The position numbers were made by a program, and so were the translations under genes. From Neobacillus drentensis (GTDB lineage Bacteria > Bacillota > Bacilli > Bacillales > Cytobacillaceae), in NCBI RefSeq assembly GCF_021560175.1, contig NZ_CP091110.1, forward strand, positions 2,470,001 through 2,534,000: 64,000 bases of DNA, read 5' to 3'. Below, piece after piece: positions 1-64,000 of the stretch (position 1 is the stretch's first letter; every line of letters starts with the position of its first letter). Under the pieces are notes generated by a model. That model was not told the origin of the DNA, made no database searches, and saw nothing but the letters and a program-made list of their open reading frames with translations.

Positions 1-1
1 C

Positions 2-382
2 CGTTACCGTTCACTTACACCAAAACATGACATGCGAGAGATTGAAGGACATATCGAAGAATTACTTGACCCTAACTTTTATGCTAATGAACGAGTGGAT
101 GATTATTTAAAAATTACCTTGCTGGATCAAGGGGCCTTGCTCGATCCGATTAATAAATTGCGTCAGGTTTATCCAAATGTTCTTCATCTGGAAAAAAAGA
201 TTGAGCTGACAGACAGCAAGAAAAAACAATCCTACATGGCTCTAAAAAGTGAGAAGAAGTCTGAGCTTGAACTGTTCGAACAATTTTATACAGATATGAC
301 AACCTCTGAATTTACAACGAAAAAAAGATCTGTTATGACCGAGATCATTGAAAAGGTATTACGAGAGGAGGGAAATAGATGA
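2..382 (+). CDS. sbcD: Exonuclease SbcCD subunit D, C-terminal fragment
   Basis: Only the last 126 residues are in the window; the reading frame is open to the left edge, so the first in-frame ATG (position 32) is internal and not the start. The stretch is the C-terminal capping region of the Mre11-type nuclease subunit, which partners the SbcC ATPase to cut DNA hairpins and process double-strand ends; the metallophosphoesterase motifs lie outside the window. Its stop overlaps the start of the next gene by 4 bp (ATGA), the coupled arrangement usual for sbcDC. The identification leans on the SbcC neighbour as much as on this fragment. Confidence 0.88.
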   Translation, partial: RYRSLTPKHDMREIEGHIEELLDPNFYANERVDDYLKITLLDQGALLDPINKLRQVYPNVLHLEKKIELTDSKKKQSYMALKSEKKSELELFEQFYTDMTTSEFTTKKRSVMTEIIEKVLREEGNR

Positions 383-3300
383 AACCTTTGAAATTGACTA
401 TGCAGGCATTTGGTCCATATGCAGGCAAAGAGGAAATTGATTTTAACCAGCTTGGAAACCGGACCATGTTTGTCATCTCCGGGAAAACGGGCGCGGGAAA
501 AACCACCATTTTTGACGCGATTAGTTATGCCATTTATGGAAAGGCCAGCGGGGAAGACCGAAACGGTCCCGAACTACGGAGCCAATTCGCAACGGAAGAG
601 ATGTTAACAGAGGTTTCTCTGGACTTTACCCTGCGTAACAAAGTCTATTCGATTACCCGTTCACCGCAGCAGCTAAAAAAGAAAGATAGAGGCGATGGCT
701 ATACCACGATTGGCGCGAAAGCGGAATTATATATGTGGGATGCTGATGGGGAAAGAAAATTGCTTGCCTCGAAAACAAGTGATGTCGAGGAAAAAATTAA
801 AGAAATCATGTTGATTGATGCCAATCAATTTCGGCAAATCCTGATGATTCCACAAGGAGAATTCCGCAAGCTGTTAACGTCAGACAGTAAGGATAAAGAA
901 ATGATCCTGCAGCGTCTGTTTCACACCCAGCTTTATAAACTAATAGAAGAAAAGCTGAGAGAGGAAGCAAGTGATTTGAAAAAGACGGTGGAAGAAACTG
1001 AGAAATCACGAAATGAATCCTTACGCCGAATCCATGCATTTACAAATGATGAGCTCGGTCAAGCGCTAGAATCGGACCCAGAAAATCACACCATTATCAT
1101 GCCGCTTTTACAAGTAGAAATTGCCGGCATGGTCGAAAAACTCCAACAATTAGCTAATCAATTAACAGACAAGGAACAAGCCCAAGACAAACTAAAGGCA
1201 CAGCTATTTGAAGCAGAAGCAATCCTAAAACAGCTGCAAACAAAAGCGGAGTTAAAAGGGAAAATGTCGCGTTTGCTCGCTCAAGAAGATGAGTACAAAG
1301 AGAAAGAAATCCAAGTTCAGCGGGCGCAAAAGGCCGCACTTTTAGCGAAACAAGAGGAGTTATGCCACCGGTTAAAACGGGAGGCAGACCAGCTTCAGGA
1401 GAATATAAACGTGATTGCTGCCCAGATTGACAAATTAAATGGACTCTCTGAAGAATCTGCACAGCAGCTGCAAAGGGAGCAGGAGCGTGAGGGTGAGCGT
1501 CAGTCTGTGCTCGATGAAGTGAATCGATTGGTAAGCATGAAGGAAGATGTCTACTCGTTTTCGGCATTGCTCAAAGAGACAAAACAAAAGGATGCCGAGC
1601 TCAAGGAAGCAAAGGAAAAGCAAGCCAATCATGAACAGAGACTTCACCAATTGGATGAACGAATCAGTACGTTAAAGTCTCATAAAGAAGAAATCGAAAG
1701 AGGAAAGCTAACCTTTTTAGAAAATGAAAGCAAGCTTGAAAAACTGAAAGTTGATCTTGCTCGGCTCGAAAAGCTAGAAACATTGCTTGCACGTCATCAA
1801 AAGGCAGAACAAAACCTAGTTACAACTACAGGACGATTCGAAAATACACTGGCTCGTTATCATGATGCGAAAGCGATTGTCGAAGAGTTGGAGAAAAAAT
1901 GGATCCATGGTCAAGCAGCCATTCTAGCTGCTAACCTCCATACTGGTGAAGCGTGTCCTGTTTGCGGTTCTTTGGATCATCCTAGACCGTCGATTGAACA
2001 AGAAAATCAGATTCCTACGGAAGAAGATTTGAAGTCTGCTAAGGAGCAAGCTTCACAATGGGAAAATGAAAAATCAAAAGTAGAAGCGAGTTTTTATCAG
2101 TGTCGCTCGGAAGAAAGTGCACAGAAAGAAGCAGTTCAGGACCTACTTAACGAAATATGCCTGCATCGTCCAGATTTTACTGTTGAAGAGTTGCCAAATG
2201 TAAAAATGGAGGCATCTGCGGCTAAAACTCAACTTGTTCAACGTCAAGACAAGCTAGAGGAACAAATGAAGCTCCTTGAACGGCTCAAGTCAGAAATGGA
2301 GACAAAAGAGTCAGAAAGAGTAGCCTTACAGTCCGGAATTCAGCAGCTGTCAGCATTGGTGAATGATTTAACGGTTCAGTTTACTGAAAAGAAAACCGAT
2401 CTTACTAGAATGATGAAGGTGATTCCGGAAAATCTTCGTTCAGAAGTGGAATATGAGAGGATGCTTGCATCATTAAGAAATCGTCATGACATGTTAGTGA
2501 AACAGCTGGAAGTAGCACAGAAACGCCTCCAAGAGGTGAATGAAAAGCTATCGAGTGAAACGGCTAGATTACAAGATGCAAAGAAGCATCATGCTGCCAA
2601 ACAGCAGGAGCTGGAGACGGAACGCGGAATCTTTGTTGCCAAATTATCAGAGCAGGGTTTTGAAAAATATGGGCTTTATGCTGCTTCTAAAAAATCAGAA
2701 GGAGAAATTCAGTACCTTCAAGATGAGATTCGGAGCTACCGTGAAGAATTACGATCTGTATCTGACCGCTTGAAAGAACTGACTGAGCTCCTTACTGATG
2801 TGAAAACACCGGATGTTGAGGGGATCAAGCTGGAGTTAGCAAAGTTTACTGCCGAAATTGAAAAGCTTACTCAAGAGAGAACCGATTTATATGTTAAAAA
2901 GCGGGATAACGAGGAAATTTATCAGCGGGTTGAACGCCTGAATAACGAGGTAAAGGCGCTTGAGGAACGGTTTAGTATTATTGGCGACCTTTCTGATATT
3001 TCCAGGGGGCAGAATCATTTACGGATAACATTTGAACGATATGTTCTGGCTGCTTTCTTGGATGATATTTTACATGAAGCCAATATCCGGCTGCGAAAGA
3101 TGACCTCTGGGCGCTATCTGTTACAGCGGAAGACAGATCGGTCGAAAGGGAATGCCCAGAGCGGTTTGGAATTGCTTGTGTTTGACCAATATACCGGTCA
3201 GGAGCGTCATGTTAAAACGTTATCGGGAGGAGAAAGTTTTAAGGCATCGTTGTCGTTGGCCTTGGGGCTTGCTGATGTAGTGCAAAATTATGCCGGCGGC

Positions 3301-3516
3301 GTTTCGTTGGAGACGATGTTTATTGATGAAGGATTTGGTACGCTTGACCCTGAATCACTTGACCAAGCCATTGAAGCCTTAATGGATATCCAAAGCAGCG
3401 GCCGCTTGGTTGGTATCATCTCGCACGTACCCGAACTAAAAGAGCGAATCGATGTTAGACTTGAAGTAATTGCCGGTCAGACGGGCAGCCGGACGGAGTT
3501 TATGTTTACGAATTAA
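379..3516 (+). CDS. sbcC: Exonuclease SbcCD subunit C (SMC-like ATPase)
   Basis: A 1045-residue Rad50-type ATPase that works with SbcD on DNA ends and hairpins in the cytoplasm. The Walker A motif GKTGAGKTT is at about residues 35-43; long heptad-rich coiled-coil arms follow; the zinc hook CPVC is at residues 526-529, midway; the ABC signature LSGGES is at about 948 and the Walker B MFIDEG at about 980-985. Length and motif order are those of complete SbcC. The start overlaps the sbcD stop, with the SD GAGAGGAGG just before it, so the two are translationally coupled. A terminator follows directly. No odd features were seen. Confidence 0.97.
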   Translation: MKPLKLTMQAFGPYAGKEEIDFNQLGNRTMFVISGKTGAGKTTIFDAISYAIYGKASGEDRNGPELRSQFATEEMLTEVSLDFTLRNKVYSITRSPQQLKKKDRGDGYTTIGAKAELYMWDADGERKLLASKTSDVEEKIKEIMLIDANQFRQILMIPQGEFRKLLTSDSKDKEMILQRLFHTQLYKLIEEKLREEASDLKKTVEETEKSRNESLRRIHAFTNDELGQALESDPENHTIIMPLLQVEIAGMVEKLQQLANQLTDKEQAQDKLKAQLFEAEAILKQLQTKAELKGKMSRLLAQEDEYKEKEIQVQRAQKAALLAKQEELCHRLKREADQLQENINVIAAQIDKLNGLSEESAQQLQREQEREGERQSVLDEVNRLVSMKEDVYSFSALLKETKQKDAELKEAKEKQANHEQRLHQLDERISTLKSHKEEIERGKLTFLENESKLEKLKVDLARLEKLETLLARHQKAEQNLVTTTGRFENTLARYHDAKAIVEELEKKWIHGQAAILAANLHTGEACPVCGSLDHPRPSIEQENQIPTEEDLKSAKEQASQWENEKSKVEASFYQCRSEESAQKEAVQDLLNEICLHRPDFTVEELPNVKMEASAAKTQLVQRQDKLEEQMKLLERLKSEMETKESERVALQSGIQQLSALVNDLTVQFTEKKTDLTRMMKVIPENLRSEVEYERMLASLRNRHDMLVKQLEVAQKRLQEVNEKLSSETARLQDAKKHHAAKQQELETERGIFVAKLSEQGFEKYGLYAASKKSEGEIQYLQDEIRSYREELRSVSDRLKELTELLTDVKTPDVEGIKLELAKFTAEIEKLTQERTDLYVKKRDNEEIYQRVERLNNEVKALEERFSIIGDLSDISRGQNHLRITFERYVLAAFLDDILHEANIRLRKMTSGRYLLQRKTDRSKGNAQSGLELLVFDQYTGQERHVKTLSGGESFKASLSLALGLADVVQNYAGGVSLETMFIDEGFGTLDPESLDQAIEALMDIQSSGRLVGIISHVPELKERIDVRLEVIAGQTGSRTEFMFTN

Positions 3517-3522
3517 TTTGAA

Positions 3523-3562
3523 AAAGCAGTGGGTTTCCTTTGAAAGGGGAATTCACTGCTTT
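3523..3562 (+). terminator. Terminator of sbcDC
   Basis: Nine-base arms AAAGCAGTG and CACTGCTTT (3523-3531, 3554-3562) are fully complementary and followed by a T-rich tract. It lies 7 bases after the sbcC stop. Confidence 0.8.
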
Positions 3563-3580
3563 ATTGTTGTTGTTGGATTC

Positions 3581-3730
3581 TAATTGTGCCCGCGAATCGG
3601 GTAAAAATAGTTTGGACGGTCAAAATAAAAGGTAATTGTGCCCGTTAACCCGGAGAAATAGTTGAAGCGGTCAAAATAAAGGGTAATTGTGCCCGCTAGC
3701 CGGGAAAAATAGTTAGAACGGTCAAAATAA
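3581..3730. repeat. Tandem repeat, three copies of about 52 bp
   Basis: Three head-to-tail copies begin at 3581, 3633 and 3684, each opening with TAATTGTGCCCG and closing with GGTCAAAATAA. The periods are 52 and 51 bp. Each copy carries a short dyad (CCCG, 4-5 bases, CGGG) near its 5' end. The stretch codes for nothing convincing; the reading frame on the minus strand is only the repeat read in successive frames. It sits between the sbcC terminator and a long palindrome. Confidence 0.9.
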
Positions 3731-3735
3731 GCAGG

Positions 3736-3774
3736 GGGACGGTTCTTATGCTTCGGAAGCATAAGAACCGTCCC
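3736..3774. repeat. Long perfect palindrome, REP-like
   Basis: A near-perfect 19-base inverted repeat: left arm 3736-3754 starts GGGACGGTTCTTATGC, right arm 3756-3774 is its complement, with a single base between. It lies between two convergent genes (sbcC and the FAD dehydrogenase), 6 bp from the latter's stop. It could serve as a terminator hairpin, but its length and perfection suggest a mobile REP-type palindrome. A second long palindrome of different sequence but the same style is at 62433-62480. Confidence 0.85.
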
Positions 3775-3780
3775 TTTGCT

Positions 3781-5439
3781 TCACCCATTTAATTCTTGTA
3801 CAAGTGCCCGTCCCGCTTGCCGGCCTGTGAATAGACAGCCCCCGACGAATGTTCCTTCAAGGGAGCGGTACCCATGTATCCCTCCGCCGCCAAAGCCTGA
3901 TACCTCGCCGGCGGCATATAATCCAGGCACTGGGCTGCCTGAAGCATCAAGCACTCTTCCGGATAAATCGGTTTGCAGACCGCCCAGCGTTTTACGACTG
4001 ACAATATTTAAACGGACAGCAATGAGGGGGCCCATTTTTGGATCAAGAATCTTATGTGGTGGTGCTACGCGAATTAGTTTATCCCCTAAATAATTTCGAG
4101 CCCCGCGCATAGCAGTAATTTGCAGATCTTTTGTAAATTTATGATCGATTTCCCTGTCACGTGCTTCAATTTGCCGTCTTACTACATCAACATGGAGGAG
4201 CTGATCACCGGTCAGCTTATTCATCCCTGTAACCAATTCATCCAACGTTTTCGCAATAACAAAATCCTCCCCCTTATCCATGAACGCTTTCACTGGTGCC
4301 GTCGGACCTGGAAGGACTCGGGCCAATACCTTTTTAATACTCTTTTCTGTCAAATCTGGATTCTGTTCCGATCCGGAAAGGGCAAACTCTTTTTCAATAA
4401 TTTTCTGAGTTAAAATAAACCACGAATAATCGTAGCCTGATTTCATTATTGCTTCCAGAGTTCCCAGCGTATCAAAGCCTGGGAAATTTGGTGCGGGAAA
4501 GCGGTTCCCTTTAGCGTCAAGCCAGAGGGAGGAGGGACCAGGAAGGATTCGAATTCCATGGTTAGACCATACGGGATTCCAATTTTTTATGCCTTCTGTA
4601 TAGTGCCACATTCGGTCACGATTCACAATTCGGCCGCCGGCTTTTTCAGTAATGGCGAGCATCCTGCCATCAACATGTTCAGGCACGCCGGAAATCATCT
4701 GTTTTGGTGCCTCACCTAACCGGGAGGGCCAGTTTTTTCGAATCAGCTCATGGTTTCCGCCGATGCCGCCGCTTGTTACCACAACTGCTTGGGCAAGGAA
4801 CTCAAAATCCCCAACAACCTCCCGGGAGCTTGCTTCCCCACGAGCAGCGGAACTAGCGATAAGAACATCACCCCTTACCCCAGTGACCGTTCCAGCATTT
4901 TTTATTAATTCATTCACACGATGGCGCGGACGATAGTCAACAAGACCTTCCGCTATTGCTTGCCGGACTCGTTCCTCAAACGGCTTGACAAGTCCGGGGC
5001 CAGTCCCCCAAACGATATGGAAACGGGGAACAGAGTTACCATGACCTTCTGCTGTATACCCTCCACGCTCAGCCCAGCCAACCACTGGAAAGAAACGGAC
5101 CCCCATATCATAGAGCCATTGACGTTTTTCGCCAGCAGCAAAATCAACATAGGCCTCTGCCCACTTTTTACCCCAATAATCTTCATCGTACGCACGGTCA
5201 AAGCCGGCCGATCCTAGCCAGTCCTGCCAGGCAAGTTCCCTCGAATCCTTTATCCCCAACCTTCTCTGTTCGGGTGAGTCTACTAAAAATAGACCGCCGA
5301 ATGACCACCATGCTTGGCCGCCAAGAGAGGCTTCCGGTTCTTGATCTAAAAGTAATACTTTTTTACCGGCATCAGCAAGTTCGGCAACGGTTACCAAGCC
5401 GGCCAGACCAGCCCCCACTACGATGACATCGTATGGCAA
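3781..5439 (-). CDS. FAD-binding dehydrogenase (fumarate reductase/ketosteroid dehydrogenase type)
   Basis: A 552-residue flavoprotein. Residues 4-35 form the dinucleotide-binding fold (IVVGAGLAGL, acidic end at LLLDQEPEA); a second FAD contact is the C-terminal GLYAAGEVSGFGGGG with GTFVGGCLFTG after it, as in the FAD_binding_2 family that includes fumarate reductases and 3-ketosteroid dehydrogenases. No signal peptide is seen, so it should be cytosolic. The substrate cannot be read from sequence. It stands alone: no partner iron-sulfur or haem subunit is next to it. The start lacks a strong SD (GGGATAAAATTGCC precedes the ATG), but the N-terminus matches the family. Confidence 0.85.
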   Translation of the reverse strand: MPYDVIVVGAGLAGLVTVAELADAGKKVLLLDQEPEASLGGQAWWSFGGLFLVDSPEQRRLGIKDSRELAWQDWLGSAGFDRAYDEDYWGKKWAEAYVDFAAGEKRQWLYDMGVRFFPVVGWAERGGYTAEGHGNSVPRFHIVWGTGPGLVKPFEERVRQAIAEGLVDYRPRHRVNELIKNAGTVTGVRGDVLIASSAARGEASSREVVGDFEFLAQAVVVTSGGIGGNHELIRKNWPSRLGEAPKQMISGVPEHVDGRMLAITEKAGGRIVNRDRMWHYTEGIKNWNPVWSNHGIRILPGPSSLWLDAKGNRFPAPNFPGFDTLGTLEAIMKSGYDYSWFILTQKIIEKEFALSGSEQNPDLTEKSIKKVLARVLPGPTAPVKAFMDKGEDFVIAKTLDELVTGMNKLTGDQLLHVDVVRRQIEARDREIDHKFTKDLQITAMRGARNYLGDKLIRVAPPHKILDPKMGPLIAVRLNIVSRKTLGGLQTDLSGRVLDASGSPVPGLYAAGEVSGFGGGGIHGYRSLEGTFVGGCLFTGRQAGRALVQELNG

Positions 5440-5617
5440 TTTTATCCCTCATTTCACAGACGTATTGTTTTCTGAATAGTCAATATTTTCATTATAGCAT
5501 GTATAATCTATTAAAGCTGTCACTTTCTTATCTAAAAAAAGGGCGTTTTTCCTCTAATTGAATAAATTTTCCAGCCATATCGAATAATAAGTTCAAACAT
5601 GGTTAGGGGGTTTTTAG

Positions 5618-6127
5618 ATGAAGAAAATGGCAATCCTCTTGTGGAGTCTATTCGTAACTCTCTGTCCACTCAATACACGTGCCGAAGATCTACCTAGGTT
5701 GTCTTCCGATTGCCTTGAAGATATGAAAAATCGTGATGTATTATATAATAAAGCCATCATGAGAGATATCATAACTGAACTTGGATTGGATATTGATTCG
5801 CAAAACTATTTAGAGGTTTCGGACAAGGATTTAGATGCTGCCCATCTTATCTACGGCGGAAAAGAAGTCGATGAAAATTATCAGTCCTTACATGAACAAT
5901 TTATTGTCGCATCTCGTGGAAAACCGACTCTTTTTGTGAAACCATCGGAAGCTTATTTACTTTATAAACAGCCCGATAATACAAATGTAGCGGTGCATTT
6001 AAAGCTCTCAGACCTTAAGTGGGTGGTTGTAGGGAAGAAAAAGCAAGAAGGAAATATTGTTCATTATAAGCTTTTAAAATGTGAAAAAGAATACTTGAAG
6101 AAAAAGCGAGAGTTTTCTAACCATTAA
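5618..6127 (+). CDS. Secreted protein of unknown function
   Basis: A 169-residue protein I do not recognise. Residues 1-22 are a signal peptide (MKK, a hydrophobic core, then TRA before the mature EDLPRL), with no lipobox. The mature part is charged and soluble, with two cysteines (SDCLED, LLKCEK) that could form a disulfide outside the cell. The start has a good SD (TAGGGGG, 7 bases upstream). The gene is alone, divergent from the FAD dehydrogenase and about 110 bp ahead of the UDG-like gene; no terminator was seen between them. Expression and role are unknown. Confidence 0.7.
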   Translation: MKKMAILLWSLFVTLCPLNTRAEDLPRLSSDCLEDMKNRDVLYNKAIMRDIITELGLDIDSQNYLEVSDKDLDAAHLIYGGKEVDENYQSLHEQFIVASRGKPTLFVKPSEAYLLYKQPDNTNVAVHLKLSDLKWVVVGKKKQEGNIVHYKLLKCEKEYLKKKREFSNH

Positions 6128-6240
6128 GCTTATTATTAGCGGTAAAACAAAAATTCTCCTGAGAAAATAATCCTGAATTAAAAATGAACTTGACCATGGG
6201 TAACATTAGACGAAGAAGCAAGCCATCGGAGGGATAAGCA

Positions 6241-6819
6241 TTGACTGACTTTTGTCCAATATTATGGCCGGAAGAGCCAGCTCCGGAAGCATATATAAAT
6301 TGTGGTGAATGCGGACTTGATCAGCATGGATCAAGGCTAATCTGGGGGGAAGGAAATCCGAATGCACCAATTATGATTCTTCTTGATAATCCGGGGACCC
6401 GTGAAGACCGCGAAGGGAATCCCTTTGTATGCGGTACAAGACAAACACTGCAAAAAGCGGCACAAGAGGCAGGTCTAACAGAAGAGGATTTGTATGTAAC
6501 CTATATCTTAAAAAGAAAACCAGTCAGGGCTTATGATAAAGATGAGGTCCGGAAAACATGTATGATGCATCTAAATCAACAGCTCTCGGTCAAAATGCCT
6601 GAGTTCATTCTTTGTCTTGGAAATGTAGCGGTTCAGTCCTTTTTTCAGGATGCTGAAGTGAATGTAAAGCAATTGCATGGAAAATTACATAAAGTCCATG
6701 GTTATCATACTACGGCTAGTTACCATCCTTTGGCAGTAAGACGACGGCCAAATCTTTGGCCGATTTTTATCAAGGATTGGAAGTACTTGGCAGATACCTA
6801 CAGAAATTCATTAAAATAG
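6241..6819 (+). CDS. Uracil-DNA glycosylase superfamily protein with Fe-S cysteines
   Basis: A 192-residue protein with the layout of family 4/5-type uracil-DNA glycosylases, which cut uracil from DNA. Four cysteines at 21, 24, 107 and 125 match the CxxC...C...C pattern that binds a 4Fe-4S cluster in those enzymes. Where family 4 has a GEAPG-type water-activating loop, this has LDNPGTRED (47-56), and the second loop carries SYHPLAVR with a candidate His-Pro. The start is TTG at 6241 with SD GGAGGGAT 6-7 bases upstream; no ATG fits. The altered first loop means activity on uracil is uncertain; superfamily membership is secure. Confidence 0.8.
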   Translation: MTDFCPILWPEEPAPEAYINCGECGLDQHGSRLIWGEGNPNAPIMILLDNPGTREDREGNPFVCGTRQTLQKAAQEAGLTEEDLYVTYILKRKPVRAYDKDEVRKTCMMHLNQQLSVKMPEFILCLGNVAVQSFFQDAEVNVKQLHGKLHKVHGYHTTASYHPLAVRRRPNLWPIFIKDWKYLADTYRNSLK

Positions 6820-6912
6820 ACACTATTTTCCCGCAATTAACCAATCATAAACCCTTACCTTAAAACCCAAAATAAGATAGTTCACTCATTCAAAGCAAAG
6901 GGGTTGTTGGGG

Positions 6913-7323
6913 TTGAGATGGCATAAAACAATACTTTCTATGATTCAGCAGAGGCAGGAGAAAAGGATTGCATTAGCAGTAGATACGTCAACAAATGAAG
7001 CGCCGGTTATTCTTATTAATAACATAGTCAAACTGTTTGAACAATTAAAACCAGATACGTTGTTAGTTCAAGCGGATTTTAAAATTAGAAGTATTTCCCC
7101 CGTTCAAAGCGATTCCATTAAATATCATACACATGGGAAATCTTCCTATACATTAGTTTTAGAGTGGGCAAAGGAAGAGAAGATTGATACACTATTTTAT
7201 ATTACCGATGTTACCGGCTTTTTTTCAGAGGATATGGAAAAGGTTGATTTTGAATTATTTTGGCTTGTACCTGGGGATTTTCTGCCGCGCGTCCCATTTG
7301 GAAAAGCAATTAAAGTTGCCTAA
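6913..7323 (+). CDS. Small VWA-like protein (DUF2201-type C-terminal domain)
   Basis: A protein of about 136 residues. It has an N-terminal AVDTST that fits a MIDAS-like metal site, a central FYITDVTG strand-loop, and ends with FWLVPGD...PFGKAIKV, which resembles the last strand of DUF2201 (VWA-like) domains. Those are normally the C-terminal half of a larger protein paired with a MoxR ATPase; here the domain stands alone with no ATPase nearby. TTG at 6913 is preferred over TTG at 6904, because the SD AAAGGGG (6897-6903) is 9 bases from the former and touches the latter. A terminator follows. Function is unknown. Confidence 0.65.
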   Translation: MRWHKTILSMIQQRQEKRIALAVDTSTNEAPVILINNIVKLFEQLKPDTLLVQADFKIRSISPVQSDSIKYHTHGKSSYTLVLEWAKEEKIDTLFYITDVTGFFSEDMEKVDFELFWLVPGDFLPRVPFGKAIKVA

Positions 7324-7330
7324 AATAGGG

Positions 7331-7355
7331 TCCCTCACCAGGTGGGGGATTTTTT
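7331..7355 (+). terminator. Terminator after the VWA-like gene
   Basis: Arms TCCCTCACC and GGTGGGGGA (one G-T pair) enclose a one-base loop and run into TTTTTT. The stem starts 7 bases after the stop and the following SD is just downstream. Confidence 0.8.
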
Positions 7356-7373
7356 GTTAGGAGGGGAAACCAA

Positions 7374-7838
7374 ATGATTAAAGAACTGGATTTACATCAT
7401 CCAGAAATAGTAACAGACGTCTTTGAACTGCAAAGAGCATCGTACATAATTGAGGCACAATTAATCCATTACTATGATATTCCCCCTTTACTAGAAACGA
7501 TGGCGGAACTAAAAGAGTGTGGAGAAACCTTTTTGGGGTATTATGAAGGTGAAAATCTTGCTGGTGCTATTTCTTACACGATTGAGAAGGATGAACTGAC
7601 CATTTGCCGGATGGTCGTACATCCAAGCCAATTTCGGAAAGGAATTGCCGAAAAGCTGTTAACGAGAGTGGAAGAGCAGAATCCGGACATTTCCGTTCTA
7701 TCTGTATCAACAGGAAAGGATAATCCTCCCGCTAAAAATTTATATTTAAAACATGGTTTCAACCATGTATCTGACCTTGAGGTTATCCCAGGATTATTTA
7801 TTAGCCATTTTAAAAAGGAAAAACACCATCGCCAATGA
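7374..7838 (+). CDS. GNAT family N-acetyltransferase
   Basis: A 154-residue acyl-CoA-dependent acetyltransferase. The core GNAT signature is present: the beta-4 strand ICRMVVHP followed by the acetyl-CoA loop FRKGIAEKLL (motif A, about residues 80-102), then a helix and the C-terminal YLKHGF (motif B). The substrate cannot be predicted. SD GGAGGGGAAACC is 6-8 bases before ATG. It is a single-gene unit: a terminator precedes it, and its own terminator overlaps its stop codon. Confidence 0.85.
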   Translation: MIKELDLHHPEIVTDVFELQRASYIIEAQLIHYYDIPPLLETMAELKECGETFLGYYEGENLAGAISYTIEKDELTICRMVVHPSQFRKGIAEKLLTRVEEQNPDISVLSVSTGKDNPPAKNLYLKHGFNHVSDLEVIPGLFISHFKKEKHHRQ

Positions 7839-7848
7839 TGGTGTTTTT
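7821..7848. terminator. Shared terminator between the GNAT gene and mntH
   Basis: AAACACCATC (7821-7830) pairs perfectly with GATGGTGTTT (7837-7846), with T and A tracts on the two sides. It overlaps the last codons of the acetyltransferase gene and faces the convergent mntH stop at 7868. Confidence 0.8.
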
Positions 7849-7867
7849 CCGCTCTATTCTATTCTGT

Positions 7868-9172
7868 TCAACCCATTACTATTTGCAAAACCATCCAAAT
7901 ATTTAAGCCAAGGATGATGATGGCAAAGAGGGAAGAAAGGATGGTAGTAATTTTCTTATTGGTTAGTACACCCATTAAATCTTTCTTTTGTGTGAAATAA
8001 ATCAAGGCGATAATCGGGAAGGGTAGTACAATACTTAGAATGACCTGGCTAATAATGAGTGTCTGGGTTGGATCGACTCCGAGTGCCACAATAATGACAG
8101 TTGGAAGCATGGTTACCAACCGGCGTATCCATAACGGAATGCTAAAACCTACAAATCCCTGCATAATCACTTGACCCGCCATTGTTCCGACAACTGAACT
8201 TGAAAGACCCGAAGCAAGCAATGAGACAAGGAAAACACTAGCGGCAGCTGCGCCTAGCAACGGTGTGAGGGTATGGTAGGCAGTGGTCAAGTCAGCAATA
8301 TGGCTTTGACCTGTTGTGTTAAAAACAGAGGCCGCCATATACATCATCGCCAGATTAACGAATCCTGCCAATGTCATCGCAATGATAATTTCTTTTGTAC
8401 TAAATTTTTGGATCTTTATTTTTTCTGTATCATTTCTTGGCACGATTCTATTCTGGGTTAAGCTTGAGTGTAAGTAGATGGCGTGCGGCATAACGGTTGC
8501 CCCAATTACGCCGACAGCTAGCATAATACTTTCATTATTACCGAGCCATGGGACCACACTATGATAAGCAATCTGCGAAAAATCAGGCCGTGACAGTATG
8601 GTTTCCACCAAGTAGCATAAACCAATTAGCATTGCGAAAGCAGCGATAAATTTCTCTAACGGCCGGAAGCCAAATTTTTCAAGCATTAAGATTAAATAGG
8701 TTACTACCCCTGTGATGATTGTGGCATAGATCATGGGAATACCGGCTAGTAAGTTTAGTGCCAGTGTTGCTCCTAAAAATTCAGCGAGATCCGTTGCCAT
8801 AGCGGCAAATTCTGAGACAATCCACATAATCATCGTGAGCCATTTTGGCATCCGATCACGGCATATTTCAGGTAAACTCCTGCCAGTAGCAATACCAAGC
8901 TTGGCTGACATATTCTGCAAGAGCATCGCCATCAAGTTCGCTAAAACAATTACCCAAAGCATTTTATAACCAAAACGGGCTCCACTTTGTATATTAGTGG
9001 CAAAGTTTCCCGGATCTACATAAGCAATTGAAGCAATAAAAGCTGGTCCAAGGAAGGGCAATAAGGCCCTGATGCCTTTTACTTTTCCATTTATGGCATC
9101 TCTTGCGGCAGAAACTGTTTTTAATTCTGCGGCTCGAGCCTTATCAACTGCAAAGGAATCTGACTGACTCAT
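7868..9172 (-). CDS. mntH: Nramp family manganese (divalent metal) transporter MntH
   Basis: An Nramp-family proton-coupled Mn(II) importer in the cytoplasmic membrane. Two family hallmarks are intact: DPGN in the first unwound helix and MPHAIYLHS in the sixth; about eleven hydrophobic segments follow one another. An upstream ATG in frame (9193) exists, but the SD AAGAAAGG lies 10 bases ahead of the ATG at 9172 (MSQSD), so the shorter 434-residue form is preferred. A palindrome in the leader (9237-9250) is a plausible MntR-type operator. A Mn exporter gene (terC, 60137) with a Mn riboswitch is in the same window. Confidence 0.93.
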   Translation of the reverse strand: MSQSDSFAVDKARAAELKTVSAARDAINGKVKGIRALLPFLGPAFIASIAYVDPGNFATNIQSGARFGYKMLWVIVLANLMAMLLQNMSAKLGIATGRSLPEICRDRMPKWLTMIMWIVSEFAAMATDLAEFLGATLALNLLAGIPMIYATIITGVVTYLILMLEKFGFRPLEKFIAAFAMLIGLCYLVETILSRPDFSQIAYHSVVPWLGNNESIMLAVGVIGATVMPHAIYLHSSLTQNRIVPRNDTEKIKIQKFSTKEIIIAMTLAGFVNLAMMYMAASVFNTTGQSHIADLTTAYHTLTPLLGAAAASVFLVSLLASGLSSSVVGTMAGQVIMQGFVGFSIPLWIRRLVTMLPTVIIVALGVDPTQTLIISQVILSIVLPFPIIALIYFTQKKDLMGVLTNKKITTILSSLFAIIILGLNIWMVLQIVMG

Positions 9173-9236
9173 AAGACACCAACCTTTCTTCATTTGTTTT
9201 TCATAGGCGCAAGGTTTGTTCGCTAATCAACAAATG

Positions 9237-9269
9237 TTGCACTCGTGCAAATTCTTTAGTTTTATTATA
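9237..9269 (-). promoter_or_regulatory. mntH promoter -10 and palindromic operator, probably MntR-type
   Basis: On the minus strand a TATAAT hexamer lies at 9264-9269, and a palindrome with arms TTGCAC and GTGCAA (2-base centre) at 9237-9250, about +7 to +20 from the expected start. A dyad in that place fits a repressor site. MntR is the known regulator of mntH in Bacillus, and its sites are similar in size and base content, but the match is inferred, not exact. The -35 element is not clear. Confidence 0.5.
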
Positions 9270-9320
9270 ATAAATTTCACAATATTTGTGTATATTTTTG
9301 CCTAGTTTAATAGTGTTTTT

Positions 9321-9351
9321 TTAAAATAAAAAAACCAGAAAGCTCTGGTTT
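9321..9351 (-). terminator. Terminator of the lipoprotein gene
   Basis: On the minus strand AAACCAGA pairs with TCTGGTTT around a 4-base loop, followed by a T7 tract. It overlaps the stop of the lipoprotein gene. Confidence 0.8.
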
Positions 9352-9772
9352 AGTTTGCTGGAGGATTTTTTTGTAGAAAACTGATTAGTTCTGGCAGGTT
9401 TTTTGCTTGATGAACAATCCCCGTGTGGTTGAAGAGAATATAGGCGATGGTTTTACTAATCTCAAGCTCGGGATACGCTTTTTGGGCTAGTTCCTGACTA
9501 GGTAAACTCAAGATGTTTTTTACATGTTCGGTGACCTTTTGATTTTTTTCAATCGGAGTTTGTTCTTCGGTTTCTCCTATGACTAATAGAGAATAAGTCC
9601 GTTCGTCTTGAGCAAGCAAATTTGGATAAGGAAAACTTTGCACAGACTTTGTTACGATTGCTATTTTGTGCTGTGGATGGGCTTGTTTTGGTTCGCTTGC
9701 CTTTGTGTCATTGCTTTGACAGCCAGCTAATAGGATAAAAGAAGTAAGCATTGTTATCATTATTTTTTTCAT
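9350..9772 (-). CDS. Small lipoprotein of unknown function
   Basis: A 140-residue secreted lipoprotein: MKKIM, a hydrophobic core, and the lipobox LLAGC, where the Cys would be lipidated after signal peptidase II cleavage. The rest is a small soluble domain I do not recognise. A longer in-frame start exists at 9814, but SD AAGGGA is 9 bases from the ATG at 9772, and only that start puts the signal peptide at the N-terminus. It is a single-gene unit with its own terminator. No neighbour hints at its job. Confidence 0.75.
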   Translation of the reverse strand: MKKIMITMLTSFILLAGCQSNDTKASEPKQAHPQHKIAIVTKSVQSFPYPNLLAQDERTYSLLVIGETEEQTPIEKNQKVTEHVKNILSLPSQELAQKAYPELEISKTIAYILFNHTGIVHQAKNLPELISFLQKNPPAN

Positions 9773-9957
9773 TTGTCTTCGTCCCTTGTTGTTTGAATGT
9801 AGTATCCTCAACATAGCATATCCTCCTTACCAGTGGACATGAATAATGTGGAGGATTCGTGAAAGAAGAGGCATTTTGTTTTAAAAAAAAGTTCGCTTGT
9901 ACAAATGCCTATTTAAGGCTACAGTAGAATGGTAGAACGATTAAGAAGGTGTTAATC

Positions 9958-11841
9958 TTGGAAAAGCGATATTTTACGATTGGGATGGCCGGGCATATTG
10001 ACCACGGGAAGACCTCCTTAACAAAAGCTTTAACCAATGTGGATACGGACCGGTTAAAGGAAGAAAAGGAACGGCAAATCTCGATTGAATTGGGCTTTGC
10101 GCCCCTTTATGAAGACGAAGAAATTCAAATTTCTGTGATCGATGTTCCTGGACATGAACGGTTTATCCGTCAAATGATTGCCGGCGTGGCTGGGATTGAT
10201 TTAGTCGTCCTCGTGGTGGCAGCAGATGAAGGGGTAATGCCGCAAACGAAGGAGCATCTCGATATTTTAAAGTTTTTAGGCGTGAAAAATGGAATCGTAG
10301 CCATTTCAAAAATGGATCGAGTGGATGAAGAATTCATTGAACTGGTGAAAGATGATATTTTAGGTGAGCTTGCTGGGACCGTGTTTGAGGACGCCCCCTT
10401 TGTTTTAGTTGATAGTTTATCCAAAAAGGGAATCCCTGAAATCAAAGAATTAATCATTGATACGTTAAAGGGCCTAGAAATGCGTGATGCAAAAGGAGCC
10501 TTTCGTCTGCCGATTGACCAGGTTTTTACAGTTAAAGGACAAGGGACGGTTGTGCGCGGAACGGTATATGAAGGAACAGTCGAAGAGGGACAAGTTTTAA
10601 AGATCATGCCAAAAGGTCTTGAAGTAAGAGCAAGGCAAGTACAGGTCCATCATCATCCTGCAAAAAAGGCCTATGCTGGTCAAAGGGCAGCGATTAACTT
10701 ATCAAATGTGTCGAAGGAAGACCTGCAACGCGGCGATGTTTTAGTGTCATCCGAACATTTCATTGTATCCAAAACAGTGGATGTCGCCATTCGAGTTGTT
10801 GAGGACCTAGAACATATTGTCAAACAGCGGATGCCGATAAAGCTTCATATAGGAACAGCAGAGGTCATGGGCCGGATTGTGTTTTTCGACCGAAATGAAA
10901 TTAAAGAAGAAAACGGGGATATCCTTTGTCAGCTTCGACTGGAAGAGGAGATTTTGACCAAGCGGGGGGATCGTTTCATTTTACGTCGTCCAAGTCCACA
11001 GGAAACCATTGGCGGTGGCTGGGTGATCGACCCGCGAGCGAATAAATATCGGTTTGGGAACCAGACGATCGAAGAGTTAGAAAAAAAGAAAGCAGGCACG
11101 CCTAGAGAGCGGATTACCGCTGCACTCATGGATGCGAAAAGCCTTCCATTAACGGAACTGATTAAGCGGACTGCCCTGGATGACTCAACATTAATGGAAC
11201 ATTTGGTTCACCCTGAATTTGTTTTCTATAATGGGAAGGAATATACACTTAAACTCCTAATCGATTCAATCGAAGAAGACATGTTTGATGTCTTGCAAGA
11301 GTTCCATCAATACTATTCAATGAAGGCAGGAATGAATAAAGCGGAACTTTTACAATCACTGCAAAAAAGATTTCCTAAATCCTTGCTTGATTTTGTTGTA
11401 GAAAATGGAATTACGAGTGGGGCGTTTAAGAGAAAAGAACAATTTGTTTCTCTTGCAGGATTTGTACCACATGTGCCGAAAAGCTGGGCAAAACGGGCAG
11501 AGAATCTCCTCCAAGATCTCAAAAAGGATGGGCTTAAGGTACGCTATCTAAAAGATTATTTTTCTGCTGCAGGAATTCCCGAATCAATCGAATATGATTT
11601 AAGAAAATTTCTTGAAGACCAACATTTACTGGTGCAGCTTGATGACCAATTTGCTTACCATGGGGATGTCTTCAAAGAAGCGGTTGAAAAACTGCAAAAG
11701 GGGACGAGTGACGAGTTTGAGGTGGGAGCGGCAAAGGATGTCCTCGATTTATCAAGAAAATACATGATCCCATTTTTAGAAAGATTGGACGCCAAAGGAA
11801 TCACCAAGCGTGTCGAAAATAAACGTGTTTGGAAAAAATAA
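9958..11841 (+). CDS. selB: Selenocysteine-specific translation elongation factor SelB
   Basis: A 627-residue GTPase that delivers selenocysteyl-tRNA to UGA codons marked by a SECIS hairpin. The G1 motif GHIDHGKT is at about residue 12, the SelB-type switch ERQISIELGFA follows (EF-Tu has a different sequence here), G3 DVPGHERF is at about 62 and G4 SKMD after it. Domains II and III come next, then a C-terminal half of winged-helix repeats for SECIS binding; total length is normal for SelB. TTG at 9958 is chosen over GTG at 9949, because SD AAGAAGG ends at 9949, 8 bases before it. selA, selD and tRNA-Sec are not in the window. Confidence 0.93.
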   Translation: MEKRYFTIGMAGHIDHGKTSLTKALTNVDTDRLKEEKERQISIELGFAPLYEDEEIQISVIDVPGHERFIRQMIAGVAGIDLVVLVVAADEGVMPQTKEHLDILKFLGVKNGIVAISKMDRVDEEFIELVKDDILGELAGTVFEDAPFVLVDSLSKKGIPEIKELIIDTLKGLEMRDAKGAFRLPIDQVFTVKGQGTVVRGTVYEGTVEEGQVLKIMPKGLEVRARQVQVHHHPAKKAYAGQRAAINLSNVSKEDLQRGDVLVSSEHFIVSKTVDVAIRVVEDLEHIVKQRMPIKLHIGTAEVMGRIVFFDRNEIKEENGDILCQLRLEEEILTKRGDRFILRRPSPQETIGGGWVIDPRANKYRFGNQTIEELEKKKAGTPRERITAALMDAKSLPLTELIKRTALDDSTLMEHLVHPEFVFYNGKEYTLKLLIDSIEEDMFDVLQEFHQYYSMKAGMNKAELLQSLQKRFPKSLLDFVVENGITSGAFKRKEQFVSLAGFVPHVPKSWAKRAENLLQDLKKDGLKVRYLKDYFSAAGIPESIEYDLRKFLEDQHLLVQLDDQFAYHGDVFKEAVEKLQKGTSDEFEVGAAKDVLDLSRKYMIPFLERLDAKGITKRVENKRVWKK

Positions 11842-11846
11842 TCAAG

Positions 11847-11882
11847 AAAAAGCCTCCATCCCTAATGGGTTGGAGGCTTTTG
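11847..11882. terminator. Bidirectional terminator between selB and the TerD-TerB gene
   Basis: AAAGCCTCCA (11849-11858) pairs with TGGAGGCTTT (11871-11880); CCC and GGG extend the stem inward past a mismatch. A and T tracts flank both sides, serving the two convergent genes. Confidence 0.85.
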
Positions 11883-13337
11883 TTAAGAAAGAAACTCCGT
11901 TGGATTTAGGCCAAGCTCCCGGCAAATGTCAGCAACCATTTGCTTTTCATTTTGATCAAAATCCCCATCCGCATAGCCAATGGCAATACAATAGCGGGCC
12001 ACTAATCGAGCTATTTCAGGTTTTGTCCTCATTTTTCCAAGGGCACGAAAAGCCTCGGCACGACCCATCATACGGTCATTTTCCATCCGTGATACAAATA
12101 GGTTGAATTTCTGAATAACCTTATTTGTATCAAAAACGCGTAATTCTTCACTTTGATGGACAAATTCCATCATCTTTTGCCGCTCTGCCGGATCTAAATA
12201 ACCATCTGCCATGGCCACTAACGCACAGGCAGCTGTGACAGCATCAAGAAGGTCCTGACTTTTATACCGAGTGAACAATTCTTGAGCCTTTCTTTTTTGA
12301 TTATTTGCCCATTCCACATAATCTGTTTGAGAAGGGGACCAGGCATTACCGCAATGATTACAAGTAAACTTTAATTGGTTTTTTCCAATAAAACCACCAA
12401 GTAATCCAACCGGTCCAAGGATCAAACCACCGATGGCGGCTTTTCCTAAACCAAATCCCTTTTTTCCCGTTGTCACACTGGTCGAATGACAGCGTGGACA
12501 CATAATCTCATCTCCGCCGTAAACAGAATGACTGGAAATTGGCGGGGGTGCTTGAGTTGACTGCGGATACCCATAGGCAGGCTGCCGTTGCGTCAATTCG
12601 GGCTGAAGAGAAAAGCGCGGTTGGTTTGTATTTGGATTGAACTGGTTTTGCTGGTAGGGATCATAGGTCTGCTGATTTTGTTGATATGGATTTGTGTTAG
12701 AAGGTTGAGTTCTCAAATCCTGCTGATAATTTGGCTGCTGAACTTGGGAGTCTTGAGGCGGGTCATCAACCGTAACTCCAAAGTTTCGGCATAAAGCCGC
12801 TAATCCACCCTGAAAACCACTGGCAATGGCATTAAATTTCCACTCTCCGTTATGGCGGTAGAGCTCTGCTGCAACAATCGCTGTTTCAACGGTAAAATCT
12901 TTTCCTAGGTTAAAACGCAATAATTCCTCATTGGTAAGCTCGTTAAAAATTCGAACGTAAGAATCAGAGATTTGTCCAAAATTTTGCCGTTTTACTTGTG
13001 CATCATGGATTGTAATCGTAAAGGCAATTCGGTGGATATGGTCTGGAACCTTTGCCAAATCAATCTTAATTTGTTCATCATCACGGACGCCGGAACCAAT
13101 CCGATTATCACCACTATAAATAATAGAACCATTGCCGCCCGAAGGGTTATTATAGAAAACAAAATCTTGGTCGCTGTTTACTTTCCCCGAAGGTCCTAAT
13201 AAAAAGGCCGAAGCGTCCAAGTCAAAAATTGAGCCCAGCTGGCTAATATTCCAGCCTAATCCGACAACCACATTTTTAAGACCGGGGTAAGATTTCGTTA
13301 GATCAACTTTTTGCCCCTTGCTAAGAGTTACACCCAC
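11883..13337 (-). CDS. TerD-zinc ribbon-TerB fusion (tellurite/stress resistance family)
   Basis: A protein of 484 residues in three parts. Residues 1 to about 190 are a TerD domain (GVTLSKGQKVDLTK, LGWN, DDEQIKIDL, ELYRHNGEWKF), a calcium-binding fold. A Gln/Pro/Asn-rich linker follows to about 275. Then a zinc ribbon (CPRCHS and CNHCG) brackets a glycine-rich hydrophobic hairpin, and the last 130 residues are a TerB-like helical domain (ALVAMADGYLDPAE, CIAIGYADGDFDQNE). GTG at 13337 is preferred over GTG at 13346, because SD AAGGAG sits 8 bases from the former. TerD and TerB are usually separate genes; here they are joined. Role in envelope or phage/tellurite stress is inferred from the family. 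Confidence 0.85.
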   Translation of the reverse strand: MGVTLSKGQKVDLTKSYPGLKNVVVGLGWNISQLGSIFDLDASAFLLGPSGKVNSDQDFVFYNNPSGGNGSIIYSGDNRIGSGVRDDEQIKIDLAKVPDHIHRIAFTITIHDAQVKRQNFGQISDSYVRIFNELTNEELLRFNLGKDFTVETAIVAAELYRHNGEWKFNAIASGFQGGLAALCRNFGVTVDDPPQDSQVQQPNYQQDLRTQPSNTNPYQQNQQTYDPYQQNQFNPNTNQPRFSLQPELTQRQPAYGYPQSTQAPPPISSHSVYGGDEIMCPRCHSTSVTTGKKGFGLGKAAIGGLILGPVGLLGGFIGKNQLKFTCNHCGNAWSPSQTDYVEWANNQKRKAQELFTRYKSQDLLDAVTAACALVAMADGYLDPAERQKMMEFVHQSEELRVFDTNKVIQKFNLFVSRMENDRMMGRAEAFRALGKMRTKPEIARLVARYCIAIGYADGDFDQNEKQMVADICRELGLNPTEFLS

Positions 13338-13476
13338 AATTTTCACTCCTTCATCATATGTTCTATGTAGATTATACTAGGTAAATCATAAAAGGGAAAA
13401 ATTTCTAGTTCACCTGATTAGATCGTTTCTTTACTATTTACGAATGACTCGTTAAAAAGTTTCATGCTGATAAGAG

Positions 13477-13510
13477 AAAACACACTGTTCACGGTCGAAC
13501 AGTGTGTTTT
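13477..13510 (-). terminator. Terminator of the marR-MMPL operon
   Basis: AAAACACACTGTTC (13477-13490) and GAACAGTGTGTTTT (13497-13510) are perfectly complementary over 14 bases with a 6-base loop. It stands 3 bases past the MMPL stop in the direction of transcription. Confidence 0.85.
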
Positions 13511-13513
13511 CTT

Positions 13514-16500
13514 TTAAAGGGTATGATTGATCCTGCGATCATTATTTTTCATAAACGGCCACCAGTTTGCCTGACCAAACGTTCTTACCATTACCGGTAC
13601 AAACAATGGTAGAATCACCAAGGAATACAAGGCCAATCCAATCAAGAGAATCGTCGCAATTTCTACCAATGAAAGAACGCCAGACGGCATCATTGCTGCG
13701 AATGTACCCCCTAAGATTACCGCAGCAGAAATGATGACACTGCCCATCTTTTTCATTGATAGCAGGATTGCTTGTTGGACAGGCATATCCCGGTATTCGT
13801 TGAATCGGTCCATTAAGAAGATGCTGTAGTCAATGCCAAGTGCTACGAGGATCACAAAGGCAAAAAACGGAACAGCCCAGCTTATTCCCGTGTAGCCAAG
13901 AATATGGACAAAAATAGACTCTGAAATAGCCATTGCTGTGTAATAGGTTAGAACGAGGGAACCGATTAAATATAGCGGCATGATCAGTGAACGAAGAAGG
14001 ATAATGAGTATGATGCTGATACCTGCAAGCATTAATATTACTGTTCGTGCATAATCCGCTTTTGAAATCGTATCAAGGTCATGGTGCATACTGGATACAC
14101 CGCCAACTTCTATTTTCGCATTTTCAAGCTTCGTGTCTGTCACCGCTCGGTTTACTGCTTGCTTGATGTCAGTCACGCTGTTAATGGCTTCATTGGAATA
14201 AGGATTTTTATTAAAAATAACATCTATTGTCATGACCTTGCGATCTTGCGACATATAGGAATTTAACACTTTCTGAAAATCCTTGCCATTTAGGACATCT
14301 TGTGGAATATAAAAGCCGTTTTGTTTTTGTTTTGAAACATTTGAAAGATAGTCTTGTGCTGAATTAAGGCCGTTTGATACTTGATTTAAGCCGTCTGCAC
14401 TTTGTGTTAAACCATTTGATAGTTTCGTAATTTGGCCGCCAATATCTTGGAACCCTGACAAAAGCTGCTGCTGACCAGTTGCGAGTGCCTGTAAGCCGCC
14501 TGAGAATTTTGGCAGATTGGCGATTGCTGTTCCTTGACCTTTCTCCATTTGGTTAAGCCCAGTTTCAAGCTGCCCAATACCATTGATCAACTGGTCCATT
14601 CCATCAATCAGAAGTCCTTGACCGGCAATCATTTTCGTTAAGTTTTGATTGGCAGTTTCAATGCCGTTTTGTGCACTAGTTAAGCCAGCATTGAGAGTGT
14701 TTAGGCTTGTAAGTAAAGATACCCTTGGGTCTTTCACCGTGGCATCGGTAGCCGTTTTCACTCCAGCAACTGTCATTTTAATAGCTTGATAGTTTTGATT
14801 TTGAGCAATGTCCGCATATTGTTTTTCTAAATTAGCAAAGGCTTGGTCGGTGTTGACAAGATTTTGATGAATGACAGATAAGCCGCCGGCAATTTCATCA
14901 TAATGTCCTTGAAGTGTGGCAAGACCAGAACTGGCAGCCTTATAACCTGCTAATAACTGTTTGTAACCTGCTAAAAGCTGTTCAGATTGAGATTTTATAT
15001 TTGCTAACCCGTTACGTGCTTCCTTGGCCCCGATCGAACTATCCTTAAGACCATTTTGTATTCTTGTTAGTCCATCTTGAAGGGAGCCCATTCCTGTTTT
15101 AAGTTGATTAGTCCCTGTGATAAGTTGACTAATACCATCTGTTGCTTCCTTCATTTTGGGCTGATTAGCAGCCATTTGGCTGCCGGCATCAGAAAGGCCG
15201 GCACTGATTTTCTTAATGCCGTCATTTCCTTGGCCAAGTCCATCACCAAGGCTTGCTGCTTGGTTAGAAATATAAAAATCATCGATCGGTGTGCCGGTCG
15301 GACGGGTGACCGAGCGAACAGTTTCCACATTATTAACTTTCAACAATTCCTGGCTGATTTTATCTGTCAGAGTTATATATTCAGAAGTATTGAGTTGATC
15401 ATCATTTTTAATGACAATCTGCGTTGGCATCGATTCACCGGGACCAAAAGAGTCTGCAATAAGATTAAATCCTTTGATTGAAGGATACTCATCACTTATT
15501 TCTTCTAATGAATTAAATGATAGTTGATCTTGGAACGTAAATAAAAATGGAACGGAAATAATCACAACAAGGATAAAAGCCAGCAAAGGCTTCGATAGAG
15601 CAAATCTACCCATGGTGCCCCAGATTTTACTGTCACTGTGTTCAAGCTTGCCTTTTGATGGCCAGTAAAGTTTTTTTCCAAGGACAGCCATAAAAAAAGG
15701 AACAACTGTAAGTAAGGCAAGTAAAAGAATGGCAACTCCAACAGCTACCGCTGCTGCTGACTTATAAAGCTGGAAGGTGGATAGGCCAATGGAGGCAAAC
15801 CCAATCATAACAGCAATTCCGCTGAAGAAAACCGTTTTTCCAGCAGTCCGGTAGGTTTCTACAATTGCTTCGATAACATTATCCTTTTTCGCCATTTCTT
15901 CTTTAAAGCGGCTTAAAAGTAAGATACAATAGTCAGTTCCGATTCCAAAAAGGACGGCAACTAAGAAGGTTTGCGTAAATGTGGATAATGGGAAATTCAC
16001 ATGGTCGACTAATAAACCAACAACTGATTGAGCTGTTAGATAACTGAATCCTACTGTTACCAACGGTATAATTGGAGCTACTACCGACCTAAATACAAGC
16101 AAAAGTACCGCTAAAATAAATACAACGGTAATCCCTTCTGTTTTTTTCAAGCCTTCCTGAGAATTGGTGACAAGATCCTCGCTGATGACCCAATTTCCGG
16201 TATAATAATGATCCAGCTTAATGTTATCAATGGCGTGATAGAGATCCCTTGAAATTTCTTTTGCTTCCCGTCCGTTCGCTGTTACCTTTACGGAAACAAG
16301 GATGGTTTTCCCGTCTTTTGAAACGAGCTGATCCTTTAACTCCTTTTGATTGAAATGAGTTAGGATCTCAGTAATGCCAAGGTGAGCTTTTTCTTTTTCA
16401 AGTGTATGAACCGCTTTTTCAGCGTTCGCAAAGTCTTCCTTTGTCAGTCTCTTATTACTGTGGAAGACCAGCGCAGTTTGTAAACTGCTGCCTGTATTTT

Positions 16501-16681
16501 CACTTGATTGGACATCTTTCAGAATCTTGGATGCAATCGTGGATGAATATCCATCTGGAACCGATATTTGCCCCTTTTCGCGGACGAGTGACTCCATATT
16601 AGGCGCTGCCATAAAGAGGGCAGCGATAACAGCGATCCATGCGATGAGAATAAACCATCTTCCTTTAATAATAGCTCTCAC
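13514..16681 (-). CDS. MMPL/RND family exporter with a large extracellular coiled region
   Basis: A 1055-residue membrane protein. One N-terminal helix, a first extracellular domain, and a five- to six-helix MMPL bundle (GIGTDYCILLLSRFKEE, about residues 240-260) are followed by a very long extracellular stretch (about 400-840) made of repeats of the type LxxGLxQxxxG, then a second bundle (ALGIDYSIFLMDRF). The paired G-DY motifs are the proton-relay motifs of MMPL/RND pumps. It likely exports a lipid or an amphiphilic drug. GTG start with SD GGAGGAAT 8 bases upstream, 3 bp after marR. The order MarR-MMPL is like B. subtilis ydgG-ydgH. Confidence 0.88.
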   Translation of the reverse strand: MRAIIKGRWFILIAWIAVIAALFMAAPNMESLVREKGQISVPDGYSSTIASKILKDVQSSENTGSSLQTALVFHSNKRLTKEDFANAEKAVHTLEKEKAHLGITEILTHFNQKELKDQLVSKDGKTILVSVKVTANGREAKEISRDLYHAIDNIKLDHYYTGNWVISEDLVTNSQEGLKKTEGITVVFILAVLLLVFRSVVAPIIPLVTVGFSYLTAQSVVGLLVDHVNFPLSTFTQTFLVAVLFGIGTDYCILLLSRFKEEMAKKDNVIEAIVETYRTAGKTVFFSGIAVMIGFASIGLSTFQLYKSAAAVAVGVAILLLALLTVVPFFMAVLGKKLYWPSKGKLEHSDSKIWGTMGRFALSKPLLAFILVVIISVPFLFTFQDQLSFNSLEEISDEYPSIKGFNLIADSFGPGESMPTQIVIKNDDQLNTSEYITLTDKISQELLKVNNVETVRSVTRPTGTPIDDFYISNQAASLGDGLGQGNDGIKKISAGLSDAGSQMAANQPKMKEATDGISQLITGTNQLKTGMGSLQDGLTRIQNGLKDSSIGAKEARNGLANIKSQSEQLLAGYKQLLAGYKAASSGLATLQGHYDEIAGGLSVIHQNLVNTDQAFANLEKQYADIAQNQNYQAIKMTVAGVKTATDATVKDPRVSLLTSLNTLNAGLTSAQNGIETANQNLTKMIAGQGLLIDGMDQLINGIGQLETGLNQMEKGQGTAIANLPKFSGGLQALATGQQQLLSGFQDIGGQITKLSNGLTQSADGLNQVSNGLNSAQDYLSNVSKQKQNGFYIPQDVLNGKDFQKVLNSYMSQDRKVMTIDVIFNKNPYSNEAINSVTDIKQAVNRAVTDTKLENAKIEVGGVSSMHHDLDTISKADYARTVILMLAGISIILIILLRSLIMPLYLIGSLVLTYYTAMAISESIFVHILGYTGISWAVPFFAFVILVALGIDYSIFLMDRFNEYRDMPVQQAILLSMKKMGSVIISAAVILGGTFAAMMPSGVLSLVEIATILLIGLALYSLVILPLFVPVMVRTFGQANWWPFMKNNDRRINHTL

Positions 16682-16684
16682 ACG

Positions 16685-17146
16685 CTATTCCTCCATTTCT
16701 TCCTTTTTCTTGTTGTCTAAAATAGATGCTAACTTTTCATAGGTATTGATAAAATTCTTTATTTCGACTTCGTCAAATTGAGAAATGATTGACTCTACTA
16801 ACTGTTCAATTTTTTCCTGACAAGTCTGATAGAGTGTCTTTCCTGCATCTGTTAACGTTAAATAGATGACACGCCTGTCGTTCTGATCCCGAGTTCGCTC
16901 AATTAGTCCTCTTTCAGCCATCCGGTTGATAATAGCTGTAATAGCACTTTTATTTACTTCAAAAGCCTCAGCTAATTCAGACGATGTGCATTCTTCAGAC
17001 TGTGAAATATATCTTAATATGTAGTGCTGATCATTGGTTAACTCATCGCCAATCTGACCCTTGATTAAGGATTCAGCTTTTTTATGAACACGAAAGGAAA
17101 CGGATACATAGCGATCAATTAACTCTTGAATGGTAGGATTATTCAT
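16685..17146 (-). CDS. MarR family transcriptional repressor of the MMPL exporter
   Basis: A 153-residue winged-helix regulator. The recognition helix region is SSELAEAFEVNKSAITAII and the wing carries the MarR signature RDQNDRRVIYLTLTDAG (about residues 85-105). ATG at 17146 fits the strong SD AAGAGGTGA 8 bases before it; a GTG 12 bases upstream overlaps the SD. It is the first gene of a two-gene operon with the MMPL exporter, so it most likely represses both until a pump substrate binds. A dyad matching a MarR site covers its promoter. Confidence 0.9.
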   Translation of the reverse strand: MNNPTIQELIDRYVSVSFRVHKKAESLIKGQIGDELTNDQHYILRYISQSEECTSSELAEAFEVNKSAITAIINRMAERGLIERTRDQNDRRVIYLTLTDAGKTLYQTCQEKIEQLVESIISQFDEVEIKNFINTYEKLASILDNKKKEEMEE

Positions 17147-17169
17147 TCCAGATATCACCTCTTAAAAAT

Positions 17170-17229
17170 TAGTTAAACTCGTTAACTATTCACGTGTTTA
17201 ACTATAATCGAAAAGAAATTGACCGTCAA
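17170..17229 (-). promoter_or_regulatory. marR promoter with overlapping MarR-type operator
   Basis: Read on the minus strand, -35 TTGACG (17224-17229) and -10 TATAGT (17201-17206) are 17 bp apart. A dyad with 9-base arms TAGTTAAAC (17170-17178) and GTTTAACTA (17196-17204) covers the -10 and the start region, with an extra GTTAAC palindrome in its centre. This is the classic autorepression layout. The divergent efflux genes start at 17316, so they might respond as well. Confidence 0.75.
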
Positions 17230-17315
17230 TTCATTCCTTTAAGGAAAAGTTAAGAAACTAAGATAATAATAGGCTTATTCAAATGAAAACCGTATAGGAA
17301 AAGGAGCCAGCACAG

Positions 17316-18272
17316 ATGAAAAAATGGATTTTAATAGCGGTGGCTGCCATAGTCGTTAGTTTCTCGGGCTATCAATGGTACGCAGTAAAAACAAGTGCCA
17401 AGACTACATCATCACAAGAACGTACGGCCATGGTGAAAAAAGGAACAGTAGCTGTCAATATCAGTGGGTCCGGAACTGTTCAGGCAGTTACTAGTCAAGA
17501 CATTATGTCAACATTTAATAATGATGAAATTGATGAAGTATTGGTCGGGACAGGCGAAAAGGTAAATAAAGGTGATGAACTGATTACATTTATGGATGGC
17601 AGTGACCCGATCACAGCACCTGCAGCTGGGAAGATTACGACATTATCTGTTTCTGCAGGAGATAGTGTTACTTCCGGACAAGTGGTTGCCCATGTAACGG
17701 ACTACAGTGGATTGCAAACAGCTGTGCAAATTGATGAACTTGATATTTCTAAAATCCAAAAAGGACAAACGGTCAATTTAAAAGTAAGTTCATTCCCAGA
17801 TGAGAAATATACTGGAACAGTCAGCGATATTTCAAAAGAAGGTACTTCTTCAAATGGAATTTCTACCTTTACCGTTACAATCACGATTGATAAAATTGCT
17901 AACCTTAAAGTAGGTATGAGCGTGGAGGCTAGCATATTAACAGAAAGTAAGCAAAATGTCATGTATGTTCCACTTGATGCAGTCCATTCGTCAAATGGTA
18001 AAAAATATGTCAATGTTGTTTCATCAGATGATTCTTCAAACATGACAAAGAAAACCGTAAAAACAGGCATTGCCAATGAAGATTATGTAGAAATAACAGA
18101 AGGGCTCTCAGCGGGAGATACCGTACTACTTCCAAAATTAGCGAAAGCAAGTACAACAACTACTGCAACACAAGGAAATAGTTTATTTAGTGGTATAGGA
18201 GGAACAAGTAGTATGAGAGGAATGTATCGCAGCAGCGGTACTGGACAGTTTAGTGGAAGGAGTGGAAACTAA
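17316..18272 (+). CDS. Membrane fusion (HlyD/MacA-like) subunit of ABC efflux system
   Basis: A 318-residue periplasmic-adaptor-like protein anchored by one N-terminal helix (residues 4-20). It has a biotinyl-lipoyl-like hairpin ([15 protein letters not shown], then [22 protein letters not shown]), a beta-barrel segment and a C-terminal membrane-proximal domain; the end is Ser/Gly-rich. With no outer membrane, it would sit on the outer face of the membrane and assist the transporter, as YknX does in B. subtilis. SD AAAGGAG is 9 bases from ATG. Its stop overlaps the ATPase start (TAATG), marking one operon: adaptor, ATPase, permease. Confidence 0.88.
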
Positions 18273-18982
18273 TGACTAAACCGATTATGCAAATTAGTAA
18301 CCTAAAAAAAGCATACAGACTGGGCGGAGAAATCGTCCATGCATTAAATGATGTTTCCATTGAAATTCAAAAAGGAGAATTCCTGGCAATTATTGGCCCA
18401 TCAGGTTCGGGTAAATCAACTTTAATGAATATGATCGGATGTCTAGACAAGCCACAGTCGGGAAAATATCACCTAGATGGTAAGGATATTTTTAGAATGG
18501 ATGACAATGAATTGGCGACAATTCGAAATCAAAAAATCGGCTTTATCTTCCAAAACTTCAACCTGCTGACAAAATTAACAGCAATTGAAAATGTGGAGCT
18601 TCCTTTATTATACGCTGGGGTATCCACAAAGGAACGAAGGGAGAGAGCTTTCGAAGCTTTGGATAAAGTGGGATTAAAGGAGAGGGCTGGTCATTTGCCA
18701 ACACAGCTGTCGGGCGGACAGCAGCAGCGGGTTGCTATTGCCCGAGCACTCGCAGGTAATCCAGCTATCCTGCTAGCCGATGAACCAACTGGTGCCCTTG
18801 ACAGTAAAACAAGTAAGGAAATTATGCAGATTATGAAACAACTAAATGAATTGGGCCATACGATTATCCTCATTACTCATGACCTTGAAATTGCCAAACA
18901 AGCAAAACGAATGGTCAGTATCCAGGATGGTCAATTACAGGAAAAAGGAGGTGAGCTCATTGGGCATCTTGCAATCCATTAA
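18272..18982 (+). CDS. ABC efflux ATPase (MacB/LolD/YknY-like)
   Basis: A 236-residue ABC ATPase. Walker A is GPSGSGKST (about residues 41-49), the Q-loop FIFQNFNLL, the signature [15 protein letters not shown] and the Walker [14 protein letters not shown], all intact. The sequence type is that of the MacB/LolD/FtsE class that powers 4-helix FtsX-fold permeases by mechanotransmission. It is coupled to the adaptor gene upstream (TAATG) and its last 23 bases overlap the permease start. Substrate is unknown; an antimicrobial peptide or toxin is typical of the class. Confidence 0.93.
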
Positions 18983-20126
18983 AATGGCTCTTAAAAGTAT
19001 CAAGGGAAATAAACTAAGATCGATACTTACCATGCTTGGGATGATTATTGGGGTCTCATCTGTAATTGTTTTAGTGTCCATTGCCCAAGGATCTACAAAA
19101 AATGTAACGAGTCAAATCAATCAATTAGGGACCAATCTATTAACCATTAATACATTTAGTACGGATGTGGCTTTAACAGAGGACAAAATTAGCGAAATTA
19201 GTAAATTAGATGGTGTAAAAGCAGTATCACCTGTTGTATCAGGACGGGTCAACGTTAAAAAGGGCCGGACAACTTCACAGGTGACGATGACAGGAACCAA
19301 TGCTGCCTATTCGGAGGTGCGTGATACCAAAATAAGTGCAGGACGATTTATTACTGATTTGGATATTGAATATAGACAAAAGGTTGCTGTTATTGGTTCA
19401 TCTACGGCGACAACTTTCTTTGGAACAGAAGACCCTGTTGGTCAATATCTGCAAATTGAAGGAACCTCCTATAAAGTTGTTGGTGTTCTTGTTTCGAAAG
19501 GAAGCTCAATGGGACAAGGCGGCGACAATACCGTGATCGTTCCACTTAGCACGGGCCAGCGTTTAATTGGAAGTACAACGATTAGCACAGTCTATTTAAA
19601 AGGGAAAAGTGAAGACCAAATGGATGCAGTCATGAATTTGGTTGAAACAAAAATGGCGTCCCTTTTCCCAACTCAAACTGATTCTTATAGTGTGACAAAT
19701 CAGCAGGATGTCATGGACACAATGAGCTCCGTATCGGACACGATGACATTGATGCTCGGCGGTATTGCGAGTATTTCCTTGCTGGTCGGTGGAATTGGTA
19801 TTATGAATATTATGCTCGTATCTGTTTCTGAACGAACAAAAGAAATAGGTATCCGTAAAGCAATTGGCGCCAAAAGGCGGGATGTCCTTGTCCAGTTCCT
19901 AATTGAAGCGGTCGTATTAAGCGGTGTCGGCGGACTAATCGGGATTATCTCAGGGGTAGGGATCGGGAAATTAGTATCATCTCTATTTAGCTTAAGTGTC
20001 TCCTTCTCTTCCAACGTAATCCTATTTTCATTTTTGTTCTCGTTAGTAGTTGGAGTCGTATTCGGTGTATTCCCAGCAAATAAAGCTTCCAAGTTAAATC
20101 CAATCCAGGCTCTAAGATACGAATGA
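18960..20126 (+). CDS. ABC efflux permease (MacB/FtsX fold, YknZ-like)
   Basis: A 388-residue permease with the MacB layout: an N-terminal helix ([19 protein letters not shown]), an extracellular MacB_PCD domain (about 40-260) and three C-terminal helices with the conserved [18 protein letters not shown] loop. The TTG at 18960 is the start: SD AAAGGAGGTGA ends 5-6 bases before it, and longer frames lack an SD and a membrane-competent N-terminus. It overlaps the ATPase end by 23 bp. A terminator follows after about 10 bases. Together with the two preceding genes it forms a complete MacAB-like pump. Confidence 0.9.
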
Positions 20127-20135
20127 TTAAAAATA

Positions 20136-20170
20136 GAAGCGGTCGCTGCTGTTGCGTCCGCTTCGTTTCT
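20136..20170 (+). terminator. Terminator after the ABC efflux operon
   Basis: GAAGCGG-T-CGC pairs with GCG-T-CCGCTTC (20136-20164) with one T-T mismatch, then GTTTCTTAT. The tract is short, so some read-through into the regulator genes is possible. Confidence 0.6.
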
Positions 20171-20212
20171 TATATAATGGGATGAATGAAATTATGTTAA
20201 GGAGAGATAGAA

Positions 20213-20884
20213 ATGCGTTTATTGGTGGTAGAGGATAACCTTTCATTATTAGAATCGATTGTTCAACTTTTATCCGATGAATTTGAGGTTGATCAAGCTT
20301 CAAACGGAGAGGATGCTTTATTCTTAGCGATGCAAAACATCCATGATGTTATTGTTTTGGATGTCATGATACCTGAAATCGATGGTTTTGAAGTGCTGCA
20401 GACGATCCGCAAGGAAGGGTTAAAGATCCCTGTCTTATTCTTGACAGCAAGAGACTCTTTAGAGGACCGTGTAAAAGGACTTGATTTTGGAGGTGATGAT
20501 TACTTAGTAAAACCGTTTCAAGCTGCCGAATTAAAGGCAAGAATCAGGGCGTTACTAAGAAGAAGCGGCAGCTTAACGACGGATCAAACCATTAAATATC
20601 GCGGCATCGAGTTATTAGGCAAGGAACGTGATATTTTGGTCGATGGAGAATCCATTAAACTAACAGCTAAGCAATATGAGCTATTGGAATATTTAATTCA
20701 AAATAAGGGAGTTATTTTAACAAAAGAACAAATCTATGATCGTGTATGGGGATTCGACTCCGATACTACGGTTGCGATTGTAGAGGTATTCATGCATCAT
20801 CTTCGCAAAAAATTAGAGCCGTTCGGCTACCATACGGATATTAAAACGATCCGCGGTGTGGGCTACATGCTGAACGAAGAATAG
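20213..20884 (+). CDS. Two-component response regulator, OmpR family
   Basis: A 223-residue DNA-binding regulator. The receiver domain (1-115) has the acidic pair ED at 7-8, the phosphoacceptor Asp at 50 (VIVLDVMIPEIDG) and the switch Lys in YLVKPF. The C-terminal half is an OmpR/PhoB winged helix (LTAKQYELLEYL, then GFDSDT...VFMHHLRKKL, ending IRGVGYML). SD AAGGAGAG is 7-8 bases from ATG. It lies 9 bp before its kinase and just behind the ABC efflux operon, which it probably controls. Confidence 0.94.
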   Translation: MRLLVVEDNLSLLESIVQLLSDEFEVDQASNGEDALFLAMQNIHDVIVLDVMIPEIDGFEVLQTIRKEGLKIPVLFLTARDSLEDRVKGLDFGGDDYLVKPFQAAELKARIRALLRRSGSLTTDQTIKYRGIELLGKERDILVDGESIKLTAKQYELLEYLIQNKGVILTKEQIYDRVWGFDSDTTVAIVEVFMHHLRKKLEPFGYHTDIKTIRGVGYMLNEE

Positions 20885-20893
20885 GGGCCGCCT

Positions 20894-22162
20894 ATGTTTC
20901 GTCAAACACATATTCGACTTACTTTTATTAATTCAATCGTATTTATTGTTTTAATTAGTATACTAGGAAGCATTATTTATTTTTATACTGATAATAAACT
21001 ATATCAGGACGTTAACCAATCCTTAATGGATTCTGTTGAACACTATCAGCAGCCAATCGGGCAAATGGATAAACAAGATGGGAAACCTGATGGGGATGAT
21101 CAGACAGAACCAAAATTTATGCGTAGAGATCCACGGATTATTACGTTAATTTGGGATGAAAAGGGGAATCTGTTGGCAGGGCAAGATCGCGGTGCAGCTC
21201 TGTTTCAGGACAATGAAAAACGGATTCGTCCCAAGAAATACGGCACATTAGAGGACGTCGATGTCGAAAATTTTACTTTTCGCTATGTGGCATTTAAGGC
21301 GCAAGTTCCTGAATTAGGAAATATTACAGTCCAAGTAATTCGTAATGTGAATTCAGAAAATGAACTACTTGACAGGCTTCTGTTAATCCTGTTAATTGGC
21401 TGCGGTGCAGGGATTATTTGTGCGGTAGCTTCTGGCTATTTCCTTGCTGGAAGAGCATTGGTTCCCATTAAAAAATCATGGAACAAACAGCAAGAGTTTG
21501 TTTCCGATGCCTCACATGAGTTGAGAACGCCATTAGCCGTTATTCAGGCCAAAACAGATATCCTGTTTCGCTCACCAACGGCAACCATTCAGGAAAAAAT
21601 ATTAGATATCTCCACGATTTCAAAGGAATCTAGGCGGCTTTCAAAACTGGTAACAAACTTACTTACATTGGCCAGGTCGGATTCTGATCAAATGGAAATG
21701 AAAAAATCAGAATTCCAATTGGATGATCTTTTAAAAGAGATTATTCAACAGTACGAAGAGTTTGCGATGTATCAAGAGAAAACCTTGCTCCTAGAAGCTG
21801 CTGAGCCTGTTACGTTTCTAGCCGATAAAGAAAGGATTCATCAATTAATTGTCATTCTATTGGACAACGCCATAAAGTATACAAAAGAGGGTGGAGAAAT
21901 CTCGCTTTCCTGCACGCAAAGTCATTCCTCTATCTATCTAAAAGTAAACGATACAGGAATCGGAATCCCCGAAAATGACATTCCAAAGATATTTGACCGT
22001 TTTTATCAAAGTGATAAAGCTCGGACGGAAGCTGACGGCGCTGGACTCGGCTTGTCGATTGCTAAGTGGATTATCGAGAAACATCATGGTAAGACAAGGG
22101 TTCAGAGCGCTTTAGGTGAAGGAACAAAAATTGAAATGATCTTTCCGAAGTCCCAAAAATAA
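20894..22162 (+). CDS. Two-component sensor histidine kinase
   Basis: A 422-residue membrane kinase: helix 1 at about 9-29, a 125-residue extracellular sensor with an acidic, Asp/Gln-rich stretch, helix 2 at about 155-178, a short HAMP-like linker, HisKA with SDASHELRTPLAVI (phospho-His), and HATPase_c with N box LDNAIKYT, G1 DTGIGIP and G2 GLGLSIAK. All motifs are intact. Pairing with the regulator just upstream and with an efflux pump suggests it senses an envelope-active compound. The SD is weak (GGGGCCGCCT before ATG), perhaps keeping kinase levels below those of the regulator. Confidence 0.93.
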   Translation: MFRQTHIRLTFINSIVFIVLISILGSIIYFYTDNKLYQDVNQSLMDSVEHYQQPIGQMDKQDGKPDGDDQTEPKFMRRDPRIITLIWDEKGNLLAGQDRGAALFQDNEKRIRPKKYGTLEDVDVENFTFRYVAFKAQVPELGNITVQVIRNVNSENELLDRLLLILLIGCGAGIICAVASGYFLAGRALVPIKKSWNKQQEFVSDASHELRTPLAVIQAKTDILFRSPTATIQEKILDISTISKESRRLSKLVTNLLTLARSDSDQMEMKKSEFQLDDLLKEIIQQYEEFAMYQEKTLLLEAAEPVTFLADKERIHQLIVILLDNAIKYTKEGGEISLSCTQSHSSIYLKVNDTGIGIPENDIPKIFDRFYQSDKARTEADGAGLGLSIAKWIIEKHHGKTRVQSALGEGTKIEMIFPKSQK

Positions 22163-22176
22163 TTTTTGGGGCTTGT
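22152..22176 (+). terminator. Weak hairpin at the end of the kinase gene
   Basis: CCCAAAAAT and ATTTTTGGG (22152-22160, 22162-22170) form a perfect inverted repeat over the stop codon, followed by GCTTGTTT. The stem is AT-rich and the T tract poor, so termination may be partial, with the next gene read through. Confidence 0.4.
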
Positions 22177-22265
22177 TTAAATCTTAAGAAAAACTTAAGG
22201 AAACCGATTCATAATTTGTTTGACTACTTACAATAGCTTTAGGATATTTGAAGGGAGAAAAACAG

Positions 22266-22829
22266 GTGAAGAATACTAGAAAAACTCATTTATGGATTGG
22301 TTTAATTGCGTCTATTTTTATTTTTATGGAGTCGATTACTGGTCTATTGATAAATGAACCATGGTTAATCGGACAAACATCAATGGAAGGCGGCAGGGCC
22401 AATTTTCAACAGGGTCAAATGAATCAAAGCCAATTCAATAACGGTCAGACCAATCAGGGACAAGCAAGACAAGGTATGACGCAGAATTCTGGACAAACGT
22501 CCGGTCAACCACAAGGACAAAATGGGAATCAAAACCAAAATTTTAATCATAATGGCCAATTTCAAGGACGCCGTAATTTTAGCGGAAATGGGAACTTTCC
22601 AGCTGGTATGATGATGAACAGAGGAGGAATGGGACAAACCTCAGTTATGGGAATCATCCGCGGTCTCCATGAAGGGCGAATTGGCAATACCAATATTAAA
22701 TGGTTAATCGATTTAGTGGCGCTGGCCATGATCGCATTAACAGGTACTGGAATCTACTTGTCAATTAAGGTCCTAGGTGCGGAAGCGAAACGAAAAAAAC
22801 GTCAAACAGATATGTTTAGTGATATCTGA
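22266..22829 (+). CDS. PepSY-associated membrane protein with a Gln/Asn/Gly-rich insertion
   Basis: A 187-residue protein with two helices. The first (HLWIGLIASIFIFMESITGLL) and second (WLIDLVALAMIALTGTGIYL, preceded by GLHEGRIG) match the PepSY-associated helix pair. Between them, about residues 45-120 are low-complexity Gln, Asn and Gly with Met and Arg at the end, and should lie outside the cell. The start is GTG at 22266 with SD GAAGGGAG 8 bases before it. PepSY_TM proteins have been linked to metal reduction and uptake and to modulating extracellular proteases. It follows the sensor kinase without a strong terminator, so it may belong to that operon. Confidence 0.75.
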   Translation: MKNTRKTHLWIGLIASIFIFMESITGLLINEPWLIGQTSMEGGRANFQQGQMNQSQFNNGQTNQGQARQGMTQNSGQTSGQPQGQNGNQNQNFNHNGQFQGRRNFSGNGNFPAGMMMNRGGMGQTSVMGIIRGLHEGRIGNTNIKWLIDLVALAMIALTGTGIYLSIKVLGAEAKRKKRQTDMFSDI

Positions 22830-22834
22830 TAAAA

Positions 22835-22866
22835 ACAAGCACACGAGACTTTGCTCGTGTGCTTGT
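22835..22866. terminator. Bidirectional terminator
   Basis: ACAAGCACACGAG (22835-22847) pairs perfectly with CTCGTGTGCTTGT (22854-22866), a 13-bp stem with a 6-base loop. It serves the PepSY gene and the convergent cupredoxin gene. Confidence 0.85.
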
Positions 22867-22871
22867 TTGTC

Positions 22872-23756
22872 TTACTCGACAATGATTTTCCCTTTAAACA
22901 TTTGCATTCCACAGCTAAATGTATATTCACCTGTTTTATCTGAAGTAAATGACAGTTTTGTTGTTCCGGTCTTCAATTTTATATTGTTAATGTTTAACTC
23001 TGGTATCATAAAGGTAGATAAGCAGTTACTGCTGTCTAAAGGATTAGTAATATCAAGTTCGACCATAACCCCTTTTTTAACCCGGATCACGTTGGGGGAA
23101 TATCCTTTATCTGTTACAAGCATTTGGACCTTTGGGGCAGAACCTCCGGTGACATTTACTTCTGTTTTGGCTGTATCAGCTGCTTGGGAAGTTGGAGTTT
23201 GAGCAGCTGCGCTTTTACCAGGAATCTTTACCATATCACTACTGTACATAAATAAGAACAAAGAAACGAGGACAATGCCTCCACTAATTATTGCAAAAGG
23301 TGAAAGTTCTTCCGTGTTAATCGAAAATTTGCTGTTTGTCGTGACATGGATATAAACTATTACAAAGCCAATGATGACAACATAAAATCCTAATAAGATG
23401 CCCAGCAATATTGTAGGGTTAATATACTGGAGAAAAAGTCCAAGAATAGCGCCATTTATTCCGCCCATTAAACCAGATATGGCTCCCATCAAAATCGCTA
23501 AGATCCCAACCGGATGTCCGGCTAAGAAACCAACGAAGAAACCAATAATCATGCTGATTCCTACTGTCAGGAAGGTTTCACCGGAAACCAGCCCAATGAT
23601 GCTTCCGGCAAGTAACCCAGTGATCACAGCAATTACCATACTTACCAGGATTCCCGGCGTATTGTTCAATTTGCTTTTATTTCGATAAACTAGATAAATT
23701 GAATAGCCTGTTCCAATGGCCACAAAAGCGGCTGAAATAATCGAAAATATATTCAT
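22872..23756 (-). CDS. Membrane protein with C-terminal cupredoxin domain
   Basis: A 294-residue protein in two parts. Residues 1 to about 180 hold five or six hydrophobic segments rich in Gly, Ala and Ile (GLLAGSIIGLVSGE, GFFVGFLAGHPVGILAILMGAISG). The last 95 residues are a cupredoxin barrel outside the membrane: NCLSTFMIPELNI supplies one ligand loop and FSCGMQM the other, so Cys, Cys and Met are candidate copper ligands in place of the usual His/Cys set. Copper binding, sensing or delivery to the oxidase is inferred. ATG has SD AGGAG 8 bases upstream. It is a single-gene unit. Confidence 0.78.
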   Translation of the reverse strand: MNIFSIISAAFVAIGTGYSIYLVYRNKSKLNNTPGILVSMVIAVITGLLAGSIIGLVSGETFLTVGISMIIGFFVGFLAGHPVGILAILMGAISGLMGGINGAILGLFLQYINPTILLGILLGFYVVIIGFVIVYIHVTTNSKFSINTEELSPFAIISGGIVLVSLFLFMYSSDMVKIPGKSAAAQTPTSQAADTAKTEVNVTGGSAPKVQMLVTDKGYSPNVIRVKKGVMVELDITNPLDSSNCLSTFMIPELNINNIKLKTGTTKLSFTSDKTGEYTFSCGMQMFKGKIIVE

Positions 23757-23871
23757 GCTTTGTCTCCTCTTATGTGCCTTAATAATTAAACAACATAAGA
23801 GTATTATAAATGTAAAGAATAGATTGTAATTTGTATTTTCTGTGATTTATATGAACGTTTTATGACTCTTA

Positions 23872-24012
23872 TCAAGAGTTGCCGTCGCTTTTGTCTTTAT
23901 CCAGAGTGTTTTTATAAATTCTTTTTAAGACTTCATTTTGAAGTTTCATATATTCGAGTAAGATTTCTTTTTCTGCTTCTTCTTGTGCTAGTTCGTCCTT
24001 TTCTTTTGTCAT
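23872..24012 (-). CDS. Small charged protein, 46 residues
   Basis: A short frame beginning MTKEKDELAQEEAEKE and ending in DKSDGNS, almost wholly Glu, Lys, Asp and Leu, and probably one long helix. ATG at 24012 has a good SD (AAAGGGG, 7-8 bases upstream), which together with the clean composition supports coding. It lies between the cupredoxin gene and the divergent proS leader. I do not recognise the family; function is unknown. Confidence 0.6.
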   Translation of the reverse strand: MTKEKDELAQEEAEKEILLEYMKLQNEVLKRIYKNTLDKDKSDGNS

Positions 24013-24125
24013 TCTTGTACCCCTTTTTGTCCTAATTTTAGCTCAAAGAGTAGAATAATTCATAATTTATTTGACTTTTATTATAGAGAAATATATAATT
24101 TTTTCAAAAATACTATTTGAAACGT

Positions 24126-24350
24126 TGACGGGGATTAGTAAATTGACGTGGTCTTACCAAGAGAGGAAACCATTGGTGTGAGGTTTCTTAAGACAATCAA
24201 TTGAACCTGCCTCACGAGTTCTGTATCGGATTATTACTTGAAGATACATGCGGATAAAATCCGTTATCATGCGAGAGAGTTTAAAGCTTTTGCTTTTTGA
24301 ATTTAGGGTGGTACCGCCAGGCCTTGGTCCCTTTTTTAGGATCAGGGTCT
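24126..24350 (+). promoter_or_regulatory. T-box leader of proS (tRNA-Pro sensing)
   Basis: The T-box sequence AGGGTGGTACCGCC is at 24305-24318; the bulge TGGT can pair with the NCCA end of uncharged tRNA-Pro. Upstream, GATTAGTAAA and AGAGAGG look like the stem I S-turn and AG-bulge elements, and CCT at 24206-24208 is the best candidate specifier codon (Pro). The terminator stem is CCTTGGTCC (24322-24330) with GGATCAGGG (24339-24347) and a T5 tract. The last base of the T-box is C where the common form is CCGCG. Uncharged tRNA-Pro would favour the antiterminator and raise proS expression. Confidence 0.88.
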
Positions 24351-24419
24351 TTTTGTATTCAAAAAGCGAGTAAAGGCTGAATCATTCTTTCGATATAAAA
24401 ATAATAATGGGGTGTCAAA

Positions 24420-25850
24420 ATGGCAAAGGAATTTGTAAAAGATGTAACCAGTATGGACGAGGATTTCGCCCAGTGGTATACAGATGTTGTCACGAAAGCA
24501 GATTTAATTGATTATTCAAGTGTTCGCGGTTCAATGATTATCCGCCCGTATGGGTATGCATTATGGGATAATATTAAAAACGAGTTAGACCGACGCATTA
24601 AAGAAACAGGGCATGAAAATGTTTATATGCCATTATTTATTCCTGAGAGCCTGCTTCAAAAGGAAAAAGACCATGTTGAAGGCTTTGCTCCTGAAGTAGC
24701 CTGGGTTACTCACGGCGGCTCTGAACCATTAGCCGAACGTTTAGTGGTCCGTCCAACATCAGAGGTATTATTCTGTGAGCATTACAGTAATATCATTCAC
24801 TCATACCGTGATCTGCCAAAACTATATAATCAATGGGCTAACGTAGTCCGTTGGGAAAAAACAACCCGTCCATTTTTACGGACATTAGAGTTCTTATGGC
24901 AGGAAGGCCATACTGCCCATGCAACAGATGAAGATGCAATGGAAGAAACGATTAAGATGTTAAATGTCTATGCGGCTATTTGTGAAGAAATTCTTGCTAT
25001 TCCTGTGGTAAAGGGTCAGAAAACCGAGAAAGAGAAGTTTGCTGGTGCTAAGGCTACTTTTACGATTGAAAGTTTAATGCATGATGGAAAAGCATTGCAA
25101 TCCGGAACTTCCCATCACTTTGGTACAGGGTTTGCTGAAGCGTTTAACATTCAGTATACAGACAAAGAAGGCAAGCTGCAGTATGTTCATCAAACGTCAT
25201 GGGGCTTTACAACCAGAATCATCGGTGCATTAATCATGGTTCACGGCGACGACCGCGGTTTGGTAATACCTCCTAAAGCTGCGCCAACTCAAGTAATGAT
25301 TGTTCCGATTGCGCAGCATAAAGAAGGCGTGCTTGATTTTGCTTATGATTTGAAAAAGTCTCTAGCTTCTGTTGCTCGCGTTGATATTGATGCCAGCGAT
25401 AAAAAACCAGGCTGGAAGTTCAATGAGTATGAAATGAAAGGGATTCCTGTTCGTCTTGAGGTCGGACCTAAGGATATTGAAAATAAGCAGGTTGTCTTGG
25501 TTCGAAGAGATACATTAGAGAAGATTGTTGTTTCTTTAGACGAGTTAGAAACAAAACTGGTTGAATTGTTAGATGATATTCAATCAAACCTTTACAATAA
25601 GGCATTAAATCATCGTGAAGAGAGAACTTCGGTTGCGACGACTCTTGAGGAGTTAAAGGATAGCCTTGAAGCGAAACCAGGGTTTATCAAAGCTATGTGG
25701 TGCGGCGATTTAGCCTGTGAAGAAAAGATCAAAGAGGATACTGGCGCAACTTCCCGCTGTATTCCTTTTGAACAGGAAAAAGTGGCTGATAAATGTGTTT
25801 GCTGTGGTAAAGAAACAGACAAAATGGTTTATTGGGCTAAGGCTTACTAA
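24420..25850 (+). CDS. proS: Prolyl-tRNA synthetase, short (archaeal/eukaryal-type) form
   Basis: A 476-residue class II synthetase that charges tRNA-Pro. Motif 2 is seen as [18 protein letters not shown] and motif 3 near [10 protein letters not shown]. It lacks the long editing insertion of the 560-residue bacterial form and ends with a zinc-type C-terminal domain (four Cys: [17 protein letters not shown]) and a terminal Tyr, features of the archaeal/eukaryal type. B. cereus-group genomes carry such a short enzyme as a second ProRS, so another copy may exist elsewhere. It is controlled by the T-box just upstream and closed by its own terminator. Confidence 0.93.
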
Positions 25851-25860
25851 AATATTAGAG

Positions 25861-25890
25861 GACTCTTCCGGTTTCGGGAGGGTCTTTTTT
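25861..25890 (+). terminator. Terminator of proS
   Basis: GACTCTTCC pairs with GGGAGGGTC (three G-T pairs among nine), 6-base loop, then TTTTTT. It begins 10 bases past the stop. Confidence 0.85.
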
Positions 25891-25929
25891 ATATAATGGG
25901 AGAACGGGCGTGTGGAGGCATGAGGGTTC

Positions 25930-26397
25930 ATGAGGACAATCCAAGAGAGAAAACCGAGCAACTTGTCCTCATGGCGAGTTCGTGAGGACAATCCAAGAGA
26001 GGAAACCGAGCAAGTTGTCTTCATGGCGGGTTCATGAGGACAATGCAAGAGAGGAAGGCGAGCAACTTGTCCTCATGACGGATTCATGAGGACAATCAAA
26101 GAGAGAAAGCCGAGCAACTTGTCCTCATGATAGGTTCATGAGAACAATTCAAGAGAAGAAACCAAGCAACATGTCCACATGACGGGTTCATGAGGACAAT
26201 TCAAGAGAAGAAACCAAGCAACCTGTCCACATGACGGGTCCATGAGGGCAATCCGAGAGAAGAAACTAAGCAACCTGTCCACATGACGGGTTCATGAGGA
26301 CAATCCAAGAGAAGAAACCAAGCAACATGTCCACATGACGGGTTCATGAGGACAATCCAAGAGAAGAAACCAAGCAACCTGTCCACATGATACTTTT
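25930..26397. repeat. Tandem repeat array, nine 52-bp units
   Basis: Units start at 25930, 25982, 26034, 26086, 26138, 26190, 26242, 26294 and 26346, every 52 bp without a single indel. Each begins (A/G)TGAGGACAAT and has CAAGAGA and GAGCAAC/AAGCAAC at fixed places. Units 1-4 end in TTGTCCTCATG, the exact complement of CATGAGGACAA, giving 11-bp hairpin arms; units 5-9 carry TGTCCACATG instead, which leaves one mismatch. The change is abrupt at unit 5. All three minus-strand frames are open in part because 52 is not a multiple of 3, but this is repeat sequence, not a gene. A degenerate half unit may precede it. Confidence 0.95.
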
Positions 26398-26521
26398 ATA
26401 AAAACCAGGGTCGTCAAATCTAGTGAATGTTTGCAAAAGATCTCTCAAATTGACACTAAAAGAAAGGAAAACTTAAGATCTATGGCGAATTTTAATGATT
26501 CAGAAGGGGGGAAGTACCTAT

Positions 26522-27082
26522 ATGAAACCAATCTTAATAGATTTTCCAGAAGAAATTTATACGGAGAGACTATATATTCGAAAGCCGATGCCTGGAGATG
26601 GAAAAGTGGTCTTTGGAGCCATGCAGGCATCTATAAATGAACTGAAACCGTGGATGCCCTGGGCTAATCGAGAGCAAACGGAGCAAGAGGTAGAGGCAAA
26701 CATGCGTGAATCCCATGCGAAATTTTTAACCAGAGAGGACCTAAGACTACATATATTCAACCGAGAAACAGGTGAGTTTATCGGTGCCACTGGTTTGCAC
26801 CGGATGAATTGGGACATACCAAAATTTGAAATCGGCTACTGGATTGATACCAGACAAAGCGGAAATGGATATATTACGGAAGCAGCAGAGTCAATCACGG
26901 AATTTGCCTTTCGTGAACTAAACGCAAAACGCGTAGAAATCCGTTGTGATCGTAAAAATAGCAAAAGCCGAGCAATTCCTGAGAAATTAGGTTTTACCTT
27001 AGAAGGGATATTAAAAAATGACGGAATTTCTGCCGATCAGCAAGAACTCCGCGATACTTGTATCTACGCAAAAATCAAATAA
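26522..27082 (+). CDS. RimJ/RimL-like GNAT N-acetyltransferase
   Basis: A 186-residue acetyltransferase of the ribosomal-protein-alanine type: TERLYIRKPMPGD at the N-terminus, FEIGYWIDTRQSGNGYITEA holding the acetyl-CoA loop, then RVEIRCDRKNSKSRAIPEKLGF. The target could be a protein N-terminus or a small molecule. ATG at 26522 has SD GGGGGG 8-9 bases upstream; an earlier in-frame start at 26495 has none. It follows the repeat array and ends in a strong shared terminator. Confidence 0.88.
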   Translation: MKPILIDFPEEIYTERLYIRKPMPGDGKVVFGAMQASINELKPWMPWANREQTEQEVEANMRESHAKFLTREDLRLHIFNRETGEFIGATGLHRMNWDIPKFEIGYWIDTRQSGNGYITEAAESITEFAFRELNAKRVEIRCDRKNSKSRAIPEKLGFTLEGILKNDGISADQQELRDTCIYAKIK

Positions 27083-27083
27083 T

Positions 27084-27118
27084 AAGTAAAAAACTCGACG
27101 CCGTCGAGTTTTTTACTT
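27084..27118. terminator. Bidirectional terminator, GNAT gene and ydcF-like gene
   Basis: A perfect 16-base inverted repeat (27084-27099 with 27103-27118) around a GCC loop, centred on ACTCGAC/GTCGAGT with A6 and T6 tracts. It overlaps the stop codon of the minus-strand gene. Confidence 0.85.
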
Positions 27119-27706
27119 GAAACCGATTATATATCTTTCTAAATAGAATTTTGTAATGGCTAAATATTCACGTGAGTAGGACTTTATTACGGCTGACCAA
27201 GGAGTCTCAGCAGAAAGACCTTTCACACGTAAACCTTGGTAATTCGCAATTGAAAGGGCTCGATATATATGGAAAGTATTGGTTACTACTAGACCTAGCT
27301 CCGCAGTAGGAGGAATGAATTTCTTCGAGAACTCAATATTTTCATACGTATCCGTAGAATGCTCTTCTAATAGTATACGAGATTTGTTAATACCTTGACT
27401 TATTAACTCTCTTTTAATTGCCTCCGCCTCCGTTATATCTTCGCCCGGACCTTTACCCCCGGATGCAATCACAAGTGTATCAGTATTTTCCTTTAAGTAC
27501 TTTGCTGCAGCATCGATCCTACTGGCTAATACCTTAGATGGTTCCGTACCTTTAACCCTTGCTCCGAGAACAATTAGATAATCGGCGTTTTTAGGAGCAA
27601 TTAAATGACTATATTGACTAATTATCATGTGTAATATGGCAACATATATCAGACTCATTACAACAAAGGAACTTATAATCCATTGCACTCTTTTGTTTTT
27701 CATCAT
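27113..27706 (-). CDS. YdcF/SanA family (DUF218) membrane-anchored protein
   Basis: About 197 residues: one N-terminal helix (WIISSFVVMSLIYVAILHMI) and a DUF218 domain with ADYLIVLGARV, IASGGKGPGEDITEAEA, LLEEHSTDTYENI and VTNTFHIYRAL, the conserved Gly, Glu, Asn and His positions of the family. DUF218 proteins (ElyC, SanA, YdcF) act on envelope precursors or bind S-adenosylmethionine in known cases; the role here is not known. The start is uncertain: ATG at 27706 or 27703 with a weak SD, or TTG at 27727 with none. Confidence 0.8.
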   Translation of the reverse strand: MMKNKRVQWIISSFVVMSLIYVAILHMIISQYSHLIAPKNADYLIVLGARVKGTEPSKVLASRIDAAAKYLKENTDTLVIASGGKGPGEDITEAEAIKRELISQGINKSRILLEEHSTDTYENIEFSKKFIPPTAELGLVVTNTFHIYRALSIANYQGLRVKGLSAETPWSAVIKSYSREYLAITKFYLERYIIGFK

Positions 27707-27839
27707 CAGTTCAAATCCATTCCACAAATTTATATGACTATATTATACAAAATAATCTAACATATTTTTGAAATGAAGTATAATAATAGAAGATGCTGAT
27801 ATTCTACGAATAGCACCATAAAGAAATGGGAGGTACATA

Positions 27840-28505
27840 ATGTCATCCATTAGCTTATTGAAACAAAAAGCAGGAATTGTTTTAGAAAAAAAGAAGCTTA
27901 CGAATGTCGTTGCTAGAGTTGGATTAGTGTTGGATATTTCAGGGTCTATGAGAGGGTTATATAAAAATGGTACTGTCCAAAGGGTAGTGGAGAGAATCCT
28001 TGCTGTTGCCAGTCAATTTGATGATGATGGTACTTTAGATGTTTGGGTATATGATAATGAATTTTCCCGATTAAAATCAGTTACCGAACAGGACTTCGTC
28101 AATTATGTTGAAGAGTATATTTTAAACAACGACCTGATACATAAATTCGGAAGAAACGATGAACCTCCTGTCATGGAAGATGTAATTAAAAAATATACGA
28201 TTGAATCACCTTCCTCGGATCCTGCTTTTATCGTTTTCATTAATGATGGAGGATGTAAAAGAACGATTAAGAAACCAGTAGTTGAATCATCGACTAAGCC
28301 AATCTTCTGGCAATTTGTTGGCATTGGGGATTCGAATTTTGAGATACTTGAAAAATTGGATACAATGGAAGGTCGCTTTGTAGATAATGCTAACTTTTTT
28401 CATATAAAAGAGATTGAAAAAACAACAGATGAGGAATTATTTAACCAGTTGCTAAATGAGTTTCCGGGATGGATAAACGAAGCGAAAACGAAAGGCATTT
28501 TATAA
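27840..28505 (+). CDS. VWA domain protein, TerF-like
   Basis: A 221-residue cytoplasmic protein consisting mostly of one von Willebrand A domain. The MIDAS motif is intact: VLDISGSM (about 31-38), a Thr further on, and FINDGG (Asp). The order and the FINDGGC strand match the C-terminal VWA domain of TerF and related tellurite/stress proteins. SD GGGAGGT is 6 bases before ATG. It is a single gene; the TerD-TerB fusion and TerC lie elsewhere in the window, so no ter operon is formed. Confidence 0.8.
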   Translation: MSSISLLKQKAGIVLEKKKLTNVVARVGLVLDISGSMRGLYKNGTVQRVVERILAVASQFDDDGTLDVWVYDNEFSRLKSVTEQDFVNYVEEYILNNDLIHKFGRNDEPPVMEDVIKKYTIESPSSDPAFIVFINDGGCKRTIKKPVVESSTKPIFWQFVGIGDSNFEILEKLDTMEGRFVDNANFFHIKEIEKTTDEELFNQLLNEFPGWINEAKTKGIL

Positions 28506-28512
28506 AAGGAAA

Positions 28513-28538
28513 AAAGGACTGATGAGAATCAGTCCTTT
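28513..28538. terminator. Terminator between the VWA gene and degV
   Basis: AAAGGACTGAT pairs perfectly with ATCAGTCCTTT (28513-28523, 28528-28538), loop GAGA. On the minus strand it is followed by TTTTCC, so it mainly ends degV; it lies 8 bases past the VWA stop. Confidence 0.8.
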
Positions 28539-29385
28539 ACTCACAAACCCACGAAAGCCCCATGGTCCCGACACCAGTATGAACACCAGCAACAGTGATC
28601 AGCATCAAAACCTCTGTTTCAATACCAGGAAAATTTTCGTTAATGTATTTTTCAAACTCAGAAGCCTTTTTGGGATCGTTCGCATGAACAACCGCAACTT
28701 TTTTTACTGTTTTTGTTTCAAGATCTTCTCTTAATTTAGAAGCCAGCCAGAACATCGCTTTTTTATCGGTACGAACTTTGTCTTTAATCTGTGCAGTACC
28801 GTCTTCTATAGCTAAGATTGGTTTTATATTAAAGAGAGAGGCCAAGATTTTTTGGCCGCCAGATACCCGGCCGCTTTTGTGAAGCTGATCCAAATTTGAT
28901 GGGACTAAATATAATCGAGTATTGCTCCGTAAAGCATTTAGATGTTCAACCACTTCCTCGGCCTCCACACCCTGCTCGACAAGCTCCATTCCTCTTTTTA
29001 TTAAAAATGAAAGTGGATAGGATCCAATTTTAGAATCGATCGCAAATAACTTGAAATCTTCCATATTAGCGGCCATGAGGGAAGACTGATAGGTCCCTGT
29101 TAAAGTACTAGAGGCATGTATGGCGATTCCAAAATCATAGTCTTCTTTCAATTTTTTATAAAGTTCAACAAAGTCGTTAATGGAAGGTTGAGACGACTGG
29201 AACTTTCCTTCCTCGTTTTTCATCCGCTCATAAAATTCCTGTTCTGATATATCAATCGTTTCTTTATAAAACTCATCGTTAATGACAACGTGTAAGGGGA
29301 CGACAAAGATATGATTTTTCTCAATAAAGTCTTTGCTAAGAGAAGCAGTTGTGTCAGTAATCCATGCAATTTTTGCTTTGCTCAT
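28537..29385 (-). CDS. DegV family fatty-acid-binding protein
   Basis: A 282-residue DegV protein, the FakB-like class that presents fatty acids to a FakA kinase in Gram-positive bacteria. The N-terminus IAWITDTTASL, the central SSTLTGTYQS (fatty-acid carboxylate contact), DSKIGSY and GRVSGGQK are the family blocks. ATG at 29385 has SD GGAGGAAA; an in-frame start 78 bases upstream has none. FakA is not nearby, as is usual for scattered degV paralogues. It is divergent from hmp, with a 219-bp shared upstream region. Confidence 0.9.
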   Translation of the reverse strand: MSKAKIAWITDTTASLSKDFIEKNHIFVVPLHVVINDEFYKETIDISEQEFYERMKNEEGKFQSSQPSINDFVELYKKLKEDYDFGIAIHASSTLTGTYQSSLMAANMEDFKLFAIDSKIGSYPLSFLIKRGMELVEQGVEAEEVVEHLNALRSNTRLYLVPSNLDQLHKSGRVSGGQKILASLFNIKPILAIEDGTAQIKDKVRTDKKAMFWLASKLREDLETKTVKKVAVVHANDPKKASEFEKYINENFPGIETEVLMLITVAGVHTGVGTMGLSWVCE

Positions 29386-29520
29386 ATTTTTTCCTCCGGT
29401 AAAAACTTTCAATATATTAAACATTACTATATTGAAAACAGTTTCACTAGTTATATTTGTCATATGAAACTTTGAACATTTTGTGAAAATTACAGGAGTT
29501 GTTATTTAAAAATATTAAAG

Positions 29521-29581
29521 TGTGATTTGAATCACTTAGTTGTGATGATTTATTTCATATAATCACTATGGAAATAGTGAT
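29521..29581 (+). promoter_or_regulatory. hmp promoter with Fnr-like box and a second dyad
   Basis: TGTGATTTGAATCACT (29521-29536) matches the Fnr consensus TGTGA-N6-TCACA in nine of ten fixed bases. TATAAT is at 29558-29563; a start near 29570 would put the box centre at -41.5, the class II activation position. A second dyad, ATCACTAT-N4-ATAGTGAT (29562-29581), overlaps the -10 and start and could be a repressor site. The identities of both regulators are inferred. Confidence 0.6.
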
Positions 29582-29604
29582 AACTAAATAAGGAGTGTTT
29601 CATT

Positions 29605-30819
29605 GTGTTAGATCAAAAAACAATCGATATTATTAAATCAACAGTACCGGTATTAGAAAAACATGGAGAAACCATAACAACCCGCTTTTATCAATTAATG
29701 TTTGGTAACCACCCAGAATTATTAAATATCTTCAATCATGCCAATCAAAAACAGGGAAGACAGCAAAAGGCACTTGCAGGGACGGTATATGCCGCTGCTA
29801 TGTATATTGATAACCTTGCAGCTATCCTGCCAGTAGTTAAACAAATCGCCCATAAACATAGAAGTCTTGGAATTAAGCCAGAGCATTATCCTATTGTCGG
29901 AAAACACCTTCTAATGGCTATTAAGGATGTACTGGGCGATGCGGCAACAGACGAAATTATTGATGCTTGGGCACAAGCTTACAATTTAATTGCGGACGCC
30001 TTTATCAGTGTGGAAGCAGAAATGTATGATGAAGCTGCACATCAACAAGGGGGCTGGAGCGGCTTCCGTAATTTTGTAGTTGACCGTAAAGTAATCGAAA
30101 GCGACGTTATAACCTCTTTTTACTTAAAGCCTGAAGATCAACGCGAAATCGCTGGTTTCATCCCTGGCCAGTACATTAGCATTAAACTAGAAATAGACGG
30201 TGAGAAGTTTACTCACATCCGTCAATATAGTTTGTCAGATGCCCCTGGCAAAGATTATTACCGCATCAGTGTAAAGAAAGAGGCTGGAACGGCAAATCCT
30301 GATGGAATGGTTTCTAATTACTTACATGACAAGGTGAGCGAAGGAGACATACTTAAAGTCAGCGCACCTGCAGGTGATTTTATTCTTGATACTCAAAAGA
30401 CGACTCCTGTTGTGCTTTTAAGTGGCGGGGTCGGCTTAACACCTATGATGAGTATGTTAAAAACAGTTGTAGAGGCGCAGCCTGGACGTCAGGTAACGTT
30501 TGTCCATGCAGCAGCAAATAGCAATGTTCATGCCCTAGGTGATGAAGTGAAAGGATTATCAAATCTCGATTATGTTAAGTCATATGTGTTTTATGATACA
30601 CCTACAGAAGAGGACCGCCTAAACAATCGATTTGATGTTGAGGGCTACGTAACTCGTGAGTGGCTAAAGGAAAATGTATTAATAGAGGAAGCAGATTTTT
30701 ATTTCTGTGGACCAGTGCCTTTTATGAAAGCCATCAACCGTTCATTAAAAGAATTAGGTGTCAATGAAAGCAGAATTCACTTTGAGTTCTTTGGACCAAT
30801 GGGGAATTTAGAAGAATAG
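29605..30819 (+). CDS. hmp: Flavohaemoglobin (nitric oxide dioxygenase)
   Basis: A 404-residue Hmp that turns NO and O2 into nitrate with NAD(P)H. Residues 1-140 are the globin (proximal His in KQIAHKHRSLGI, Tyr B10 region TRFYQLMF); 150-260 the FAD domain (GQYISIKLEI, HIRQYSLSDAPG, with RQYS binding FAD); the rest the NAD domain (LLSGGVGLTPMMSML, FYFCGPVPFM) and the end HFEFFGP. All catalytic parts are present. The start is GTG at 29605, with SD AAGGAGT 8 bases upstream. It is a single gene, likely induced by oxygen limitation or NO through the sites just upstream. Confidence 0.96.
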   Translation: MLDQKTIDIIKSTVPVLEKHGETITTRFYQLMFGNHPELLNIFNHANQKQGRQQKALAGTVYAAAMYIDNLAAILPVVKQIAHKHRSLGIKPEHYPIVGKHLLMAIKDVLGDAATDEIIDAWAQAYNLIADAFISVEAEMYDEAAHQQGGWSGFRNFVVDRKVIESDVITSFYLKPEDQREIAGFIPGQYISIKLEIDGEKFTHIRQYSLSDAPGKDYYRISVKKEAGTANPDGMVSNYLHDKVSEGDILKVSAPAGDFILDTQKTTPVVLLSGGVGLTPMMSMLKTVVEAQPGRQVTFVHAAANSNVHALGDEVKGLSNLDYVKSYVFYDTPTEEDRLNNRFDVEGYVTREWLKENVLIEEADFYFCGPVPFMKAINRSLKELGVNESRIHFEFFGPMGNLEE

Positions 30820-30829
30820 AAAATGAATT

Positions 30830-30862
30830 AGCCGGTTTCCAATTTGGAAATCGGCTTTTTTT
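30830..30862 (+). terminator. Terminator of hmp
   Basis: AGCCGGTTTCC pairs with GGAAATCGGCT (one G-T pair), 5-base loop, then TTTTTTTT. Confidence 0.88.
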
Positions 30863-30864
30863 AT

Positions 30865-31049
30865 GGCTGTGTTAAAGGCTATTGTTGATTTTTAGCAAGT
30901 TGATTGGAGCGGAAGGCGGCGAAGACTCCTGCGGGAGTAAGGGCCAGGGGAGACCCAACAGGCGCAAGTGCGCCGAGGAGGCTCCCCGGCACGCCCGCGG
31001 AAAGCGAAGCCGCCTGGAGGGGAAATCAACATTCAAGATTAACACAGCC
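30865..31049. mobile_element. MITE-like GC-rich repeat element, 185 bp
   Basis: Terminal inverted repeats GGCTGTGTTAA (30865-30875) and TTAACACAGCC (31039-31049) are perfect; a subterminal pair GTTGATTT/AAATCAAC (30884-30891, 31023-31030) nests inside. The interior is far more GC-rich than its surroundings and itself foldable (GGCGGC...GCCGCC, GGCGCAAGTGCGCC). No protein is encoded. The right end recurs at 50971-51012 with 39 of 42 bases identical. Elements of this look are common in Bacillus intergenic regions. It lies just after the hmp terminator. Confidence 0.85.
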
Positions 31050-31180
31050 TTTTTTATATAAAATAAAATGTTAACAAATAATGAATTTTTTATTTTCACG
31101 GGAAAACACAAGCGTCAAAAGTTTGTTTCAAACCACAACTGTGATTAAATAATAGAAAAAGGCCAGAAAGGGTGTCACAC

Positions 31181-31957
31181 ATGGGTAAGAATACCATCCG
31201 CTCCTTCACGGCCATAGGAGTATTGTTTTGTCTCCTGTGGCTGATTGGACTTGGCTGGGCAGTAGGTCAATATTATGCCGACAAACCGGACAATGTTCCG
31301 ATGACAAAAACTGTTAGCAAAAAAGTGGAGAACAAAAAAGGTCTAACAATCGTGGCATTAGGGGACTCGTTAACCAGGGGGACTGGTGATGAGACAGGAA
31401 AAGGCTACGTTGGGGATCTGACTGATCAAATAAAAGAAAAAACAAAAAAGCAGGTTCAGCTCACCAATTTGGGCATCAATGGGCAGACCTCCGACCAACT
31501 TCGGAAACAGGTCCTGCAAACAGAAGTCGGACGGCAAATCCAAAAGGCTGACATAGTGTTAGTAACGATTGGCGGAAATGATTTGTTTCGCGGCGGACAA
31601 GGATTAACCGATTATTCAACTGGTAATATCGCAGCCATTGAAAAAAAATATTTAACTAATTTAAAGTTTATCTTTGAGCAGATCCGTAAGAACAACAAAA
31701 CCGCCAATGTGTTTTTCATTGGATTGTACAATCCATTTATTGAATTAGATCAGGGAAAAGAGATGTCAAAGGTGGTCCGTCATTGGAACTATGATAGTGC
31801 CGAGGTAAGTGCTGGCTATCCGAAAATTGTCTTTGTGCCAACATTTGACTTGTTTGAATTAAAAGTAAATGATTATCTATATTCCGATAAGTTTCATCCG
31901 AACGCAAAAGGGTATCGTTTAATTGCAGAACGTGTAGCCTCACTGCTTACCTGGTAA
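31181..31957 (+). CDS. SGNH/GDSL hydrolase (lipase/esterase), membrane-anchored
   Basis: A 258-residue protein: an N-terminal helix (about 9-28) that is a signal peptide or anchor, then an SGNH hydrolase. Block I is ALGDSLTRGTG (catalytic Ser), block III IGGNDL (Gly and Asn of the oxyanion hole) and block V DKFHPNAKG (Asp-x-x-His). It should act on esters outside the membrane, lipid or wall acyl groups being possible. ATG at 31181 has SD AAAGGG 8 bases upstream. It leads a three-gene unit with an ABC-2 exporter. Confidence 0.88.
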   Translation: MGKNTIRSFTAIGVLFCLLWLIGLGWAVGQYYADKPDNVPMTKTVSKKVENKKGLTIVALGDSLTRGTGDETGKGYVGDLTDQIKEKTKKQVQLTNLGINGQTSDQLRKQVLQTEVGRQIQKADIVLVTIGGNDLFRGGQGLTDYSTGNIAAIEKKYLTNLKFIFEQIRKNNKTANVFFIGLYNPFIELDQGKEMSKVVRHWNYDSAEVSAGYPKIVFVPTFDLFELKVNDYLYSDKFHPNAKGYRLIAERVASLLTW

Positions 31958-31969
31958 GGAGAAGAAAAA

Positions 31970-32884
31970 ATGGAGAAAAAAATCACCTTAGCTGTGGAAA
32001 ATTTAAAAAAAGTCATTGGAAAACGGGAAATTATTAAAGGATTAACATTTAATTTGCGCGAAGGGGAAGTATTTGGATTTTTGGGACCAAATGGCGCAGG
32101 GAAAACGACCACCATCCGGATGCTGGTCGGACTCATCAAACCGACAGCTGGTAAGATCCAAATTTGCGGCTACAATGTAGCGGATCAATTTCAAAAGGCG
32201 ATGAGCAATCTCGGCTGTATTGTCGAAAATCCAGAATTATACCCGTATCTATCAGGCTATAACAACCTGCTCCATTTTGCCCGTATGCTAGACGGGATCG
32301 GCGAAGAGCGCATTAAAGAAGTCACCGAGCTGGTTGGCTTATCGGACCGGGTTCACGATAAAGTGAAAACTTACTCATTGGGGATGCGGCAGCGCCTTGG
32401 AATCGCCCAAGCCCTTTTAGGAAGGCCTAAGGTATTAATTCTCGATGAACCGACAAATGGTTTAGATCCTGCTGGAATTCGGGAAATGCGCCAATTTATC
32501 CGTTTTCTGGCAGAAAAAGAAGGGCTAAGCGTTCTTGTCTCAAGTCATTTATTAAGTGAGATTCAGTTATTGTGTGATCGGGTTGCGATTATCTCAAAAG
32601 GAACGATTATAAAAATTGATACAGTCGAGCAGCTCCTTGCGAATCGTGAACGGGCTGTCTGGCGTGTTTCCCCACTTGAAAAAGGGAAACAGGTATTAAG
32701 TACATTAACGGAAATGCAAGTAAGTGACGATGGGACATTTGTAACGGAATATGATGAACAGAAGATACCGGAATGGAATAAACAGCTTGTGACGGCAGGG
32801 GTTTCTGTCACGGAAATTAATCGAAAAATGCCTGTGTTGGAAGATTTATTCCTCGAACTAACGGGGGGTGACTCGATTGAGTAA
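31970..32884 (+). CDS. ABC transporter ATPase (BcrA/CcmA type)
   Basis: A 304-residue ABC ATPase: Walker A GPNGAGKTT (about 44-52), signature YSLGMRQRLGIAQAL, Walker B VLILDEPTNGLDP, H-loop SSHLLSE, and a C-terminal extension of about 80 residues typical of drug- and bacteriocin-type ABC-2 exporters. SD AAGGAGAAG is close to ATG, 12 bp after the GDSL gene. The next gene overlaps its end and is its permease. Substrate unknown. Confidence 0.92.
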   Translation: MEKKITLAVENLKKVIGKREIIKGLTFNLREGEVFGFLGPNGAGKTTTIRMLVGLIKPTAGKIQICGYNVADQFQKAMSNLGCIVENPELYPYLSGYNNLLHFARMLDGIGEERIKEVTELVGLSDRVHDKVKTYSLGMRQRLGIAQALLGRPKVLILDEPTNGLDPAGIREMRQFIRFLAEKEGLSVLVSSHLLSEIQLLCDRVAIISKGTIIKIDTVEQLLANRERAVWRVSPLEKGKQVLSTLTEMQVSDDGTFVTEYDEQKIPEWNKQLVTAGVSVTEINRKMPVLEDLFLELTGGDSIE

Positions 32885-33857
32885 ATTAATTCAAAATGAA
32901 ATGATGAAGCTGATTGCCAAGAAAAGGCTAGTGGTCATTGCCCTGATCATCGGTGTATTAGTGTTATTATTTACATATGCCCAATATAAACAAGTTGAGA
33001 CACAGCGGGAAAAATTAGGAACAAGTGATTGGCGCACGATTCTCCAGCAGCAGATTGTCGATACGACCAACCGTTTAAGCAGCAGCCGATTATCTGACGA
33101 ATGGAAAAAGCAGCTGCAAATCTCATTACAGCAGCAACAATATTATTTGGATCATGATATCAACCCATCAGAGCCTGGTGCACCCACGTTTATGCGTATC
33201 TTTTTAGAGAATTCTATTGATTTATTTATCCCGTTGATGGTCATGGTTATTGCCAGTGATTTAGTTTCCTCGGAACACAGTCTTGGTTCGATTAAGCTAT
33301 TGCTGACGAGGCCAGTTAAAAGGTGGAAAGTGCTTTTAAGTAAGTACATTACGCTTTGTTTAGCGGTATCGTTAATTATTGCTATTACCGGTATCCTGTC
33401 TTATCTCATTTCTGGATTAGTTTTTGGCTATAAAGGCTGGGGAGCGCCAATCCTGACAGGATTTAACGTGACTGATACAGGATTAAATACCACGGATGTA
33501 AAACTTCTCAGCTTATGGAAATTTCTATTGATGGATTTTGGATTAGTTTGGTTTGTCGCGATTGTGGTTGGTACGTTATCGTTTATGTTGTCAGTCCTTA
33601 TCCGGAGCACGGCCGCCGGGATGGGGGTTATGCTCGCAGCACTCATATCAGGAGCAATCTTAAGCAACATGGTATCTTCATGGGAATCCGCTAAATACTT
33701 TTTTATGGTCAATTTACGATTAACGGATTACATGAAGGGGTCAGCGCCGCCGATTGAGGGAATGGATCTGTCCTTTTCCATGATGGTCCTATTTATTTGG
33801 TGGGCTGTAGCTTTACTTGTTTCTTTCGCTGTCTTTACAAAAAAAGATGTTTATTAG
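32877..33857 (+). CDS. ABC-2 type transporter permease
   Basis: A 326-residue membrane protein: helix 1 near residues 17-37, an extracellular loop of about 80 residues rich in Gln and Ser, then five helices (FIPLMVMVIASDLVSSE, LLLTRPVKRWKVLLSKY is the cytosolic coupling loop). This is the ABC-2 family plan. The start is TTG at 32877 with SD GGGGGTGA about 5 bases before it; it overlaps the ATPase stop by 8 bp, so the two are coupled. A terminator follows. Confidence 0.88.
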   Translation: MSKLIQNEMMKLIAKKRLVVIALIIGVLVLLFTYAQYKQVETQREKLGTSDWRTILQQQIVDTTNRLSSSRLSDEWKKQLQISLQQQQYYLDHDINPSEPGAPTFMRIFLENSIDLFIPLMVMVIASDLVSSEHSLGSIKLLLTRPVKRWKVLLSKYITLCLAVSLIIAITGILSYLISGLVFGYKGWGAPILTGFNVTDTGLNTTDVKLLSLWKFLLMDFGLVWFVAIVVGTLSFMLSVLIRSTAAGMGVMLAALISGAILSNMVSSWESAKYFFMVNLRLTDYMKGSAPPIEGMDLSFSMMVLFIWWAVALLVSFAVFTKKDVY

Positions 33858-33863
33858 GCTTAG

Positions 33864-33896
33864 AAGCTATTCCTATTCTGGGAATAGCTTTATTTT
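33864..33896 (+). terminator. Terminator of the GDSL-ABC operon
   Basis: AAGCTATTCC (33864-33873) pairs perfectly with GGAATAGCTT (33881-33890), followed by TATTTTG. Confidence 0.8.
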
Positions 33897-34004
33897 GTGT
33901 GTTCCTAGACTATTAGGTAAGTGAAAAGTGGTATTTCTTAAAATTTGATTGAATATTATTAATTTTATAAAATAGTGATGACACACGAAAAAAGGAGGGA
34001 TCAA

Positions 34005-34373
34005 ATGACATTTGCGATAAAAAAAATTGATCATGTGCAGCTTGCCGGTCCGAAAGGGTGCGAAGATGCTGCAAGAGCATTTTTTTCAGACATCCTTGGA
34101 TTAACAGAGGTGGAGAAACCAGAAGAGTTAAAAAAACGCGGAGGAGTTTGGTTTGAGTTTGGTACCTTTCAGCTGCATATTGGCATAGAAGAGCCATTTT
34201 TACCTGCTAAAAAGGCACATCCAGCATTAATCGTTGAAAATCTAGAAGGTTTAAAAAGCCACCTAAAAGAGCAAGAAGTTGCTTTTACAGAAGATGATAA
34301 CCTCCCAGGAGCAAGGAGAATTCATGTTATTGACCCATTTGGCAATCGGCTTGAATTTATTGAATGGGATTAA
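34005..34373 (+). CDS. VOC family protein (glyoxalase/dioxygenase fold)
   Basis: A 122-residue vicinal-oxygen-chelate protein with two beta-alpha-beta-beta-beta units. Possible metal ligands are His in IDHVQL, His in LHIG and Glu in RLEFIEW. The family spans glyoxalase I, ring-cleavage dioxygenases and antibiotic-binding proteins; the substrate is not evident. ATG at 34005 follows SD AAAGGAGG by 7-8 bases; an ATG 30 bases upstream lacks one. It is a single gene. Confidence 0.85.
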   Translation: MTFAIKKIDHVQLAGPKGCEDAARAFFSDILGLTEVEKPEELKKRGGVWFEFGTFQLHIGIEEPFLPAKKAHPALIVENLEGLKSHLKEQEVAFTEDDNLPGARRIHVIDPFGNRLEFIEWD

Positions 34374-34393
34374 GAGATGCTTGTAAAATAAAA

Positions 34394-34427
34394 ACCCCCG
34401 ATCCCTTTAGTTTATGGAATCGGGGGT
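34394..34427 (-). terminator. Terminator of ndh
   Basis: ACCCCCGAT (34394-34402) and ATCGGGGGT (34419-34427) pair perfectly. On the minus strand the stem runs into TTTTATTTT, so it ends the ndh transcript about 100 bases past its stop; on the plus strand there is no T tract for the VOC gene. Confidence 0.75.
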
Positions 34428-34527
34428 ACGCCTTACTATCAGGGGATTTCAGGCCATCACTTTTTGGAATCTATCAAATCAATGGCAGAGAAGAGGGGGA
34501 TTCCTCTGACCAGGAAAAGAAAACAAA

Positions 34528-35760
34528 TTAATTTATCTTGCTTTTTGCTGCGGCATGAATAGGTGCACGGTTAACCCCAAAATGCTGTTTAAGGATTAAA
34601 GATGGACCGCCAAGATTAAACAGATAGCGAGCTTCAATAACTAATTTCATAAAGCCGCCAATTAAGCCGGATAAGCGGACACTTCCAACCTTTCCGACCC
34701 CTACTTTTAGCCCAATAGAGGCAACAGAGCCCTTATGATGATAGTCAAAAGCCTTCAAAGATTCTCCGCGAATGGAAGCAATAATATTCTTTGCACATAT
34801 AGGTGCTTGCTGCAGGGCAACCTGGGCAGTTGGCGCTAATGCATTTTTTTCATCCTTCATAAATAGCGAGCAATCTCCAAGACTAAAGACATTTTTCATG
34901 TTTTTCACACGAAGGTATGAATCAACCTCAATTTTTCCTCTTACAATTGGCAGTCCCCAATTATGAACAATCGAATTTCCTTTTACACCACAAGACCAGA
35001 TTAAAGTCCGGGTTGGGATGTCGATATTTGGATCTATGACAACCTTTTCAGGTGTACATTCAATAATTTTTCTACCTGTAATCAGTTCAATATTCATCTT
35101 TTCTAAGACTTCTGTTGTATATTCAATCGATTGCTGAGGGAAGAACGGAATGACAGAAGGTGCCGCCTCAATCGCCACGATTTTTACTTTTTCAAATGGA
35201 ATATCGTGTTCAGCACATAGTTTTGGCAGTCCATCAGCCAACTCTCCCAGCAGCTCGACACCAGTAAAACCGCCGCCGGCAACAACAAAAGTTAAGCGAG
35301 AAGGGTCTTGATCTTGTTTATATAAGTTAAATTGTTTAATAATTTGATTATAAATAGCTTTTGAACTTCGAAAACTTCTAATTTGAAAAGCATTTTCCTT
35401 AATACCAGGCGTTCCATATGTTTCAACCTCAAACCCAAGCGCGATTAATAGGTAATCATATTGGACTGAATCGCCGCCTTCAAGGTGTACTTCTTGTTTA
35501 TGAATGTCCACAGATGAAACAGCTGATTGCAGAAAGCGAGTTTTGCTAGGAGTAATTAGTTCAGGAATGGACATCGCAATTTGACGATCGGCTGCGGTTC
35601 CAACTACTGTTTTGTGAAGCTGCGTGGTAATGTAGTGATATTCATGCTTATTAATCAGGGTAACATCTGCTTCTCCTGATTTTAAAAGTTTCTCAAGACT
35701 TTTACTGGTGATCATTCCACCATATCCAGCACCTAAGATGACAACTTTCGGCTTATTCAT
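34528..35760 (-). CDS. ndh: Type II NADH dehydrogenase (NADH:quinone oxidoreductase)
   Basis: A 410-residue monotopic flavoenzyme that passes electrons from NADH to menaquinone without pumping protons. FAD-binding VVILGAGYGGM (5-15), the second NADH fold TFVVAGGGFTGVELLGEL (about 156-173), and FAD-contact NVFSLGDCSLF are intact, and the C-terminus carries the amphipathic membrane-binding segment. It resembles B. subtilis YjlD/Ndh. It is monocistronic, and two Rex-type boxes lie upstream, which fits NADH/NAD-ratio control known for ndh in B. subtilis. SD GGGGAG precedes ATG. Confidence 0.92.
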   Translation of the reverse strand: MNKPKVVILGAGYGGMITSKSLEKLLKSGEADVTLINKHEYHYITTQLHKTVVGTAADRQIAMSIPELITPSKTRFLQSAVSSVDIHKQEVHLEGGDSVQYDYLLIALGFEVETYGTPGIKENAFQIRSFRSSKAIYNQIIKQFNLYKQDQDPSRLTFVVAGGGFTGVELLGELADGLPKLCAEHDIPFEKVKIVAIEAAPSVIPFFPQQSIEYTTEVLEKMNIELITGRKIIECTPEKVVIDPNIDIPTRTLIWSCGVKGNSIVHNWGLPIVRGKIEVDSYLRVKNMKNVFSLGDCSLFMKDEKNALAPTAQVALQQAPICAKNIIASIRGESLKAFDYHHKGSVASIGLKVGVGKVGSVRLSGLIGGFMKLVIEARYLFNLGGPSLILKQHFGVNRAPIHAAAKSKIN

Positions 35761-35798
35761 TTAACTCCCCACTCCAAACCTATTTATCTATTTTTATT

Positions 35799-35816
35799 TT
35801 GTGAATTTATTCACAT
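35799..35816 (-). promoter_or_regulatory. Rex-type operator, ndh-proximal
   Basis: TTGTGAATTTATTCACAT matches the Rex consensus TTGTGAA-N4-TTCACAA in all but the last base. It lies 39 bp before the ndh start codon. The core also satisfies the Fnr pattern TGTGA-N6-TCACA. Confidence 0.75.
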
Positions 35817-35857
35817 TCAATTTATTAAAAAAGAGAGCAAAGCTCCTTCTTTTTTAA

Positions 35858-35875
35858 TTGTGAAATAATTCACAT
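35858..35875 (-). promoter_or_regulatory. Rex-type operator, ndh-distal
   Basis: TTGTGAAATAATTCACAT again differs from the Rex consensus only at the last base. The centre-to-centre distance to the proximal box is 59 bp. An imperfect hairpin (35827-35855, A6GAGAGC / GCTCCTTCT6) sits between the two boxes. Confidence 0.75.
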
Positions 35876-36025
35876 ATAGTTTATGATTTTAGGATACGCT
35901 AATCCTAAAAAAATCTCAAGTGGTTTTTAGTTAAAAATTTGTCAGATTGGTAAATTTTTTTTGACAAAGAGGGCATGATAATTCCGTGCAAAAAGAAATT
36001 TTAACACAAATGGAGGAGAGTTAGG

Positions 36026-36571
36026 ATGAAGTTTAAAGGCTTAATTTTTACACTAGCATTATTCTTAATGCCTGCTGCTGCGCTGGCTAATGATACGACC
36101 CCTGCGAATCATGAGGCAAAACCATGTGATTGCAAAGATGGGAAACGTCACCATATGAATCATAAAGATTGGCAGGTCATGATGGCGGAAAGGGAGCAAA
36201 AGCTTCTTGGCTGGGTAAGTCAATATACCCCTGAAAAAAAGGCAGAATGGTCTAGGGTTCTCAAGGAAAAGAAAGACCTCCGTACCCAATGGATGAGCCC
36301 GGAAAATTCCGCCAAACGAGAGCAATGGAAAAAAGAGAGAATCGCTAAAATTGAGGGACTGAAGAAGCAGTTTGAATCAGGAAAGATTACAAAAGAGGAG
36401 TTTATGAAGCAAGCACATGGCGGGAAAGAAATGGGACATTGGAAAACCTTCCATGAACTTAGAATTGCTATTGATAAAAAGGATAACAAACAAGCAGCGA
36501 TTCTGTTAAATCGGCTGTTAGAACAAACGAAACAGCATAATAAGCTAATGAAAGAAAAACTAGCTAAGTAG
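36026..36571 (+). CDS. Secreted His/Met/Lys-rich helical protein of unknown function
   Basis: A 181-residue protein with a signal peptide cut after about residue 21 (ALA, then NDTTP). The mature N-terminus has a metal-like cluster, CDCKDGKRHHMNHKD; the rest is highly charged and helical, with regular EKK, KER and HGGKEMGHWK stretches. The build recalls small extracytoplasmic stress proteins of the Spy/CpxP kind, but the LTxxQ motif is missing, so that is only a likeness. SD GGAGGAG is 8 bases before ATG; a TTGACA at 35961 may be the -35. It is a single gene with its own terminator. Confidence 0.72.
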   Translation: MKFKGLIFTLALFLMPAAALANDTTPANHEAKPCDCKDGKRHHMNHKDWQVMMAEREQKLLGWVSQYTPEKKAEWSRVLKEKKDLRTQWMSPENSAKREQWKKERIAKIEGLKKQFESGKITKEEFMKQAHGGKEMGHWKTFHELRIAIDKKDNKQAAILLNRLLEQTKQHNKLMKEKLAK

Positions 36572-36606
36572 AACCGGTGAATTACCGTTTTCGACTAAGT
36601 GTTATG

Positions 36607-36640
36607 AAAAGTCAATTTCCATCTGGGGTTGGCTTTTTTC
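36607..36640 (+). terminator. Terminator of the His/Met-rich protein gene
   Basis: AAAAGTCAA pairs with TTGGCTTTT (one G-T), 13-base loop, then TTCCCTTTT. Confidence 0.65.
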
Positions 36641-36710
36641 CCTTTTGTGTTTTAATAGCACACTTAAAGGGAAAATTAATAAGGAAAGAAATTCCGAGGA
36701 GGTTGATGAT

Positions 36711-36830
36711 TTGAAAAGAAAAACACTGATGATGACCACTATTGGTTTAGGTGCAGCCTATTTATTACGAAATCCCGATTCGCGAAAAAAATTAATGGAT
36801 CAATTCCAGGCAATGGCAAAAAAACGGTAA
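36711..36830 (+). CDS. Small basic protein with one hydrophobic segment, 39 residues
   Basis: Starts MKRKTLMMTTIGLGAAYLL and ends in KKR. It is short, basic at both ends, with a weak N-terminal hydrophobic segment; the pattern is like the small DUF3918/YrzQ-type proteins of Bacillus, a tentative match. TTG at 36711 has SD GAGGAGG 8 bases upstream, while the longer frame to 36645 has no SD and reads through a terminator-like stretch. A terminator follows at 36835. Confidence 0.65.
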   Translation: MKRKTLMMTTIGLGAAYLLRNPDSRKKLMDQFQAMAKKR

Positions 36831-36834
36831 ACGC

Positions 36835-36868
36835 AGAGGCATCCCTTGACGAGTCAGGAGATGCCTCT
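36835..36868. terminator. Terminator between the small protein gene and tatA
   Basis: AGAGGCATC (36835-36843) pairs perfectly with GATGCCTCT (36860-36868); AT-rich flanks on the plus side. The tatA stop at 36878 faces it. Confidence 0.65.
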
Positions 36869-36877
36869 ATTTATTCC

Positions 36878-37093
36878 CTATTTTTTTAAATTGATTTGGT
36901 CTTTCTTTGCTTCAATAAGATCCTCTTTAATTTCTTCCTTGATATCATCTGCGATTCCCTCTGTTGCTCGTTTGAATTCGCGGATCGATTTCCCAAATGC
37001 TCGTCCGATTTCAGGAAGTTTGTTTGGTCCAAAAATGACTAATGCTACTACTAAAATTAAGATTAAGCCAGGTACACCAATATTAGAAAACAT
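36878..37093 (-). CDS. tatA: Twin-arginine translocase subunit TatA
   Basis: A 71-residue TatA: one N-terminal helix ([17 protein letters not shown]), the hinge [15 protein letters not shown], then an amphipathic helix and a charged tail. Such subunits form the pore that exports folded proteins with RR signal peptides. ATG at 37093 follows SD AGGAGAT; an earlier in-frame ATG would add an out-of-family tail. tatC is not next to it, so it is an orphan tatA as often found in Bacillus. Confidence 0.93.
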
Positions 37094-37174
37094 ATCTTCA
37101 TCTCCTAGTGATGAGTTGTAATTATTCAACCGCTATTATAACGTTTTTTTGTCGATTGTACTAGGGAGAATGTT

Positions 37175-37759
37175 TTAAGAGAAATTCGCATGAATGAAAA
37201 ATATAATCAAGAAAGTGATGCCAAGTTTGAAATGCCAATTGCGGTCATTTCTCTTAAAACGCTTAAGTCCCATATAGATTAAGGGGAGAAGAATAAGGAC
37301 TGTCATAATTCCTGAAATATAAGTAAAATCAAGCTTAAACCCCCGTAAAATGGCCATATAAACATGGAGAAATATGACTCCTGTAGAAAGTAATGCAATT
37401 GGAACATGCCAAGTTCGGACCAGCTTACCGACAAATTGTAAGATGGTTTTTAACTCAATTTTTCCCCATTTAATCCCTTTGAGCTGTTTATTTTTTACTA
37501 GTAGAAAAACAGGATAAATAGAGACTGCGGCATAGAAACCGATTTGTGCAATGGAACCAAACTGTTTAAATGTCCCTTTGTATTGTCGGAAATCTTGGGC
37601 CATTAGCTGTTCTCGATCCAAATAAACAAACAATACTTCAGCCAAAATTATGACAACCATCATCATTAAAAATAAATTGGTTCTTCGTCTTTCTTTCGGA
37701 TTAGCGATGAAATTCGCTAAGAAGCCGGTTTTTCTCTGTGAAAGGGAACCCTGTTTCAT
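37175..37759 (-). CDS. Four-helix membrane protein, probable haem b binder
   Basis: A 194-residue protein with four or five helices. Two helix pairs carry spaced histidines: TWHVPIALLSTGVIFLH (13 residues between) and NWHFKLGITFLIIFFIH, positions that could hold a haem b as in cytochrome b561/ferric reductase-like proteins. A role as a quinol-linked electron carrier is inferred; no partner gene is adjacent, though ndh and tatA are near. ATG at 37759 lies 5 bases after SD GGAAGGTGAT; a GTG 9 bases upstream overlaps the SD. Confidence 0.65.
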   Translation of the reverse strand: MKQGSLSQRKTGFLANFIANPKERRRTNLFLMMMVVIILAEVLFVYLDREQLMAQDFRQYKGTFKQFGSIAQIGFYAAVSIYPVFLLVKNKQLKGIKWGKIELKTILQFVGKLVRTWHVPIALLSTGVIFLHVYMAILRGFKLDFTYISGIMTVLILLPLIYMGLKRFKRNDRNWHFKLGITFLIIFFIHANFS

Positions 37760-37854
37760 TTTTATCACCTTCCTTACAACTTTTCTTTGATTATAAATGA
37801 CAAATAGGAAAAATGTTTAATTTTAAGGGGAATTTAATGTACGGGAGTTTTAAG

Positions 37855-37885
37855 CATCGGCCGGGAGAATGCATTCCGGCCGATG
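37855..37885 (-). terminator. Hairpin after the M42 peptidase gene
   Basis: CATCGGCCGG (37855-37864) and CCGGCCGATG (37876-37885) form a perfect 10-bp GC-rich stem, 17 bases past the peptidase stop. The T tract is weak (TTAAAACT), so it may be an inefficient terminator. Confidence 0.6.
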
Positions 37886-37901
37886 TTTGATGATGACAAT
37901 A

Positions 37902-38951
37902 CTAAATAACAAGTTTAGATTGAACGTAATAATATAAAAGTTTGGCCGTATTTTCAATCGAAGATACATGTGTCCGTTCAAATGCATGTGATGAGTCAAT
38001 TCCAGGTCCGATTAAGCCATGAACGATATCATGTCCGGAGCGAATTGCCGCAGAGGCATCTGAACCATAGAAGGGATAAATGTCCAGTTTGTAGCCTATC
38101 TTATGTTCTTCGGCAAGACGAACCAGGTGTTTCCGGAGTTCATAATGATAAGGGCCGCTAGAATCCTTTGCACAGATTGAAACCGTGTATTCATCTGTGG
38201 ACTGACCATCACCCATAGCCCCCATGTCGACTGCTAAGTATTCGACTGTCTCTGGTGTAATATTGGAATTTCCGCCATAGCCAATTTCCTCATTGTTTGA
38301 AATTAAGAAATGTGTCGTATATGGCAAAGTAATTCCTTCTTTTTTGATTTGTTTAATCAATTGTAAAAGAATCCCTACACTTGCTTTATCATCTAAATGG
38401 CGTGATTTTAGATAGCCGCTCGGGGTAAGTTCTACACGCGGATCAAACGCAACAAAATCACCAACTTCAATTCCAAGTGCACGCACTTCTTCAGCAGTAT
38501 GTACTTTCTCATCAATACGTATTTCGATATTATCTTGGTTCCGCTCGGCTTTGCCCGCATCTTTATACACATGGACAGAGGTTTGGTGCATCAGGATGGT
38601 TCCGGTATATTTTTTGCCATTTTGCGTTTCAATTTGGCAGTATTCACCTTCGATTGAGTTGTATTTAAATCCGCCGATTAAGTCAATTTTTAATCTGCCA
38701 TTTGCTTTTACTTCTTTTACCATCGCTCCAAGAGTATCTACATGGGCGGTGAGCATTCGATGTTTGCTGCTATCTTGTCCTTTTATAGTGGCAATTAAGC
38801 CGCCTTTTCGATTCCGATATGTATCAACCTCTAACTCCTTAAGGAATTTCTCTACAAAAGTGATGACTTCATTCGTATTTCCGGTTGGGCTCGGAATAGA
38901 GACTAAATCTGCAATTAACTTCATTGTTTCATCTGAGTTTAGTTGAACCAC
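37902..38951 (-). CDS. M42 family zinc aminopeptidase
   Basis: A 349-residue cytosolic metallo-aminopeptidase of the glutamyl/tetrahedral (FrvX, YsdC, PepA-like) type. The two-metal site residues are in TAHVDTLG (His, Asp), SRHLDDKAS (Asp), NNEEIGYGG (Glu pair), AVDMG (Asp) and SSHAFERTH (His), all present. It would trim peptides to amino acids. GTG at 38951 is chosen since SD AAAGGGG is 8 bases before it; the frame extends far upstream without an SD. It is a single gene. Confidence 0.9.
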   Translation of the reverse strand: MVQLNSDETMKLIADLVSIPSPTGNTNEVITFVEKFLKELEVDTYRNRKGGLIATIKGQDSSKHRMLTAHVDTLGAMVKEVKANGRLKIDLIGGFKYNSIEGEYCQIETQNGKKYTGTILMHQTSVHVYKDAGKAERNQDNIEIRIDEKVHTAEEVRALGIEVGDFVAFDPRVELTPSGYLKSRHLDDKASVGILLQLIKQIKKEGITLPYTTHFLISNNEEIGYGGNSNITPETVEYLAVDMGAMGDGQSTDEYTVSICAKDSSGPYHYELRKHLVRLAEEHKIGYKLDIYPFYGSDASAAIRSGHDIVHGLIGPGIDSSHAFERTHVSSIENTAKLLYYYVQSKLVI

Positions 38952-39192
38952 TTGCAATACCCCTTTCTGTTTTCTCTCTCTTTTATTATACCTAATCTTG
39001 TCTAAAGAAGTGTTTTTAAACCATTTTAGGTTCAACTTTTTGCTATTGATGCATAGGTTAACAAAGGTCGTATTTTTAATCTTTAGGAATAAGAATAATA
39101 GAATCTGGGAATAAAGGGAATATGACATATATAGAAAAATCAATGGTTGGACCTTGATTCAACCTGCTTTATAGAATAGGGAGGAGAAGAAG

Positions 39193-39507
39193 TTGACCAG
39201 ATTAGAGCTATATCATCAACAAAAAACGAAGCAGTTTCCGTGGAAGGGTCTAATTATTTCCATAGCAGTAAGTTTAATCTTAACTGCCGGTTTCTTTGTT
39301 TTTCGCTTTTACGATCAAAGTTCCATTAAAATTGACGCACCTTCAGAGCAACTAGGAGAAAAAGTGGTGATTCACTTGCCAAATGGGCAAAAGGTCTACA
39401 CCTATGATAATTTTATTATTAAAAAAAATGGAAAGACTTATTATAAAGGGGAACGAAATACCATTGATCTAACGGGAGGCACCGTTACATACGAGGATTG
39501 GAAGTGA
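39193..39507 (+). CDS. Single-pass membrane protein of unknown function
   Basis: A 104-residue protein with a cytosolic N-terminus (19 residues, basic), one helix (GLIISIAVSLILTAGFFVF) and a small beta-rich extracellular domain of 60 residues (VVIHLPNGQKVYTYDNFIIKKNGKTYYKGE). I do not recognise the domain. TTG at 39193 has SD GGGAGGAG 8 bases upstream. It is divergent from the M42 gene with about 240 bp between. Confidence 0.7.
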   Translation: MTRLELYHQQKTKQFPWKGLIISIAVSLILTAGFFVFRFYDQSSIKIDAPSEQLGEKVVIHLPNGQKVYTYDNFIIKKNGKTYYKGERNTIDLTGGTVTYEDWK

Positions 39508-39674
39508 ATAGTTTGGAAAACATCAGCGGATGCAGCAGCGTGTACTTTTATATTCCCTTTTTCGTTATGGACAATCTAGTTTTAGATCATGTTAAATGGT
39601 AATCTATTAATAATCGTGTAGGAGTATTTTATTTTATTTTAACACCTCTAAATATATAAAAGGATGATTATGAC

Positions 39675-39761
39675 ATGAAATACTTCGTTTGGACACTAAT
39701 CATAGTAGATTTCCTTATCATTTTGGCTGTCATTTGTGGTGAAATATTTTTTAGTATATGA
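39675..39761 (+). CDS. Possible 28-residue membrane microprotein
   Basis: In an otherwise gene-free 600-bp stretch, ATG at 39675 opens a frame starting MKYFVWTLIIVDFLIILAV and ending in FFSI, nearly all one hydrophobic helix. SD AAAAGGA lies about 10 bases upstream. A hairpin terminator follows 60 bases later (39821-39856). Such microproteins are real in Bacillus but this short a frame can arise by chance. Confidence 0.45.
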   Translation: MKYFVWTLIIVDFLIILAVICGEIFFSI

Positions 39762-39820
39762 TGTTTCTCTAAGTCTATTAGATTTACCAATAGGAAAAAC
39801 AGCTTTTATTTTTTTTCGAT

Positions 39821-39860
39821 AAAAAGACTTTAGTGTCCATCCGCTTGAGTCTTTTTTCTT
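39821..39860 (+). terminator. Terminator downstream of the microprotein frame
   Basis: AAAAAGACT (39821-39829) pairs with AGTCTTTTT (39848-39856), then TTCTTACC. The rest of 39508-40106 (about 250 bases on each side) holds only AT-rich sequence and a TATAAT at 40056; I see no other gene in it. Confidence 0.6.
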
Positions 39861-40106
39861 ACCTAAGGTTGTTTGGTCTATAGTGATTGAGGGTCTTAGG
39901 CGATAAATTAATAAACTTTTAATAGTAAATTCCTTTTATTAAAAATAGAAAGGGTATATATTTAAGTTTAAGTCTGTAATTAGATTTATTTCAAATTTGG
40001 ATATTTCTACCTCTTTTGAAGGTGATTAAACGTTTCAGTTTTGTTATTATAGAATTATAATGGGATACCTTCCATGAATATTCGGTTTTAAGTGAGGGTC
40101 ATAAGT

Positions 40107-41240
40107 ATGGTAAAAAAAATTTTAATTATTTCTTCTGATAATACAGGACATGGACATAAAAGTATTACAGAATCTTTGAATGAAAAACTCAAACTCGACC
40201 CTAATATCGAGGTTAAAGTAATAGACGGCTTTTCACTTGGCGGACCATTTTTGATGCGAATTGGCAAGTCGTATGGCCCAATAACAAGAATGTCAGAAAA
40301 TTTATGGAAAATGGTCTTTAACTTTTCGGCTAAAAACCCAGAATTGATTAATAAATTTATAGAAAATCTCATAAAAAATACTTTTTTAAAAGTATTGACG
40401 GAAGAAAAACCTGATTTAATTTTATCTGTTCATCCCAATTTTAATGGGTCAATTTTAAATATTTTAGAAAAACTTCCTATTAAAATACCATTTTTTGTTC
40501 TTATTGCCGATCTTGTGAACATATCCCCGCTTTGGGCCGATAAGAGAGTTGATTATACGATTTGTCCAACGATGGAAGCAAGGGACAAGTGTATCGAATA
40601 TGGCATACCAGTAGAGAGACTTAAAATGTTAGGATTTCCTGTACGCTCAAGATTTTTTAGAGACAGTACGAATAAAAAGGTAAGTTATAGTGGTGGGGAA
40701 CCCTTAAAATGTTTAATCATGAGCGGTGGCGAGGGTGTTGGCAATATGTTGAATATTGCCGAAGTTCTGCTTGATCATTTTGATTGCCATGTAAAAATTG
40801 TAGCAGGAAGAAATAAAAAGTTAAAATCAATGTTAAAGGAATCGCTCTCAAGCAAGTATGGAGACAAAGTGGAGATTTTTGGATTTACCGAAAACATTCA
40901 AGATCTTATGTTCGATTCCGATATCGCATTTACCAGAGGAAGCCCAAATGTTATGTTTGAGGCCATTTCTTCCAATACACCCATTATTATAACCGGAGCT
41001 TTACCTGGTCAAGAAGAGGACAATCCCTACTTTGCGGAAAGCTTAAATTTGGGGGTAATCTGTGAGGGGACAAGTGAAATTAAACTTATGATCTCCGAAT
41101 TACTTGCAAATGAAGCGGAGAAACTAAAAAATATTATCGATTGTCAAAAAAATTATATAAAGCCTGAAGTGGCAGACGAAATCATTCAATTCCTTTTAGA
41201 GGAGGAAAATCGTTCTGAGAGGAAACTGCAGCTTGCCTAA
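40107..41240 (+). CDS. Processive lipid glycosyltransferase (GT28, UgtP/MGDG synthase-like)
   Basis: A 377-residue GT-B glycosyltransferase. The N-terminal half is the MGDG_synth acceptor domain (ISSDNTGHGHKSITESL, DGFSLGG), the C-terminal half the GT28 sugar-nucleotide domain (IMSGGEGVGNML, FTENIQDLMFDSDIAFTRGSPNVMFEAI, with GALPGQEEDNP). Enzymes of this kind add glucose to diacylglycerol to make the glycolipid anchor of lipoteichoic acid. ATG at 40107 has SD GAGGGT 8 bases upstream. The next two genes encode an MFS protein and an LTA-synthase-type enzyme, which supports the lipid-anchor role. Confidence 0.85.
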   Translation: MVKKILIISSDNTGHGHKSITESLNEKLKLDPNIEVKVIDGFSLGGPFLMRIGKSYGPITRMSENLWKMVFNFSAKNPELINKFIENLIKNTFLKVLTEEKPDLILSVHPNFNGSILNILEKLPIKIPFFVLIADLVNISPLWADKRVDYTICPTMEARDKCIEYGIPVERLKMLGFPVRSRFFRDSTNKKVSYSGGEPLKCLIMSGGEGVGNMLNIAEVLLDHFDCHVKIVAGRNKKLKSMLKESLSSKYGDKVEIFGFTENIQDLMFDSDIAFTRGSPNVMFEAISSNTPIIITGALPGQEEDNPYFAESLNLGVICEGTSEIKLMISELLANEAEKLKNIIDCQKNYIKPEVADEIIQFLLEEENRSERKLQLA

Positions 41241-41283
41241 TAGTTAGGAAAAGAGTTTATTTTTAATAAGAAGCAAAACGATT

Positions 41284-41312
41284 GGTGAGGAACGATCCGT
41301 TCCGCACCTTTT
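41284..41312 (+). terminator. Hairpin between the glycosyltransferase and MFS genes
   Basis: GGTGAGGAACG (41284-41294) pairs with CGTTCCGCACC (41298-41308) except for one A-G mismatch, then TTTTCTG. It may be a partial terminator that lowers expression of the two downstream genes. Confidence 0.55.
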
Positions 41313-41363
41313 CTGTATGATGGCAAGTCTTTTCAGCAATGGCAAACGATAGGGGGGGATGTT

Positions 41364-42776
41364 TTGAAAAATAAAAATGCCAAAACGCAATTCACGATAG
41401 CAGTATTTATTGCGCTGGCAGCCTTTGATAATATTATTATTGGATTATTTCCACCACTATTTAAGTTTATCGCCCAAGACTTACATGTAGATATCGCTAA
41501 ATTGGGGATTGTTTCCGCTGTTAATATTATCGTTACAGCCATTTCTTCTGTTTATTGGGGCTATCTTTCTGGGAAATTTAAACGAAAACGATTGATTATC
41601 ATCGGAACGTTAATCTGGGTTGCAGCTGTGTTTCTAACAGCCATAAGCAAAAGTTATATGCAACTTATCTTTTTTCAAATGGTAACGGGAATTGGTTTAG
41701 GTTGTATTGCTTCGATTGGCTTTAGTATATTAACAGATTTTATTCACTATGAAAAAAGAGGTACGGTGTTGAGTCTTTGGGGTATGGCGCAGGGGCTGGG
41801 AGGGATCACTGGATCGCTATTGGCTTCTTTGACTGCAACAAGCCACAGTTGGAGATGGCCCTTTGAAATCGTAGGTATTATTGGCTTTTTCCTGATTTTT
41901 TTATATCTTTTTGTAGAAGAACCATCGAGAGGCCAGTCGGATCCTGAATTGCGCCATTTTATTAAAAAGGGACAGGCCTATGATCATTTTATTGATGCAA
42001 AGCAAATCCGTTCTATTTTATTAAAGAAAAGTAATGTGTTACTATTTTTACAGGCATTTTTTATGAATATTTCAACGGGAAGTCTAATTTGGATTCCGAC
42101 CTTATTTATATTTAAAATTCAACAGCAAGGATATAGTGTGGAAACGGCCATGATCGCCTCGGGTTATCTTTATGGTATCTTACAAATTGGCGGGATGACT
42201 TCCGCTTATTTCGGTCATCTTGGCGATAAATTTCAAAAAAAATCCTATAAAGGGCGAGCTTTTTTTACAGCCATTTTTGTCTTTCTTACGATGCCTTTTT
42301 ATATCGGAATGTTTAGTATTCCAATGGATCACTTGATACTGCCTCATGACGATCATGCTATTCTGATTTTAGTCAATCTAATTAAACAAATCTTTCTAAA
42401 TCCATGGATTGCTTTACTGTTTGTTGTAGCTTTTTTTGCATCCGCAGCACAGTCCGCCAATACTCCAAACTGGCTTGCGCTCATCACAGATGTGAATCTT
42501 CCTGAACACCGTGGAACAGCCTTTAGTGTTGCTAACCTCTTCAATAGTTTAGGGAGAACGATTGGAAACTTGGGATTCGGTACGCTGCTTGGAGTTATTA
42601 CTGTCCACTATCAGGAACCAAATAACTATATAATGACCTTATCATTCCTGGAAGTTTTTCTTATTCCGTCTGCTTTGTGTTATTTATTTATGGCAAAAAC
42701 CAATATGTCCGATATACATATTATGAAAGAAACATTGAAGATCAGATCGAACAAAATGGAGGAGCAGCATGAGTAA
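41364..42776 (+). CDS. MFS transporter, possible glycolipid flippase or LTA-associated
   Basis: A 470-residue major facilitator with twelve predicted helices. The helix 2-3 loop has WGYLSGKFKRKRLI (MFS motif A-like), helix 4 GIGLGCIASIGFS, and RGTVLSLWGMAQGLGG the helix 5 motif. The middle has an extended loop (RSILLKKSNV). Its place between a diacylglycerol glycosyltransferase and an LTA synthase is where S. aureus has LtaA, the glycolipid flippase, so a like role is inferred; sequence alone would only say MFS. TTG at 41364 follows SD AGGGGGGG. It overlaps the next gene by 8 bp. Confidence 0.8.
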   Translation: MKNKNAKTQFTIAVFIALAAFDNIIIGLFPPLFKFIAQDLHVDIAKLGIVSAVNIIVTAISSVYWGYLSGKFKRKRLIIIGTLIWVAAVFLTAISKSYMQLIFFQMVTGIGLGCIASIGFSILTDFIHYEKRGTVLSLWGMAQGLGGITGSLLASLTATSHSWRWPFEIVGIIGFFLIFLYLFVEEPSRGQSDPELRHFIKKGQAYDHFIDAKQIRSILLKKSNVLLFLQAFFMNISTGSLIWIPTLFIFKIQQQGYSVETAMIASGYLYGILQIGGMTSAYFGHLGDKFQKKSYKGRAFFTAIFVFLTMPFYIGMFSIPMDHLILPHDDHAILILVNLIKQIFLNPWIALLFVVAFFASAAQSANTPNWLALITDVNLPEHRGTAFSVANLFNSLGRTIGNLGFGTLLGVITVHYQEPNNYIMTLSFLEVFLIPSALCYLFMAKTNMSDIHIMKETLKIRSNKMEEQHE

Positions 42777-44700
42777 TCTACTTCATAAAGGTCAACAAAT
42801 GATGAACAAGTATTTGGGATTTTTCTTTTTAGCTGTTCTCTTCTTGTGGATTAAAACATATTTAGCGCAATTAACACAGTTTAAATTGGGAATTGATGGC
42901 CCATTTCAGCAGTTCCTATTATTTATTAATCCTCTGGGTTCATCACTTCTTTTTTTAGGACTGGCCCACTTTTTAAAAGGACGGAAAAAGTATATTTGGC
43001 TTATGGTCATCTATTTTTTCTTATCCGCTTTGTTGTACAGCAATATTTTATATTACCGATTCTTTAGTGATTATATTACTTTGCCGACACTGACTCAGAC
43101 AAAAAATGCTGGAGAAATAGGCGGTAGTGTCATTTCTTTATTAAAACCGTATGACTTTTTATTTTTTATTGATTTTATCCTGCTGCTTTTACTACTTTGT
43201 TTCAAATTTGTGAAAATGGAAATGAAAGATTTGAAACGTCGGAAAGTTAGTGCATTCTATTCGCTAACCCTAACTATTCTATGTACGAATATAGGGCTTG
43301 CTGAAATAGACCGTCCTGAATTATTAACGAGAGAGTTTGACCACAATTATTTAATAAAATATATAGGTCTATACAATTACTCCATTAATGATATCGTTCA
43401 AAGCACGAAAGCATCCGCTCAGAGAGTAATGGCTGACAGCAATGATATTACAGAAGTTTATAATTATACAAAATCCAATTATGCTGAACCAAATCCCGAA
43501 TACTTTGGAAAAGGCAAGGGAATGAATGTCATCTATTATCATCTTGAATCCTTCCAGAACTTTTTGATCAATTACAAATTACAGGGTGAAGAGGTAACTC
43601 CATTTTTAAATTCCTTGACCAATGATAAAAATACCCTTTATTTTGATAATTTTTTCCATCAGACATCACATGGTAAAACCTCTGATGCTGAATTTATGCT
43701 GGAAAATTCCTTATACGGGCTGTCACAAGGCTCTGCTTACATGTTAAAAGGCTACAACACCTACCAAGCAGCTCCTGCGATATTAGGACAGAAAGGGTAT
43801 ACCTCGGCCGTCTTTCATGGTAATTCGGGAAGCTTTTGGAACCGTAATATCATTTATAAATCATTTGGATACGATAAGTTTTTTGATTCAAGTTATTATG
43901 CGATGAATCCAGAAGATCTGACAGAGTACGGTTTGATGGATAAACCGTTTATTAAGCAGTCCATGCCGCTTTTAAAAACGTTACAGCAGCCATTTTATAC
44001 GAAACTAATAACCTTGACGAATCATTTTCCATTTCCTATTGATAAAAAAGACGCCACGATCAAACCAGCTTCAACCGGTGTCCCATCTGTTGATTCGTAT
44101 TTTCAAACTGCCCGCTATGCGGATGAAGCTGTAAAGCAGTTTTTTACTGATTTAAAAGAATCTGGATTAGCCGATCATACCATTGTTATTTTATATGGCG
44201 ACCATTATGGGATTTCAAAGGAAAACAATCCAGAAATGGGGAAAATCCTCGGAAAGGAAATAACTCCTTTTGAGAGCACCGGATTACAAAGAGTGCCTTT
44301 ATTCATTCATGTTCCAGGTATAAAGGGAGGGATAAACCACGAATATGGCGGGCAGATTGATGTTCTTCCGACCCTTCTTCACCTGTTAGGGATTGATTCC
44401 AAAGAATATATCCAATTCGGTACTGATTTACTGTCGACCCAGCATGATGACCTGATTCCTTTCCGCAATGGTGACTTTGTTAGCTCGAAAATTTCCGCGA
44501 TCGAAGGAAAGTACTATGACACAGCTACGGGTCAGGAATTAGCTGAGGACCAGTTATCTGAGGCCGGGAAAGACCAGAAAATGGTGGATGAAAAGTTAAT
44601 CCTATCCGATAAAGTCGTAAATGGTGATTTACTTCGTTTCTACTCTCCGAAGGGTTTTATACCCGTAAACCGATCAAATTACCACTATAAAAAAGAGTGA
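42769..44700 (+). CDS. LTA synthase family sulfatase-fold phosphotransferase
   Basis: A 643-residue polytopic enzyme: five N-terminal helices (about 15-185) and a large extracellular sulfatase domain. Active-site residues are Thr304 in GKTSDAE (the nucleophile), Glu260 in YHLESFQ, and Asp478-His479 in LYGDHYG, all matching LtaS. LtaS-type enzymes polymerise glycerol phosphate from phosphatidylglycerol onto a glycolipid anchor. The start overlaps the MFS stop by 8 bp with SD GGAGGAG. Bacillus carries several LtaS paralogues (LtaS, YfnI, YqgS, YvgJ); which one this is cannot be said. A strong terminator ends the unit. Confidence 0.92.
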   Translation: MSNLLHKGQQMMNKYLGFFFLAVLFLWIKTYLAQLTQFKLGIDGPFQQFLLFINPLGSSLLFLGLAHFLKGRKKYIWLMVIYFFLSALLYSNILYYRFFSDYITLPTLTQTKNAGEIGGSVISLLKPYDFLFFIDFILLLLLLCFKFVKMEMKDLKRRKVSAFYSLTLTILCTNIGLAEIDRPELLTREFDHNYLIKYIGLYNYSINDIVQSTKASAQRVMADSNDITEVYNYTKSNYAEPNPEYFGKGKGMNVIYYHLESFQNFLINYKLQGEEVTPFLNSLTNDKNTLYFDNFFHQTSHGKTSDAEFMLENSLYGLSQGSAYMLKGYNTYQAAPAILGQKGYTSAVFHGNSGSFWNRNIIYKSFGYDKFFDSSYYAMNPEDLTEYGLMDKPFIKQSMPLLKTLQQPFYTKLITLTNHFPFPIDKKDATIKPASTGVPSVDSYFQTARYADEAVKQFFTDLKESGLADHTIVILYGDHYGISKENNPEMGKILGKEITPFESTGLQRVPLFIHVPGIKGGINHEYGGQIDVLPTLLHLLGIDSKEYIQFGTDLLSTQHDDLIPFRNGDFVSSKISAIEGKYYDTATGQELAEDQLSEAGKDQKMVDEKLILSDKVVNGDLLRFYSPKGFIPVNRSNYHYKKE

Positions 44701-44721
44701 TCATACAAGACAAAAGTAAAC

Positions 44722-44757
44722 AAAAAATCCTGGCGAAGTAATTTGCCAGGATTTTTT
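44722..44757. terminator. Bidirectional terminator, LTA cassette and corA
   Basis: AAAAAATCCTGGC (44722-44734) pairs perfectly with GCCAGGATTTTTT (44745-44757), a 13-bp stem with tracts on both sides. Confidence 0.9.
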
Positions 44758-44776
44758 AGATGCTTTCCGCTTGCAG

Positions 44777-45733
44777 TTAAAACCATCCCTTTTTTTTAAA
44801 CCAAAGAAACATCGATAATCCAATGATCCCCATTAATCCAAGTGAATAGCCATAGCCATATTTCCATGACAATTCAGGCATATGTTTAAAATTCATTCCA
44901 AAGATTCCTGCGATTAGGGTTAATGGAGCAAAAATAGAGGTCATAATCGTTAGAAATTTCATCACATTATTTGTTTGATGTGAATTGATTGACAGATAAT
45001 TTTCTCGAATGTCTGCTGTTATTTCACGATTCGACATGACCATATCGGAAAGTTTTAAAAGATGGTCATAGATATCAGAGAAATATTCTTTTCTATTGAT
45101 AATATCACTAAGACGATGCGAGTTTAGCATCCGATAAAGCAGGTCACGCATTGGATTAACCGTGTGCATTAAATTAAGTAACATATACCTTGTGTCAAAC
45201 AATTCATTCAATAAATTGTTCATTGGTTTATTATAAGTATTTTCTTCGATTTCATCTAATTTATCTTCAATCCTGTTAATGATCGGGAAGTAATTATCGA
45301 CTATTTTGTCTAGAATCCGATAAAACACATGTAAACTTCCGAATTTATCCACATCATTTTGAGTAGATGCTTCATCCCAAACCTGGGAAACCTCTTTTGA
45401 CGGGTTAAACTGAAACGTCACGATAAATTTCTCGCCAACAAAAAAATCTAACTCTTCTTTTAAGATCTCATTTTCTTTTTCCCGAACAATATGGGTAACA
45501 AAAAATGTATGGTCATCATAGTAATCTAATTTTGGTCTTTGGAGTATTTTATTCAGACAATCTTCAATAGCAAGCGGATGAAAATGAAAAATATCTGATA
45601 GACATTTGTTCTCTTCATCAGTTGGGTCATTTATATCTACCCAAAATCGGCTATATTTCTCAAAATTTAGATTGTGGATGGAGCTATGCTTTTCCAGAAT
45701 ATGTTCTTCAGTAACGCCCAAGAATCTTATCAT
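44777..45733 (-). CDS. corA: CorA-type magnesium/divalent cation channel
   Basis: A 318-residue CorA. The N-terminal two-thirds is the cytosolic funnel, the end has two helices; the pore motif GMNF is followed by KHMPEL, as in the conserved GMN-x-x-x-MPE loop, and the C-terminus is the basic KKKGWF. It imports Mg2+ (or Co2+/Ni2+) down the membrane potential. ATG at 45733 follows SD AAGGA by 8 bases; the ATG 9 bases upstream overlaps it. It is a single gene. The 260 bp upstream hold no gene and no clear Mg riboswitch. Confidence 0.93.
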   Translation of the reverse strand: MIRFLGVTEEHILEKHSSIHNLNFEKYSRFWVDINDPTDEENKCLSDIFHFHPLAIEDCLNKILQRPKLDYYDDHTFFVTHIVREKENEILKEELDFFVGEKFIVTFQFNPSKEVSQVWDEASTQNDVDKFGSLHVFYRILDKIVDNYFPIINRIEDKLDEIEENTYNKPMNNLLNELFDTRYMLLNLMHTVNPMRDLLYRMLNSHRLSDIINRKEYFSDIYDHLLKLSDMVMSNREITADIRENYLSINSHQTNNVMKFLTIMTSIFAPLTLIAGIFGMNFKHMPELSWKYGYGYSLGLMGIIGLSMFLWFKKKGWF

Positions 45734-45957
45734 TTTTAACATCCTTTTTTAACAATAAAAAATTTTTTTATCAACATCAATACACTTACTATATAGGAAT
45801 GACCGGAAAAGAAGAAGATTAAATTTGTCCAATTCCAGATGTTAACGCTAAAAACAACTTTCCCAATAAGAAAGAAACATAACCAGGTTAGTAATGTTAA
45901 GATTATGATTGTCTCGACTGTTCCATCTCCAATTCTGTTGTTCCGATCAATGTAAAA

Positions 45958-45978
45958 GGCATTCCGAGTAGGAATGCC
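45958..45978 (-). terminator. Terminator of the radical SAM gene
   Basis: GGCATTCC (45958-45965) pairs perfectly with GGAATGCC (45971-45978); on the minus strand the stem is followed by TTTT. The rest of 45734-45957 shows no gene. Confidence 0.8.
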
Positions 45979-45995
45979 TCATAGCGTTAGGAAGG

Positions 45996-47180
45996 TTAGA
46001 GAGTAGGTGCTGTTTCTTTGTTGCGCATGGACTGTGGAATGTACACACAGAATGGCTCGCTTTCTAAATAATCACCTGTTACCGCATACGTACGTGAACG
46101 GGAGCCGCCGCACATTTTATTATATTCACAAACGCCGCATTTCCCTTTATAGTTATCAGGCTGACGCAGTTCTTTAAATACTTTTGCCTCACGATAAATC
46201 TCTGCAAGCGGAGTTTCACGAATATTACCGCCGACAATTGGGAGCAAGCCGCTGGGCATTACATCGCCGATATGTGAAACAAAAGCAAATCCATCCCCGT
46301 CGTTAACCCCTTTTGGAGCACGTTTCAAGCCATCGTGCATGGAGGCAAAATCGGTTGTAATGGAATCTTCGTAGTGAATTTCTCCTTTTTCAATTAAATG
46401 ATCCCGGGTTTTTTGCTGTAGGACAACTCGGCGGTAATGCTGAGCAGCCGTTGTTTTAATATCATATGGAGCGGTTTTACTTAACTCATATAACCATCTG
46501 AATACCTTTTCATGTTCAGCAGGTGAGATACATGCATCCATTTGGCCTCTGCCTGTTGGGACAAGCAGGAAAATATACCACATCACTGCCCCAAGCTCGG
46601 CAACTAATTTCGACATCTCCTCAAGAGAGTCATAATTATACCGAGAAATAACGGTGTTGATTTGTAATGGCATCTCGAGTTCATTTAAGTATTTAATTTT
46701 TTCAACTGTTAATTCGAATGAACCTGGAGTTCCGCGGAAATGGTCATGGATGGCTGGAGTAGGTCCGTCTAAGCTAAAGCCCCAGCGTGATAGTCCAACT
46801 TCTTTAAATAGCTGCATTTTTTCTTTTGTTACATTAGCCGTTGCGCTTGGAGTCATCGAGACACGCATACCTTTTTTAATAGCATAATCAGCAAGTTCGT
46901 ATAAATCTTCTCTCATCATACAATCCCCGCCAGTGAATACGAGCATTGGATTATCCATTTCATAGATTTGGTCAATTAGATTGATGCCTTCTTCATGTGT
47001 TAATTCCCTAGGATCAGCGGTAAGCTGAGCGTCTGCCCGGCAATGAACACATTTTAGCTGGCAAGCCCTGGTTACTTCCCAAATTACAATAAAAGGGTTT
47101 TCATCATAATCTATCTTTTTTCCGGCCCCATGTGGATGACCTATGTTTTGTGGGTGTCCCTTACTAATTCCTTGCATCAT
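45996..47180 (-). CDS. Radical SAM/SPASM enzyme (haem-pathway or peptide-modifying type)
   Basis: A protein of about 394 residues. The radical SAM cluster motif CQLKCVHC is near residue 40, followed by VFTGGDCMMR and MTPSATA; the C-terminal SPASM region has CGVCEYNKMCGGSRSRTYA and a last Cys in EPFC, for extra Fe-S clusters. An N-terminal His/Gly-rich leader (GHPQNIGHPHGAG) precedes the fold. The build is like TIGR04053-type proteins and the NirJ/AhbD haem-modifying group. No RiPP precursor peptide was seen next to it, so a haem or cofactor role is likelier, by inference. The start is ATG at 47180 or 47177, both 1-4 bases from a GGTGAT SD. Confidence 0.82.
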   Translation of the reverse strand: MMQGISKGHPQNIGHPHGAGKKIDYDENPFIVIWEVTRACQLKCVHCRADAQLTADPRELTHEEGINLIDQIYEMDNPMLVFTGGDCMMREDLYELADYAIKKGMRVSMTPSATANVTKEKMQLFKEVGLSRWGFSLDGPTPAIHDHFRGTPGSFELTVEKIKYLNELEMPLQINTVISRYNYDSLEEMSKLVAELGAVMWYIFLLVPTGRGQMDACISPAEHEKVFRWLYELSKTAPYDIKTTAAQHYRRVVLQQKTRDHLIEKGEIHYEDSITTDFASMHDGLKRAPKGVNDGDGFAFVSHIGDVMPSGLLPIVGGNIRETPLAEIYREAKVFKELRQPDNYKGKCGVCEYNKMCGGSRSRTYAVTGDYLESEPFCVYIPQSMRNKETAPTL

Positions 47181-47271
47181 TATCACCAAAATTCATAATT
47201 ATTTTCTTACCATTTAAATTGTTTCTATAGTTTTATTATAAATATGCCAATCTCCTTTGGATGAGGGGTTT

Positions 47272-47327
47272 GTTACAATATTTCTACATTCGATTCCAAT
47301 GGCTTATATTATTACAAGAATGTTACA
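47272..47327 (-). promoter_or_regulatory. Two WalR-like boxes in the 360-bp upstream region of the wall hydrolase
   Basis: On the minus strand TGTAAC-N5-TGTAAT (47311-47327) is a full match to the WalR pattern TGTWAH-N5-TGTWAH; TGTAGA-N5-TGTAAC (47272-47288) has one mismatch, in the same direction. WalRK controls wall hydrolases such as lytE in B. subtilis. They lie 216 and 255 bp before the hydrolase ATG. The rest of 47181-47542 shows no gene; a TATAAT on the minus strand near 47235 may serve the radical SAM gene. Confidence 0.5.
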
Positions 47328-47542
47328 ATTTGATGAAGGGAAATGAGTGGAGTTTAAGAGATTTGTAATACAAACCTGATTATCTGTGGATTTTTCGGTA
47401 ATACCTGTTGTCACAATTGATGATTTTTTTTCCATATATGGCAATACCTTTATTGAAAACCATATCTTTGGCAGTACAACCATCTACAGCTCTCTATTAA
47501 GATAAAAGTATTAAAAAACGAATCGAAGGAGAGCTGCCATCT

Positions 47543-48310
47543 ATGAAAAGGCCCTTATTGTCAGCTGTGGCAACTGCAGGCATCTTATTTGCATCTTTTA
47601 GTGGCACTGCGAGTGCACATGAAAATATCTATACCGTCCAATCTGGTGATACGCTCTGGAAAATCTCGCAAGCTAACCAAATATCTGTAATGGACTTAAA
47701 GGCTTGGAATCAGCTTACAAGTGATACACTCTACATTAATCAAAAACTATCATTACTGGCCCCGCACAGCCATGACACCACTTATACGGTGCAAAGCGGG
47801 GACACACTTTGGAAAATTAGTAATCGCTTTAACATTCCTGTCACCCAGCTTAAATCTATTAATAATTTAACATCAGATATGATTAGAGTAGGACAAGTCC
47901 TTAAAGTTCCTACAGCGGATACCACCTTACCTGCTCCACAAACTACGGTTCCAAAAGCACAAATGGTCATGAATGTGGCCAATAAATACATCGGTACACC
48001 CTATTTATGGGGAGGAAACACACCGGCTGGATTTGATTGCAGTGGGTATACAAAATACGTATTTGAACAAGTAGGAATCTCTATTCCTAGGACCGCTGCC
48101 ACGCAGTGGTCAGGCTTAAAAGTAGTTAGTACCCCCATTGCAGGAGATCTTGTATTTTTCGAAACGTATGCACCTGGTCCTACACATGTCGGTATTTATT
48201 TAGGCAATAACAAATTCATACAAGCTGGCTCATCGGGAGTATCAATTGCTGATATGACAAACTTGTATTGGAAACCAAGATATCTTGGCGCACGAACCGT
48301 GTTAAATTAA
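47543..48310 (+). CDS. LysM-NlpC/P60 cell-wall DL-endopeptidase (LytE-like)
   Basis: A 255-residue secreted wall hydrolase. A signal peptide (ASA cut at about 25) is followed by two LysM domains, each YTVQSGDTLWKIS (about 29-72 and 81-124), a Pro/Thr linker and a NlpC/P60 domain with catalytic Cys166 (GFDCSGY) and His215 (THVGIYLG). Such enzymes cut D-Glu-mDAP bonds in stem peptides and allow cylinder-wall growth. LytE of B. subtilis has three LysM; this has two. ATG has SD GAAGGAGAG 9 bases upstream. Two WalR-like boxes lie upstream. Confidence 0.93.
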   Translation: MKRPLLSAVATAGILFASFSGTASAHENIYTVQSGDTLWKISQANQISVMDLKAWNQLTSDTLYINQKLSLLAPHSHDTTYTVQSGDTLWKISNRFNIPVTQLKSINNLTSDMIRVGQVLKVPTADTTLPAPQTTVPKAQMVMNVANKYIGTPYLWGGNTPAGFDCSGYTKYVFEQVGISIPRTAATQWSGLKVVSTPIAGDLVFFETYAPGPTHVGIYLGNNKFIQAGSSGVSIADMTNLYWKPRYLGARTVLN

Positions 48311-48338
48311 TACTTCAAAAATAGGATGTCTTAAAGCG

Positions 48339-48366
48339 AAAGGACCGTTAGAGATGTCCTTTTTAA
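48339..48366 (+). terminator. Terminator of the wall hydrolase gene
   Basis: AAAGGAC (48339-48345) pairs with GTCCTTT (48356-48362), then TTTAAG. Confidence 0.65.
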
Positions 48367-48500
48367 GTTTTCTGAAAATCAGAAAATTAATACTTTAAGA
48401 ATTAGCCGTTTCACTATATACTTATAAAGTGTCTTTTTTTTCTAAATGACTGATGACCTCAAAATCTTCAAAAAATGGAATAGAATGGTTGGAGGCTTAG

Positions 48501-49928
48501 ATGTTAAATTTAACACTATTTCGAGAGATTTTTTATCAATCCCGAATCCCGCAGTTAATAAGTACAATCGATTTTACCATGGTCCAATTTAATCCAGCTT
48601 TTTGTGAGTTTGTTGGCTATTCGTCCGGTGAGCTGGAAAAATTGTCGGTGGAAGAGATTTCTCACCCTGATGACATGATAACCGATACGCGGTTATTTAA
48701 AGAACTATTAGATTATCAAAGAAATGAATATCAGTTTGAAAAGAGGTATATCCACAAGTCAGGTGAAATTAAAACAGGGGTACTAACGGTATCTAGGATC
48801 AAGGAAAAGTTGACGGGTGAGGAGTTTTTACTCGGTCAAGTTCTCGATATCACGGAGAAAAAACAAATGGAGAACGCCCTAAAATATAGAGAGAAAAAAT
48901 ACCGGCTTCTAGCTGAGCATTCTTCTGATATCATCATGTTACATAAAGTTGATTTTACCTGCCTTTATAGTTCTCCTTCCGTTCAAACCTTATTAGGATA
49001 TCAGCCTGAAGAAATGATTGGAAAAAATCCTCTAGAATTTATCCATCCTGACGACCTTATCGAAATAAGAAAACAGCAAATTTGTGCCCAAGTTGAAGAA
49101 ATTAAGCTGATTACCTGCCGTTGTCGTAAGAAGGACGGTTCTTTTATTTGGATTGAATCGACGGTTAAGGCATTGAGTGATCCAGAAACTGGAGAAGTAA
49201 AGGAGATCGTCACGGTTACACGGGATATTGAGCAGCGAATGGAGACGCAGGATCGACTGCGAAAATCTGAAAAATTAGCAGTGGTAGGGCAGATGGCGGC
49301 CGCTGTGGCCCATGAGATTCGAAATCCGTTAACACCCATTAAGGGCTTTATGCAGTTGCTAAATGCAGAAAAAGAAATGAACCCGGTTTATTTAAAAATT
49401 GTTCTTGATGAATTGCATCGAGTGGAGGTCATTATCTCTGAATTTTTGACAATGGCCAAACCACATACGGAAAAATTAACAAATGTTTGTATTGATCAAT
49501 TAGTTGAACAGGTCGTCCAACTGTTAAAACCCGACGCAAATCTGACAAGTAAGGAGTTACATTTTTATGTGGAACGGTCGAATTTATCGATTATGGGTGA
49601 TCCGAATTCGTTAACACAGGTGTTTCTAAATATCATTCAAAATGCGCTCGAGGCAACAGAAAAGAAGGGACAGGTTCATATTAAAGTGATGCCGGAGAGC
49701 ACAGGTGTGACAATCAAAATTAACGATAATGGCTGCGGCATTCCCCGTGAACGATTATCGAAGCTTGGCGAGCCGTTTTACTCAACAAAGGAAAGAGGGA
49801 CAGGCCTTGGTCTCATGACCTGCTACCGAATTGTCGAGGCACATCAAGGAAGGATCAACATTGAAAGTCAAGAAGGAAATGGGACAACCGTTTCCATTTG
49901 GCTCCCCTGTGAATCAATTAACAGCTAA
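48501..49928 (+). CDS. PAS-domain sensor histidine kinase, sporulation-kinase-like
   Basis: A 475-residue soluble kinase with no membrane helices. Two PAS domains (about 11-125 and 133-250, each ending in a PAC-type stretch such as ITVTRDIEQR) are followed by HisKA with His271 (VAHEIRNPLTPIKG) and HATPase_c with NIIQNALEAT, DNGCGIP and GTGLGLMTC. The H box and N box resemble the KinA/KinE group that feeds the Spo0F phosphorelay; there is no cognate regulator nearby, as in that group. Its stop overlaps the convergent gene by 4 bp. No terminator was seen. Confidence 0.9.
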   Translation: MLNLTLFREIFYQSRIPQLISTIDFTMVQFNPAFCEFVGYSSGELEKLSVEEISHPDDMITDTRLFKELLDYQRNEYQFEKRYIHKSGEIKTGVLTVSRIKEKLTGEEFLLGQVLDITEKKQMENALKYREKKYRLLAEHSSDIIMLHKVDFTCLYSSPSVQTLLGYQPEEMIGKNPLEFIHPDDLIEIRKQQICAQVEEIKLITCRCRKKDGSFIWIESTVKALSDPETGEVKEIVTVTRDIEQRMETQDRLRKSEKLAVVGQMAAAVAHEIRNPLTPIKGFMQLLNAEKEMNPVYLKIVLDELHRVEVIISEFLTMAKPHTEKLTNVCIDQLVEQVVQLLKPDANLTSKELHFYVERSNLSIMGDPNSLTQVFLNIIQNALEATEKKGQVHIKVMPESTGVTIKINDNGCGIPRERLSKLGEPFYSTKERGTGLGLMTCYRIVEAHQGRINIESQEGNGTTVSIWLPCESINS

Positions 49929-50275
49929 ATGGCTTGCTGTTGCTCAAAATCTGTTTGTTTTTTGATCATGATCGTATTGTTAAAATAGCTTTTTAATATA
50001 AGCCATTTTGCTGGATAGGAATTAATAAATTCTTCAACGGCTTGTTGGGAATAATAGATGAAATAATCAAATGAGGTATTCGCTTTATGTAAATCATACA
50101 GTAACGCATGGGGAACAGAATAATACTCCTTCAATTGATACGGGTTTAGGGTAACGATCTGAATACTTTGTTCCTCAAGGTGTTTTTTTATGGCTTGTTC
50201 TTGTAAAATACTACTTTCTTCCCTAGTTAGACCTCCAATGGAAATACGGTCATTAATAAAATATATTCCGTTCAT
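49925..50275 (-). CDS. Small protein resembling a serine-recombinase N-terminal fold, catalytic Ser absent
   Basis: A 116-residue protein. Its start IYFINDRISIGG and the following SSILQEQAIKKHLEEQSIQIV resemble the N-terminal strand and helix of serine recombinases (YxRxS, then SLxxQxxxI), with INDRIS where the catalytic Ser would be expected. There is no DNA-binding tail. It may be a non-catalytic descendant with another role. ATG at 50275 has SD GAGAGG 9 bases before it. It is convergent with the kinase. The match is by eye and weak. Confidence 0.55.
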   Translation of the reverse strand: MNGIYFINDRISIGGLTREESSILQEQAIKKHLEEQSIQIVTLNPYQLKEYYSVPHALLYDLHKANTSFDYFIYYSQQAVEEFINSYPAKWLILKSYFNNTIMIKKQTDFEQQQAI

Positions 50276-50541
50276 TGTTATCATCCTCTCAAGTTCCATT
50301 GGTATTGTTATTGACAGGGATAGTTAGAAGTATACTTAGAGAGTGGAGATGATTTTTTGTAGGGGAACAGCTTTTTTCCTTAGTTTTTCCCTAATAATAA
50401 CGTGACACTCACACATTTATTGGTAGTTTTATTCAGAATGAATGCCTCTAAAAGTGCGAATTATAATCTTGGGTTGAATTTTCAATCCATTGATCCAGCA
50501 GGTTGTATTGCATTTGATATCCAAATAATGGAGGTAATGAC

Positions 50542-50904
50542 ATGAACGCTCAACATACGATTACACACGTTTTTCAATGCCGTCAGCTTTCACAGCAGCT
50601 TATTCAGCAGACACAATTAAGTAATCAGCAATACCAACAAATGCTGCAAAACGAGCAGCAAAATGTTCGAATGCTCGAGCAAATGCTGCAAAAAGAAAGA
50701 ATGGCGGTTCAAACGATTCAGCAAAGCTTACAAGGGCATGAGATAGCGATCCAACGATGCCAAGAAGTTATTGCACAGTGTAATCAATTGGAGAGAGAGC
50801 TTGCGGGACAGATGGGGACATATGGATATCAAACAGGTACAAATGTACAGCCTGCTTTCCAAACCCAGACATTCCAACAAAACCAAGTCCCATCATTCCG
50901 CTAA
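50542..50904 (+). CDS. Gln-rich coiled-coil protein of unknown function
   Basis: A 120-residue protein of which about 35% is Gln. Residues 8-95 form a heptad-patterned helix (LSQQLIQQTQL, MLEQMLQKERMAV); three cysteines (CRQL, QRCQEVIAQC) could cross-link it; the C-terminus is a loose Gln/Thr/Tyr tail. Gln-rich short proteins are common among spore coat and crust components, but nothing here proves it. SD GGAGG is 7-8 bases before ATG; a strong terminator follows. Confidence 0.7.
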   Translation: MNAQHTITHVFQCRQLSQQLIQQTQLSNQQYQQMLQNEQQNVRMLEQMLQKERMAVQTIQQSLQGHEIAIQRCQEVIAQCNQLERELAGQMGTYGYQTGTNVQPAFQTQTFQQNQVPSFR

Positions 50905-50907
50905 AGC

Positions 50908-50944
50908 AAAAAAGCGCGCACATTTCGATGTGCGTGCTTTTTTT
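50908..50944 (+). terminator. Terminator of the Gln-rich gene
   Basis: GCGCGCACAT pairs with ATGTGCGTGC (one G-T) around a TTCG loop, with A6 and T7 tracts. Confidence 0.9.
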
Positions 50945-50948
50945 ATTA

Positions 50949-51012
50949 GTTGTGTAAATGGATTCTGTTTAGCCGTCTGGAGCGGAAATCAACATACAAG
51001 ATTAACACAGCC
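50949..51012. mobile_element. Internally deleted copy of the 185-bp MITE-like element
   Basis: The right end, 50971-51012, matches 31008-31049 at 39 of 42 bases with no gap and ends in the same TTAACACAGCC. The left end (TTGTGTAAATGG) looks like a worn copy of the left terminal repeat, joined directly to the right arm, so about 120 bases of interior are missing. Confidence 0.75.
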
Positions 51013-51030
51013 ATTTTGTTAAAAAAATAA

Positions 51031-51046
51031 CCCGGCAAATGCCGGG
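51031..51046 (-). terminator. Orphan hairpin, terminator-like on the minus strand
   Basis: CCCGGCA and TGCCGGG with a 2-base loop; on the minus strand the stem runs into TTATTTTTTT. No annotated minus-strand gene precedes it; only the short frame at 51132-51230 could use it. Confidence 0.5.
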
Positions 51047-51131
51047 CAAATCAAACCTAATCTATATAAAGGGGGGCGGAGGTTAAAGGTTCTTACGAAG
51101 AACCTATTTATATCTTAAAAGATAATTATGA

Positions 51132-51230
51132 CTAAACTATGAAGGAATAATTAATAGTTTTTGAAGTTTTTAATAGATACTCATAGGGTTGAGTTCTGCA
51201 ACAATTCCGACGTAGAAATAAATAAATCAT
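51132..51230 (-). CDS. Possible 32-residue cysteine-containing microprotein
   Basis: An ATG at 51230 opens a 32-residue frame (MIYLFLRRNCCRTQPYEYLL at its start) that ends 86 bases before a minus-strand terminator hairpin. It lacks a recognisable SD, so coding is doubtful; an untranslated RNA ending at the same terminator is equally possible. Apart from it, 51047-51300 holds a small hairpin (AGGTTCTT/AAGAACCT, 51087-51105) and no other gene. Confidence 0.25.
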   Translation of the reverse strand: MIYLFLRRNCCRTQPYEYLLKTSKTINYSFIV

Positions 51231-51300
51231 TCTAGGAATAGCATCCCGCTTAATATAAATAACAATAGTGGATATTTATGCTTAAAAGTGGGGGAAAAGT

Positions 51301-52317
51301 GTGGAGGATTTTTATCAAATTTTAGATGTTCTTCATTATCCTGAAGAAAAAGTCATCGCAACCATCGTCGGTGTAAACGGGTCGGCCTATAAAAAAGAAG
51401 GTTCTTCGATGCTCTTTTTTTCGGATGGAACACAAATAGGGATGTTAACGGCAGGCTGTCTAGAAGAAGACCTGGCTGTAAAAGTGAGAGAAGTTTTTCG
51501 TAAACAAGAGGCGACGATCATCCAATACGATCTGTACATGGAGGATGATCTGGACTGGGGGCAGGGCGCAGGCTGCAATGGCATAATTGATATATTACTT
51601 GAACCGGTAACCGAGCAATTAACAGAGGACCTTCATATGGTTAAAGAACTTCTACGTCAGCAAAAGCCTGTTATTCTCTTAAAAAAACTGGTGGATATTG
51701 GAGAATATGTGTTTATTGAAGAGGATGGGGAGCCATTTGGAAACTGGTCGGGATCATTGCCGACAATTGAATTTACCTCGAAAAGCGGCATCATTACAAG
51801 AGATGGGTCATCTATCTTTCAACAAACGATTTATCCGAAACCGCGTTTAATTGTTTTCGGTGCGGGCCCTGATGCAAGACCACTTGTAGCATTAGCTGCC
51901 GAAACCGGTTTTACAGTCATGGTTTGTGACTGGCGGGAAGCCTTATGTCAAAAGAAGCACTTTCCAGCAGCAGCTTTAGTGATTCAGGGATTTCCACAGG
52001 ATCTGCTTAAACAAATCTCATTTTCCCCTTATGATTTTGTCGTGGTTATGACCCATCAATTTAAACGAGATCAAGAGTTAGTAAGAAGAATTTTAAATGA
52101 AAATATCCGCTATTTAGGAGTTTTGGGACCTAAAGAAAGAACAAGACGATTGCTAAATGGGGAAGAAGTTCCCAAGGGGATGTTTTCGCCGATGGGAACT
52201 TCAATTGGGGCGAGAGGTCCTGTGGAAATAGCCGTTAGTATCGTGGCACAAATGATTCAAGTATGGAGAAAACCAGCGCACGAAAGAGTTGAACTGCTAT
52301 GGACCATTCCAGATTAA
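51301..52317 (+). CDS. XdhC/CoxI family molybdenum cofactor insertion protein (PucA-like)
   Basis: A 338-residue maturation factor that binds and sulfurates molybdenum cofactor for insertion into xanthine-dehydrogenase-type enzymes. The N-terminal XdhC_CoxI domain has VGVNGSAYKKEG and TAGCLEEDL; the C-terminal Rossmann domain has VFGAGPDARPLVALA and DWREALC, then MTHQFKRDQEL and LGPKERTRRLL. GTG at 51301 has SD GGGGGAAAA. It leads a four-gene operon with the three enzyme subunits. Confidence 0.9.
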   Translation: MEDFYQILDVLHYPEEKVIATIVGVNGSAYKKEGSSMLFFSDGTQIGMLTAGCLEEDLAVKVREVFRKQEATIIQYDLYMEDDLDWGQGAGCNGIIDILLEPVTEQLTEDLHMVKELLRQQKPVILLKKLVDIGEYVFIEEDGEPFGNWSGSLPTIEFTSKSGIITRDGSSIFQQTIYPKPRLIVFGAGPDARPLVALAAETGFTVMVCDWREALCQKKHFPAAALVIQGFPQDLLKQISFSPYDFVVVMTHQFKRDQELVRRILNENIRYLGVLGPKERTRRLLNGEEVPKGMFSPMGTSIGARGPVEIAVSIVAQMIQVWRKPAHERVELLWTIPD

Positions 52318-52342
52318 CGGATGTGTGTTAGGAGGTTTTACT

Positions 52343-54673
52343 GTGGAGGTAATTGGAAAAAGTGTTATTCGTAAAGATGCGCTCGATAAGGTGACAGGTC
52401 GGGCCATGTATACGAATGATTATTTTAACAAGCCAATGCTGTCCGGAAAAATGGTCATCAGCCCGTATGGTCATGCCAAGATTGTTAGTATTAACACAAT
52501 GGAAGCATCACAGGTACCGGGCGTCAGAGCGATCCTTGCCGGCCGGCACTTTCCGTTAACAGGGGAAGCGATTCGGGATCGGCCGCCTATCGCGGTTGAT
52601 AAGGTTCGATACCACGGTGAACCAGTCGCACTTGTCGTAGCAGATACCCCTGCTCAGGCTAAGAAGGCGGCAGACCTGATAAAGGTTCAATATGAATTGC
52701 TTCCAGTTGTCAATTCGCCGACCCAGGCATTTAAACAAGGGGCACCACTGGTCCATGAAGAGCTTGGTAACTATGATAAGGATGAGGATTCCCACCCGGT
52801 ACCTGGAACCAATATTGCGACCCTGATTAAAATTCGGAAAGGAAATTTGGAGGATGGCTGGGCAGCGAGTGAAATAGCAGTCCAAGAGAGTTTTGCCTTT
52901 GCACCTTCTGATCATGCTGCCATGGAAACAAGATGTGCAACCGCTGAAATCAGGCCGGATGGAACGATCATCATCATGACCTCATCACAAGCTCCATTTA
53001 TGGTCAAACAGCTAATCGCTAAATACTTTAATGAAGATATGGGCAAGATTATTGTCCATACACCGCTGGTTGGCGGCGCCTATGGAGGGAAAGCAGCCGT
53101 CCAATTAGAGGTCCTTGCTTACCTTGGTTCCAAGGCGGTCGGCGGAAAGCCTGTTAAAATACTAAATGATCGCGAACAAGATATCATTACCTCTCCCTGT
53201 CATATTGGCTTAGATGCCACCATTAAATTAGGAGCAGATCGGAATGGGAAAATAATGGCGGCGGAAATCGAATTTCTATGGGATGGTGGTGCCTATTCAG
53301 ATAAGGCAATTGATGTGACCCGGTCTGGTGCTGTCGATTGTACGGGACCCTATAACATTGAAAATGTCTGGTGTAATTCCTACTGTATGTATACGAATCA
53401 TCCCTATGCTTCGCCATTTCGGGGCTTTAGTCATTCAGAGTTGTCGTTTTGTATAGAACGAACCATGGATATCCTCGCGCAAAGATTAAATATGGATCCG
53501 CTAGAGCTGCGCTACATCAATGCAATTATGCCAGGTCATACCACGCCAACAAGGGTGAGGCTGAATAAAAGCAATGTCGGTAATCTGCAAAAATGTATTG
53601 ACATGGTCCGGGATTTAATGAAATGGGATGAGGGTGCGATAAAGGAAATAGATGAACGATATGTGAGGGTTAAGGGAGTAAGCTGCAGCTGGAAAACTTC
53701 GACCATTGACCCGAACGCACCATCAGGGGCGATTATTACCTTCAACCGGGATGGCAGTCTAAATTTGATGTCTGGGGTCATTGAAATAGGCACTGGCACT
53801 AAAACGATTCTTGCTCAAATCCTAGCCGAACGGTTGAAAATGGATGTGGATAAAATCCATGTCAGAATGGAAGTTGATACACAAACGACTCCTGAACATT
53901 GGAAGACCGTGGCGAGCCGTGGTACTTACATGGGCGGAAGGGCCGTCCTTAATGCAGCAGATGATGTGATTCGTCAGTTAAAAGAGACTGCATCATGTGT
54001 CCTGCGGGCACCAATCGAAGATTTTGAAGTCGCCAACAGTCGTGTCTTTTTACGGGATGATCCGTCTATCGGTCTTGATTTCAAGGATGTAGGCTACGGC
54101 TATCAATACCCAAATGGAAATTCAATTGGGGGGCAAATTATTGGCCGTGGCAAATTTATCTTACGCCATCTAACCCACTTGGACCCGGAAACAGGTGAAG
54201 GAAAGCCAGGTCCAGATTGGACTGTTGCCGCTTATGGGGTTGAAATTGAGTTAGACCGAAGGGATTATACCTATCGGCTGTTAAAAGCATGTACGGTAGT
54301 AGATATTGGAAAAGTAATGAACGAAAAGGCAGCCCTTGGTCAAGTAATGGGAGCAATGAGCATGGGATTGGCCTTTGCTGGACGAGAAACATTTTATTTT
54401 GATGAACTTGGCCGGGTTTTAAATCCTCAGCTGCGGACGTATCGGCCGTTACGCTACGGTGAACATCCCGAGTATTTGGTTGGCTTTGTCGAGACACCCC
54501 AGATAGATGGCCCGTATGGTGCGCGCGGGGTCGGGGAGCATGGGCTAATGGGAATGCCAGGGGCGCTCGGAAATGCTTTATCGATCGCTGCAGGTGTTTC
54601 GCTTGGGAATCTTCCGCTCATCCCTGAATTAATCTGGAAGGCAAAGGAGGCGGCTGGTCATGCTCCCCTTTGA
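52343..54673 (+). CDS. Xanthine dehydrogenase-family molybdopterin-binding subunit (PucD-like)
   Basis: A 776-residue large subunit of a molybdenum hydroxylase. It has the Ald_Xan_dh_C N-terminal hammerhead (VTGRAMYTNDYF), the cofactor loop LVGGAYGGKAAVQLE, an SFRGF-like PFRGFSHSEL, and the active-site base Glu in GARGVGEHG. The substrate may be xanthine, another purine or an aldehyde; the sequence does not settle it. GTG at 52343 has SD TAGGAGGT 8 bases upstream; the longer frame lacks an SD. It overlaps the FAD subunit gene by 14 bp. Confidence 0.92.
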   Translation: MEVIGKSVIRKDALDKVTGRAMYTNDYFNKPMLSGKMVISPYGHAKIVSINTMEASQVPGVRAILAGRHFPLTGEAIRDRPPIAVDKVRYHGEPVALVVADTPAQAKKAADLIKVQYELLPVVNSPTQAFKQGAPLVHEELGNYDKDEDSHPVPGTNIATLIKIRKGNLEDGWAASEIAVQESFAFAPSDHAAMETRCATAEIRPDGTIIIMTSSQAPFMVKQLIAKYFNEDMGKIIVHTPLVGGAYGGKAAVQLEVLAYLGSKAVGGKPVKILNDREQDIITSPCHIGLDATIKLGADRNGKIMAAEIEFLWDGGAYSDKAIDVTRSGAVDCTGPYNIENVWCNSYCMYTNHPYASPFRGFSHSELSFCIERTMDILAQRLNMDPLELRYINAIMPGHTTPTRVRLNKSNVGNLQKCIDMVRDLMKWDEGAIKEIDERYVRVKGVSCSWKTSTIDPNAPSGAIITFNRDGSLNLMSGVIEIGTGTKTILAQILAERLKMDVDKIHVRMEVDTQTTPEHWKTVASRGTYMGGRAVLNAADDVIRQLKETASCVLRAPIEDFEVANSRVFLRDDPSIGLDFKDVGYGYQYPNGNSIGGQIIGRGKFILRHLTHLDPETGEGKPGPDWTVAAYGVEIELDRRDYTYRLLKACTVVDIGKVMNEKAALGQVMGAMSMGLAFAGRETFYFDELGRVLNPQLRTYRPLRYGEHPEYLVGFVETPQIDGPYGARGVGEHGLMGMPGALGNALSIAAGVSLGNLPLIPELIWKAKEAAGHAPL

Positions 54674-55499
54674 TTTTGATTATTACCGCCCAGAAACGTT
54701 AAAAGAGGCGGTCGATTTATTTCAATATTTAGATCAACAGGGGAAGCAGCCGTTTTATTTTTCGGGTGGAACGGAATTATTGACGCTCGGAAGAATTGAC
54801 TTAGCGTACACCGAGGCAGTCATTGACATTAAAGGGATTCCTGAATGCAAGGCCATGGAGGTAAGTGGAGACCAATTGTTGCTCGGAAGTTCACTCTCGT
54901 TAACTGTTATCGAGGAGGCGAATCATTTTCCACTTTTAACGAAAACAGCCAGTGAAGTTGCCGATCATTCGGCTCGTGGAAAAATTACATTGGGCGGCAA
55001 TATCTGTGCGCGGATTTTTTACAGGGAAGCGGTTCTGCCCCTTTTACTGGCCGACAGCAGAGTCATGATTAATGGACCTGAAGGAAAAAAAATTGTTCCA
55101 ATTAATGATGTATTTCAAGGTCATTTGCACTTAAACAAAGGAGAATTTTTAGTGCAAACGGCTACGAATCTTTCGTTTATTCAGGCCCCGTATTTTACCG
55201 TTAAACGAAGGCAGCAATGGGAGACCGGTTATCCGCTGATTACGTTGGCTGCCATAAAATTTAATCAAAAGATCCGAGTAGCAGTTAGTGGGTTATGCCC
55301 ATTTCCGTTCCGCTCTTCCGCAGTGGAGGAATCGCTCAATGCTCAGGGACAATCGCTTGCAACAAGGATTGACAGAGCCATTGCTGGATTACCTCAGCCA
55401 ATTTTAGAAGATATTGAGGGGTCCAAGGAATACCGGCTATTTGTGCTGCGAAATTTACTCTTGGATGCGGTAGAAAGTCTGGAGCGTGAACAGTATTAA
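54660..55499 (+). CDS. Molybdenum hydroxylase FAD-binding subunit (PucC-like)
   Basis: A 279-residue FAD_binding_5/CO_deh_flav_C protein. The FAD contact loops FSGGTELLTLGR and LGGNICARIFYREAV are present, the second being a variant of the usual TxGGN; the C-terminal domain begins around FTVKRRQQWETGYPLITLAA. It carries electrons from the 2Fe-2S centres to NAD or another acceptor. ATG at 54660 has SD AAAGGAGG inside the preceding gene. Confidence 0.9.
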   Translation: MLPFDFDYYRPETLKEAVDLFQYLDQQGKQPFYFSGGTELLTLGRIDLAYTEAVIDIKGIPECKAMEVSGDQLLLGSSLSLTVIEEANHFPLLTKTASEVADHSARGKITLGGNICARIFYREAVLPLLLADSRVMINGPEGKKIVPINDVFQGHLHLNKGEFLVQTATNLSFIQAPYFTVKRRQQWETGYPLITLAAIKFNQKIRVAVSGLCPFPFRSSAVEESLNAQGQSLATRIDRAIAGLPQPILEDIEGSKEYRLFVLRNLLLDAVESLEREQY

Positions 55500-55517
55500 T
55501 AGGGGAGGAGAAAGGGT

Positions 55518-55973
55518 TTGAGAAGCTATCCCATAACGTTGGATGTAAATGGAGAAAGTCATATTTTATCGGTCAGACCGGCTGATACTCTATTATTTGC
55601 CCTTCGCAGTTACCTAGGCCTGACTGGCGCAAAGCCCGGCTGTTTAAATGGTGACTGCGGCGCATGTACGATTAATATTGATTCATGGCCGATGAAGTCA
55701 TGTTTGATGCTGGCAGTGGAAGCAGTAGGGAAAAAAGTGACGACAATTGAAGGTCTAAATGGTGCTCCTATTCAGAAAGCGTTTATTGAAAAATTTGCTT
55801 TTCAATGCGGTTATTGTACGCCCGGTTTTATTATGAATTGTCATTCGTTAATCCAACAGCATCCTGAGGCTGATGATGAAACGATTAAGGAATGGCTGGA
55901 ATCCAATATCTGCCGCTGCACGAGTTATGCAGAGATAGAAGAAGCTGTAAAATCGGTGTTACGAAAAAGTTAG
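55518..55973 (+). CDS. Molybdenum hydroxylase 2Fe-2S subunit (PucE-like)
   Basis: A 151-residue protein with both 2Fe-2S sites: plant-type Cys42, Cys47, Cys50 and one near 62 (GCLNGDCGACTI), then the helical domain with CGYCTPGF and NICRCTSY. Length is normal. TTG at 55518 follows SD GGGGAGGAGAAAGGG. It closes the operon. B. subtilis pucB (molybdenum cofactor nucleotidyltransferase) has no counterpart here. Confidence 0.93.
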   Translation: MRSYPITLDVNGESHILSVRPADTLLFALRSYLGLTGAKPGCLNGDCGACTINIDSWPMKSCLMLAVEAVGKKVTTIEGLNGAPIQKAFIEKFAFQCGYCTPGFIMNCHSLIQQHPEADDETIKEWLESNICRCTSYAEIEEAVKSVLRKS

Positions 55974-55977
55974 CAAT

Positions 55978-56006
55978 GCCTAGTCAAACTAACCGCTAGG
56001 CGTTTT
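55978..56006 (+). terminator. Terminator of the molybdenum hydroxylase operon
   Basis: GCCTAG (55978-55983) pairs with CTAGGC (55996-56001), then GTTTTTC, 5 bases past the stop. Confidence 0.65.
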
Positions 56007-56024
56007 TCTTTTCCAAAAAACACG

Positions 56025-56049
56025 AATAGGGTGCAACGGGCACCCTATT
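56025..56049 (-). terminator. Terminator of the PBP gene
   Basis: AATAGGGTGC (56025-56034) pairs perfectly with GCACCCTATT (56040-56049), 5-base loop; on the minus strand TTTTTT follows a few bases later. It overlaps the PBP stop. Confidence 0.8.
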
Positions 56050-58114
56050 TCTTGTTCATTTGAAAATAGGTGTCTAAAACACGGCGGCCTATTTTTAGAT
56101 TCGCCCGATTATCATCTTTGCCATCGTATGCCCACGGTACGATCACAGCCATCGCGACCACTGGATTAGAGCTGGGAGCATAACTTACCAGACTTAAATT
56201 CATGACTGGCGGCGGCTCTTTGCCAAAATGGCTGCGTAAGGGTCCATCATAAAAGGCTTCAGCCGTTCCTGTTTTACCAGCTGGTGAGTAGGGAGTACCT
56301 TTAAAAAATTTGTAAGCAGTTCCGCCAGGTTCCTGCATTACCTTTTTAAATCCAACTTGTACACGTCTCAGCCATTCTTTTTTTACATCGACCGTATTTA
56401 AGACAGTCGGATTGATTTCCTTCAGCACTGGACCCATCGTCTCGCCATCGCGGGATGATTCCCGTATTTCTTTAACGATATGCGGCTGCATCCGATAGCC
56501 TCCATTCGCAATGGTTGAAACATATTGTGCAAGCTGCATAGCTGAATAAGTATCGTATTGTCCAATCACGAGGTCAAGTAAGTATCCAGGAAGCCTGCTT
56601 TGTCCCTTGAAACCTGTCTGCTCATTTGGTAAATCAATTCCCGTTCTTGTCCCTAATCCAAAGGAGGCAAACGAATTTCTAATTGTTTCAAATGCCTGTT
56701 TATTTAAGAAATTTAAGGGCTTGTCGTATTGATAATGGCCTTTGCCAATCCTTAAGGCAGTACGGAACATGTATACGTTTGACGACTTCTTTAAGGCAGT
56801 AATTTCATTTAAACGGCCTAGATAAGTATAGGATTTTTTGATTGGAGTATCTTTAATTTTAATTCCTGCATCATCAAAATAAGTATTTGGGGAAATAGCG
56901 CCTGTTTTATATCCGGTTAAAATCGTGGCCCCTTTTACAGTAGAGCCTACACTATAGGTGGTCGTAAACGTTCCGAGGGCATCATCTATCATGACTGCCC
57001 TTCCAGTTTTTCTGTCTTTGACGATTTTTTTTCCTGACATCGCAAGTACATCCCCGGTGTGGGGATCCATTAAGACCACATAGGCCCGGTCGGTAAACCG
57101 AGTCCCCGGCCATTTCTTTGCAGCCCAAAGCTCTTCTTCAATAATTTTATCAACAGCGATTTGCAAATCCATATCAATCGATAACACAAGGTCCTTACCT
57201 TTGTTACCTGCCAATACGGTTTCGGTTTCAATGACATTTCCTGTTTTGTCTGTGATATTTTTTACCTTTGATTTAGTTCCGTGCAGGACATCCTCGTATT
57301 GCATTTCCAGTTGACTTTTTCCAACCCGGTCATTTCGGTTATAGCCTCTGGCCAAAAAATGTTCTAACTGATCCGCGGGAAGTCCTTCTCCGGAATTGGT
57401 CACGTTTCCTAAAACAGACCTTATTGTATTGCCATAGGCATAGGAGCGGTCCCAATCCGTAGTGGTTTCCACCCCAGGAAGGGACTGTAGATTCTCACTA
57501 ACAACGGCATATTCCTTCTCGGTAACACCTTCATTCTTAACCATCTCCGGGATAAATTTATAGCCTTTGCTAAATTGCCGATAAATCGCTAATATTTCAA
57601 GATCATTAGGTGTTAATTGATTTAATTCTTCGGTTGTGATTCTCGCCAATTTTAATTTGTAAAGATCTTGATCTGTTAGTTTCTTGTTGGCATATAAAGC
57701 TTTTTCTTGATCCGATATTTTGGCGTCAGCTTGATCAGGATGCTTCATCATCCAAAAGTCTAGCTTCTCCCTCTCAGTGATCATATCCGTTTTTTGCTCA
57801 ATGAGCTTTGCAAGATTCTCAGCTGTTTTCAGCATATCTGTCTGACTAAAGCCTTCATTGGTAAAGGAAATGGCGCTCTTAGGGACATTATCAACGACCA
57901 CCTGATAATCTCTGTCAAAAATCTTTCCTCTAGGGACAGGGTTACTGACAGTAATGTCTACTTTTCTTTCCAAATCCCTTTTAAAGTTTTCTCCGTAAAC
58001 AATTTGAACGAAACCTAATCTTAGAATTAGAACGGAAAATAAAAAAAACACTCCAAAAAAAAGCAAATTTAGGCGAAAAGGAAAATGGGATTTTTTCTTT
58101 TTCTGCTTCTCCAA
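56045..58114 (-). CDS. pbpA: Class B penicillin-binding protein, PbpA/PBP2 type
   Basis: A 689-residue transpeptidase that cross-links peptidoglycan during cell elongation. A short basic N-terminus and one helix (LLFFGVFFLFSVLILRLGF) anchor it; the PBP dimer domain follows, with a Lys/Asp/Glu-rich insertion; the transpeptidase motifs are Ser391-T-V-Lys394, SSN near 452 and Lys614-T-G. The start is judged to be TTG at 58114: SD AAAAGGATGTG is upstream, and the frame to ATG at 58204 adds a non-family tail without SD. Symbol pbpA is by similarity; pbpH paralogues look alike. Confidence 0.9.
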   Translation of the reverse strand: MEKQKKKKSHFPFRLNLLFFGVFFLFSVLILRLGFVQIVYGENFKRDLERKVDITVSNPVPRGKIFDRDYQVVVDNVPKSAISFTNEGFSQTDMLKTAENLAKLIEQKTDMITEREKLDFWMMKHPDQADAKISDQEKALYANKKLTDQDLYKLKLARITTEELNQLTPNDLEILAIYRQFSKGYKFIPEMVKNEGVTEKEYAVVSENLQSLPGVETTTDWDRSYAYGNTIRSVLGNVTNSGEGLPADQLEHFLARGYNRNDRVGKSQLEMQYEDVLHGTKSKVKNITDKTGNVIETETVLAGNKGKDLVLSIDMDLQIAVDKIIEEELWAAKKWPGTRFTDRAYVVLMDPHTGDVLAMSGKKIVKDRKTGRAVMIDDALGTFTTTYSVGSTVKGATILTGYKTGAISPNTYFDDAGIKIKDTPIKKSYTYLGRLNEITALKKSSNVYMFRTALRIGKGHYQYDKPLNFLNKQAFETIRNSFASFGLGTRTGIDLPNEQTGFKGQSRLPGYLLDLVIGQYDTYSAMQLAQYVSTIANGGYRMQPHIVKEIRESSRDGETMGPVLKEINPTVLNTVDVKKEWLRRVQVGFKKVMQEPGGTAYKFFKGTPYSPAGKTGTAEAFYDGPLRSHFGKEPPPVMNLSLVSYAPSSNPVVAMAVIVPWAYDGKDDNRANLKIGRRVLDTYFQMNKK

Positions 58115-58334
58115 ATGGGTCGCACATCCTTTTATCCAAATAGTTTCCTTTTCATTATTATGCCTGATTGTAATAGGAAATATAGGTGAATTTGGTTGAT
58201 CCATTTATTTTTTAGCATAGTAAAGTGGGAGGATCCTTTAAAACTTAGAGAAATGAGTTTTTAGAAACTTCACCAATATTTGAATTTTTACTTTATAATA
58301 AATGAGTATGAAGTCAGATAGGGGGTCGTCTATA

Positions 58335-59870
58335 ATGGAGCAGAACATGGTTCAACCATCCTCATTAAAAAAGACATTGGAACAGTTTAACCTGCTGGAC
58401 GAGAAAATAACGCACTACTCTAGCATCTTGGGATTAGTGGATTGGGACCAAAAAGTGATGGCGCCGAAAAAAGGCCGCAACGTTTTTGCCAAAGCCACCG
58501 GAACCTTACGAACCGAAATCTTTCAGTTGTCGGTATCACAAGAAATGGGTCAATTGTTAGAAACGCTTACTCTAAAAGAAAATCGTTCACAATTGGACCA
58601 AGTGACAAAGGCAAAAGTACGCGAATATAACGATTATTATCAAAAATCTCAAGCCATACCTGCTGATCTGTTCAAGGAATATAGTATTCTAACTGCCCAG
58701 GCCAATGATGCCTGGGAAGAAGCTAGAGAAAACAATGATTTTGCCAGCTATCTGCCCTTTTTAGAAAAAATAATTGACTATAAAAGGCAATTTGCTGAAA
58801 TATATGGCTATGATGACCACCCTTATGATGCTTTGCTCGATGAGTATGAGCCAGGATTAACGGTGAAAAAATTGGATCCGTTATTTGCCAAATTACGGAA
58901 ATCAAGTGTGCACTTGTTAGACAGAATCAGGAAGGATGGTCAACCAACAAATGTGGAGATGTTTAATCAATCCTTTGAGATTGAAAAACAAAAGGCCTTT
59001 AATCGGTTTATTTTACCTTTGATTGGTTTTGATATGCAGGCCGGGCGACTTGATGAAACTGTCCACCCGTTTGCGCAAACCGTTAATATTGGAGATGTCC
59101 GTTTAACAACGCGTTATTTAGAAAAAAATGTGCGCTCGGCATTATTTGGGACGATTCATGAGGCAGGACATGGCATTTATGAACAGCATATCAATCCAAG
59201 CTTCGAAGAATCCGTACTCCAGAGTGGGGCATCTTTTGGAATTCATGAATCACAATCGAGATTTTTGGAAAATATGATCGGCCGCAGCAGGGAATTTTGG
59301 CATTTCTTTTTTCCTAAGCTTGCCGAGTATTTTCCCGTTCAATTGCAGAATGTGACGGAGGAGGAATTCTATCGTGCCGTTAATACCGTTGAGCCTTCAA
59401 TGATTCGTGTCGAGGCAGATGAACTCACCTATAACCTGCATATTATGCTGCGCTATGAAATCGAAAAAGCCTTAATCGGCGGAGAAATTGAAGCTAGGGA
59501 TTTACCGGCAATTTGGAATCAGAAAATGAGGGATTACCTGGGGATTACGCCTAGTACGGATACAGAAGGGGTCTTGCAGGATGTACACTGGTCCTTTGGC
59601 GGGATTGGCTATTTTCCATCGTACTCATTAGGAAATTTATATGCAGCGCAAATTCTCCGCACCATTCAACAGGACATCCCGGATCTCTACAGCCAGATTG
59701 AAAACGGCAATCTTGAGATTATTCAAGACTGGTTGAAGGAGAATATCCATCAGTATGGAAAACTTTATACCCCGAATGAGTTAATTGTTAAAGTAACTGG
59801 TGAGGAGTTAAATGCCGATTACCTCATCGAATATCTGGAGAAAAAATATACAGAGGTATATGGCCTATAA
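58335..59870 (+). CDS. M32 family thermostable carboxypeptidase
   Basis: A 511-residue all-helical zinc metallocarboxypeptidase. The zinc motif HEAGH is at 275-279 (GTIHEAGHGIYE), and the family blocks DEYEPG, ESQSRFLENM and TYNLHIMLRYE are present, with GIGYFPSYSLGN near the C-terminus. It removes residues from peptide C-termini in the cytosol. ATG at 58335 has SD TAGGGGG 9 bases upstream; an ATG 33 bases earlier lacks it. It is divergent from pbpA. Confidence 0.93.
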   Translation: MEQNMVQPSSLKKTLEQFNLLDEKITHYSSILGLVDWDQKVMAPKKGRNVFAKATGTLRTEIFQLSVSQEMGQLLETLTLKENRSQLDQVTKAKVREYNDYYQKSQAIPADLFKEYSILTAQANDAWEEARENNDFASYLPFLEKIIDYKRQFAEIYGYDDHPYDALLDEYEPGLTVKKLDPLFAKLRKSSVHLLDRIRKDGQPTNVEMFNQSFEIEKQKAFNRFILPLIGFDMQAGRLDETVHPFAQTVNIGDVRLTTRYLEKNVRSALFGTIHEAGHGIYEQHINPSFEESVLQSGASFGIHESQSRFLENMIGRSREFWHFFFPKLAEYFPVQLQNVTEEEFYRAVNTVEPSMIRVEADELTYNLHIMLRYEIEKALIGGEIEARDLPAIWNQKMRDYLGITPSTDTEGVLQDVHWSFGGIGYFPSYSLGNLYAAQILRTIQQDIPDLYSQIENGNLEIIQDWLKENIHQYGKLYTPNELIVKVTGEELNADYLIEYLEKKYTEVYGL

Positions 59871-59926
59871 AAATCATTGACATCTTTATTCCAGTTTAGT
59901 ATATTAATAGTAATTAAATATTTCCT

Positions 59927-60022
59927 TTTAAAGGGGAGTAGCTGCTACAATAAAGTCGTCATTTCGAGAAATAACTTTCTCCGGCTTTATTGGCAACATG
60001 AACGTTGTTAGCAAGACCTTTA
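59927..60022 (+). promoter_or_regulatory. yybP-ykoY manganese riboswitch
   Basis: The conserved 5' element AAAGGGGAGTAGC (59930-59942) and 3' element GTTAGCAAGACCTTT (60007-60021) are present with GTCGTCAT and CAACATGAACGTTG between, the layout of the yybP-ykoY class, which binds Mn2+. P1 can form from TTAAAGG and CCTTTA. The 3' strand of P1 is also the 5' arm of the first terminator hairpin, so Mn2+ binding would stop termination and turn on terC. Confidence 0.9.
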
Positions 60023-60050
60023 CTTTACTGTAAAGGTCTTTTCTGTGTTT
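60014..60050 (+). terminator. Riboswitch terminator 1
   Basis: AGACCTTTAC (60014-60023) pairs perfectly with GTAAAGGTCT (60030-60039), then a T-rich tract. Its 5' arm overlaps the riboswitch P1. Confidence 0.85.
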
Positions 60051-60053
60051 TTT

Positions 60054-60086
60054 AGGCCTTTACTGTTACAGTAAAGGCCTATTTTT
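60054..60086 (+). terminator. Riboswitch leader terminator 2
   Basis: AGGCCTTTACTGT (60054-60066) and ACAGTAAAGGCCT (60068-60080) form a near-perfect hairpin with ATTTTTA after it. It shares the core CCTTTAC/GTAAAGG with terminator 1, so the arms could also pair across. Confidence 0.8.
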
Positions 60087-60136
60087 ATGGCGTGAGGGAG
60101 TATTTGAAAAAATGGACCCTTAGGGAGGAATTAGGT

Positions 60137-60910
60137 ATGGATGTTACTTTATTATTGGAATATGGCTGGGTGTTACTCATTTTGGTCGCTTTAGAAGGAC
60201 TGCTAGCAGCAGACAATGCCCTCGTCCTTGCAATTATGGTAAAACATCTTCCTGAAGAAGACCGAAAAAAAGCATTGTTCTATGGTTTAGCAGGGGCGTT
60301 TATATTCCGTTTTGCCTCTTTATTTGTTATTTCGTACCTTGTAGACGTTTGGCAGGTGCAGGCTATTGGAGCACTATATTTAATTTTTATGGCAGTAAAC
60401 CATATTTTCCGGAAAGTAGTAAAGAGAAAAGCAGAAGACAACGTCGAAACAGTTTCTAAGAAGAGCAGCGGATTTTGGATGTCGGTATTTAAGGTGGAAG
60501 TGGCGGATATTGCCTTTGCCGTTGATTCAATTCTGGCAGCAGTAGCGATGGCAGTGGTTCTTCCAGACACACCGCTTCCAAATATCGGTGGCCTTGATGG
60601 TGGTAAATTCCTTGTCATTTTTGCTGGTGGTATTATCGGCCTTGTCATCATGCGTTTTGCCGCAAATCAATTCGTAAAACTGTTGGAAAGGAGACCTGGA
60701 CTCGAAATTGCAGCCTTTACGATTGTGGGCTGGGTAGGAGTAAAGCTTGCTGTTTATACACTGTCACATCCATCATTGGCGATTTTAAATGAGGAATTTG
60801 CCCATTCCACGGAATGGAAGGTAAGCTTTTATTTCGTGTTAGTTGGAATTGCAGCAGCTGGCTGGGTCTTTTCAAAAGAGCAGCGAGAAACAAAAAAAGC
60901 AAATGTTTGA
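60137..60910 (+). CDS. TerC family membrane protein (YkoY-like), probable Mn exporter
   Basis: A 257-residue protein with seven helices. The TerC hallmarks are the acidic/polar residues in helix 1 (EGLLAADNALVLAIMV) and in KVEVADIAFAVDSILA, which form the metal site. In Bacillus the yybP-ykoY-controlled ykoY product takes part in Mn efflux or metalation of exported enzymes. ATG at 60137 has SD GGGAGGAA 8 bases upstream; an earlier frame start at 60092 lacks one. Control by the riboswitch directly upstream supports the function. Confidence 0.93.
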   Translation: MDVTLLLEYGWVLLILVALEGLLAADNALVLAIMVKHLPEEDRKKALFYGLAGAFIFRFASLFVISYLVDVWQVQAIGALYLIFMAVNHIFRKVVKRKAEDNVETVSKKSSGFWMSVFKVEVADIAFAVDSILAAVAMAVVLPDTPLPNIGGLDGGKFLVIFAGGIIGLVIMRFAANQFVKLLERRPGLEIAAFTIVGWVGVKLAVYTLSHPSLAILNEEFAHSTEWKVSFYFVLVGIAAAGWVFSKEQRETKKANV

Positions 60911-60916
60911 GAAAGG

Positions 60917-60938
60917 ACTCGCCATTTGGCGAGTTTTC
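60917..60938 (+). terminator. Terminator of terC
   Basis: ACTCGCCA (60917-60924) pairs perfectly with TGGCGAGT (60927-60934), then TTTCC. Confidence 0.8.
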
Positions 60939-61037
60939 CTTTATTCTCTAAGGTAGTGTCCTTCTATGTTTCACATACTATTCCAAGTAAAAGAGATATT
61001 AAGGTTAGGACACATTAGCGTCTAAAGAGGATCATTC

Positions 61038-61709
61038 ATGAAATTAAAATCACATTTAACTTTGGCGTTCCTCATTAGTTTAGCCTCTATAATTGGTTTT
61101 TGTTTTATGTCATTATGGATTAGTGACCATAAAATTATTCGTTTTGACAGCACCATTATTGGGTATGTCCAAGGATGGGAAACTCCCGCCCTTACTCGGA
61201 TCATGATGTTTTTTACTTTTATTGGTTCAGCGCCATTTGTTGTAGTGTTAAGTCTCATCTTGTTATTTTTTCTATATAAAGTTCTGCATCATCGTCTGGA
61301 ACTCATTTTATTTGTTTATGCTGTTATCGGTTCAGCCATACTTAATCAACTTTTAAAGCAATTTTTTCATCGAATGCGTCCTGATTTTAATCGATTAATT
61401 GAGATTGGCGGCTATAGCTTTCCCAGTGGTCATGCGATGAATGCTTTTACAGTTTATGCAACCATCACTTTTTTGCTTTGGCGTCACATTTCATATCGAT
61501 GGGGCCGGGCTATTTTATTAGTGGGAAGCATATTTATTTTTATATTGATTGGGAGGAGTCGAATTTATCTCGGGGTTCACTACCCGAGTGATATTATTGG
61601 CGGGTATTTTGCAAGTGGCTTTTGGGTGGGAACGGCCATTTTGTTTTTCCAAATTTACAAAGAAAAGCGTTATAATAGAAATCATAACCGGCAAAAAAAA
61701 CCTGCCTAA
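61038..61709 (+). CDS. PAP2 family phosphatase (undecaprenyl-PP or phosphatidate phosphatase type)
   Basis: A 223-residue membrane phosphatase with six helices. All three motifs are present: KQFFHRMRP, SFPSGHAMN and GRSRIYLGVHYPSDII, giving the catalytic His pair. Substrates of the class are undecaprenyl pyrophosphate, phosphatidate or phosphatidylglycerol phosphate. ATG has SD AGAGGAT 7 bases upstream. It lies 18 bp ahead of the phosphatidylserine synthase gene, which suggests a lipid-related pairing. Confidence 0.92.
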   Translation: MKLKSHLTLAFLISLASIIGFCFMSLWISDHKIIRFDSTIIGYVQGWETPALTRIMMFFTFIGSAPFVVVLSLILLFFLYKVLHHRLELILFVYAVIGSAILNQLLKQFFHRMRPDFNRLIEIGGYSFPSGHAMNAFTVYATITFLLWRHISYRWGRAILLVGSIFIFILIGRSRIYLGVHYPSDIIGGYFASGFWVGTAILFFQIYKEKRYNRNHNRQKKPA

Positions 61710-61727
61710 TTTTATTATTTTTTTGGA

Positions 61728-62429
61728 GTGATACATATTATCAGAAACAGTATTCCTAACTTATTTACACTTGCAAATTTATTTTTTGGTTTTTTATCTG
61801 TAATGAGTTCCGCAGAAGGGGATTACAAGAATGCAGCGATTCTAATTTTAATTGGGATGATGCTTGACAGCATGGATGGCCGGATGGCCAGAATGCTGCG
61901 GGCGGATAGTGAATTAGGGAAGGAATTGGACTCATTGGCCGACATTGTCACTTTCGGAGTGGCTCCTGCGATGATGGCCTATTATTCGTACTTTTCTTCC
62001 TTTGGCATACTTGGAATGGCTGTTGCTGGACTATTCCCGTTATTTGGCGCCTATCGGTTAGCTCGGTTTAATATCAACGCTGTTAAATCCTCACTAAAAC
62101 ATTTTACAGGTGTTCCGATTACAGCAGCAGGCGGTCTATTAACCCTTTTAACCTTATTTCAATTGAAAATGCCAGGGTTCATTTTTGTAATTGCTTTTTT
62201 CGTATTATGCATTTTGATGGTGAGTACCATTAAAATCCCAAGTTTAAAGGAAATACCCTTGCCGAAATATGGAATCATCATTACTCTATTCCTAGGATAT
62301 GCAATCTACATTGTCTTTAAAAAAGAATCGCACCGTTTTCCATACTTCATTTATGTCGCCATCCCACTTTATGTAGCCTTCATTGGTTACCAAATGGTCC
62401 GGACAAAAAGAAAACACACGACAAAATAA
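61728..62429 (+). CDS. pssA: CDP-diacylglycerol-serine O-phosphatidyltransferase
   Basis: A 233-residue membrane enzyme that makes phosphatidylserine, the precursor of phosphatidylethanolamine. The CDP-alcohol phosphotransferase motif is intact (DSMDGRMARML...GKELDSLADIV: DGxxAR with G and the two Asp in place), then six or so helices. The start is odd: GTG at 61728 is itself inside the best SD (TTGGAGTGAT), while the next in-frame codon at good spacing is ATT at 61737. psd, its usual partner, is not in the window. Confidence 0.92.
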   Translation: MIHIIRNSIPNLFTLANLFFGFLSVMSSAEGDYKNAAILILIGMMLDSMDGRMARMLRADSELGKELDSLADIVTFGVAPAMMAYYSYFSSFGILGMAVAGLFPLFGAYRLARFNINAVKSSLKHFTGVPITAAGGLLTLLTLFQLKMPGFIFVIAFFVLCILMVSTIKIPSLKEIPLPKYGIIITLFLGYAIYIVFKKESHRFPYFIYVAIPLYVAFIGYQMVRTKRKHTTK

Positions 62430-62432
62430 AGA

Positions 62433-62480
62433 AAAGGTGACAGGCACCATGTGAGAATTCACATGGTGCCTGTCACCTTT
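62433..62480. repeat. Long perfect palindrome, REP-like, between pssA and qoxD
   Basis: A perfect 22-base inverted repeat: left arm 62433-62454 starts AAAGGTGACAGGCACCATG, right arm 62459-62480 is its complement, loop GAAT. It starts 3 bases past the pssA stop and ends 23 bases before the qoxD stop, with A/T tracts outside, so it probably ends both transcripts. Its length and perfection, and its likeness in style to 3736-3774, suggest a dispersed REP-type element. Confidence 0.88.
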
Positions 62481-62503
62481 ATTACTGTTATCACTATTTA
62501 AAC

Positions 62504-62797
62504 TTACATTCCGAATGACATGACCCAAATAGATCCGGCTACCGCTACGAATGCGATGAACACTCCGGAAGCGATGTTGATGATATTTGATTTGCCGTCT
62601 TCACCTTCGTTCAAGTGCATGAACATGAAGAGCTGCAGGGCAGCTTGGATGACGGCTAAGCTGCCAATCACCCAAAGAATGGTCTTGAAGGAAAGAGATG
62701 TTTTTAAAGCAATACCTAATGCTGCGAAGGTAAGTACCAACGAAGCGATAAAGCCCAAGACGTGAGTTAACGGAAATCCTTTTGTATTTTTAGCCAT
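62504..62797 (-). CDS. qoxD: Cytochrome aa3 quinol oxidase subunit IV
   Basis: A 97-residue protein with three helices, ending in the conserved IQAALQLFMFMHLNEGEDG stretch of COX4/QoxD small subunits and a last helix. It helps assemble subunit I. ATG follows the qoxC stop by one base, with SD AGGATGG in qoxC. It is the last gene of the operon; the palindrome at 62433-62480 probably terminates it. Confidence 0.9.
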   Translation of the reverse strand: MAKNTKGFPLTHVLGFIASLVLTFAALGIALKTSLSFKTILWVIGSLAVIQAALQLFMFMHLNEGEDGKSNIINIASGVFIAFVAVAGSIWVMSFGM

Positions 62798-62798
62798 T

Positions 62799-63404
62799 TT
62801 ATGCCACCATCCTTGCTAAATACACAAATGTGAAGATAAAGATCCAAACAACATCCAAGAAGTGCCAGTATAGGCCGATAATAAACGTCTTTCTTGCAGT
62901 AACAGGTGTTAAACCTCTTTGCAGTAATTGAATAATAACCATGGTTGCCCAGCCAATACCCATACTTACGTGAAGACCGTGGGTACCAAGCAAGACAAAG
63001 AAGCTAGATAAGAAAGCGCTGGTTTGCATAGTAGCACCTTCATGAACATAATTAATAAATTCAGTTACTTCAAAGAATACGAAGCCTGCACCAAGCAGCA
63101 GGGTAATGACAAACCAGAGAATTAACCCATTACGATTATTCCGGCGCATTTCATAAATAGCAAGACCCATGGTAAAACTACTTGTTAACAGCAAAATGGT
63201 TTCAATCATGACACCCTTTATTTCAAAAAGATCATGTGGAGTAGGACCACCCGCATATCTTGCATTAAGGACCGAGAATGTTGCAAAAAGTGTACCGAAG
63301 AGGATAATCTCGGCTCCTAGGAAAATCCAGAAGCCAAGAAAGTTCATACGGTTTTGTTCTGTTTGATATTCAAGTGGTAAAGCTGTATTTACATTAGCTG
63401 ACAT
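62799..63404 (-). CDS. qoxC: Cytochrome aa3 quinol oxidase subunit III
   Basis: A 201-residue haem-copper oxidase subunit III with five helices: NFLGFWIFLGAEIILFGTLFATF at the start, the EFINYVHEGA and LLGTHGLHVSMGI blocks, and YWHFLDVVWIFIFTFVYL at the end. It supports proton uptake and stability of subunit I and has no cofactor. The start lies inside the last codons of qoxB with SD AAAGGGGTGA, so translation is coupled. Confidence 0.94.
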   Translation of the reverse strand: MSANVNTALPLEYQTEQNRMNFLGFWIFLGAEIILFGTLFATFSVLNARYAGGPTPHDLFEIKGVMIETILLLTSSFTMGLAIYEMRRNNRNGLILWFVITLLLGAGFVFFEVTEFINYVHEGATMQTSAFLSSFFVLLGTHGLHVSMGIGWATMVIIQLLQRGLTPVTARKTFIIGLYWHFLDVVWIFIFTFVYLARMVA

Positions 63405-64000
63405 GGTTGTTCACCCCTTTATCTTTACCGCGCCATGCCTTCTCAATTTTTTTAATTTCATCGACTTTCACATGGAAGCCGTCATTATAATCGAAAGAAC
63501 GTACGATTAATCCGCCAAGGATACCGACAGTTGCCACAAGGGCAGCGATCTTCCATTCAAAGACAAGGAAGAAACCGGCAACTCCGAAGATAACACCCAT
63601 ATAGAATGGCAGACCTGAATTGCTAGGCATATGAATTTCTTCAATTTCTTCGTCTTTCAAAGTAAGACCTTCATTATGCTTTTTCATATACCAGAAAGCA
63701 TCGATTGACTTTACTTCTGGTTGTTTAGCAAAGTTATAGAATTGAACAGGTGAAGCAGTTGCCCATTCTAGTGTTCTTGCATCCCATGGATCGTTAGAAA
63801 TATTACGGTCTGCATATCTAGCACTCCAGTAAATGTTGTAGCAAAGAACCGCAAAACCAGCCGCTAAAATTACCGCACCAATAGCAGAAACTAAGAACAA
63901 TGGTGCAAATCCTGATTCCGCAGAGAATGTGTACGCACGGCGTACCGCTCCATCAAGACCAAGGAAGAACATTGGCATAAATGTTACGTTAAAACCAATG
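63394..64000 (-). CDS. qoxB: Cytochrome aa3 quinol oxidase subunit I, C-terminal part
   Basis: The last 202 residues of the catalytic subunit; the frame stays open through the right edge, so the ATG at 63978 is internal. FNVTFMPMFFLGLDGAVRR is the conserved stretch after helix X region in subunit I, followed by PWDARTLEWATASPVQ and a C-terminal extension with two helices and a cytosolic tail (HMPSNSGLPFYMGV), which is typical of QoxB rather than the short CtaD. The enzyme reduces O2 with menaquinol and pumps protons. The haem and copper ligands lie beyond the window. Confidence 0.9.
   Translation of the reverse strand, partial: IGFNVTFMPMFFLGLDGAVRRAYTFSAESGFAPLFLVSAIGAVILAAGFAVLCYNIYWSARYADRNISNDPWDARTLEWATASPVQFYNFAKQPEVKSIDAFWYMKKHNEGLTLKDEEIEEIHMPSNSGLPFYMGVIFGVAGFFLVFEWKIAALVATVGILGGLIVRSFDYNDGFHVKVDEIKKIEKAWRGKDKGVNNHVS

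Follow-up and report, generated by a model that had tools for sequence, protein, structure and literature searches.

Nine tandem units of exactly 52 bp lie between two genes of Neobacillus drentensis, and the question raised by this locus is why the unit should measure 52. The array was analysed within a stretch of 64,000 nucleotides of the genome (NZ_CP091110.1, positions 2,470,001 to 2,534,000), which is called the window here and to which positions refer unless another locus is named. The following features surround and compose the array.

24116-24335: T-box (RF00230), the leader ahead of proS, found by Rfam search
24420..25850, + strand: ORF upstream of the array, which we take to be proS (prolyl-tRNA synthetase)
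25864..25892, + strand: intrinsic-terminator-like site after proS and before the array, found by motif search
25910..25924, + strand: tentative degenerate right-arm remnant ahead of unit 1 (GTGTGGAGGCATGAG), from reading of the sequence
25929..26389, + strand: array of nine 52-bp units, from the sequence, Tandem Repeats Finder, a repeat finder and the unit table
25929..26129, + strand: sub-block of units 1-4 with AGAGAGAAAACCGAGC-like linkers, from the sequence and the unit table
26137..26389, + strand: sub-block of units 5-9, with right arm TGTCCACATG in all and shifted AGAGAAGAAACCAAGC-like linkers
26450..26479, + strand: Sigma-70-like promoter match TTGACA-18-TAAGAT between the array and the next gene, found by motif search
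26495..27082, + strand: ORF downstream of the array, presumably a GNAT-type acetyltransferase
3581..3730, + strand: second, degenerate array of similar kind with period 51, found by Tandem Repeats Finder, with boxes TTGTGCCCG and CGGTCAA seen by eye

The array in the window and the class to which it belongs

Each unit consists of a left arm CATGAGGACA (10), a linker (25), a right arm TGTCCnCATG (10) and a gap (7), of which the first left arm occupies 25929-25938 and the final right arm TGTCCACATG occupies 26380-26389. The spacing between units is exactly 52 for all nine when read from the sequence. Tandem Repeats Finder gave 25919-26390 with a period of 52, 9.1 copies and 88% matches, and the repeat finder gave eight 222-nt copies with start-to-start distances of 52 in 7/7 intervals; nine units at this exact spacing had been claimed in the original prediction, and the three readings confirm it. 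The two distinct halves proposed there (units 1-4 and 5-9) were also recovered, on the TGTCCACATG arms and shifted linkers of units 5-9. Uniform arms within each half were found in part: TGTCCACATG is the right arm throughout units 5-9, and the right arm is TGTCCTCATG in units 1, 3 and 4, but unit 2 is altered in both arms (CGTGAGGACAA, TTGTCTTCATG) and has the right arm TGTCTTCATG, and divergent arms occur in unit 5 (CATGAGAACA) and unit 7 (CATGAGGGCA). In G012, the nearest relative, one TGTCCACATG unit stands next to units of the other kind at the same place, so the two unit types are older than this genome.

An ORF check placed the array in intergenic, non-coding DNA, as had been predicted. 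The promoter search that gave the Sigma-70-like site returned one match, compared with an average of 1.4 in shuffles, and a check for phage origin returned one match in the viral collection. At 3581-3790, the degenerate 51-bp array directly adjoins a REP-like palindrome (GGGGACGGTTCTTATGCTTC ... GAAGCATAAGAACCGTCCC).

The window array belongs to the 52-nt constant-length tandem repeats of Bacillus, which were published with no function assigned (Subirana and Messeguer 2021, PMC8161180). Members of this class have a constant length of 51-53 and at least four copies, of which the window array has nine, all of 52. Its genome likewise holds several arrays of equal length and different sequence (six by arm pattern; eight by Tandem Repeats Finder), the array is intergenic and non-coding, and the host is in Bacillaceae. 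It further resembles the published repeats in carrying short characteristic sequences together with their reverse, and none of its features excludes membership. Neither the main text of PMC8161180 nor our literature search describes the 27/25 layout or the leading-strand purine polarity presented below; an in-phase purine period and differing families at one orthologous site are likewise not described in that main text. As far as these sources show, the 10-25-10-7 anatomy and the replication polarity are new here.

Layout, unit length and helical phase

In the genome of the window, an arm pattern that permitted linkers of 10-36 returned 30 rows in six arrays, with a linker of 25 in all; six of these rows are symmetric units read in reverse. 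Tandem Repeats Finder, applied to 40 stretches of 20 kb and the window, gave eight arrays of the 52 kind, the window array among them, with several different arm sequences (printed periods of 102, 103 and 154 were assigned by eye), together with further arrays of the 20-21 kind. The two arms of a unit form an inverted repeat; their letters vary between families while complementarity is kept, which bears out the pairing of arms originally suggested. An outer dyad of 27 alternating with the 25-nt linker recurs beyond this genome. Among 18 of the 27 families in table 1 of PMC8161180 (those with a 52-letter consensus), all from other species, it was present with at least 8/9 pairs in 8/18 (0.03 expected from shuffles) and with at least 7/9 pairs in 13/18 (0.43 expected). 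It also appeared with at least 8/9 pairs in 6/10 families of the same genus that had not been fetched by arm pattern (0.07 expected). The layout fell below 7/9 pairs in 5/18 published and 1/10 own-genus families, the misfits including the published family pseudalcaliphilus 5 (p 0.35) and L107 of this genome (p 0.32). The dyad centre falls on a base in 38/39 unit clusters, a set enriched for TGTCC arms through locus fetching, and in 106/284 units position 6 of the right arm puts a G or an A against A, which makes a mid-arm A.G or A.A mismatch frequent.

The arm pattern was matched in at least 55/60 genomes of the genus among the matches listed, a minority of which have other linker lengths. Since the backward pattern gives a few matches too, only larger counts are informative, such as 59+58 versus 2+1 in G062. 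In a collection of named records, the pattern occurred mostly in Neobacillus, Robertmurraya and Bacillus sp., with some B. methanolicus, one Paenibacillus sp. BSR1-1 record set and a few matches that are probably due to chance.

The unit length is held more tightly than the letters, as had been claimed. In the window array 22 columns vary, which takes 24 substitutions or more, and no indel occurs. For comparison, over 430 aligned bases in the single-copy flanks of the proS array and the trmFO array, this genome differs from G012 by 39 substitutions and 7 indels, end gaps not being counted; at this ratio 4.3 indels are expected in the window array, and the probability of finding none is approximately 0.013. 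Across 45 arrays with at least three units, at least 885 substitutions were accompanied by 4 intervals that deviate by up to three bases, where the flank ratio predicts 159 indels; this observed number is an undercount, because units were seeded on the exact 25-nt linker and extended by 52 +/- 1. The same seeding and extension favour 52 in the wider count, in which the spacing was exactly 52 in 169/178 intervals of 76 arrays.

A length of 52 bp had been read as five helical turns. In the linkers of 25 clusters, purines recur every 10 bp in register with the arms, at a strength that 0/2000 shuffles matched. A test that omitted the window family and took orientation from the purine majority rather than from replication detected this period in 9 other families of the genus (p 0.001) but not in the 18 published ones (p 0.81). 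The curvature of the array was computed only, with a bend model based on assumed wedge parameters. The predicted bend per 104 bp was 92 degrees for natural arrays, 65 after shuffling of the linkers and 21 after addition of 5 bp per unit, and natural arrays exceeded the mean of 15 shuffles in 61/76 cases when one fixed 7-nt gap was used for all. The window array is predicted to bend more than all 135 other 461-bp stretches of the window, with a peak at period 52 (87 degrees, versus 21 at 47 and 24 at 57), which in this model agrees with the reading as five turns. Curvature alone is no proof of function, because any tandem repeat of integral turns sums its bends.

Replication polarity and turnover at orthologous sites

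An asymmetric arm pattern was searched in ten few-contig genomes to assign polarity and matched in 0/10; polarity was therefore tested by GC skew and in two genomes whose replichores are known. On the leading strand defined by GC skew, linkers are enriched in purines, with a purine fraction of 0.629 in 76 arrays against 0.518 in 1404 intergenic 25-mers from those of the loci of at least 6 kb. Among the 62 arrays with a clear bias, the purine orientation agreed with local GC skew in 56 and with the local ORF majority in 50, and where skew and ORF majority conflict it sided with the skew in 6/6. Agreement with co-directional flanking genes was 18/24. Where the replichore is known, 14/15 arrays have the leading-strand purine polarity, based on one representative linker per array and omitting the G032 array of period 158, for which no dyad was assigned. 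The orientation of the mid-arm mismatch also agreed with the leading strand by GC skew in 31/35 arrays. The 76 arrays were obtained after omission of 5/81 (L174, L194, L197, L230 and L243), which come from non-Bacillaceae or odd MAG contigs; with these five kept, the agreement with GC skew is 57/66 for purines and 32/38 for mismatches. All these counts include arrays of related species, which are not independent, and the ORF calling was crude. Published linkers are likewise purine- or pyrimidine-rich, with a mean deviation of 0.186 (17 linkers, genomic strand not assigned) versus 0.101 for 25-mers of the window.

Three orthologous sites, all picked for having an array in this genome, were compared in 30 genomes of the genus. 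Arrays were found at the proS site in 18/30, divided equally between the 52 class (9) and the 20-21 class (9), and the other 12/30 gave no Tandem Repeats Finder array; arrays were present in 2/30 at the topA-trmFO site and in 5/30 at the ksgA site. By eye, the proS-site arrays form some seven or eight sequence families, a few of which have part of a box in common, and four more proS sites (L044, L051, L053 and L059) seem to hold arrays that are degenerate or have two copies. In a tree of 26 genomes, the families are largely distributed by clade, one 21-bp family occurs in two places, and array-bearing and array-free sisters occur. At the proS site, what G013 has of the 20-bp array found in its sister G025 is a remnant of two copies. 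In G022, the interval from terminator to ribosome-binding site is empty, and the sister G001 carries an array of 20-bp units there; G023 has no array where its sister G032 carries a 52-bp array. Such empty sites would reflect loss rather than gain. Relatives can live without an array at the proS site. Irregular units without arms, which the original prediction had named as the mark of a neutral satellite, were looked for in the relatives, which carry either regular 52 or 20-21 arrays or none. That prediction was supported in part, and it missed the sibling arrays, the published class, the replication polarity and the array-free relatives, because these required other genomes.

Several side observations were made at these loci. 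Downstream of ksgA, the terminator of the clade (L142-L144, L146) looks as if built from the dyad of the array (TGTCCTCATGA ... TCATGAGGACA-like with a T run), or both may derive from a common source. In G003 (L145), the terminator downstream of ksgA is interrupted by an insertion of approximately 200 bp, whose ends are inverted (GGCACTGAAAAAGTC); it looks MITE-like, with a GGAATATATCA repeat on both sides. At G000:C1:6221943 (L111 18608-18651), two ATCCACA-type boxes, which we take to be DnaA-box-like, lie in a 21-bp repeat near the contig end.

A proposed phased DNA module and its rivals

That the letters drift while spacing, phase and polarity stay fixed suggests that a physical constraint acts on the DNA as a double strand, and the interchange at the proS site of 52 and 20-21 arrays, both near integral turns, suggests the same. 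The 20-21-nt tandem repeats, described by the same authors, resemble the 52 class in having integral helical turns, in being non-coding and in occupying the same proS site in 9/30 genomes, but they make two turns rather than five and have no inverted arms by eye; helical phasing, and not inverted arms, is what the two classes at this site have in common. Our preferred reading, at a probability of roughly 0.4, is that the array would work as double-stranded DNA, in the form of a module with five-turn phasing to which a putative protein binds. Each unit would present two inverted boxes, GGACA ... TGTCC, around the 25-bp linker, and repetition at five turns would place equivalent boxes on one face of the helix, where small bends of the units may sum to strong curvature. 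A putative DNA-binding or nucleoid protein would recognise the spaced boxes and polymerise on, or wrap, the curved intergenic DNA, with a possible role in nucleoid structure or in insulation of the neighbouring genes. Octamers of the SpoIIIE or KOPS type within the linkers, and wrapping by gyrase or Lrp, were further candidates that we considered.

Some observations go against this module. A partner protein was not found among the IS200/RAYT Y1 genes examined. One sequence-specific protein would not bind all arrays, because a single genome holds several arm families. The missing 10-bp purine period in the published families, the families that depart from the 27/25 layout, and the relatives without an array at the proS site, such as G022 and G023, also count against it.

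The main rival is a selfish satellite arising from replication with no benefit to the cell, a minority possibility in our estimation that nevertheless carries real weight. The arms would fold in the lagging-strand template, slippage or template switching would amplify the unit and by the same process renew the complementarity, and the unit size would be set by the replication or repair machinery. The leading-strand polarity, whether judged by GC skew, in the conflicts with ORF majority or by replichore, is as expected from such an origin, and so is the turnover seen at the topA-trmFO and ksgA sites and between close pairs with and without an array. A replication-driven satellite accounts for polarity and turnover about as well as the phased module does, but taken alone it leaves unexplained why unrelated arms share the 27/25 layout, why the purines recur in phase and why two period classes occur at one site.

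A reading of the array as RNA, in which tandem hairpins form a sponge, a processing site or a regulatory RNA, is improbable. Folding beats shuffles on both strands (z -4.9 on + and -2.7 on -), but inverted repeats fold well by construction. In a test for arm pairing preserved by G-U wobble on one strand, G.T and A.C mismatch events numbered 61 to 44 (p 0.12, a weak and non-significant excess) with the fifth column omitted and 68 to 51 with it. The orientation of the arrays follows the flanking genes less closely than the GC skew, a terminator-like site precedes the array, and the 20-21-bp arrays of the proS site lack inverted arms by eye. An Rfam search over the array gave 0 families at gathering score, with eight sub-threshold matches at E up to 10. 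The authors who published the class report transcription of such repeats in RNA-seq of B. coagulans (PMC8161180, PMC8625621), which would suit an RNA.

We regard as very unlikely an origin as a REP-like mobile element, in which a single-stranded hairpin was moved by a Y1 transposase (RAYT or IS200-type) and then expanded in tandem. In BIME/REP arrays with RAYT transposases, as in the array here, palindromic units lie between genes and close to gene ends, in some cases as tandem copies. Transposition of single strands by Y1 transposases is biased to the lagging strand, a polarity similar to that of the arrays. Downstream of ksgA, G034 (L144) contains a lone unit outside an array, in which inverted arms of 12 bp enclose a 25-nt linker; it would fit a mobile unit. 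The palindrome of the array differs from those of REP elements, however, and the two Y1 matches in the genome have other hairpins beside them, with no array-arm unit within 1500 bp on either side, so that both were rejected as partners. Comparison of ksgA sites with and without an array gave no target duplication by eye, in a poor alignment. One RAYT-like Y1 gene (L270, G000:C1:5672596-5672928, - strand) is adjoined by copies of its own GGGACGGTTCTCATGCTTC palindrome and forms a separate REP-like system. A CRISPR-like array, suggested by the alternation of a palindromic 27 block with a 25-nt block, can be dismissed, as the original prediction had done, since linker identity is 0.76 within arrays and 0.33 between them, the reverse of what spacers show.

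Returning to the phased module, a broader form may be put forward tentatively, and we hold it to be rather doubtful: Bacillaceae would carry replication-polarised architectural DNA modules of either two turns (20-21 bp) or five turns (52 bp), the two forms being interchangeable. Selection would act on the phase of the helix, the spacing of the boxes and the bias between strands and would leave the letters free to drift, so that unrelated arrays swap at the same positions. Some Bacillaceae have the 52-nt repeats in abundance, and the layout, polarity, predicted curvature and family-swapping site of these repeats make the question of why the unit is 52 directly testable.
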